29,552 nucleotides of DNA. Source: a virus. The stretch is from positions 1 to 29,552 of the IMG/VR virus record IMGVR_UViG_3300006350_000190. One strand, 5' to 3'. Each line of letters starts with the position of its first letter. The first letter of the stretch is position 1. Under the pieces are notes generated by a model. That model was not told the origin of the DNA. It ran no database searches and was given only the letters and a program-made list of their open reading frames with translations. Positions 1-29,552 of the stretch are shown here, piece after piece. A program made the translations under genes and the position numbers.

Positions 1-575
1 CAATCCTTAGCAGGTTCTTTGATTGCTTCATTATCATAGAAATACTTCTTATTCTTACTGAGTAAGAAGATATATTCATGTGATTTTGTGCAACGATCCC
101 TTACTGATTCTGGCATTGGGTTTGGTTTGTGCCATATAATGTCTTGACGTAGATACCACCCATCAGCACGGAGAGCAAACGCAAGCATCCAAGGAATACC
201 GATGAGATCTTTTTCTTTGAGTCCATCTATCTTGTTACCTCTTCTGGGACAATTAGTTGGGTGGTCTTGATCGCTAGTAGCAAGTGTTTGTTTTGCTAAT
301 GCTTGACCTTTACCAGGTCTATAGTTGTAATAACTATCACCTATGTTAACCCATAGTGTACCATCGTCAGTTAATACATCCCTAACTGATCTGAACACTT
401 CCACCAACTGTTGTATATATTCCTCAGGTGATTGTTCTTGACCTATTTGATTCTCTTCATCCCCATAATTTCTTAATCCATAGTAAGGAGGTGAGGTTAC
501 ACACATCCTTACTTTCTCATCGATTGTCTTGAGAGTATCTCGACAATCACCAACTAATGTGACATCAATACTCAC
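1..575 (-). CDS. DNA methyltransferase, N4-cytosine/N6-adenine type (C-terminus cut by window edge)
   Basis: This is an open frame of 191 codons that runs off the left edge. It carries TSPPYYGLRNYG near residues 28-39, the SPPY form of catalytic motif IV of amino-methyltransferases. Further on are DDGTLWVNIGDSYY and WYLRQDIIWHKPNPMPES, typical of beta-class (DNA methylase N4/N6) enzymes. It should transfer a methyl group from S-adenosylmethionine to adenine N6 or cytosine N4 in DNA. I place the start at a GTG (573-575), because the next ATG in frame would remove most of the N-terminal strand (SIDVTLVGDCRDTL). The start overlaps the end of gp45 by 11 bases. The target base and sequence cannot be told from this fragment. 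A role in protecting phage DNA or in regulation is inference. Confidence 0.8.
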   Translation of the reverse strand, partial: MSIDVTLVGDCRDTLKTIDEKVRMCVTSPPYYGLRNYGDEENQIGQEQSPEEYIQQLVEVFRSVRDVLTDDGTLWVNIGDSYYNYRPGKGQALAKQTLATSDQDHPTNCPRRGNKIDGLKEKDLIGIPWMLAFALRADGWYLRQDIIWHKPNPMPESVRDRCTKSHEYIFLLSKNKKYFYDNEAIKEPAKD

Positions 576-1266
576 TATCTGGCTCCAATGCAATCAGATA
601 TTCTAATGATGACACATTATCCTCAGCAGCTTTACTTATGACACCAGTAAACTTGGCAACCTTACACTCATATATGTCTAACTTATATGATGTACATAGT
701 TTTCCTGGTCTTATTACACTTAGGTTCTCGATCTTGAGACAGAAACAAAACTCTCGATCAACTGAACCTAACTCTATTTCTAGAGAGTTAGATGCTGAGT
801 TCCTTTTATCAGTGACAATAGCAGAAAGCTTGCCTTGGTTACCAGTAAAACAAATATCTGGCAACTGATAAGTGGATGCTATTCTCTGAATCTGGTTAAG
901 GTTCGTAACGTCCAACGAAGTTGATACAACTGGGTCACCCATGTCCTGTATGGTCTCAGGAGGTTGAGTAACCATACGTTCTTCAGCATAGTAATACTTA
1001 ATAAGACTACGCTTCGAAACAATATCTACACGTTGTTCTTGGAACTCAACGTCACCATTTTCCAACGTCTTGATACTGTTAATCAGGTTACCTAGATCAT
1101 AGATCGGTGCCTGTTTCTTAAAAGTAAACGCAGGGAAATCTGCAGCAGCAAGAATGTTCTTGTTGTTTGAGATTGTTGCAACTTTGTTGCCTGGTTTAAA
1201 CACAATAGAAGGGTTAATTTCTCTGAAAGAAGTCAACACTTCCATTTCATAATCAGTAAATTTCAT
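565..1266 (-). CDS. gp45: sliding clamp, DNA polymerase accessory protein gp45
   Basis: The 233-residue product fits T4 gp45 (228 residues). It shares the pattern of an early IYDLGNLI segment (T4: IYDLNGFL) and a C-terminal YLIALEPDSEY (T4: YVVALEADSTHDF). gp45 forms a trimeric ring that tethers the phage polymerase to DNA and, in T4, activates late transcription together with gp55 and gp33. I take the ATG at 1264-1266 as start; it overlaps the upstream stop as TGATG, and a TTG one codon earlier is less likely. The position next to the gp46/gp47 block matches T4 gene order, although extra genes lie between gp46 and gp45. The clamp loader genes (gp44/gp62) are not visible, and a methyltransferase lies on the downstream side. 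Confidence 0.88.
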   Translation of the reverse strand: MKFTDYEMEVLTSFREINPSIVFKPGNKVATISNNKNILAAADFPAFTFKKQAPIYDLGNLINSIKTLENGDVEFQEQRVDIVSKRSLIKYYYAEERMVTQPPETIQDMGDPVVSTSLDVTNLNQIQRIASTYQLPDICFTGNQGKLSAIVTDKRNSASNSLEIELGSVDREFCFCLKIENLSVIRPGKLCTSYKLDIYECKVAKFTGVISKAAEDNVSSLEYLIALEPDSEY

Positions 1267-1574
1267 CAATAGCTTAACTCCTGAGATGGGATGTCATTAA
1301 TTTGCACGTCTTCAGGATAAGATGTTCCTGAGAAGTAATATAATAGTATAGCATAATGAATGATTTTTAGCACGTCATTTTTATGCTGTCCTTTTTTAGC
1401 ATACCTAGAAGCATACTTAATAATATTGGATTGACAGAACGCTTCTGCTGTACCGATAGCCTCAAGTAGGTCTAAGGTCTGTACACTCTTCTCATCTTTA
1501 GAATAGTGTGATCTGTATGTGCCACCAATATAGTCTTGCACAATTTTAATAGTGTCGTTTTCCCTATACTTCAT
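1266..1574 (-). CDS. DUF3310-like small protein
   Basis: This 102-residue protein has the core SNIIKYASRYAKKG, followed by a helical segment with hydrophobic residues (KIIHYAILLYYFSG). This resembles the N-x-x-K-Y-x-x-R-Y-x-x-K-G pattern of the DUF3310 family, common in phages and sometimes labelled nucleotide-kinase-like. The family's biochemical role is not established. The gene overlaps the stop of the 2OG oxygenase (ATGA) and the start of gp45 (TGATG), so it is probably translated in the same transcript as the clamp. Family assignment rests on the motif alone. Confidence 0.65.
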   Translation of the reverse strand: MKYRENDTIKIVQDYIGGTYRSHYSKDEKSVQTLDLLEAIGTAEAFCQSNIIKYASRYAKKGQHKNDVLKIIHYAILLYYFSGTSYPEDVQINDIPSQELSY

Positions 1575-2125
1575 GAGAATCTTTCTAGTTGAGTAAAATA
1601 AACATCATCGCATTCGACATGAGATAATGCTTCTCTGACAAATGGATTTCTAACATTTGATTGGTTCCACCAGTGAACAACTTGTCTTGTTCCTCTAGTA
1701 ACTGGTCTTACTTGATGTACTATACCAGTTGGATAGACTACTGCCCATCCTGCAGGTAACTTAGTATACACCGAGTAGTCACCTAAACGCAACTCTAACT
1801 CTCCACCTTCGTAATCTTCGTTAAGAAACAGTGTGGTGGAGACATCGAGTCGCATACCATCTGCGTTTGTAATTTCATCAGCGTGCCAACCATAATTATC
1901 TCCTTGGAGATATTCTTTATAGGTGAAACCTGATCTGTAATTACTGCATGTAAGGGCATCATGACCAGATCGATCCACATACATGTCAAGGATACCATCC
2001 TCGTGACTAAATCCTTTCATTTCTATACAGGACTTGAGGTGGTTTCCCACCACCTCTGCCTGTAGATTGCTAGTAAGAACTTGGTCTATCTGTTTCTGGT
2101 TCAGAATTCTGATCTTGTGGAACAT
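1571..2125 (-). CDS. 2OG-Fe(II) oxygenase
   Basis: This 184-residue protein has the double-stranded beta-helix iron triad expected of 2-oxoglutarate/Fe(II) dioxygenases: H81 and D83 (YGWHADEI) and H137 (GIVHQVRPV). R147 (RGTRQVVHWW) is placed to bind the 2OG carboxylate. It resembles the small PKHD-hydroxylase-like enzymes common in T4-like cyanophages. The reaction type is hydroxylation of an unknown substrate, with decarboxylation of 2OG to succinate. The first 19 codons overlap the end of the CobS-like gene in another frame, and the 3' end overlaps the DUF3310-like gene by 4 bases. The substrate could be protein, nucleic acid or a metabolite; nothing in the sequence decides this. Confidence 0.85.
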   Translation of the reverse strand: MFHKIRILNQKQIDQVLTSNLQAEVVGNHLKSCIEMKGFSHEDGILDMYVDRSGHDALTCSNYRSGFTYKEYLQGDNYGWHADEITNADGMRLDVSTTLFLNEDYEGGELELRLGDYSVYTKLPAGWAVVYPTGIVHQVRPVTRGTRQVVHWWNQSNVRNPFVREALSHVECDDVYFTQLERFS

Positions 2126-3284
2126 ATGCGTCAGGTAGGTCTACTTTAGCGTCAATTTTGGTGTAGAGTTCTAAGAATGACTCCTTAGTCTCATCGTCAA
2201 AGCGGTTTAGACATACTTTAAGTGCCTTCATACGGTCTTTAAAGATGGCAAACGCACGGATTACATGAACCAATCTACGAGTTGAGATTACTTCATCAAC
2301 CCCACCTTCAGCGAAGGTTTTACGGATGATCTCTGCCCATGTAACAAGATTCTCTGTGTACTCATCGTCACAGCAGTTTAATTCTGTGCAATAGTTGTTA
2401 AGAATCTTCTTCTCATAGTTAACATTAGGGTATTCTTGCTCAAATGTCAAGGGGAACCTCTCTAGGAATGCTTCATTCAGTACATTAGTACCAACGAACC
2501 TACCATCGTCAGATCCTTTACCCTTAGTGTTAGCAGTTGCGATAACTGTAAATCCTGGAGCAGGTTTTACATACTTCCCAACCTTCTTGAGGAATACACC
2601 CTTGCCTTCCAAAATTGATTGTAGGCAGAGGATTTTATTACTGGCGAGGTCAAGTTCGTCGAGTAAGAGAACTGCTCCACGTTGGAGTGCTTCGATGACA
2701 GGACCGTTATGCCAAACAGTTGACCCATCAACAAGACGGAAACCACCAATAAGATCATCTTCATCTGTTTCTACTGTAATGTTTACACGAATAAGGTCTC
2801 TACCTAACTGAGCACATGATTGCTCTACACCGAATGTCTTACCGTTGCCAGACAATCCTGTGATGAATATAGGATAGAAGATCTTGGATTTTATAACCTT
2901 CTTAAGGTCGTTAAATGTACCGAATGGAACATAGTTTGGATCCTTATCGGGTACTAAGTCCTTACTTGCTAAGTAGGATGGGTCAAATGAATCAACGAGT
3001 TGAGTCTTTGGTTGTGTTGACTCTTTATAAGTCTTTTCTAATGCTTCACGAACTGTGAATGTCCAGTTGCCCTTGCTTGTCTTCTGCACTAGGTTGGAAC
3101 ATGATCTAGTAAGTCTTGCATATATGCTAGGAGTCTTTACTCCGAAGTGTTTTGCTGCGTCTGCTACTCTCTTGCTTGTAAAATCACCCTTGTCTGGTGA
3201 TAAGAAGTTTAGTAGTTCGTCATTGCTGAAAGTTGATGTAAAAGGCATTGGATGTTTGTTTCTATAGTATAATGATATAGCCAT
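2070..3284 (-). CDS. cobS: CobS-like MoxR-type AAA+ ATPase
   Basis: This 404-residue protein has an N-terminal region with a helical, possibly winged-helix segment (about residues 35-85). An AAA+ core follows: Walker A GLSGNGKT (143-150), Walker B LLLDELD (206-212), sensor-1-like ATANT (249-253) and a probable arginine finger in LERFPL (274-279). Such genes are annotated cobS in cyanomyoviruses, after the small AAA+ subunit of aerobic cobaltochelatase. MoxR-family ATPases generally pair with VWA-domain proteins, and such a partner is directly upstream (3326-5533). A cobalt-insertion role is the usual label, but no large chelatase subunit is seen here. The start at 3284 lies inside a 14-bp palindrome; M13 (3248) is an alternative start. 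The gene overlaps the downstream oxygenase by 56 bases. Confidence 0.85.
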   Translation of the reverse strand: MAISLYYRNKHPMPFTSTFSNDELLNFLSPDKGDFTSKRVADAAKHFGVKTPSIYARLTRSCSNLVQKTSKGNWTFTVREALEKTYKESTQPKTQLVDSFDPSYLASKDLVPDKDPNYVPFGTFNDLKKVIKSKIFYPIFITGLSGNGKTFGVEQSCAQLGRDLIRVNITVETDEDDLIGGFRLVDGSTVWHNGPVIEALQRGAVLLLDELDLASNKILCLQSILEGKGVFLKKVGKYVKPAPGFTVIATANTKGKGSDDGRFVGTNVLNEAFLERFPLTFEQEYPNVNYEKKILNNYCTELNCCDDEYTENLVTWAEIIRKTFAEGGVDEVISTRRLVHVIRAFAIFKDRMKALKVCLNRFDDETKESFLELYTKIDAKVDLPDAYVPQDQNSEPETDRPSSY

Positions 3285-3291
3285 ATGGCTA
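3278..3291. promoter_or_regulatory. 14-bp palindrome at the cobS start codon
   Basis: TAGCCATATGGCTA is a perfect palindrome containing the cobS start ATG. Flanking GATAT and ATATC extend it imperfectly. It could be an operator or an RNA hairpin masking the start codon. The palindrome is seen directly; its function is inference. Confidence 0.4.
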
Positions 3292-3302
3292 CGATATCAA
3301 GT

Positions 3303-3335
3303 GATAGTGGACACTAATAATAGTGTCACGCTATC
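3303..3335 (-). other. hairpin between the VWA gene and cobS
   Basis: A perfect stem GACACTA/TAGTGTC with an ATAA loop (3310-3327) is flanked by a second stem GATAG/CTATC. It overlaps the stop codon of the VWA-metallopeptidase gene and lies about 20 bases before cobS. No U-tract follows on the minus strand, so it is more likely an RNA processing or stability element, or a partial attenuator, than an intrinsic terminator. Confidence 0.5.
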
Positions 3336-5533
3336 TGTCCTGCGAAGGTTGATAGGAGTCTTCTGTTAGACCCTTTACCCTTAAGAGATTTCTTAAAAGC
3401 ATTCCTCAAGTCACGCTTGTTTGGGTTCTCCTTGACCTCCATGGATGTTTCCTCGGTCTTAGGTGGAGCGATAACATACAACTCAGAGTATGCTGATGTT
3501 TTTACAATGGCAAGTTTGTCTTTCTTCCACTGTTTCTTGTACTCATCTTGCTCCCAGATACCTTGACGGTTTAAGTAAGAACTGAACTCTCTTGGTGAGC
3601 AGAGACGGAACCCAATTACGTTGCACCATGTGTATCTGTCTCTGATTACTCTAATAAGTGCTGAAGTCATACCATAACCACCGTTCTTGATATCTGTGTA
3701 GTACCTACCAGTTTTCTTATCTCTAAGAATAGTATTGTAACCACAGTGATACTCATAGTTTCTGTCAACGTAATCAGTTTTTTGATGTACATAACCAATT
3801 TGCTGTGCTTCACCATCAGATAGAACAACTAAGTGACATTTTTCTACACCATGTGCTGTTTTCCACTTAGGTAAAAGATCTACCATAGTTGCTAGTCCTT
3901 CGTTAAGTGGAGTTCCACCTAGTCCTAGGAAGTATGGTGGTTGTGGTACTCTCATTGAGTCATAACTGTAAGAATGATATCTCTCAAAGTACTTTCCAAC
4001 TCTGAAAAGATTTCTAGCATGTCTAGCAAACTCTTTATTGTTAACTTCACTTGTCAAGAAGTTGTATAGTCTGAATCTTGCGTCCATCCATAGGTCACCT
4101 AGGTCTTGCTTTGCAATCTTCTCAAGAGAATCACGATCTTTATATCCATAGTAACCATCGTGCTCACATACGAAAGCATATACATCGAATGGGATGTTAA
4201 CTTTATTACAGAACTGACATAAGTTGATAAGTTGCTTGATAGTAGGGAAGATTTCGTTGCTCATAGAACCAGACCAATCAAGTAGGAATACTAGACCATG
4301 GTTCTTACCATTTGGTACTGCTGTAATCTTTCTGAATATGTCATCAGAGTACTTGTACTTGTGAAGTTTAGTTGTATCAAGTGTACCAGTTCTTGATTCT
4401 GCAGAACGTGCATGTGATGTTGCTGCTTTCTTACACTCGAACTCTTTTACAAGGTATGATACGTCTTTTTTAGATCCTTGTAGGAACTCATGATACTCTC
4501 TATCAATCCAATCGAAACTCTTAGTACCATTATGAATCTCAGTGTCTTCTCTCCACACTTGCTCACATTTGTCCCAGATATAGTCAGGTTTTACAACAAC
4601 TTTATCAGATTTTACTGTAGGAACGTTAGTGTAGATTGACTCATAACCATCTGTCTTTGCCATCTCTTGAGTTTTAGAATCAAATGACTCTTGAGTAGTA
4701 ACTTCTGAGTGCTCTTCCCATGTTTCGCCACCTTCTCTACCGTGGTCTGGTAATTCACCTAGTGCTGAGTCACCACCGAAGGCATCAACATCATTTTCTG
4801 TCTTATCCCATGGTTGGTTAGGGTTGATGATCTCTTGATCAGGAGTCTGTTCTCCTTCTTCTTTTTCTTCCTTATCACCCTTTCCTTCTGATAGATCTTC
4901 ACCTTCTGGAAATTCTGGAGGTGTTCCTTGACCGCCACCACTTACAGGGATTGAGAATGATGTCTCTTCCTGTGCTTCTTCCTTTTGTTTCTTATCAAAT
5001 TCTGCTTTCATGTACTTAAATATATCCTTCGCAGCACTCAGTGCTTCCGCAAATGTCTCAGCAACCCCTACAGCGTCTCTGAGAGGTCTCTCAGCATCAT
5101 TAAATGGGATCATTGCATATGAACCAACCTTAAAGTGAAGGTTAACTCTGTCAATGAATGATAGTTCCTCTATATCTCTGGTGTTTATGTCGAAGAAATC
5201 GATATCATTAAGTGTCTCATAACCTTTATAGAAGTCTTTTGTAAGACCAGGATACTTACGCTTCATTAACTTCTCAATGCGTGCATCCTCAGTTACGTTT
5301 ATGAAGGACATTGGGACACCGATCTTTGTAGGGTCTTCGTTTGGTGTGAAGAGTGCGTGTCCTACCTCATGACCCACGAGCATATTATATACGTCATTGC
5401 TTGTTTCCCAGATTGGGAGTGTCAAAACACGATTCTCTACATCAAAGGATGCTGTTTCTACTTTCTTGTGCTCCACGACTAGATTCTCTGTTGCGAGGAG
5501 TTTAGCAAGGGTTCCTTTGATCTCGTGGTTCAT
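3326..5533 (-). CDS. CobT-like VWA protein with N-terminal metallopeptidase motif
   Basis: This 735-residue protein has three parts. The N-terminus carries HEVGH (55-59) followed by NVTEDARIE (79-87), the pattern of a zinc metallopeptidase with a glutamate third ligand. The middle (about 183-300) is a very acidic, Gly/Pro-rich linker, as in CobT. The C-terminus is a von Willebrand A domain with MIDAS residues in DWSGSMS (419-425), T541 (GGTPLNEG) and D573 (LSDGE). It sits directly upstream of the CobS-like AAA+ ATPase, as in MoxR/VWA chaperone pairs and CobS/CobT. A cytosolic ATPase-driven remodelling or chelation complex is likely, but the target is unknown. Whether the HExxH site is active cannot be told. 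The start overlaps the upstream small ORF as ATGA. Confidence 0.82.
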   Translation of the reverse strand: MNHEIKGTLAKLLATENLVVEHKKVETASFDVENRVLTLPIWETSNDVYNMLVGHEVGHALFTPNEDPTKIGVPMSFINVTEDARIEKLMKRKYPGLTKDFYKGYETLNDIDFFDINTRDIEELSFIDRVNLHFKVGSYAMIPFNDAERPLRDAVGVAETFAEALSAAKDIFKYMKAEFDKKQKEEAQEETSFSIPVSGGGQGTPPEFPEGEDLSEGKGDKEEKEEGEQTPDQEIINPNQPWDKTENDVDAFGGDSALGELPDHGREGGETWEEHSEVTTQESFDSKTQEMAKTDGYESIYTNVPTVKSDKVVVKPDYIWDKCEQVWREDTEIHNGTKSFDWIDREYHEFLQGSKKDVSYLVKEFECKKAATSHARSAESRTGTLDTTKLHKYKYSDDIFRKITAVPNGKNHGLVFLLDWSGSMSNEIFPTIKQLINLCQFCNKVNIPFDVYAFVCEHDGYYGYKDRDSLEKIAKQDLGDLWMDARFRLYNFLTSEVNNKEFARHARNLFRVGKYFERYHSYSYDSMRVPQPPYFLGLGGTPLNEGLATMVDLLPKWKTAHGVEKCHLVVLSDGEAQQIGYVHQKTDYVDRNYEYHCGYNTILRDKKTGRYYTDIKNGGYGMTSALIRVIRDRYTWCNVIGFRLCSPREFSSYLNRQGIWEQDEYKKQWKKDKLAIVKTSAYSELYVIAPPKTEETSMEVKENPNKRDLRNAFKKSLKGKGSNRRLLSTFAGQIA

Positions 5534-5712
5534 CGTATTTTTTCGTATTTGTTTTGTATATACACATTATAATAGGAAACCCTCCGCTTGGGAGGGTTCA
5601 GTAGACACTTTTTTAAGTGGTTGCGTCTGGCTCGTGCTTGCCTTAATGCTTGTGGTTTTAGCTTTCGCTTGGGTGGCTTCCCAGAATTATGTTGCCAGTT
5701 GGGGGTTGTCAT
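5530..5712 (-). CDS. small basic protein, unrecognised
   Basis: This 60-residue, strongly basic frame (many K, R, N, Q) starts five bases after the preceding stop and ends in an ATGA overlap with the VWA gene start; both points support translation in series. Against it, the last third spans a GC-rich hairpin (5578-5598) and a TATAAT-like box, so the stretch could instead be an intergenic terminator/promoter. No family is recognised. Confidence 0.45.
   Translation of the reverse strand: MTTPNWQHNSGKPPKRKLKPQALRQARARRNHLKKCLLNPPKRRVSYYNVYIQNKYEKIR
5578..5598 (-). terminator. hairpin, possible weak terminator
   Basis: An 8-bp perfect stem (AACCCTCC/GGAGGGTT) has a 5-base loop. On the minus strand it is followed by only three Ts before CC, so termination would be weak. 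A TATAAT hexamer (minus strand, 5566-5571) lies just beyond it, without a good -35 box. The element may separate the gp46 block from the VWA/CobS block. Confidence 0.4.
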
Positions 5713-5716
5713 TGTC

Positions 5717-5884
5717 CTAAAAGGATGCTTCTGCTAGTGTATCATGTAAATCTGCAGCGTCAAACTGTACATAAGTCAACTCATCATTGTATACCCATCT
5801 AATCTTAGACCATATAAAGACAAATTCGTCTTCACTTAAGTCTAAAAAGAGTGCTCGCTCATTCCAATAGATGTGATAGGTCAT
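5717..5884 (-). CDS. small acidic protein downstream of gp46
   Basis: A 55-residue frame starts with an ATG that overlaps the gp46 stop as ATGA and ends in TAG. The product is acidic and rich in aromatic residues (MTYHIYWNERALF, FVFIWSKIRWVY). The regular overlap and even composition support a real, translationally coupled gene. No family is recognised. Confidence 0.65.
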   Translation of the reverse strand: MTYHIYWNERALFLDLSEDEFVFIWSKIRWVYNDELTYVQFDAADLHDTLAEASF

Positions 5885-7599
5885 GTGTCGTCTTGGATTT
5901 TCATGGTGGAAAAGTCGGACTGCTTATCGAATGAGATAATCCGTTCGAATTTATCTAATAGTATATCACCTTTATGGGATATTACAAATAGATTAGTATT
6001 CAGACCCAATCCCCTTAGAATCTTGAGTAGTTCATCAGTACTACCCTGATCAAGGGAAGAATCAAATACTTCATCGAGGATTAGTAAATTTGTACTAACA
6101 CTGTTCTTCATCTTGGCGATTTCTCTCCAAGTAAAGAGTAATGCTAGGTCAATCTTCTGCTTCTCACCCTCTGAAAAGGACGCATATGAGAAAGAATCCC
6201 TGTATCTAGACAGTATATTCTCATTAAAGTTCTCATCAAGAGTGAAATTCACATAGAAGTCCATACTCTGAAGATATTTATTGATTTTATTGTTTATAAC
6301 AGGTACAAATTTCGAAACAATCTTGGACTTGATACCATCATCCCTTAACAACCCAGACACCACCTTAAGATTGTCTGCCTGTTTGTTCACGTTGGCACAA
6401 AACTTCTCTTTCTCTCCTAATTTCCACTCAAAATGGACTAAATCCTGCTTCTCTTGCTCTAAATTAGTTGCTTCACTACCTACCTCTGTCATCAACCTAG
6501 TATTCTCTTTCAGAATACGCACCTCTTCCTTGGTTAGTGCCTGTATTTCATACCTATAACCGTTAACAACTGATGATTTCTCTCTCAGATCCTTTACTTC
6601 GGTGTCCATACTATTAATATGGTCTTTGATCTGGGTATGTGCAATATTATACTCTTCTACCTTATCTTTTAGTTCTGTAATCTTTGTGTGCTTAAGTGAT
6701 TCATCAATAGTTTGAGTACATACTGGACAAGAATCATTCTTTTCGAAGAAATTCATGTCTTTTTCAGAGTCTTTCTTCTTAAGATTGATCTTGGTCTTCA
6801 TTATCTTGACCTTCTCAAGTTTTTCTATTGACCTATCAAGTTCTAAGAGTTGTGGAGTGATCTTATTGATCTCCTTTTCCTTCTCTTTTATCTGATCTTT
6901 GATCTCTTCTACTCTCTTCTCATTATCCTCAAACTTTTTCATCATATTACCAGTAGTTCTCTGGTCTACCTGCTCTAAGTTCTCTATATTTTTTCTTTGC
7001 ATCTCAACTTTCTGTTGAGCAAGATCTAATTCATACTCACACTGGTTTTTTTCTTCTCTAACATCCTTCATCCTCTCTTTGAGGAGTCCATTCATGAACG
7101 AGAAGATCTGGATGTCCAATATATCTTCGATAACTTCTCGCCTGTTAGGTGCGGTAAGTTGCATGAAGGGGACAAATGTGGATGAACCAAGGATGACGAC
7201 CTGTGTGAAACTCTTGTAGTTGAGTTTGAGAATACTCTGTTCGAGATATTTCTGAGTATCTTTAACTGCAGCGTCCTGATCAAGGAGATCACTGTTCCTA
7301 AAAATCTGAAAGACATTTGGTTTAACTGCTCTAATTACTTTGTATTTAATAGTTCCAACTGTAAATTCCACCTCAACCCTGAGTTCCTTCTCATTAATAC
7401 TGTTAATAAGTTGTGATCTGCTGATCTTTCTAAAGGGTTTATTAAATAAAGCAAAGCACAGGGCATCCAACATGGTGGATTTACCTGCACCGTTACTCCC
7501 TACAATAAGGGTACTCTGTTTTTCACCCAGTGGAATCTCTGTGAACTGCTGTCCTGTGGACAGGAAGTTCTTCCATCTGATCTTCTCAAATTTAATCAT
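5881..7599 (-). CDS. gp46: recombination endonuclease subunit gp46 (Rad50-like)
   Basis: This 572-residue SMC/Rad50-type ATPase has Walker A GSNGAGKST (34-42), a long coiled coil (about 175-430) broken by a zinc-hook CPVC (291-294), an ABC signature in SFSEGEKQKIDLAL, and Walker B LLILDEVFD. With gp47 (7855-8889) it forms the phage Mre11/Rad50-like nuclease complex, which processes DNA ends for recombination-dependent replication and host DNA breakdown. Length is close to T4 gp46 (560). Its start overlaps the small intervening gene by 8 bases, so the block is co-translated. Confidence 0.95.
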   Translation of the reverse strand: MIKFEKIRWKNFLSTGQQFTEIPLGEKQSTLIVGSNGAGKSTMLDALCFALFNKPFRKISRSQLINSINEKELRVEVEFTVGTIKYKVIRAVKPNVFQIFRNSDLLDQDAAVKDTQKYLEQSILKLNYKSFTQVVILGSSTFVPFMQLTAPNRREVIEDILDIQIFSFMNGLLKERMKDVREEKNQCEYELDLAQQKVEMQRKNIENLEQVDQRTTGNMMKKFEDNEKRVEEIKDQIKEKEKEINKITPQLLELDRSIEKLEKVKIMKTKINLKKKDSEKDMNFFEKNDSCPVCTQTIDESLKHTKITELKDKVEEYNIAHTQIKDHINSMDTEVKDLREKSSVVNGYRYEIQALTKEEVRILKENTRLMTEVGSEATNLEQEKQDLVHFEWKLGEKEKFCANVNKQADNLKVVSGLLRDDGIKSKIVSKFVPVINNKINKYLQSMDFYVNFTLDENFNENILSRYRDSFSYASFSEGEKQKIDLALLFTWREIAKMKNSVSTNLLILDEVFDSSLDQGSTDELLKILRGLGLNTNLFVISHKGDILLDKFERIISFDKQSDFSTMKIQDDT

Positions 7600-7855
7600 G
7601 CAATGAGGGAGGAAATACTATATCGTCAGGTTGGATGACAGTGTAATGATACCCAAACTGATGACAGTTTTCTTTTACTTGGTCTTCATCAATCTCCATC
7701 ATTCTAAGATCTCGATTGTATCCGTCTGCAACCAAGTGTTGATGATAACGTTCAGCATCATCAGGGTGCTCAAAAATTTGGACTACTCTTTCTTTGAGTG
7801 TTTCATCTCTAACAGCATACACCCCTCCGCTTCTTTTGTCAACTAGAACGTACAT
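7592..7855 (-). CDS. small protein between gp47 and gp46
   Basis: This 87-residue protein begins MYVLVDKRSGGVYAV. I use the ATG at 7853-7855, which overlaps the gp47 stop as TGATG; a TTG one codon earlier is also open. The N-terminal part looks like a compact alpha/beta fold with a short His/Asp-rich middle (EHPDDAERYHQHL). The end overlaps gp46 by 8 bases. No family is recognised, but its place inside the gp47-gp46 pair suggests a replication or recombination context. Confidence 0.75.
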   Translation of the reverse strand: MYVLVDKRSGGVYAVRDETLKERVVQIFEHPDDAERYHQHLVADGYNRDLRMMEIDEDQVKENCHQFGYHYTVIQPDDIVFPPSLHD

Positions 7856-8889
7856 CAAATCCTCTGTGCTTCTACATAAAGTGACTTAAGGATAGCAAAT
7901 ATTTCATCCTTATTATCAATTTCACTCACACATTTCTGTAAAATAGTTAGAGTGTCTTCTGCTTCTATAGAATCATCAACATCCTCTAAATGTAAGAACT
8001 GATCTTCTATAATTTTTAGGTCAGCAACATCAGCATCATTAATAGATTTTAAAGTCTTATCAAATAGAACTCTATCCTCCTTTGTCTCAACGATTAGCTT
8101 GACGTAGCTACCTTTTAGAGTGTTATATTGTATATCAGAGGTCTCTTCATCCTTATAAACGATCTTATGAAACATTTTGTTGGGATTCTTATGAAAACTT
8201 AACCTCTTAGTTTTAGTATTTAGTGTATGGAACCCTCTTTCTTGACCGTAATCATTCCAATAGAGTTGGTACGGGTTACCTAGGTAGTGAATGTTACCCT
8301 TTACACTCTTCATATGGAAATGACCAGTGCATGTTAGATCAAACCTATCGAATATAGAGGGATCGTCTCCGTGTTCCATGGTGTGACCTGGAACAGCCTC
8401 AAAACCGTTAAGCTCAAGATGCCCAAGACAGACGCTCGCATTACTAGAAGAGATAAGATCATAGGATCTCTTTCTGTTTTCGTCACATATCCAAGGTATA
8501 AGAAGAAAATCACACCCGTCAACAGATAGTTCAGTTGGCTCAGCGATAACTGTAATGTTCTCGTATTCAGCAAGTAATAGTTCTGGTGAGTTAACTCTAA
8601 GAGTGTTTTTGTAGTAAATGTCATGGTTACCTACCATCATATACTGCTTCACCCCTCTCTTTAGAAGAGGATCGAACCACATTTCTTTAGCAGCATCTAA
8701 TGAGAAAAAATTAACATACTTTCTTCTATCGAAAGTGTCTCCTAAATTGATGATCGTTTTGATCTTATGCTTATCAATGAAAGGAAGTACTGTTTCGGTA
8801 TAAAAGGTTCTGTATTTGTCTATGTAATATTGGTTGTCATTTCTGACACCAAAGTGTTGATCAGTTATCAGTAGGATCTTGGATGTCAT
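7855..8889 (-). CDS. gp47: recombination endonuclease subunit gp47 (Mre11-like)
   Basis: This 344-residue calcineurin-like phosphoesterase carries the expected metal-binding motifs: DQHFG (10-14), GDTFDRR (50-56), GNHD (87-90) and a later CTGHFH. It is the nuclease partner of gp46 and closely matches T4 gp47 in length (339). It acts on DNA ends during recombination-dependent replication. The N-terminal 29 bases overlap a small upstream ORF. A CTAAATACT motif lies inside the gene (8215-8223), probably by chance. Confidence 0.94.
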   Translation of the reverse strand: MTSKILLITDQHFGVRNDNQYYIDKYRTFYTETVLPFIDKHKIKTIINLGDTFDRRKYVNFFSLDAAKEMWFDPLLKRGVKQYMMVGNHDIYYKNTLRVNSPELLLAEYENITVIAEPTELSVDGCDFLLIPWICDENRKRSYDLISSSNASVCLGHLELNGFEAVPGHTMEHGDDPSIFDRFDLTCTGHFHMKSVKGNIHYLGNPYQLYWNDYGQERGFHTLNTKTKRLSFHKNPNKMFHKIVYKDEETSDIQYNTLKGSYVKLIVETKEDRVLFDKTLKSINDADVADLKIIEDQFLHLEDVDDSIEAEDTLTILQKCVSEIDNKDEIFAILKSLYVEAQRI

Positions 8890-9019
8890 ACTCTATAGTC
8901 ACCTTCTTACTCATCCTACCACGAGAATCCAAATATGTCGAGTGCTCTATATTGATGTCGTCTTTCATCATTGAGATCTCATCCAACAGCAGTTTTAATC
9001 TATCGTTTGTTCTACCCAT
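8861..9019 (-). CDS. small protein between gp55 and gp47
   Basis: A 52-residue frame starts 8 bases inside the end of gp55 and ends 29 bases inside gp47. The product is charged (MGRTNDRLKLLLDEISMMKDD, then IEHSTYLDSRGRMSKK). It fills an otherwise empty 120-base gap in a region where all genes touch, which supports it being real. It starts with a probable short amphipathic helix. Function unknown. Confidence 0.65.
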   Translation of the reverse strand: MGRTNDRLKLLLDEISMMKDDINIEHSTYLDSRGRMSKKVTIEYDIQDPTDN

Positions 9020-9500
9020 AGCGTTGATTAGTCTCCACTCTTGACTTAATGTAGTTCATGTCTGCAGAGTTCTCGTTTCCATCTGTATGGAATACTTCTT
9101 CGTACCCTTTACGTTCCAGAATTTTTTCTCTAATAGATTGTTGTCTCTTCTCCTTTGCAATTCTCCTTAGATATGCGTAGTAAACTATCTGTGTGAAATA
9201 AGCAAAAGGATTTTTAGATTTCTCTGGGTCAAAATTGTGTATGTATTGGATGCAATTCTCAATGCCATCCCCAATCATGTCTTCTCTATACATATAGTTT
9301 ATAAAATTTGGTCTATATGATAGGTGTGTAGCGATTTTAAGGAAGCATTCACCAATATAATTAGAGACACGAGGTTTAGGATCACCTGCTTCTTCAGCTT
9401 CAGTAATCTGTTGTCTATAGATAATCAACTCAGCTAAGAATTTCTTATTATCTACATAGTGTTCCTTCTTTTTAGTGGACTTCCGTGCCATAGTAGTCAT
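9012..9500 (-). CDS. gp55: late-transcription sigma factor gp55
   Basis: This 162-residue protein (T4 gp55: 185) has a sigma region 2-like core around residues 72-115 (REDMIGDGIENCIQYIHNFD, then NPFAYFTQIVYYAYLRRI). It directs host RNA polymerase to late promoters of the TATAAATA type, with activation by the gp45 clamp. Matching motifs lie upstream of several virion genes in this window. I keep the ATG at 9500; an ATG three codons on (9491, MARKSTKKK) is equally plausible. A sigma70-like promoter lies directly upstream, so it is likely expressed before the late genes it controls. Confidence 0.9.
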   Translation of the reverse strand: MTTMARKSTKKKEHYVDNKKFLAELIIYRQQITEAEEAGDPKPRVSNYIGECFLKIATHLSYRPNFINYMYREDMIGDGIENCIQYIHNFDPEKSKNPFAYFTQIVYYAYLRRIAKEKRQQSIREKILERKGYEEVFHTDGNENSADMNYIKSRVETNQRYG

Positions 9501-9524
9501 TTATATTAACTCACGGTTAGCATA

Positions 9525-9553
9525 ATTATAGTTCATGGTGACACAATTGTAAA
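9525..9553 (-). promoter_or_regulatory. sigma70-type promoter of gp55
   Basis: On the minus strand TTTACA (9548-9553) and TATAAT (9525-9530) are separated by exactly 17 bp. Transcription would begin about 15-20 bases before the gp55 ATG. It resembles host-type early promoters rather than the late TAAATA motif. Confidence 0.75.
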
Positions 9554-9579
9554 GGGGGCTTGACAAACCCATTTACAAT
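9546..9579. promoter_or_regulatory. inverted repeat over the gp55 promoter -35 box
   Basis: ATTGTAAA (9546-9553) and TTTACAAT (9572-9579) are perfect 8-bp arms, continued by GGG/CCC after one mismatch, with an 11-base centre. The left arm covers the -35 hexamer. No U-tract follows, so an operator or RNA hairpin is more likely than a terminator. The structure is visible; the regulatory role is inference. Confidence 0.55.
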
Positions 9580-9596
9580 GGTTAGACTCAACACTG

Positions 9597-10055
9597 TTAA
9601 GGGTTGGAAGGATCCTTAGGCTCTTTTTTATACATATGCTCTAGAAACGAGCGTGCGTCCTCAACTTTGGCGATTAGACCCATATTAGGACTCAAGGGTA
9701 CCTCTCCTCTCTCAGGTTCGTGTTCGTGTAATATTTCTTTCTTCACCCAACGTTTATACATTCTTATTGCGTCCTTACTCATAGGAGCAATGCTGATAAC
9801 TGATCTTTCTTCGATGACGAAAAACTCTTCGTCGGAAAAATTCACCCACTTAATAAAACCAACAGCGATTTTTTGATCACTTGGTTGATTTCCTTCCATT
9901 TCTACGATCTTAGTCTTAGCAGGGTGCTGTATGAACAGAAGATCTTCCTTAGAGTCTGGATCTTTTGTCAACAAAACCTCACCAAGGATCTCCTCCCCAG
10001 TAATGAGTTTGACTGTACCGTGAAATTGTTCGTCGTGTCGGATGTAGTTAATCAT
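9597..10055 (-). CDS. conserved-type phage protein with Sm-like N-terminus
   Basis: This 152-residue protein begins MINYIRHDEQFHGTVKLITG and continues EEILGEVLL, a pattern like the first strands of Sm/LSm beta-barrels (VxLxxGEEIxGxV). A middle segment (IKWVNFSDEEFFVIEERSVISI) could complete the barrel, followed by a helical C-terminal extension. It starts 8 bases inside uvsW and lies upstream of the gp55 promoter. An RNA-binding or regulatory role is only suggested by the fold guess; no confident family name can be given. Confidence 0.7.
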   Translation of the reverse strand: MINYIRHDEQFHGTVKLITGEEILGEVLLTKDPDSKEDLLFIQHPAKTKIVEMEGNQPSDQKIAVGFIKWVNFSDEEFFVIEERSVISIAPMSKDAIRMYKRWVKKEILHEHEPERGEVPLSPNMGLIAKVEDARSFLEHMYKKEPKDPSNP

Positions 10056-11505
10056 TTTTTAATTTAACTTCTTTGATTTCGTAATCAAAATTCTCTTCCT
10101 CATATATTTTTCGTCTTGCGACTAAATGACGAAGAGTATAGTTAAGTTTGGAACCTCTCGCACAGTCATCCGCTATATCGAATAATGTAGCCTGTGCTTT
10201 GTTCTCACCTTTCCTAAGAACCCTACCAATAGACTGAAGATTTCTGACCCTCGACTTTGATGGACTCGCAAATATAACATTGTGCAGATTCTTAATATTG
10301 ATACCAGTAGAGAAGGTTCCATAAGACGCTAGTATTATAGCATTCTTTTCCTTCTCACATATAGAACGTGCTTCTTCACGTTCCATAGCATCTATACCAC
10401 CATGTATAAAGAAAATCTTACGACCTTCCTTTACTTTACTATTTAGCAATTCCCATAAAGGTTCTCCGTGTTTTTCGACGTAGTTAAATAAAATCAATGT
10501 GTTTCCCCGTAGATCACACGCAAGATTTATGATGAGATTATTGCGTTTTGGGTGTGTAATTAGGTAATCTATCTCCTGAAAATAGTCATCAAACGGTACA
10601 AATCCATGCTTACATAAGAGGATACACACCTTCAGTGGTGTTAGGTGTCCTTTTTTCATGAGATCTATGGTCTTAGTTACCTGATCCACCTTACCAAACA
10701 AACCTTCCAACACTAATTGATGAGTTTCCATACCATCTAAGGTACCTGTCAACCCCACTCGGTACTTAGCGTCATGACATTTGTTGAGAATCCCTGTCAG
10801 ACTTTTCGCTTTGTAAAGATGTGCTTCATCCCCGATAATGACATCAAAACGTTTAAAAAATTTGCGGGGTTCCTTATAGATGCTCTGCCAAGTACTGATA
10901 ACCACAGAAGAGTCCACATATTTTTCTGCACCTGCTTGGATTTTATGTATTTCATTTGTTCTCCATCCATATGATTTAAAATCTTTTGCCAACTGTTCTA
11001 CTAAAGACACGGTTGGTACTATAATAAGTATGTTTCTATCAAATTTTAAGTGCCAACGCACTATGGCATAGATGATCAGGGATTTTCCTGATCCTGTTGG
11101 GGATAATAAAAGTTTGCGATGGTGCCTAAGTGCCTGATAAATTGCTCGTAACTGGTAGTCTCGTGCTTTAAAAGGTAATCCCAGTGATCTAACGTAGCCC
11201 GCAACACTCTCAGGGCTGATGATAGATTCCCAATCGTCTGGTCGTCCATAAGTACTGTCCTCAATGTCAAATTCATAACCTTTTTCTTCTAAGAAATCAA
11301 CAACATAATCAAAAAGACCCGCATATATCTCACCAGTAGCAGGTGAATACAAGCGGATCTTACCATCCCATTTCCATTTTTGGTACTGTGGCATATACTT
11401 AGCACCTGGAACATCAAATATAAAATGTTCACTCAGTTCCTTGTGTACATGCGGTTCGGCAGTTACCTTAAGGTAAACCTCGTTTTTCTTGGTGATAACT
11501 GTCAT
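10048..11505 (-). CDS. uvsW: RNA-DNA and DNA helicase UvsW
   Basis: This superfamily 2 helicase of about 485 residues has Walker A SPTGSGKS (near 135-142), a DEAH box (near 226-229), the motif III equivalent VGLTGT, and C-terminal RecA-fold motifs ending SIGRVLRKG. Length is close to T4 UvsW (503). UvsW unwinds R-loops and branched DNA, and shifts replication from origin-dependent to recombination-dependent initiation. I use the ATG at 11503-11505, which overlaps the uvsY stop as TGATG; the TTG one codon upstream is less likely. Neighbouring uvsY and the gp46/47 pair form a recombination module. Confidence 0.93.
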   Translation of the reverse strand: MTVITKKNEVYLKVTAEPHVHKELSEHFIFDVPGAKYMPQYQKWKWDGKIRLYSPATGEIYAGLFDYVVDFLEEKGYEFDIEDSTYGRPDDWESIISPESVAGYVRSLGLPFKARDYQLRAIYQALRHHRKLLLSPTGSGKSLIIYAIVRWHLKFDRNILIIVPTVSLVEQLAKDFKSYGWRTNEIHKIQAGAEKYVDSSVVISTWQSIYKEPRKFFKRFDVIIGDEAHLYKAKSLTGILNKCHDAKYRVGLTGTLDGMETHQLVLEGLFGKVDQVTKTIDLMKKGHLTPLKVCILLCKHGFVPFDDYFQEIDYLITHPKRNNLIINLACDLRGNTLILFNYVEKHGEPLWELLNSKVKEGRKIFFIHGGIDAMEREEARSICEKEKNAIILASYGTFSTGINIKNLHNVIFASPSKSRVRNLQSIGRVLRKGENKAQATLFDIADDCARGSKLNYTLRHLVARRKIYEEENFDYEIKEVKLKND

Positions 11506-11927
11506 CAATAATTCTCATACTTCCTCAGTTCGATAACGTTTTTAATCTGAAATCCTCTATTGGAGCACTGTTTAAGAACGTTCTCCAAATAATTTATACA
11601 AGTTTCGAGGTAGTCCATTTTTTGTTTGGTACGGATGAACTCATCATCTGCCCAGATGTATGTGTTGAGGTCACCTTTGAGTACCTTATGGTTAAAGGGA
11701 TTATCTTGGTACACCTTCGATGGTGCCTTACCAGAATAGTACTCAAACTTCTGTTTATACATGCGGTTCTTCTTCATTTCAGCATCAGACAGCATCAGTC
11801 TGAACTGAGACCACAAGTTTAGGTACTTTTCATGTATGACAGTTACCTTAAAATTTTCCGTGTCAAGATCGTTCTGGTCGATTTTACAATCTTCCTTCCA
11901 CATCTCACGGATGTCATCAAGATTCAT
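11505..11927 (-). CDS. uvsY: recombination mediator UvsY
   Basis: The 140-residue product matches T4 UvsY (137) in length and in landmarks: N-terminal MNLDDIREMWKEDCKID, central KQKFEYYSGKAPS (T4: KARLDYYSGRG) and C-terminal SNRGFQIKNVIELRKYE (T4: KSRGFAIKHIQDMRAFE). UvsY loads the UvsX recombinase onto gp32-coated single-stranded DNA. It overlaps uvsW (TGATG) downstream and the tail-fold gene (ATGA) upstream. Confidence 0.9.
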   Translation of the reverse strand: MNLDDIREMWKEDCKIDQNDLDTENFKVTVIHEKYLNLWSQFRLMLSDAEMKKNRMYKQKFEYYSGKAPSKVYQDNPFNHKVLKGDLNTYIWADDEFIRTKQKMDYLETCINYLENVLKQCSNRGFQIKNVIELRKYENY

Positions 11928-12523
11928 GCTAATTCAGTTCTTCTCTTACCTATTGTATCTTGGATGTCGTATAGATCGTAACGAAAGCTCGCTTGAGCTA
12001 CAGCATACTCCGTACCATCTATTGTAGCATTAAATTCTAGTGCTGACAAGGAGACAGGGAACATGTTCTCAAACGTGACAAAGAAATTTGTCTGAAAATT
12101 ACTGTTTAATACTGCTAGTGATCCATCAGAACGTACATTGGTTAGTATTTTACCAGTGTCCATCTTCTCTTCTGACCTATCTTCTAGGAAAGTTCTTTCT
12201 GCTAGAGTTCTACCAGTTGCCATACCTCTCATCCAGTTATGGAGAATGAGATAGTTCTCTAAGTCCTCATCAATAAGAAACTGTAGATTAAGTGGTTCAT
12301 AATTAATACCATGTGAATCCCACGGTATAGTACGACCCATAATTGTGGGTTGTTCTACCTGATTGATACTGATACCAGGAATGTTTGCGGTCTGTGCAAA
12401 GTAAGTTACCTTAGGATAATCTGCCAAGACAAACTTAAATCCAATAGGAGATAAAAAATTTCTATTTTCTATCTGTCCTTGGAATGAGTCGTAACCTTTA
12501 TTACCTAGGTATGATCCCGCCAT
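11924..12523 (-). CDS. tail-tube-fold structural protein (gp19/gp54-like)
   Basis: This 199-residue protein has features of the T4 tail-tube family: an early strand with FLSPIGFKFVLADYP, AQTANIPGISINQVEQP (compare gp19 KAANIPASTVGVIEVP in this window), a hydrophobic NLQFLIDEDLENY segment and a final strand NATIDGTEYAVAQASFRYDLY. It is probably a tail tube initiator, terminator or completion protein rather than the main tube subunit, which is gp19 at 19239. It sits between small membrane proteins and uvsY and starts as TAATG after the upstream gene. The exact T4 counterpart is uncertain. Confidence 0.65.
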   Translation of the reverse strand: MAGSYLGNKGYDSFQGQIENRNFLSPIGFKFVLADYPKVTYFAQTANIPGISINQVEQPTIMGRTIPWDSHGINYEPLNLQFLIDEDLENYLILHNWMRGMATGRTLAERTFLEDRSEEKMDTGKILTNVRSDGSLAVLNSNFQTNFFVTFENMFPVSLSALEFNATIDGTEYAVAQASFRYDLYDIQDTIGKRRTELA

Positions 12524-12894
12524 TACTCTTCGTCTTTTTGATTATTTAGGTACTCAATGACCTCATCATGATCTTTTGCTGCTCTTTCGAAGGCAGCATA
12601 CTGTGCTTCTATACTAAAATTATCTAATCCTTCTACCTCTGAGGGTTCCTGTTTGATAATTACCTTAGATTTTTCTTGCTCATCCCAGTGTTCATGTAAT
12701 TTATCTACCTGCACATCAACATCTCTCATAGTATGCTCTACTTTAAGGTCAAACCACACTCGTTTTAACCATGCTATGAATCCCAAAGAGAAAAATTTTA
12801 CGAATTGGTTGGGTTGTTTGTTTGCCCATCTCTCCATCTTGGCATACCAAGGGTCTACACCTGGTCCAAATGTCTTTTCGAATTCGTATTTCAT
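12523..12894 (-). CDS. hypothetical acidic protein
   Basis: This 123-residue protein has a hydrophobic aromatic patch (FVKFFSLGFIAWLKRVWFDL, about 31-50) that could be a short membrane-associated helix, followed by a charged helical C-terminal half (VDVQVDKLHEHWDEQEKSK and EAQYAAFERAAKDHDE). The start overlaps the upstream stop as TAATG, and the end overlaps the tail-fold gene the same way. No family is recognised. Confidence 0.7.
   Translation of the reverse strand: MKYEFEKTFGPGVDPWYAKMERWANKQPNQFVKFFSLGFIAWLKRVWFDLKVEHTMRDVDVQVDKLHEHWDEQEKSKVIIKQEPSEVEGLDNFSIEAQYAAFERAAKDHDEVIEYLNNQKDEE
12541..12550 (-). promoter_or_regulatory. late-promoter-like motif
   Basis: Minus strand CCTAAATAAT lies 18-27 bases upstream of the tail-fold gene start (12523), inside the end of the previous gene. 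It fits the CTAAATA motif repeated upstream of virion genes in this window. Confidence 0.4.
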
Positions 12895-13094
12895 TAGTCG
12901 TAGATACCGTACGGTGTTAAATCATAATAAGGAGTTTCTAATGGTTCACCCTTACGAGGTGTTGGTTCACCTATCTTTGCTAAGATATCAGCAGGTATTT
13001 TCTTCTGACTAATATCATAAGGTATGGGTGCATTTGCTACACATACCCTTACACATTCCCACTCTTCTTCTGTGAGGTCATAGTTAGTCATCAT
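12894..13094 (-). CDS. hypothetical small protein
   Basis: This 66-residue protein begins with two in-frame ATGs (MMTNYDLTEEEWECVRVCV). The first half is acidic and helical with two Cys; the second half is Pro/Tyr-rich (GEPTPRKGEPLETPYYDLTP). The start overlaps the upstream gene by 11 bases and the end overlaps the downstream gene as TAATG. Function unknown. Confidence 0.65.
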   Translation of the reverse strand: MMTNYDLTEEEWECVRVCVANAPIPYDISQKKIPADILAKIGEPTPRKGEPLETPYYDLTPYGIYD

Positions 13095-13293
13095 GATCGT
13101 CCCATGGGTCTGCTAGATCTTTGTTGTCAAAAAATGCTTTGTACACACCAAACGTGGTGAGTCCTGCAACCAATACAATAAATGAAATTGCAAATGTCAC
13201 ATTGGGATCAGCATTATAATGTGGAATAATTGCATTACACTTAGTCCAAGTACCAGGTAATGTATACACTGGTGGGCATGATAAAAAAATCAT
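13084..13293 (-). CDS. small single-pass membrane protein with DPWDDHDD tail
   Basis: This 69-residue protein has one clear membrane helix (about 34-52, FAISFIVLVAGLTTFGVYK) and an acidic C-terminus, DLADPWDDHDD. The adjacent upstream gene also encodes a one-helix protein with a DPW-acidic motif, which suggests related roles or a shared binding partner. It overlaps that gene as ATGA. Function unknown. Confidence 0.7.
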   Translation of the reverse strand: MIFLSCPPVYTLPGTWTKCNAIIPHYNADPNVTFAISFIVLVAGLTTFGVYKAFFDNKDLADPWDDHDD

Positions 13294-13583
13294 CTTCTTA
13301 CTACTGCGGGAACGTCACCATCACCCTCATCATCTTCGTCATCTTCATCAATCCATGGATCTGATATTTCCATGCCATTGTTAATACGATTCTGTAATGA
13401 TGCGTGCAACGGATCTTTGGTGAAGTTAACAACCATTAACTCATCACCATTTTTTACATCCTTTAACTCAGGATGTACAGGTGTCAACTCTCTCTTCTCT
13501 TTGATAAACTTATCATTCCAAAACATCAATGTAAATGCCTGATACAATAAGTATAGAGAACATATCGTAAATATTATTACCAT
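13290..13583 (-). CDS. small membrane protein with DPWIDEDDEDD tail
   Basis: This 97-residue protein has an N-terminal membrane anchor (residues 1-22, MVIIFTICSLYLLYQAFTLMFW), a soluble middle and a very acidic C-terminal region (SDPWIDEDDEDDEGDGD). The DPW-acidic motif is shared with the next gene downstream. A TATAAATA motif lies 6 bases before the start. The motif repeat is seen; any function is unknown. Confidence 0.7.
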   Translation of the reverse strand: MVIIFTICSLYLLYQAFTLMFWNDKFIKEKRELTPVHPELKDVKNGDELMVVNFTKDPLHASLQNRINNGMEISDPWIDEDDEDDEGDGDVPAVVRR

Positions 13584-13588
13584 TAAAA

Positions 13589-13596
13589 TATTTATA
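13589..13596 (-). promoter_or_regulatory. TATAAATA late-promoter match
   Basis: Minus strand TATAAATA is an exact match to the T4 late promoter core. It lies only 6 bases before the ATG at 13583. Transcripts would be nearly leaderless for this gene, so it may instead serve the next genes. Confidence 0.45.
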
Positions 13597-13604
13597 TCCT
13601 TTGT

Positions 13605-13934
13605 CTAGAAGAGGTTTGTCCTTGGTATGTACTCTTTTGCTTTTTGTATGTACGGTAAAATTTCAGACTCTACTCTTTCTGCTACCTTATCTATTATATT
13701 AACATCAATATGCATAAACGGAGGAATGATTCCCAGTATTCTAAGAAGTCCATCAACAAATAATGCAAGAGTAGTAAACCCAAGAATCATAGAGATTATA
13801 GTTGCTTCTCTATTGTGTTTTGCCATGGATGCTTCATCTATTCTTCTGGCTTCTTCTACTGCTTCCCTGATAAGGGCATCAACTTCTGCTTTTGTATAGA
13901 ATTGTCCTATTCCAGGTATGTCATGTAAATCCAT
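13605..13934 (-). CDS. small membrane protein, unknown
   Basis: This 109-residue protein has a charged helix (about 15-42), a hydrophobic stretch (about 46-71, TIISMILGFTTLALFVDGLL and onward) long enough for one or two membrane passes, and a C-terminal amphipathic helix. A strong Shine-Dalgarno sequence (AGGAGG, minus strand, 13945-13950) precedes the ATG. Size and membrane region would allow a holin-like role, but nothing specific supports it. Confidence 0.7.
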   Translation of the reverse strand: MDLHDIPGIGQFYTKAEVDALIREAVEEARRIDEASMAKHNREATIISMILGFTTLALFVDGLLRILGIIPPFMHIDVNIIDKVAERVESEILPYIQKAKEYIPRTNLF

Positions 13935-13941
13935 TAGCCTC

Positions 13942-14106
13942 CTATTGCCAGTATTCGTCGAGTCTTTCTAATACATTCATTAGAATTCTATTAGCAGCTC
14001 CACGTTGACGGTCATCCCATTCTGGGTACCACGTTTTGTCATGAAGACCTGTCTTCATCTTCATAATATAAGCTGTCATGTTCACTTTGTCAAGCCTTCC
14101 GTTCAT
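13942..14106 (-). CDS. hypothetical 54-residue protein
   Basis: An open frame of 54 codons ends 7 bases before the next gene. It starts MNGRLDKVNMTAYIMKMKTG and contains TWYPEWDDRQRGAANRIL, ending LERLDEYWQ. The charged, helix-rich composition and its place just after a late-promoter motif support expression. Function unknown. Confidence 0.65.
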   Translation of the reverse strand: MNGRLDKVNMTAYIMKMKTGLHDKTWYPEWDDRQRGAANRILMNVLERLDEYWQ

Positions 14107-14125
14107 TTTATACAGATCGTATCCT

Positions 14126-14134
14126 AGTATTTAA
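14126..14134 (-). promoter_or_regulatory. late-promoter-like motif after gp23 terminator
   Basis: Minus strand TTAAATACT lies immediately downstream of the gp23 terminator and 20 bases before the 14106 start. This restarts transcription for the small-protein block that leads to uvsY. Confidence 0.55.
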
Positions 14135-14137
14135 CAT

Positions 14138-14163
14138 AAAAAAAGACCCCCGAAGGGGTCTTT
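14138..14163 (-). terminator. Rho-independent terminator of gp23
   Basis: A 9-bp perfect stem (AAAGACCCC/GGGGTCTTT) with a TTCG tetraloop is followed on the minus strand by a T-run. It lies 21 bases after the gp23 stop. This is the clearest terminator in the window and marks the end of the head gene block. Confidence 0.93.
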
Positions 14164-14184
14164 GTAAAGTATATAAGCGATTGC

Positions 14185-15531
14185 TTACATTAAGTTGTCA
14201 ACAAGAACACGTCTGTAGTAGCGGTTCTTATTAGGATCAAGATCTCCACCGCCTTGGTCTGTGCCTTCCGCAAATGGGTTAGCAACCATACCGTAACGAG
14301 TCTTAAAGCCAATTTTAGGTTGGAATGTATCCTGACCTACGGCTCTGACCATTTGTAGAGGTACATATGGACAATAGAACAGACCTGCGTCGTATGCTGA
14401 ACTACCTTTGTATCCTGCAACGTAGAAGTGTCTGTCACTTACGTTTGCTGAATAAGGGTCAACGTACACTTTGATGCGTCCGTTTAATGTTCCTGCAAGT
14501 GTGGAACTATTGTCATCTGGAAGTAAGTTTGAGTTTCCAGCTAAAGCAGGTGTGTAATCAAGTACACCAGCCATTGATAGAGCAGAAGCTACGTCTGCAG
14601 AACATATTAGAATGTTCCCTTTTCCACGACGAGTTTCATGCCCGATTGCGTTCATGTCTCTTTCGATCTGGAATAGAAGACCTTTAAACTTCTCAACTGA
14701 CCATCTACCGTTGGAGTCAACGTCTAGGTCAAATACACCTGCAGTTGCTGTATTATTCTGTGCACCAGGTCTTGCGACTTTGTATACAGATCTTACAACT
14801 TCACGGTTGATTTCAGCAAGTACCTCAGTTGAGAGGATGTTTGCTAATTCAGACTCAGCGTCTAAACCGTGTACTGCCTTAAGGTCTTGTGCCAATTCTA
14901 GAGAATACTCTGCCTTGAGTGCTCTGGACTTCGCAGTCACAGTAACTTTCTCAATGCTGAAGTTCATCTCAGCGAATTGGTTACCAGAAGCGTCACCCAA
15001 TGCTTCAGACTCAGCTGTTGGCATACCACCTGAGAAGGTGTATGTGCCAGAGTCATTTAGAAGACCTGGATTACTTCCTGATTGAGCAGTCCTTCCTAGG
15101 TCAGATGCTGCGTTTTCTGCTGAAAACTCTGAATCTGCTTCGTTGAAGAATGCTTCTGATCCTGCTGTACGGTTTGTGCCGTAGCGTGATCTCATCGCAA
15201 AGATAAGTCCTGTAGGACCTGTCATTGGTTGAACGCCTGCGATGTCATATGCGATCAACTTAGGCATTGATCTACGGATCAATGAAATGAGAACTGGGTC
15301 GAAACCTGCGACTGGACCTGTTGCTGTGCTACTACCACTGAAACCTGCAGTACCTGCAGACATAGTAGGAGCGGCTTCGGTCAATACGCCAGCTTCTTCC
15401 TTAATAAATTTTTCTTGGTTCTCTAGGAGGACTGCGGTAACTGCCTTTCTGTAACTATCTTTGATCTCTGGTAGATCTCCGTGAGTTAGGATAGGGTTCC
15501 ACTTCTCCTGCAAGTGCTCAGAATTGAACAT
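14185..15531 (-). CDS. gp23: major capsid protein gp23
   Basis: This 448-residue protein begins MFNSEHLQEKWNPIL, typical of cyanomyovirus gp23 (T4: 521 residues). It forms the hexamers of the head shell. The N-terminal region up to E52 (GVLTE, then AAPT) holds an LxE sequence like the sites cut by the gp21 protease; T4 gp23 is likewise cut after an IxE-type site, so about 52 residues may be removed in maturation. GAGGT about 9 bases before the ATG serves as the ribosome site. It follows gp22 and ends at a strong terminator, as expected for the most heavily expressed virion gene. Confidence 0.96.
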   Translation of the reverse strand: MFNSEHLQEKWNPILTHGDLPEIKDSYRKAVTAVLLENQEKFIKEEAGVLTEAAPTMSAGTAGFSGSSTATGPVAGFDPVLISLIRRSMPKLIAYDIAGVQPMTGPTGLIFAMRSRYGTNRTAGSEAFFNEADSEFSAENAASDLGRTAQSGSNPGLLNDSGTYTFSGGMPTAESEALGDASGNQFAEMNFSIEKVTVTAKSRALKAEYSLELAQDLKAVHGLDAESELANILSTEVLAEINREVVRSVYKVARPGAQNNTATAGVFDLDVDSNGRWSVEKFKGLLFQIERDMNAIGHETRRGKGNILICSADVASALSMAGVLDYTPALAGNSNLLPDDNSSTLAGTLNGRIKVYVDPYSANVSDRHFYVAGYKGSSAYDAGLFYCPYVPLQMVRAVGQDTFQPKIGFKTRYGMVANPFAEGTDQGGGDLDPNKNRYYRRVLVDNLM

Positions 15532-15563
15532 TTGTGTGATACCTCGTTAAGGATGTGGATTGA

Positions 15564-16616
15564 TTATTTGGACCAACGGGAGAGAGCTTTTACATAAGCG
15601 TCCATTCCCTCATTGATAGGTTCTACATTCTCTACCTCAGTATCAGCGGAAGGTGCAGTTGCAGCTTCTGGTGACTTAGATGAGAAGTAAGACTCTCTGA
15701 GTGTTTGGATTTGCTTTTTGTAACTCTCAGCATCATTAAACTCAACAGCCTCTGCGAGAGCAGACAGTTTTTCGCGTTGCGAAAGGGTCAAACCCTCGGA
15801 CGCTTCATTCACAATCCCATTCTTAATATAGCCGCCAATCTCTTTGTTAAGAGTAACATTCTCTTCGATTGACTGGTTGAGTTTTGTTTCCATTTGATCT
15901 AGTTGAGATGTCATTTCATCTACTAAATCAAGTTTTTCTTCGGGGAGCTCAATGTGATTCTCCACGAAAACTTTTTTGATTCCGTCAAGGACGTTTTCTG
16001 CCATCTCATTCTTGATACCGTGCTCAATAGCAAGGGAGTTGGTATCCATCCAGTTTTTAACTGAATATGAGAGGTAGTCGTCAACCTTCTCTGCAAGGTC
16101 AGTCTTGACTTTTTCAATTTCTTCTTCTAAGACTTTTGCATACTCATCATGCATACGTCCTAGTTCTTCGTTTAGACGAGTAACAACCGCTGCTTCAAAG
16201 ATAGTCTTTGCTTTCTCTTTGAATTCTTCACTTAGGTCTTCGCCTTCTGTAAGAGCCTGCACATCAGCAGAAAGATCTACTTCGATTACTTCCTCTTCTT
16301 TCTGTGCTTCGTCTTCAGCAATTACGTCACCTTCAGGCTCATGTCCCGCCTTGACATCGCCCTTCATTGAGTCTACTGTTTTTCCACTTGCATCAGATGG
16401 TTTAGTTGCAGGAGGTGTTGCAGTAGGTCCGCCACCTGTTTTGTACTTGTTAGAGTCATCATCAGGTTTGGAATTCATAGGTGTAGGTCCACCAAGATCT
16501 TGGTATCCTGCTTGACCAGGTGTCCCAGCTTCAGATTTTGGCATCGGATCCGCAGGTTTGGCGTTTGCAGTAACTGCGTTTTCATCCAGTGATTTTTCTT
16601 CAATTTTAGACATCAT
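15564..16616 (-). CDS. gp22: prohead scaffold protein gp22
   Basis: This 350-residue protein has a low-complexity Pro/Gly/Thr-rich N-terminus (about 15-95), an acidic segment, and a long coiled-coil helical region (about 120-285, for example EEFKEKAKTIFEAAVVTRLN and DLVDEMTSQLDQMETKLNQS). It is the main internal scaffold of the prohead and is degraded by gp21. Two ATGs stand in tandem; the second (16613) has better spacing from the AGGAG ribosome site. It is larger than T4 gp22 (269). A late-promoter motif lies 36-46 bases upstream. Confidence 0.92.
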   Translation of the reverse strand: MMSKIEEKSLDENAVTANAKPADPMPKSEAGTPGQAGYQDLGGPTPMNSKPDDDSNKYKTGGGPTATPPATKPSDASGKTVDSMKGDVKAGHEPEGDVIAEDEAQKEEEVIEVDLSADVQALTEGEDLSEEFKEKAKTIFEAAVVTRLNEELGRMHDEYAKVLEEEIEKVKTDLAEKVDDYLSYSVKNWMDTNSLAIEHGIKNEMAENVLDGIKKVFVENHIELPEEKLDLVDEMTSQLDQMETKLNQSIEENVTLNKEIGGYIKNGIVNEASEGLTLSQREKLSALAEAVEFNDAESYKKQIQTLRESYFSSKSPEAATAPSADTEVENVEPINEGMDAYVKALSRWSK

Positions 16617-16651
16617 TGTCTCCTAAGTGTACAAAGGGCGGTAATTGCTAT

Positions 16652-16662
16652 AGTTATTTATA
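16652..16662 (-). promoter_or_regulatory. late promoter of gp22
   Basis: Minus strand TATAAATAACT contains an exact TATAAATA core. It lies between the gp21 stop and the gp22 ribosome site, and has nearly the same flanks as the motif upstream of gp67. Confidence 0.75.
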
Positions 16663-16664
16663 TA

Positions 16665-17312
16665 TTAGAAACTTTGAAGGTAGTCATTAAACGCGGAAAG
16701 CTTCCTTTCCTCCATTTGTGACCTCTGTGCAGTGCTAATTCTCTTGCGGATTTGCTCTATTGTTTGCTCATGAATGGCACCATTTGCGTAAATCCATTCT
16801 TTTCCTTCCATAATACCATCGACAAAAGCGTCGGGTGCTGATGGATCAGCAACAATATCTGCTGCAGTTGCAAGCATGAAATCGTCCATTACGACTTTCA
16901 TACCGTTTTCTTCTTTGATTGTCCCCAGTCCTCTAGAGGAAACGCCAAGTTTTACACCTTCGTCTAGAAGATTCTTAGCAATGTTACCCATAGGAGTGTC
17001 GAGGATTCTCGCTCTTCCAATAAAGTTATTACCTTCATTCTTTAATGAGGTAATTAAGTGTGACACGCGGTCTAAGTTAATTGTAGGACCATCAGGGTGA
17101 CCCAATTCTCCTAGTGCACGTCCTTTTTTAATGTATGATTCGTTATATTTATCAACTTCTCGCTGAAGTGTAGGGACAGGATACATACGACCATTTCTAT
17201 TTTTGATCGCACCTTGAAGAAACACACCTTCTATGAAGTGTTTTTTCTTTCCATCTTTTCCTTCGGTTATTAAAACCTTAGCGGTTTCAATTTCCTCCCT
17301 GATCAGTTTCAT
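16665..17312 (-). CDS. gp21: prohead core protease gp21
   Basis: This 215-residue protein of the T4 prohead protease family has the catalytic His in LGELGHPDGP (H72) and the catalytic Ser in LGVSSRGLG (S125 or S126). It begins MKLIREEIETAKVLITEG, typical of the family. It cleaves scaffold and capsid proteins during head maturation and then itself. It is located between gp67 and gp22, as in T4, and overlaps gp67 by 26 bases. Length matches T4 gp21 (212). Confidence 0.94.
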   Translation of the reverse strand: MKLIREEIETAKVLITEGKDGKKKHFIEGVFLQGAIKNRNGRMYPVPTLQREVDKYNESYIKKGRALGELGHPDGPTINLDRVSHLITSLKNEGNNFIGRARILDTPMGNIAKNLLDEGVKLGVSSRGLGTIKEENGMKVVMDDFMLATAADIVADPSAPDAFVDGIMEGKEWIYANGAIHEQTIEQIRKRISTAQRSQMEERKLSAFNDYLQSF

Positions 17313-17544
17313 CTGTAGATTCCTCTGGTTTTACTTCAGTTTCAGTTTCAGTTGATGCTTCGGGTTGCTCTACCTCTTCCTCTTCGGGAGGCTCAGGTGT
17401 AAGAATAGACTTACCAACCTCTGCTTTCCTAGCATCGATTGCGTCAACAGCAGTAGTTTTCATTCCAGTAGCAACGTAATCACTTACGTCTTTCTTTCCT
17501 GCAAATAATGCGTTAACTATATCTAGGGCTGCTTGTGTAGGCAT
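17287..17544 (-). CDS. gp67: prohead core protein gp67-like
   Basis: This 85-residue protein has a helical N-terminal half (ALDIVNALFAGKKDVSDYV, then DAIDARKAEVGKSIL) and a very acidic Glu/Thr-rich tail. The design matches T4 gp67 (80 residues, acidic C-terminus, located between gp20 and gp21). gp67 is a minor core protein needed for prohead shape. The assignment rests on order, size and composition; no gp68 is visible. It overlaps the start of gp21. Confidence 0.7.
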   Translation of the reverse strand: MPTQAALDIVNALFAGKKDVSDYVATGMKTTAVDAIDARKAEVGKSILTPEPPEEEEVEQPEASTETETEVKPEESTDETDQGGN

Positions 17545-17562
17545 AATAATAACAAAATATGT

Positions 17563-17573
17563 AGTTATTTATA
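17563..17573 (-). promoter_or_regulatory. late promoter of gp67-gp21
   Basis: Minus strand TATAAATAACT overlaps the last codons of gp20 and lies 19-29 bases upstream of the gp67 start. It is identical in core to the gp22 motif. Confidence 0.75.
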
Positions 17574-19194
17574 TATTTCCTTGCTCATAGTCTGCGGGAT
17601 CTATTCCCTGCTGTGCAGGATCAGGTTCTGGGGGTTGTAATGCCATCTCCATTTGCTGCAATTCTAACTGCTGCATCTGTACTGGAGAGACTAATTGTCC
17701 AGACTTCATTTCTTCATCCATTTGCTTATCTATTTCGTTGAATTCCATCTCTGTTTGACGGAGTATTTGACGTCTTAGATACTCAAGTGAGAAATATTTA
17801 CCTGCGTATGGATCCATTTGTTGTAACAAAGCCATTCTTTCCGTTAGGATTTCCTGTGCTTTGAGCTCCGAGAAGTAGTTATCCGCAACGTAATCGTATT
17901 GAATATGCTCCTTCATATCATCCCATTCTTCCAAGGTGCATACACCTTTAAGGACTAACTGAGTTTTTAGTAGATCATTGAATAGATCACTAAATCTCTT
18001 GCGGAGACGGACTATGAATTTTTGGAATTTAACTTCGTCTCTAGTGATCTCAGCGGATCTTCCTAGGTTGAAGCTTGAGTCAGACTCTAATCTAGACTCA
18101 GGTACGTTGAGTGCACGATATAATTTCTTTTGGAAATACTTGACATCTTCCAATTCACCTAGGTTTTGTCCACCTGGCAATGTAGATATCTCTGTGCCTC
18201 TACCACCTTCACGTCTTGGTAACCAGAAATCTTCTAGCATAGACATGAATTTCTTGTCGTCTCGAATCTCACCAGTGTCTGCGTTATACACTAGTTTGTT
18301 TCTGTATCGACTCATTACCTCGCGGAGATATTGCTCTGCTTTTTGTTTAGGTAAGTTTCCTACATCGATATAGAAGATTCTTCTTTCGGGTGCTCTGGAT
18401 AGACGATAGATAACCAGAGAATCCTCAATCATTCTTAGTTGATTGAGTGCTTTGATTGCTTTATGTAGGTGAGATAAAACAATATTTCTATTCATGTCCC
18501 TCTTACCAGAGTGGACATAACAGATAGCGTCAGGTGCAATCTTTACACCTTTGTTTTCAAATCCACGGAGTCCTTTAGGAGCATAGATGTAATACTCAAG
18601 TGACTTGGGTACTAATGATTCTCCTTGCGGATCACCAGGTCCGTTTGCTAAACCTGATCCGCCCTTTCCTCTGTCAAATTCGACAACTTTTTTAATTTTG
18701 CGTGGATCGATATACCTTAATTCTGTAATACCTTCGGAAGGTTTATCAGGATTAATCATCTTATGGTAGAAAAGTCTACCATCGATATACCATCTACGGA
18801 AAATATCGTATGCTCTTCTGTCAAAGTCTAATAGAGATAAGACGTTTTCAAACTCTTCTCTAATTCTTTTCTTAAGAGTATCACTTGCTTGCAGGTTTGA
18901 TAACTCTAGATCAATAGGGTGATCATCTAATTCACCTGCAATCGCTTCATTTACGACATCATTGATTGCTGCATCCGCTTCTGGGTGCAGAGACATCTCA
19001 CGATATCTACCAATGAGATCCATTTCTGTACCTTTGGATGACTCTTTGTCTCCAAAATCTACATACTGACCAAAGTAACCACCTGCTACAATGGGTTCGG
19101 CAGCATCCTCACTATCTTTACGCACGAAAGAAGGACCCTTAGCTAAAGAGCCCTTCTTCTTGCGATCAAGAGAATAACCAAATAATTGTGCCAT
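17569..19194 (-). CDS. gp20: portal protein gp20
   Basis: The 541-residue portal vertex protein (T4: 524) is recognised by its sequence around RYREMSLHPEADAAINDVVN, LELSNLQASDTLKKRI and LREVMSRYRNKLVYNADTG. The latter part is the region widely used as a cyanophage marker. Twelve copies form the ring through which DNA enters the head and to which the tail attaches. The C-terminus is Gln/Pro-rich. A late-promoter-like motif lies 22 bases upstream of the ATG. Confidence 0.96.
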   Translation of the reverse strand: MAQLFGYSLDRKKKGSLAKGPSFVRKDSEDAAEPIVAGGYFGQYVDFGDKESSKGTEMDLIGRYREMSLHPEADAAINDVVNEAIAGELDDHPIDLELSNLQASDTLKKRIREEFENVLSLLDFDRRAYDIFRRWYIDGRLFYHKMINPDKPSEGITELRYIDPRKIKKVVEFDRGKGGSGLANGPGDPQGESLVPKSLEYYIYAPKGLRGFENKGVKIAPDAICYVHSGKRDMNRNIVLSHLHKAIKALNQLRMIEDSLVIYRLSRAPERRIFYIDVGNLPKQKAEQYLREVMSRYRNKLVYNADTGEIRDDKKFMSMLEDFWLPRREGGRGTEISTLPGGQNLGELEDVKYFQKKLYRALNVPESRLESDSSFNLGRSAEITRDEVKFQKFIVRLRKRFSDLFNDLLKTQLVLKGVCTLEEWDDMKEHIQYDYVADNYFSELKAQEILTERMALLQQMDPYAGKYFSLEYLRRQILRQTEMEFNEIDKQMDEEMKSGQLVSPVQMQQLELQQMEMALQPPEPDPAQQGIDPADYEQGNI

Positions 19195-19215
19195 TCAAAA
19201 ATGTAACTAGGTTAT

Positions 19216-19225
19216 AGTTATTTAG
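19216..19225 (-). promoter_or_regulatory. late-promoter-like motif of gp20
   Basis: Minus strand CTAAATAACT lies in the gp19-gp20 gap, 22 bases before the gp20 ATG, and shares TAAATAACT with the gp67 and gp22 motifs. Confidence 0.65.
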
Positions 19226-19238
19226 CGACTTCCAAAAA

Positions 19239-19886
19239 CTAGTTTTTAGGAACGTGATGTGCTGCGTTAACGTCTGACGCATAAGTCCAGTACTGAACCT
19301 GAAACTCAACTGTGTATTCTTCTGGTGTGTCGTTGCTATCCCATGCAAGATCGATTGCTGAGATGTTACTTGGCCAGATACCTTCAAACTTGTATGCTCT
19401 GGTTTGCTCAGACTGTCTGTCATACTGACGGACAATAGCATTTGTTTGATAGTTAGCAGGTGAGTCGAATGACTGGAAGTTTTGTTGTAGTGCTTGGATC
19501 TGTGTTGACCAATTCTCCAACTGATTTCTAATCACGAAGTTAGCGTCGTTTAATACAGTAACAGTCCATGGTTCGAATGTCCTGTCTCCTGCGATTTTAA
19601 TTGTCCTTCCTCTGTAAGGAACTTCAATTACACCAACTGTTGATGCGGGAATGTTTGCTGCTTTAACTAGAAGTGTTGCAAGGTTTCCACCTAAAGGTGC
19701 ACTTGCTGCTTCTGTTTCTGCTGCGTCTGCTGCTCCACCGCTTCCGCCGATGTTTGCAGTGCCTGTAAGTTGAGGGAATGTTAACTCTACTTGGAACAGA
19801 TTAGGGCGGGCAAGGTCACCTATCTTGTTTCTAAAGTCGAAAATAGGAGAGTTAATCTGCCCCCCTTCGACGTTGTTTACTGCCAT
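19239..19886 (-). CDS. gp19: tail tube protein gp19
   Basis: This 215-residue protein is longer than T4 gp19 (163) but shares its landmarks: DLARPNLFQVELTFP (T4: DFARPNLFQVEISYL), TIKIAGDRTFEPWTVTVLND (T4: KINVAGDRTFDDWTVTVMND), NAIVRQYDRQ and IWPSNISAIDLAWDSND. It stacks as hexamers inside the sheath. A Gly/Ala-rich insertion (about 44-70) accounts for much of the extra length. A ribosome site AGGAG precedes the ATG. Confidence 0.95.
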   Translation of the reverse strand: MAVNNVEGGQINSPIFDFRNKIGDLARPNLFQVELTFPQLTGTANIGGSGGAADAAETEAASAPLGGNLATLLVKAANIPASTVGVIEVPYRGRTIKIAGDRTFEPWTVTVLNDANFVIRNQLENWSTQIQALQQNFQSFDSPANYQTNAIVRQYDRQSEQTRAYKFEGIWPSNISAIDLAWDSNDTPEEYTVEFQVQYWTYASDVNAAHHVPKN

Positions 19887-19915
19887 TTTAAGTGTCTCCT
19901 ATTTTAGTGAATTGA

Positions 19916-19929
19916 CTACGAAGTCGTAG
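19916..19929 (-). other. small hairpin between gp18 and gp19
   Basis: CTACGA/TCGTAG form a 6-bp perfect stem with a 2-base centre, in the 53-base gap between gp18 and gp19. There is no U-tract. It may mark RNA processing or partial attenuation. Confidence 0.35.
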
Positions 19930-19939
19930 CACGGTTTAC

Positions 19940-22711
19940 TTAGGTTGCAACTTCAGAGAAGCTAGCTCCTGTCCTTGTTGCTGTAAAGGTAAGTGTAATG
20001 AAGTTAATAGATCTAGTAGGTTTGATGAAGATCTCAGCGTAGAATTCTCCTCTGTCAATAGACTCAGGAGGGTTGTTTGTGCTATCACAGACAACCAAGA
20101 AATCAGTAACACCACGACGTGATTGTACGGATCTCATGAAAGGTTCTACGATATTCTTGAAACCTTGACGAGTAAACTCATCATTCAATTCAAAGAGTTG
20201 TGTCTTAGCAGCCTGTGCGATTGCTTTTTCTAATACTAAGAAAAGGCGTCTCACGTTGATTCTGTCGAATGCAGACTGATATGCTAGTGCAGTCTTGTCT
20301 CCGAAGAGGACGATTCCTTCGCCAGGGAAGGCAACAACTGGGTTAACTCTAGCAGCGTATAGTCTGTCTCTGTGATCTTTTAGAGGTGAGTAAGCAAGTT
20401 TAACTGCGTTACGAAGTTGACCTCTATTGAAACCTGCAGGTGAGAACCATGGCTCCTGATTTAGAGTTGTGCTAAGTGTTAGACCTGCAACGTCAGCGTT
20501 ACATGGAATGTAACGATAGACATCGTTATAACGGTCATAGATGTATTTGTAGTTACTGTCAAATACTGCGTATGAGGAAGATGATAGTTGATCAAAGAAA
20601 CTTACAGTCTTGTCAACGATATCTCCTACTGATGCGATTCCAATAACATCGCCACGATAAGGTGAGATGAATGCCATGCAATCTTTACGAGTGCTTGCAA
20701 TATCGATTACCTTTTGTGCCTTAGCGATTGTATCGCTCATGTTACTCATGGAAGGACCCATGAGGACGTAATCCACTTCTTCTGTTTCAGCATCGCTGAA
20801 TAGGTCGTAACCTGATAGAAGTGAAGGTCTGTCAACAGTATATCCGTCTACTCCACCTTGTAGGTGATACTTGACGGTGCCGTTATTCTTTGTCCCGATA
20901 ACAGGAATACTATTTGGATCAAGACCAGTGATGTTATCTCCACCGTATAGTGCAGCATCTGCCTTGATCAAGTCAAAGTCACGGTTTACTACGCTTCCAC
21001 CCCATGATCCGTCGGCTGTGCCAGAGCGGTCAAAGATGTTAGCGGTTTCGTGTGATCCCCAGTAAACATAGGAGGATTGATTCATTAAAACATCGACGTA
21101 GTAAAGTGACTCACCTTGTGGTGACTTAGCGTCTGATGCTTTAGATAGGTTTGTGAATTTCTCTAGTAGTGAGCCAGGTGTGCCTGTTAGTGCTCCGTCT
21201 CCATCAAGGATGAGGACGTGTAACAAGTCTCTGTATCCACCACGCTCATCTGCCCATGCTGATGTGCCAGGTCTTGGAGCAACGTTGATCCACTTCTGGT
21301 TGTAACCATACATTCTTGACTCATAGTCACTACCGACTGCGATAGCAGATACAGTAGCAGCGTTTCCGTCAGTTACAGTTTGGTTTGCTTGGAATAGAGG
21401 TGATGTTTTGTTTAGAGATACTCTTAATTCTCTTGAGATAGATAGAATCTTACCTGATGTGCCAGATGCAGATCCAGGTGATCCACCATTGTTTGCCAAC
21501 TCAGTAATTGTGTCGCCAACTTCCCAGTAGTCTGATGCAGTGTTATCAATACTTATTTCAAGTTTCTGTGTTTCCTTGTCGTATGCAACGATACCACCAG
21601 TGATGTTACCAGAAAGTCCAGTATAGAAGTTACCTGCACCGAAGCTACCAACTAAAGTTGAATTCTCTTCAAGTGTAATGACAACTGTGTAAGAGTAGAC
21701 TTTACCGAAGATGTTAGCAGCGGAGTAAGAAACTTCCGCACCTGATGCGAATTCCCACTCAGCAGATCCTGGTTGTGATAGGTATAACACCTGATCAGCA
21801 CCTGAGTCTGTTACTACGACTCTAATGCTATTACCGTGTGTGCCTGCAGTTTTACTTGCCCACTTCCAGTTGTTAGAAGCATCTTTAACTGTTGACTCGT
21901 ATGCATCTAGATTCTTAATTAATGGAGCGGTGATACCAGTAGATGTCTGCTCATTAATTGTTGTCTTGTTTGATGATACTGTTAGGAGTGTAACAGTTGA
22001 TCCGTCAGTGTGTGCAGCAGCAGTTGTGCTTAGTGCTCCACGAGTTACTGTAAGGTTATTACCTACAACACCAGTAACTTGAAGAATCTCATCATCAATC
22101 CTAATGTAGGAGTTTGTACCTGCACCAAGTGTAGATGCAGAAGCAACCGTTAATGTTGTATCAGAGTCCGTATATGTCCCACCTTCGTTAATAGTAGAAG
22201 ATGTGCCTGATGTTTCAATCAGTGTGACTTGTGATCCTGCTGCGTGTGAAACCCCAGATGTTTGTAGTTGTGCACGAGTAACAACTGCATCGTTACCAGT
22301 TACAGATCCGATCGACATAATTTCAGCGTCGATCAATAGTAGATCTGCGACGTCGAAATCAGTTGTAGATGTAACTGTTAAAGTTGTATCAGTTGCACTG
22401 AAGACTGTGTTTGTAAACTGTGCTGTGTCAATGGCATTCTTAAGTGAGTTGCTCATTGCACGGACAATCTTCATGGTGCCACCATAAAGAAGATATTGTG
22501 CTGCACTAAACCAATACTCAAAGTTTGAGTTACTTGGTCTACCAAATATTGCGAGAAGCTCTTTCTCACTAGTTACCGAGGTAATTTGCTCTACTGGTCC
22601 TTTTTCAAAACTACCAACGAGTGATGCTACATTATCTACTGTAGCGTTAACGACGTTAGTTAGATCTCTTTCCAGTACAACAACACCTGGTGAAAGCTGC
22701 GTTGATGCCAT
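19940..22711 (-). CDS. gp18: tail sheath protein gp18
   Basis: This 923-residue sheath protein (T4: 659) begins STQLSPGVVVLERDLTNVVN. The conserved C-terminal half includes YKYIYDRYNDVYRYIPCNAD and NAVKLAYSPLKDHRDRLYAA and ends ITLTFTATRTGASFSEV. It forms the contractile outer tail. The additional length is mainly in the N-terminal third, where two similar domains of about 60 residues stand in tandem (about 107-165 and 184-244), probably on the outer surface. A ribosome site AGGAG precedes the ATG, and a late-promoter motif lies about 40 bases upstream. Confidence 0.95.
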   Translation of the reverse strand: MASTQLSPGVVVLERDLTNVVNATVDNVASLVGSFEKGPVEQITSVTSEKELLAIFGRPSNSNFEYWFSAAQYLLYGGTMKIVRAMSNSLKNAIDTAQFTNTVFSATDTTLTVTSTTDFDVADLLLIDAEIMSIGSVTGNDAVVTRAQLQTSGVSHAAGSQVTLIETSGTSSTINEGGTYTDSDTTLTVASASTLGAGTNSYIRIDDEILQVTGVVGNNLTVTRGALSTTAAAHTDGSTVTLLTVSSNKTTINEQTSTGITAPLIKNLDAYESTVKDASNNWKWASKTAGTHGNSIRVVVTDSGADQVLYLSQPGSAEWEFASGAEVSYSAANIFGKVYSYTVVITLEENSTLVGSFGAGNFYTGLSGNITGGIVAYDKETQKLEISIDNTASDYWEVGDTITELANNGGSPGSASGTSGKILSISRELRVSLNKTSPLFQANQTVTDGNAATVSAIAVGSDYESRMYGYNQKWINVAPRPGTSAWADERGGYRDLLHVLILDGDGALTGTPGSLLEKFTNLSKASDAKSPQGESLYYVDVLMNQSSYVYWGSHETANIFDRSGTADGSWGGSVVNRDFDLIKADAALYGGDNITGLDPNSIPVIGTKNNGTVKYHLQGGVDGYTVDRPSLLSGYDLFSDAETEEVDYVLMGPSMSNMSDTIAKAQKVIDIASTRKDCMAFISPYRGDVIGIASVGDIVDKTVSFFDQLSSSSYAVFDSNYKYIYDRYNDVYRYIPCNADVAGLTLSTTLNQEPWFSPAGFNRGQLRNAVKLAYSPLKDHRDRLYAARVNPVVAFPGEGIVLFGDKTALAYQSAFDRINVRRLFLVLEKAIAQAAKTQLFELNDEFTRQGFKNIVEPFMRSVQSRRGVTDFLVVCDSTNNPPESIDRGEFYAEIFIKPTRSINFITLTFTATRTGASFSEVAT
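21980..22393 (-). repeat. tandem protein-domain repeat within gp18
   Basis: Two units of about 60 residues share the pattern DTTLTV...I(D)DEI...VTGN(x)..VTR..L.T...H..GS.VTL. They are separated by a Gly/Thr-rich linker. The units are alike in protein but clearly diverged in DNA, so the duplication is old. They look like beta-sandwich surface domains inserted into the sheath. Confidence 0.75.
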
Positions 22712-22750
22712 GTTTGTATACTCCTAGAACGGGTCAATACGGATGCTATT

Positions 22751-22759
22751 AGTATTTAG
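22751..22759 (-). promoter_or_regulatory. late promoter of gp18
   Basis: Minus strand CTAAATACT lies 40-48 bases before the gp18 ATG in an 89-base gap. The same 9-mer occurs upstream of 24493 and 25091. Confidence 0.7.
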
Positions 22760-22800
22760 AAAAAATGATGTTTTCAGCGGGGAAACATGACGTGAGCATA

Positions 22801-23025
22801 CTACCAGTCTGGGTATTCTCCTTCTTTTACTTTCTTTTTTCTACGTCTTGAAACTCTTTTAACTGTGCATTCCTTGCACTCATATGCATAGGCGGATGGT
22901 GTATGTCCTCTGTCTTTCCTCGTATGATAAAAACCGTCAATGAGGTCAAACGTCCTAAGACATTTCCTGCACCGACGGCTTACAAATAGTAAATGCTCTA
23001 ATTCTAATTCCTTGTCAAATTCCAT
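22801..23025 (-). CDS. small zinc-ribbon protein
   Basis: This 74-residue basic protein has two CxxC knuckles, C19-C22 (RRCRKCLR) and C50-C53 (YECKECTV), spaced as in a zinc ribbon, and a lysine/arginine-rich C-terminus (SRRRKKKVKEG). Such proteins usually bind nucleic acid. It overlaps the upstream membrane protein gene by 11 bases and is the last gene before gp18. Function unknown. Confidence 0.75.
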   Translation of the reverse strand: MEFDKELELEHLLFVSRRCRKCLRTFDLIDGFYHTRKDRGHTPSAYAYECKECTVKRVSRRRKKKVKEGEYPDW

Positions 23026-23305
23026 TCCAGAATGTGTCTACCTGAGTAGTTTGCATATTTCTTGATACTATATACAATCCTACATTACATAGAAACCAGA
23101 GAGCATTAGTTATCCATGCCTGTCTCCAACAGTATTTTCTATTAGTCTGCACGATATACATGTTTCTTTCATTCATTGTTGAGTCAACAGATAGAGGTCT
23201 GACCTTAAGAATTTGCTCAAGAATAAATGAGATTCCACATCCTATAGCAAAGATGTAAAACATTAGGTTTAAAAAACCTGCGTTGATTAGTAAGAATTGT
23301 ATCAT
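23015..23305 (-). CDS. small two-pass membrane protein
   Basis: This 96-residue protein has a hydrophobic N-terminus (about 1-30) and a second helix (about 69-87, NALWFLCNVGLYIVS), with a basic loop between them. The start overlaps the upstream gene as ATGA. No family is recognised; it belongs to the small-gene chain downstream of heme oxygenase. Confidence 0.65.
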   Translation of the reverse strand: MIQFLLINAGFLNLMFYIFAIGCGISFILEQILKVRPLSVDSTMNERNMYIVQTNRKYCWRQAWITNALWFLCNVGLYIVSRNMQTTQVDTFWNGI

Positions 23306-23565
23306 TTGTGTTGTAATTTTTGTACTACGGTTTCCTTTTGCATTGGTGCGACATCATTTAGACCTGTGGCATCAAACCATGGTGCCTCTTCCCAATCAAA
23401 CCCTTCACCGAATGTATTATCAGGTGCCATGACATACCAATGACACTTAGCGTCTGGTATATCTACAGCACAGACTGCCCAATCATCTGCCCACTGAGGC
23501 ACTTGCACATACATCACTGGTAAGTGATTAGCAAACAATGAAAGTATAAAAGAGAAGATGATCAT
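23302..23565 (-). CDS. small possibly exported Trp-rich protein
   Basis: This 87-residue protein has a hydrophobic N-terminus (MIIFSFILSLFANHLP) that may be a short signal or anchor. The soluble part is acidic and Trp-rich (WADDW, CHWYV, FDWEEAPWFD) with two cysteines that could form a disulfide if exported. It overlaps heme oxygenase by 4 bases. Function unknown. Confidence 0.6.
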   Translation of the reverse strand: MIIFSFILSLFANHLPVMYVQVPQWADDWAVCAVDIPDAKCHWYVMAPDNTFGEGFDWEEAPWFDATGLNDVAPMQKETVVQKLQHK

Positions 23566-24254
23566 CCTTTTTTAAATGCTCCTACTAAAGTTTGAATGAA
23601 CACCTTTGCTGCTGAGTTCCATGCATCTTTTGAATCACCACTCAATTCATCAAACATATACATGTTCAATCTAAATGCATAGTTTGCTTCAGCAATGATG
23701 TCATTGATCTTACTGGTGTCAGAGGTGACATTATCCAATCCCTCTCTGTACTTAGTCTTGAATGCTTTCTTGTCATCAATCTTAGGAAAGTCATAGAAGT
23801 GTAGACCCTCACCCTTTGGTAGGTCTAGTGCTTTCTCTGCTATGTTCCTCAGTATCTGTCCACCAGATAGGTCACCAAGGTATCTTGTGTAATGATGTCC
23901 TACTAATAAGTAGGGATCTTTATCTGCTACCTCATGTATCCTCTCTGTGTATTGAATACATGCTTCAGATGGTTTGACCTCCATCATCCAGTTAGGACCA
24001 TAGTAGTATCTCAAGTCCCATTTTAAAAAATTTAAACGATTCAATTCCTTGAAGTAGATTGGTTTGAGGAACTCATCATCCTCTAGTCTCTCCATCTCCT
24101 CTTCTAATGCAGAGTATACGAAGTAGAAATCTTTTATTAACGTTCTATAATTCTGTTCACTTATTACACCACGCAGAAAAGACCCCACAAACTTAGTGCT
24201 CTCTGCTGCTGTGTGGGATCTCTTGGTGCCTGTCTTTAATTCTGCTGCTAACAT
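23562..24254 (-). CDS. ho1: heme oxygenase
   Basis: This 230-residue enzyme has the proximal heme ligand His14 (TKRSHTAAE) and the distal-helix signature YLGDLSGGQILRN (about 125-137). It matches cyanobacterial and cyanophage HO1 in length. It opens heme to biliverdin IXalpha using reduced ferredoxin, the first step toward phycobilins. Cyanophages often carry it with a bilin reductase (pebS or pcyA), but none is visible here. It overlaps the small upstream gene as TAATG. It was probably acquired from a cyanobacterial host. Confidence 0.95.
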   Translation of the reverse strand: MLAAELKTGTKRSHTAAESTKFVGSFLRGVISEQNYRTLIKDFYFVYSALEEEMERLEDDEFLKPIYFKELNRLNFLKWDLRYYYGPNWMMEVKPSEACIQYTERIHEVADKDPYLLVGHHYTRYLGDLSGGQILRNIAEKALDLPKGEGLHFYDFPKIDDKKAFKTKYREGLDNVTSDTSKINDIIAEANYAFRLNMYMFDELSGDSKDAWNSAAKVFIQTLVGAFKKG

Positions 24255-24493
24255 TATCCTTGATCCTTAATCAAAAAATGTTTTTTGATCACTGATACTT
24301 GATCTTCATACTTAGCAATCATGTTTAGTTCTTCTTCAATTGCTTCCATAACATTTGAATGCTCACCTATACCAACAGGATTCTTTAGGTACACTTCGAC
24401 ATTCATCTTATGCTTTTGGATATCTCCTTGTGCATGTGCTAGGAGTGCTGAGACTATCTGATTTCTCATGTGTATACTGTAATCGTCATACAA
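24254..24493 (-). CDS. small helical protein upstream of ho1
   Basis: This 79-residue protein has a helical composition (HMRNQIVSALLAHAQGDIQK; VMEAIEEELNMIAKYEDQVS). It follows a CTAAATACT late-promoter motif and is coupled to ho1 by TAATG. M9 is an alternative start. No family is recognised. Confidence 0.7.
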   Translation of the reverse strand: MYDDYSIHMRNQIVSALLAHAQGDIQKHKMNVEVYLKNPVGIGEHSNVMEAIEEELNMIAKYEDQVSVIKKHFLIKDQG

Positions 24494-24499
24494 TTATAC

Positions 24500-24508
24500 A
24501 GTATTTAG
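24500..24508 (-). promoter_or_regulatory. late promoter of the ho1 block
   Basis: Minus strand CTAAATACT lies 7-15 bases before the 24493 ATG and is followed by TATAATTG. It is the same 9-mer as upstream of gp18. The very short leader, or the M9 start of the gene, should be considered. Confidence 0.55.
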
Positions 24509-24517
24509 AATTCTTTG

Positions 24518-24625
24518 TCAACTCTCAAACTTTTCGTTCATCATAACTTTCATCACAACCACGAAGATGGTAGTGAGTGTAGCAGTACCTGCTGCTATCT
24601 CGATGAACATTATAAGTGGGTTCAT
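24518..24625 (-). CDS. tiny single-pass membrane protein
   Basis: A 35-residue frame (MNPLIMFIEIAAGTATLTTI, then FVVVMKVMMNEKFES) is one membrane helix plus a short charged tail. The start overlaps the upstream stop as ATGA. Function unknown. Confidence 0.6.
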   Translation of the reverse strand: MNPLIMFIEIAAGTATLTTIFVVVMKVMMNEKFES

Positions 24626-24774
24626 TTCTTTGGATACAACCTCGATATTTTTTCTTTACGAATCTTTTCTTTATTTCTTCTCTCTTCTACCTTCTCATCC
24701 CACCACTTAACAGGCCACCTTTGAAGTTTCAAGGCAGCAATCCATAATTTTTTTCTGGGAAGGTGAAATTTCAT
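24622..24774 (-). CDS. small very basic protein
   Basis: A 50-residue product (MKFHLPRKKLWIAALKLQRW, then many K, R and E) starts at the ATG 24772-24774, which overlaps the preceding stop as ATGA. A longer in-frame start at 24813 would run through the upstream gene and is unlikely. It may bind nucleic acid or membranes. Function unknown. Confidence 0.6.
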   Translation of the reverse strand: MKFHLPRKKLWIAALKLQRWPVKWWDEKVEERRNKEKIRKEKISRLYPKK

Positions 24775-24872
24775 ATCATACCTAGAGAACCTGCAGTGAA
24801 TCCCACTGCACAAAAGAATGCAAACTCATAGAGTGCATAGTATGGACTATTGAAAAACGAATTGACCTGCAT
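24771..24872 (-). CDS. tiny membrane protein
   Basis: A 33-residue frame (MQVNSFFNSPYYALYEFAFF, then CAVGFTAGSLGMI) is one hydrophobic helix. It overlaps the previous tiny frame by 26 bases and the next by ATGA. The chain of couplings supports it being real. Confidence 0.5.
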   Translation of the reverse strand: MQVNSFFNSPYYALYEFAFFCAVGFTAGSLGMI

Positions 24873-24921
24873 TGGTGTATGTGTATAGTGCTACTGTGAG
24901 TAAGAAAGTGATTTGATACAT
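24847..24921 (-). CDS. tiny ORF, possible membrane peptide
   Basis: A 24-residue frame (MYQITFLLTVALYTYTNAGQ) starts with TAATG coupling to the upstream gene. It is short and overlaps the next frame, so it may be a real micropeptide or only a ribosome bridge. Confidence 0.4.
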   Translation of the reverse strand: MYQITFLLTVALYTYTNAGQFVFQ

Positions 24922-25091
24922 TATGATCCTTGGTAAACTGGAGACATTAACCCACCACCTTGATCATCATCGTCATCTCCATCAGATGCTCTCATGATTA
25001 ACTCAAAGAGTACGAGTGTAGCAAAAGGATAGAAGCACCAAAGAATGGCTGCAAAAGGTGATATTTCGTGTGTGGCAGCAAGATCGCCCAT
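24921..25091 (-). CDS. small membrane protein with Asp-rich tail
   Basis: A 56-residue product has one membrane helix (about 12-33, PFAAILWCFYPFATLVLFEL) followed by SDGDDDDDQGGG and a short hydrophobic end. It follows a CTAAATACT motif and is coupled by TAATG to the next frame. Small membrane proteins of this type are frequent beside hli genes in cyanophages, but I cannot name it. Confidence 0.65.
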   Translation of the reverse strand: MGDLAATHEISPFAAILWCFYPFATLVLFELIMRASDGDDDDDQGGGLMSPVYQGS

Positions 25092-25114
25092 ATGTATTAA
25101 GATTTGTTACTAGA

Positions 25115-25123
25115 AGTATTTAG
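25115..25123 (-). promoter_or_regulatory. late-promoter motif of the tiny-gene chain
   Basis: Minus strand CTAAATACT lies 24-32 bases before the ATG at 25091, in the 56-base gap after the hli operon. It would let the tiny-gene chain be transcribed late, apart from the hli genes. Confidence 0.65.
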
Positions 25124-25147
25124 TTTTGTAAAGTTTTAGGTGAGTAA

Positions 25148-25237
25148 TTATACCAGTACACCCATAGGGATAGCAGAAATAACTGCCACCATAAAGATGT
25201 ACGGTACAACTTTCAAGGGTACTGGTACGCTTTTCAT
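25148..25237 (-). CDS. 29-residue membrane peptide at end of hli operon
   Basis: The frame MKSVPVPLKVVPYIFMVAVI, then SAIPMGVLV, is a single membrane helix with a basic N-terminus. It starts as TAATG at the stop of the last hli gene and keeps the coupling pattern of the operon. It resembles in style the tiny subunits of photosynthetic complexes, but no specific match is claimed. Confidence 0.5.
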   Translation of the reverse strand: MKSVPVPLKVVPYIFMVAVISAIPMGVLV

Positions 25238-25359
25238 TACACGTAACCAGGAATGATTTGACCTGTTGTTAGGTAAGCACCTAAACCTGCGATGATGCCG
25301 AGCATAGCAAGTCTGCCATTAAATTTCTCAGCAATAGTTTTTTGTTCTTTATCTGTCAT
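25237..25359 (-). CDS. hli: high-light-inducible protein
   Basis: A 40-residue product carries the chlorophyll-binding helix motif EKFNGRLAMLGIIAGL followed by TTGQIIPGYV. Hli proteins sit in the thylakoid and protect photosystems by binding chlorophyll and carotenoid. The start is the ATG 25357-25359, which overlaps the upstream hli stop by one base (TAATG). It is the fourth hli of the operon. Confidence 0.85.
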   Translation of the reverse strand: MTDKEQKTIAEKFNGRLAMLGIIAGLGAYLTTGQIIPGYV

Positions 25360-25466
25360 TAGAAAATACCTGGTATGATTTGACCTGTTGTTGCGTATGC
25401 ACCGACTGCTGCTACGAAACCTAGCATTGCTGCCCATCCATTAAATCTTTCTGCTTCTGGTGTCAT
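25359..25466 (-). CDS. hli: high-light-inducible protein, variant lacking the motif arginine
   Basis: A 35-residue product has the Hlip motif with NGWAAMLGF in place of the usual NGRxAMxGF, so the arginine that pairs with the helix glutamate is missing; Glu is kept upstream. It ends TTGQIIPGIF, the tail shared with two neighbours. An in-frame ATG 15 codons earlier (25511) would add a segment encoded by a heptamer repeat; the AAGG ribosome site favours the shorter form. Confidence 0.8.
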   Translation of the reverse strand: MTPEAERFNGWAAMLGFVAAVGAYATTGQIIPGIF

Positions 25467-25483
25467 GATTGAGTTACCTTTTT

Positions 25484-25504
25484 GAATTGTGAATTGTGAA
25501 TTGA
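25484..25504. repeat. three-copy heptamer direct repeat
   Basis: GAATTGT occurs twice, followed by GAATTGA, in tandem between two hli genes. Slippage during replication is the likely origin. Confidence 0.7.
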
Positions 25505-25515
25505 ATTTCATCTCT

Positions 25516-25629
25516 TTAAAAGAGACCTGGTGCTATCCATCCGAATAGACCATAGTTGATAGTGCCGATCACTAGACCGAGCATTGCGAGACGACCATTG
25601 ATCAACTCTGCGTTCTTCCAGTAGTTCAT
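25516..25629 (-). CDS. hli: high-light-inducible protein
   Basis: A 37-residue product (MNYWKNAELINGRLAMLGLV, then a short helix ending GLFGWIAPGLF) has the canonical Hlip motif ExINGRLAMLG. Its tail differs from the TTGQIIPG tail of the other three. It starts as TAATG at the end of the first hli gene. Confidence 0.88.
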   Translation of the reverse strand: MNYWKNAELINGRLAMLGLVIGTINYGLFGWIAPGLF

Positions 25630-25826
25630 TAGAATATACCTGGAATGATTTGTCCTGTGGTGATGTAGGCACCTAATAGTGCAACAAAACCAACCATTGC
25701 CCAACGACCATTGACTTTCTCAGCGTTCTGAGGATAGCCTTCGTAGGACACAGACTCATCTATGTAAGGACGGGTCTCGTTTGGGAAAGCATTTTGTCTT
25801 CCACCTGATTCAGTAGTAACTGTCAT
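25629..25826 (-). CDS. hli: high-light-inducible protein, first of operon
   Basis: A 65-residue Hlip has a polar N-terminus (MTVTTESGGRQNAFPNETRP) and the motif AEKVNGRWAMVGFVALLGAY, then TTGQIIPGIF. I use the ATG 25824-25826; a longer frame from 25886 would start inside the promoter. A strong sigma70-type promoter lies about 30 bases upstream, so this operon is probably expressed early by host polymerase. Acquisition from a cyanobacterial host followed by duplication is likely. Confidence 0.92.
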   Translation of the reverse strand: MTVTTESGGRQNAFPNETRPYIDESVSYEGYPQNAEKVNGRWAMVGFVALLGAYITTGQIIPGIF

Positions 25827-25856
25827 TGAAATTAGTTTGTAAAGAACTGTAACAAT

Positions 25857-25886
25857 ATTATATATACAAGTATTAAGTTTTGTCAA
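25857..25886 (-). promoter_or_regulatory. sigma70-type promoter of the hli operon
   Basis: Minus strand TTGACA (25881-25886) and TATAAT (25857-25862) are both perfect consensus hexamers with an 18-bp spacer. Transcription would start about 20-25 bases before the first hli ATG. It is the strongest host-type promoter in the window and lies divergent to the plus-strand secreted-protein genes. Confidence 0.88.
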
Positions 25887-25993
25887 GTACCGTGTGCCAG
25901 TTCTGTGACAGACATACGATTTCTTAATGATTCGTATAGGTTTTCCTTATCAGTGTAAAGGTTTATATATAGTGCAAGGTAAAATATACCAAC

Positions 25994-26479
25994 ATGAAAA
26001 AATTATTACTCCTTGGTATGGTAGCAGGACTCGGTTCTCCTGCGATGGCGAGCATCACTCATAAGATGCAGTCGAGCGTACAGTTACAGACTAACGCAGC
26101 TGCGACACAAGTTTCAAGAATCGGAAGTACATATACTGTCTCAGGTAATGGTGTTTCTACTGCTGTAGGGGATGCTGCCTTGAACGTAGGTGGTCTAGGT
26201 ACACTCACAGATGGAGTAGGGCAAGGTTCTATTGCTACTGCTACTCACACTGCAGGCACAGCGTTCTCATTCTCTCAATCATTTATTGAAGGTGACGCTA
26301 TACAAACTACTGCTCCAAGTTTAGGTGCGGTTAGTGCGTACTCAGACCAGACATCTACTGGTGTAGGTTCAGGTACTGGTACAGGTACAGTGACATCAGC
26401 ACATGCTGTAACAGCAGTTGGTGGTGGAAGTGGTACATCAAGTATAGGTCAGTTCGTAACTGAATTAAATATCAACTGA
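25994..26479 (+). CDS. secreted Gly/Ser/Thr-rich protein, unknown
   Basis: This 161-residue protein has a clear Sec signal peptide (MKKLLLLGMVAGLGSPAMA, cleavage near residue 19). The mature part is low in charge and very rich in G, S, T, A and V, with alternating patterns expected for beta structure (STYTVSGNGVSTAVGDAALN; GVGSGTGTGTVTSAHAVTAV). It is on the opposite strand to almost all other genes and is followed at once by two more exported proteins. It starts 167 bases from the divergent hli gene; only a weak TATATA box (about 25964) is seen upstream. No family is recognised. Confidence 0.75.
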   Translation: MKKLLLLGMVAGLGSPAMASITHKMQSSVQLQTNAAATQVSRIGSTYTVSGNGVSTAVGDAALNVGGLGTLTDGVGQGSIATATHTAGTAFSFSQSFIEGDAIQTTAPSLGAVSAYSDQTSTGVGSGTGTGTVTSAHAVTAVGGGSGTSSIGQFVTELNIN

Positions 26480-26485
26480 TGAGTA

Positions 26486-26941
26486 ATGAAAAGGATACTT
26501 GTCATGGTTGTGGGTGCATATGTCCTTGCGAGTGCGAGGACTGTATCAGCTGTGCCTGTGGTCCCCAACTTTACACAGGGCAGTATGACTTCGGTGACAA
26601 CCCAGACTGTCACTACAAATGAGACCATAAATAGTATGGATTATGCCACAGGCTGGACTTATTCGGTCAGTGGCTCAGGGGTAGAACTTGAATCAGGTAG
26701 TACTAATGTAGCACCTGATGTGACTACTACACAAACTAATACCGTAGACGGTGTGACTTCAACATGGACTGGATTAGATTTATCAACAAACAACAAACCA
26801 AATTGGGTGCAATCCGAGCAAGGAGGAGCGTTCCAATTTACAGAGCATTACTCAGGACCAGGTCTTCAGACTCATACAATAATACAGAGAGAAACCACCG
26901 TAAATTCGGTCACAGAATCAACCAGTATATTCTCAAACTGA
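26486..26941 (+). CDS. secreted Thr/Ser-rich protein, unknown
   Basis: This 151-residue protein has a signal peptide (MKRILVMVVGAYVLASARTV, cleavage near SA, residue 22). The mature part is rich in T, S, V and N (TQTVTTNETINS; TTTQTNTVDGVTSTWTG) and lacks Cys and membrane helices. It starts 6 bases after the preceding stop. A second ATG at 26479, overlapping that stop as TGATG, opens a different frame for a 47-codon Cys-rich peptide. The 3' end runs into the third gene. The function is unknown; a surface or periplasmic role is inferred from export. Confidence 0.75.
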   Translation: MKRILVMVVGAYVLASARTVSAVPVVPNFTQGSMTSVTTQTVTTNETINSMDYATGWTYSVSGSGVELESGSTNVAPDVTTTQTNTVDGVTSTWTGLDLSTNNKPNWVQSEQGGAFQFTEHYSGPGLQTHTIIQRETTVNSVTESTSIFSN

Positions 26942-27630
26942 CTGCTATCACTGCACTTTCTACATGTGTACCTGTGTATGCAACAGATGTGGGAGGTGTT
27001 TCTGCTACAGCAAATCCAGTCGCTAATTCTAGTGGCTCAGTGACCAACCAGGCAATACAAGTTTTACAAGGTCCTTATATTACTAACACCTATGGTGATG
27101 GTATATCTTGTCAGACTGCTACCGCCAATTTTACACCATACATCACCAGAACAGGAACATGGCAAGATCCTTATGAAGGAATCTTTATGGATCCTGTGTA
27201 CAACAACGCTGACAATGATGATGACAACATACCTGACAATCCAGGTGAGATACTCTACTACATTCCCACACGTACAGGTCAGAAGTCTACACAGAATATT
27301 AATTTAGGTTTTAGTGCTACCATATCCATACCATTAGATAGAGAAGCAAGAGACAAATGTATGGAAGCAGTTGCTTTACATAATGAATATCGTATGCAGA
27401 TGACTGCCAATAAACGCCTTGACTTTGAGATAGCCAGGTTAAAAAATTGTGGAGAATTGAAAAAACAGGGTATAGTCTTCCATCCTAAGTCACCATACTA
27501 TAGTGTATGTGCTGATGTTATGTTGATAAATGCACCTAATGTAGTAGGTCCTCACACACATGAGATTAAACCTACTGGTAATGCTAGTGATCTAAAAGAA
27601 ATTTCTATAGGAAATAATTCTAAGTTATGA
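26929..27630 (+). CDS. secreted protein with Cys-containing C-terminal domain, unknown
   Basis: The frame is open from an ATG at 26764, but its first 55 codons lie out of frame over the previous gene and look like a shadow (basic, no pattern). A good signal peptide, LKLTAITALSTCVPVYA, begins at about 26929-26938, where only ATT (26929) or CTG (26938) can serve as start; the CTG overlaps the previous stop as CTGA. I give the ATT-start version, about 233 residues. The mature protein has a Ser/Asn-rich start, an Asp-rich stretch (NNADNDDDNIPDNPGE, calcium-binding-like) and a helical segment with three cysteines. The end overlaps the convergent gene by 6 bases. The family is not recognised. Confidence 0.65.
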   Translation: MLKLTAITALSTCVPVYATDVGGVSATANPVANSSGSVTNQAIQVLQGPYITNTYGDGISCQTATANFTPYITRTGTWQDPYEGIFMDPVYNNADNDDDNIPDNPGEILYYIPTRTGQKSTQNINLGFSATISIPLDREARDKCMEAVALHNEYRMQMTANKRLDFEIARLKNCGELKKQGIVFHPKSPYYSVCADVMLINAPNVVGPHTHEIKPTGNASDLKEISIGNNSKL

Positions 27631-28368
27631 TTTCTTTTTAATTTTTAAAGGAGGTAGTCCTTTCTTTTCACGATATTTGTTTGTTCTTATCTCACTCTTA
27701 GATAACTCACGATGACGACCTAGTTTTTTCTGGGCGGTAGTTGTGAGTTTTTTAATGATTGGTTTTATGAGTCTTAATAACAATGGTGTTGCAGCAGCTC
27801 CTGCTGTTGCAATTACTGCTATTGCCACTGTGGTTGTTGCTTGATTTGCAGAGGGTAAAAATTTCTCTACTGCTGTAGTTGGTTCATACAATGTCACACA
27901 GGTAGTGCCTTGTAATTCATGTCCAACAACTCTTTCATCACCAGACTGTGTGATGTCACCAACTCTCAGTTGTGCAGGACCAGGACATTCTATTTCTTTA
28001 TTACCAAGATCACCTGTAGGAGGAACCTCTGGTGGATCTATCTCTGGTGGTGGTTCTACAACAGGTGGTGGTGTATCTACCTGTATTAATAAATCTTCTG
28101 GTGTGTAATCCATCGCATCATACGTTGGATACTGTGCATCACAAAGAACCCTCGTCCCATTGGAATCATCTTCCTTTAGGTTGGGGGTTTCTCTATTGTC
28201 TGCTGCGTCAGGGTGATACTTTACACAACCTGGCATGTTCACTACAGGTGAACCTATGTTTAATATAAAAGGATATACCTTTGTATGTGGAACATAATTG
28301 TATATGCCAGGTGCTTCTATGCTAGGTATGTTTATATTTTGTACCCCGATCTGAGGTATCTCACTCAT
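27625..28368 (-). CDS. Pro-rich single-pass membrane protein, unknown
   Basis: This 247-residue protein has an N-terminal soluble region with five Cys in total (CVKYHPDAADN, VLCDAQYPTYD and others), a proline-rich linker (about 99-118, TPPPVVEPPPEIDPPEVPP), one membrane helix (about 178-200) and a basic tail (KKLTTTAQKKLGRHRELSKS). The topology suggests the Cys-rich part is outside and the basic tail inside. It is convergent with, and touches, the secreted-protein operon. It could span the envelope. No family is recognised. Confidence 0.75.
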   Translation of the reverse strand: MSEIPQIGVQNINIPSIEAPGIYNYVPHTKVYPFILNIGSPVVNMPGCVKYHPDAADNRETPNLKEDDSNGTRVLCDAQYPTYDAMDYTPEDLLIQVDTPPPVVEPPPEIDPPEVPPTGDLGNKEIECPGPAQLRVGDITQSGDERVVGHELQGTTCVTLYEPTTAVEKFLPSANQATTTVAIAVIATAGAAATPLLLRLIKPIIKKLTTTAQKKLGRHRELSKSEIRTNKYREKKGLPPLKIKKKS

Positions 28369-28592
28369 TAGAATGGAAGTCCAGTGCTTGGAGCTGGCAA
28401 TGCAGGACCTGTGGTTTTTGGTATAGCATTAGTGATGCCACCACCTATACTAGGCATGACAGATTTCATTACTTTACTCTTCACGTTCTCTATGATGGCA
28501 TCCTTTTGTGTATAAAGATAAACGCCACCCCCAACAACGGAAAGAGATATAACGAAAGACGAAATAGCAAGTACATTAATGATTTTTTGCAT
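28368..28592 (-). CDS. small single-pass membrane protein
   Basis: This 74-residue protein has an N-terminal helix (about 5-27, INVLAISSFVISLSVVGGGV) and a Pro/Gly-rich C-terminus (GGGITNAIPKTTGPALPAPS). It is coupled by TAATG to the Pro-rich membrane protein. Size and topology would allow an inner-membrane spanin-like or accessory lysis role, but there is no direct support. Confidence 0.7.
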   Translation of the reverse strand: MQKIINVLAISSFVISLSVVGGGVYLYTQKDAIIENVKSKVMKSVMPSIGGGITNAIPKTTGPALPAPSTGLPF

Positions 28593-28597
28593 GATAT

Positions 28598-29005
28598 TTA
28601 TTTGTCATTTGGAATAATTTTTACAGGAGCTGATTCAATCCTGATAGTTTGTGCAGGTGCAGTCTCTGATGCTTTGGCGATAAGAAACTCCATATCTTTT
28701 TTAGATATGTTTGCACTACCACCATCAGCACCATTTTTCTTTTTGCCTGCTGCTTGGACTCCGAAAGTAGCCAAAGTTCCTGTGAAAACTGAAGCTATAA
28801 ATGTCGGATCAAGTTTTTGTTCAGGTATGTTAAATGCTGCTGGTAATTTAACATATGCCAAGGTTAAAATACCTGCTGACCAGACAAGCACAGCTAATCT
28901 AACAACGGTAGATAAGAATGCTAATTGTTCTTCTTTATCATCAATATTTTCTTTAATTTTACCGATGATACCTTTTGGTTTTTCTTTTTTAACTGCTTCA
29001 GTCAT
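28598..29005 (-). CDS. two-pass membrane protein, holin-like
   Basis: This 135-residue protein has a basic, charged N-terminus, a first helix about 30-52 (FLSTVVRLAVLVWSAGILTL), a second about 68-87 (TFIASVFTGTLATFGVQAAG), and a polar tail after KKKNG. Two helices with charged ends are the layout of class II holins. Its place next to terminase and other small membrane proteins allows a lysis role, but this is inference and no lysozyme or endolysin is in the window. It overlaps gp16 by 8 bases. Confidence 0.7.
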   Translation of the reverse strand: MTEAVKKEKPKGIIGKIKENIDDKEEQLAFLSTVVRLAVLVWSAGILTLAYVKLPAAFNIPEQKLDPTFIASVFTGTLATFGVQAAGKKKNGADGGSANISKKDMEFLIAKASETAPAQTIRIESAPVKIIPNDK

Positions 29006-29402
29006 CTAACTTACCTTTTTTTAATAATTTTTGCAATTCAGCTGTTGATCCTACAAATAATGCATTAGTGACATTGTTAGGACTTTTATCTTTTGGTTCC
29101 TTAATGTCTTTCACCTTTTTCTGTAGGTCTAATAATTTATCTGTGGCATCAGCCACACTTTTAATTATCTGTCCAGTAACTTCATAAGCTCTGGCAGATC
29201 CACTCTCTTGAGAAATCTCCATGATACCATCAATAGCTTCTTGACCTTTCTCTATTAATGAATAGAGATGACCACGAGTATATTCATAATCACGATCAAG
29301 ATCGTCTTTGTCACACTTGATTGGTTTGACATTATCAATCTCAATAGGCTCGGAAGTATCCTTAACTATATCTAATGCATCATCAATTTCATCAAATTTC
29401 AT
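28998..29402 (-). CDS. gp16: small terminase subunit gp16
   Basis: This 134-residue protein (T4 gp16: 164) has a central helical region with GSARAYEVTGQIIKSVADAT and KKVKDIKEPKD, matching T4 DSPRHMEVFATLMGQ and KDMKDI, and a C-terminal NVTNALFVGSTAELQKLL matching T4 NIQNATVFMGSPTELMDEI. gp16 recognises the phage DNA and regulates the gp17 packaging motor. gp17 would be expected next, but the following genes encode membrane proteins instead. It starts 3 bases after the preceding stop. Confidence 0.85.
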   Translation of the reverse strand: MKFDEIDDALDIVKDTSEPIEIDNVKPIKCDKDDLDRDYEYTRGHLYSLIEKGQEAIDGIMEISQESGSARAYEVTGQIIKSVADATDKLLDLQKKVKDIKEPKDKSPNNVTNALFVGSTAELQKLLKKGKLDD

Positions 29403-29405
29403 GAC

Positions 29406-29552
29406 TTATACGTCCTTTTGTTGTGATGGAGAATACTCTTTGAAGTCCTCAAAGAAAGAAGACATCTCATTGAATCCAAAGTCATCACCAGAGGCGATAA
29501 GTGCATCATCACCAGTAAGTGGTAAGGTTGCATCTCTAGATCCACTAAGTAT
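29406..29552 (-). CDS. C-terminal fragment of a protein upstream of gp16 (possibly gp15)
   Basis: Forty-eight codons are open to the right edge and end in TAA. The residues are acidic with a Phe-rich end (GDDFGFNEMSSFFEDFKEYS). By T4 order the gene before gp16 is gp15, the tail sheath stabiliser, but the fragment is too short to prove it. Confidence 0.6.
   Translation of the reverse strand: MLSGSRDATLPLTGDDALIASGDDFGFNEMSSFFEDFKEYSPSQQKDV

What the first reader, a model, noticed from the sequence alone, without database searches (positions are those of the whole stretch)
24518..25826. Chain of ten tiny genes linked by TAATG/ATGA couplings
Four hli genes, a 29-residue membrane peptide, and then frames of 56, 24, 33, 50 and 35 residues follow one another. 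Overlaps are one or four bases, apart from two short gaps and one 26-base overlap. Most are single membrane helices. Such density suggests small subunits that assemble in the thylakoid or cell membrane, and they fall below common gene-calling cut-offs.
Basis: partly seen in the sequence, partly recalled or inferred. Interest (0 to 1): 0.6.

Follow-up and report, generated by a model that had tools for sequence, protein, structure and literature searches.

The report
Phage small-gene operon hosting roaming microgene
A row of ten tiny genes in a marine cyanobacterial virus is real and conserved, and one of them, a 50-residue basic peptide gene, turns up as a single copy at some 25 different gene joints in related viruses, slotted exactly between stop and start codons, so it behaves like a very small mobile gene with no known means of moving.

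Summary
Confirmed: minus strand 25826-24518 carries ten small frames (four hli, then 29, 56, 24, 33, 50 and 35 codons) with six 1- or 4-base couplings; 0 of 1000 shuffles reach this. The frames are intact in relatives and under purifying selection (in-frame dN/dS 0.06-0.23; p24 rests on four sequences). Two perfect sigma-70-like promoters bound the chain. The thylakoid reading is partly supported: nine products look membrane-embedded, and hli, p56, p33 and p35 are known cyanophage families.

The surprise is p50 (24774-24622): a non-hydrophobic, net +12, two-helix peptide. Its family (116 places in viral contigs, none in 50,697 phage records) occurs once per contig, with 25 different neighbour pairs in 82 contigs. 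DNA identity between copies at different sites begins and ends with the reading frame. Relatives with empty sites show geneA-ATGA-geneB becoming geneA-ATGA-p50-ATGA-geneB. I infer spread by recombination at ATGA gene joints and retention for a trans-acting role; route and role are untested.

The parts
25857..25886 (-). sigma-70-like promoter TTGACA-18-TATAAT before hliA
   Evidence: 12 of 12 consensus match; similar TTGACA / TATATAxT pairs upstream of hliA in P-HM2, P-HM1, MED4-213, L010, L011, L045
25629..25826 (-). hliA, 65 aa Hli protein
   Evidence: PHROG 178 E 2e-28; dN/dS 0.06
25516..25629 (-). hliB, 37 aa Hli protein
   Evidence: PHROG 178 E 4e-13; 97% identical in P-HM2
25359..25466 (-). 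hliC, 35 aa Hli protein
   Evidence: PHROG 178 E 4e-20; 100% identical in P-HM2
25237..25359 (-). hliD, 40 aa Hli protein
   Evidence: PHROG 20629 E 2e-20
25148..25237 (-). p29, unannotated single-helix membrane peptide
   Evidence: 96.6% identical at an unannotated site in P-HM2; dN/dS 0.23
24921..25091 (-). p56, T4-GC437 family, one membrane helix and acidic tail
   Evidence: PHROG 7843 E 9e-26; PHM2_202; dN/dS 0.19
24847..24921 (-). p24, unannotated hydrophobic peptide
   Evidence: conserved in L010, L011, L021, L030, L009; dN/dS 0.23 from 4 sequences
24771..24872 (-). p33, PHROG 17067 membrane peptide
   Evidence: E 6e-8; lies at PHM2_203 and PHM1_204; dN/dS 0.17
24622..24774 (-). p50, roaming cationic microgene (50 aa)
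   Evidence: 60 and 116 places in viral contigs; 25 neighbour pairs in 82 contigs; dN/dS 0.19
24518..24625 (-). p35, membrane peptide, lies at PHM2_207 (T4-GC556)
   Evidence: dN/dS 0.21
24493..24521 (-). second sigma-70-like promoter TTGACA-17-TATAAT, starts at the end of p35
   Evidence: 12 of 12 consensus match
13084..13094 (-). empty p50 site between the psbN-like gene and the next gene; occupied in a collinear relative

Best explanation
The ten frames form one early-type transcription and translation unit of a T4-like cyanophage that makes four Hli proteins and several single-helix membrane peptides; stop-start couplings pass ribosomes from gene to gene. p50 is a passenger in this unit: a promoterless cationic microgene, present once per phage genome, that changes gene joints between phages. 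Shown: its position differs in some 25 ways, its borders coincide with its start and stop codons, empty sites exist, selection is purifying. Inferred: it enters by phage recombination at the ATGA shared by overlapping gene ends, so that geneA-ATGA-geneB becomes geneA-ATGA-p50-ATGA-geneB, which leaves both neighbours readable and lends p50 their expression; and it is kept because the two-helix peptide acts in trans, on the host or on rival phages. The target is unknown.
For: Order and frames conserved; in-frame dN/dS 0.06-0.23, other frames 0.5-3.1; two perfect promoters bound the unit. p50: 25 neighbour pairs with 22 different downstream genes in 82 contigs, 17 pairs seen in two or more contigs; one copy each in contigs of 199, 188 and 121 kb; identity between copies at different sites ends at the stop codon, e.g. 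L080 and L086 differ at 4 of 139 bases inside the gene and match at 16% after it; base-level empty and occupied joints; four-base overlap downstream in 19 and upstream in 15 contexts.
Against: No insertion event was watched; ATGA borders could also arise if selection only keeps insertions that spare both neighbours. Some contexts have no ATGA on one side. Eight pairings rest on one contig each. The trans-acting role rests only on constraint and position independence.
Confidence: 0.6

Rival explanations
1. All ten genes, p50 included, are one functional module for thylakoid membranes, and p50 is a peripheral basic subunit of the same complex.
For: p50 is coupled on both sides inside the operon in this window, L010, L011 and L030.
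Against: p50 lies next to tail-fibre, gp47-like, zinc-ribbon and psbN-like genes elsewhere, and close relatives have the operon without p50 (L021, L012, L022).
Confidence: 0.1
2. p50 does not move: the phage genomes rearranged around it and the different neighbours reflect shuffled gene order.
For: Cyanophage genomes are mosaic and carry movable gene cassettes (PMC3037559).
Against: At five junctions the two flanking genes are already adjacent in relatives without p50, and identity stops at the codon borders.
Confidence: 0.05
3. p50 is carried to new joints by a dedicated enzyme in trans (a homing endonuclease or transposase elsewhere in the genome) that recognises gene joints.
For: T4 homing endonuclease genes are often promoterless coupled cassettes between genes (PMC2988022); repeated occupation of the same joint by different p50 lineages.
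Against: No nuclease or transposase travels with p50 in the neighbourhoods read; no fixed end sequence beyond ATGA and AATGA.
Confidence: 0.2

Closest known systems
Cyanophage hli clusters (T4-GC267/436, PHROG 178) with T4-GC437, as in P-HM2 and P-HM1
   Same: Same four hli genes and p56 in the same order, with p33 next to them in part of the group
   Different: Here p29, p24, p33, p50 and p35 follow as one chain; in P-HM2 p35 lies elsewhere and p50 is absent
Free-standing homing endonuclease genes of T4-like phages (seg, mob)
   Same: Promoterless, coupled to an upstream gene, inserted between conserved genes, present in some relatives only (PMC2988022)
   Different: p50 has 44-65 codons and no nuclease family match; it occupies many more sites; p50 copies are exact to the codon borders
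Mycobacteriophage mobile elements (MPMEs)
   Same: Ultra-small mobile DNA in phages, found at different sites in close relatives (PMC3029335)
   Different: MPME1 is 439 bp with inverted-repeat ends and a 6-bp addition, and can interrupt genes; p50 is 135-198 bp, has no such ends and spares its neighbours
Morons
   Same: Extra gene present in one phage and absent in its relative
   Different: Morons typically have a promoter and terminator (PMC3029335); p50 usually uses the coupling of its neighbours

Membership tests
High-light-inducible (Hli) proteins | Sequence profile of phage Hli proteins | tested here: met
   All four match PHROG 178 and 20629 at E 7e-6 to 2e-28; read by eye, all carry E-x-x-N-G-[RW]-x-A-M-x-G
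High-light-inducible (Hli) proteins | Pfam chlorophyll a/b-binding domain above its cut-off | tested here: inconclusive
   14.7-21.5 bits against a cut-off of 22.3, as expected for one short helix
T4-GC437 (p56) | Homology and position beside hli04 | tested here: met
   PHROG 7843 E 9e-26; P-HM2 and P-HM1 neighbourhoods
Free-standing homing endonuclease (p50) | GIY-YIG, HNH or other nuclease domain | tested here: not met
   No match in Pfam, PHROGs or NCBIfam; 50 aa
Free-standing homing endonuclease (p50) | Coupled passenger gene between conserved genes, with empty alleles | tested here: met
Free-standing homing endonuclease (p50) | DNA cleavage of empty alleles | not testable with these tools
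   needs the purified protein
MPME-like mobile element (p50) | Inverted-repeat ends of fixed sequence | tested here: not met
   Only ATGA at the left and AATGA at the right end recur across contexts
Moron (p50) | Own promoter and terminator | tested here: inconclusive
   No well-matched promoter directly upstream of p50 in the window; five loci have TATAAATA just upstream
Integron gene cassette (p50) | attC hairpin and integrase | tested here: inconclusive
   RNA folds of two units give z 0.34 and -2.06; no integrase sought

The most novel reading that the evidence does not exclude
p50 founds a new class of mobile gene: a single reading frame of 44-65 codons whose own start and stop codons (ATGA...ATGA) are its recombination ends, which lets it hop between overlapping gene joints of cyanophage genomes without an enzyme of its own and without harming its neighbours.
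Probability: 0.4. Interest if true: 0.85.

Novelty: new variant of a known kind. Interest (0 to 1): 0.66.

Why it matters
It shows that the tiny coupled genes of cyanophages are real, and gives a base-level view of how a phage genome accepts a new gene: at an overlapping stop-start joint. If ATGA joints are general entry points, phage genomes are modular down to a four-base joint, and the many unannotated microgenes of ocean viruses may include a mobile pool. p50 itself, widespread in uncultured cyanophages yet not found in the isolate collection searched, is a concrete candidate for a trans-acting anti-host or anti-rival peptide.

Tried and rejected
p50 in isolate phages by tblastn with two family members, up to E 10: only chance-level matches; the P-HM2 one lies inside a large annotated frame. 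p50 in solved structures: none. p50 in bacterial genomes: one contig, which proved to be a cyanophage contig in a Nonlabens assembly. Several copies per genome: not found. Stable RNA fold or attC-like hairpin: not consistent. Known small photosystem subunits for the membrane peptides: no profile match. Papers: no description of p50 found in the library. Structure matches for the two-helix model were not sought, because such a fold matches too widely to inform.

Full report
What is there. The window is a 29.6 kb viral contig of a T4-like cyanophage, nearest in its structural part to P-RSM6 and P-TIM40. Four joints share one base, two share four bases, p24 and p33 overlap by 26 bases, and there are gaps between hliB and hliC and between p29 and p56. 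In 1000 dinucleotide-preserving shuffles the number of such linked starts never reached the observed six. Coupling as such is routine in this phage: by my count about 9 of 30 other same-strand pairs overlap by four bases. The run of tiny genes is what stands out.

Are they genes? Yes. Iterated profile searches recover the frames in the same order in uncultured relatives L010 and L011, all but p50 in L021, and in part in P-HM2, P-HM1, MED4-213, P-SSM4 and others. In frame, dN/dS is 0.06-0.23 for every family tested (hliA, p29, p56, p24, p33, p50, p35); the same pairs read in the other two frames give 0.5-3.1 (a wider pooled set gives 0.08-0.44; pairs are not independent, and p24 rests on four sequences). 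Two perfect sigma-70-like promoters mark the unit: one before hliA at 25886-25857, with a similar pair in relatives, and one at 24521-24493 that begins at the end of p35 and precedes p79, heme oxygenase and p87. The chain is thus probably one transcription unit, early-type by promoter consensus only.

What the genes are. The four hli genes match PHROG 178. p56 is T4-GC437 (PHROG 7843), p33 matches PHROG 17067 and lies at PHM2_203 and PHM1_204, and p35 lies at PHM2_207, T4-GC556. p29 is 96.6% identical in P-HM2 but has no annotation of its own there; p24 has only weak isolate matches and p50 none. Hydropathy supports a membrane helix in p29, p56, p35 and, more weakly, in p33 and p24; p50 is not hydrophobic and carries net charge +12. 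Hence the membrane reading holds for most members but not for p50, and a role in thylakoid complexes is inference for all but the Hli proteins.

The roaming gene. A search with p50 returned 60 loci in IMG/VR, and with the family alignment 116 places. It was not found in 50,697 phage records at the sensitivity used, nor in bacterial genomes, except on one 188 kb contig in a Nonlabens assembly whose major capsid protein is 97% identical to this window's, so that contig is a cyanophage. Its neighbours differ from contig to contig: a tail-fibre-like gene, a zinc-ribbon-like gene, a gp47-like gene, the psbN-like gene, p87 and p96 homologues, and others (names other than p87, p96 and psbN-like are my reading of the sequences). 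In 82 contigs I count 25 neighbour pairs, with 22 different downstream genes; 17 pairs occur in at least two contigs. It is single copy in every contig examined, including those of 199, 188 and 121 kb. On its own tree the context changes at least 28 times, and some sites (fibre/MINAW, gp/MTLF, 77aa/p87) appear to have been colonised more than once; support is weak in places. Copies at different sites can be 92-100% identical in protein.

The borders. Aligning copies from different sites shows high DNA identity across the reading frame and background identity right after its stop codon: L080 and L086 differ at 4 of 139 bases inside and match at 16% outside; the same holds for L085 with L086, L046 with L040, and this window with L029 (88% inside, 24% upstream, 28% downstream). 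Inside the gene the similarity is mosaic, which points to recombination between copies. The gene normally starts within ATGA and ends in AATGA, so that its start overlaps the previous stop and its stop overlaps the next start: by context, four-base overlap downstream in 19, four-base upstream in 15 and one-base upstream in 3. Relatives without p50 give the empty joints. p33/p35: L021 reads ..CTATGAACTTAACCC, L011 reads ..CTATGAAATTT[p50]AAATGAACCCACTCC. KPKKT/p96: L026 reads ..GATCATGAATTTTATAG, L029 reads ..GACATGAAACTT[p50]AAGAAATGAATTTTATC. Fibre/MINAW: L172 and L182 are empty beside occupied L059 and L061; psbN-like/next gene: L295 is empty beside occupied L077; zinc-ribbon/MRIE: L333 is empty beside L040, with a small change at the upstream gene's end. 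This window is itself empty at 13094-13084, where the Nonlabens contig, collinear with it over 8.8 kb at 84% identity, carries p50. So p50 moved, not its neighbours.

How it probably works. Shown: position changes, codon-exact borders, empty sites, single copy, purifying selection. Inferred: entry by phage recombination at the ATGA of overlapping genes. Such an event repeats ATGA, leaves both neighbours intact, and gives p50 expression by termination and reinitiation. In five contigs p50 instead begins just after a TATAAATA motif, the T4-type late promoter sequence by general knowledge. Because the neighbouring genes differ so widely, its timing must differ between phages, which fits a product acting in trans. 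AlphaFold gives two helices, residues 7-18 and 27-46, around the conserved WPVxWWD stretch (mean pLDDT 80, pTM 0.36). I favour a small effector against host or rival phage, but nothing here identifies its target.

Comparison with known systems. p50 works like T4's free-standing homing endonuclease genes in being a coupled, promoterless passenger (PMC2988022), but has no nuclease match. It is smaller than mycobacteriophage MPMEs, whose 439-bp units have inverted repeats (PMC3029335), and shows no such ends. The mobile cassettes described in cyanophages (PMC3037559) hold several larger genes. I therefore do not file p50 under any of these.

Verdict. Observation confirmed, interpretation partly supported. 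The chain is a conserved early-type operon, largely of known cyanophage small-gene families. The unexpected part is the mobile microgene inside it.

Noticed in passing
L087 / G017:C10 (NZ_RMVE01000006.1): A 188 kb contig in the Nonlabens xiamenensis 1Q3 assembly is a cyanomyovirus: capsid protein 97% identical to this window's, collinear over 8.8 kb, carrying p50 at the psbN-like joint.
   Followed up: partly
24521-24493, minus strand: A second perfect sigma-70-like promoter begins at the end of p35, so p79, heme oxygenase and p87 probably form their own unit.
   Followed up: partly
24493-24254, minus strand: p79 is listed from a TTG; a homologue in L087 suggests that the true start is the ATG at 24469, giving 71 aa.
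   Followed up: no
13293-13084, minus strand: A psbN-like gene (tail ..DPWDDHDD) precedes an empty p50 site; other relatives carry different genes before the same downstream gene, so this joint looks variable.
   Followed up: partly
25826-25629, minus strand: hliA has a weak match (E 0.004, below cut-off) to the NCBIfam model of the photosystem II assembly protein Psb34.
   Followed up: no
L055, L070, L068, L069, L134: In these contigs p50 starts with GTG right after a TATAAATA late-promoter-like motif, without an upstream coupled gene.
   Followed up: no
L046 vs L077 and L040, p50 gene: p50 copies are mosaic: one half near-identical, the other diverged, and the near-identical partner differs from half to half.
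   Followed up: partly
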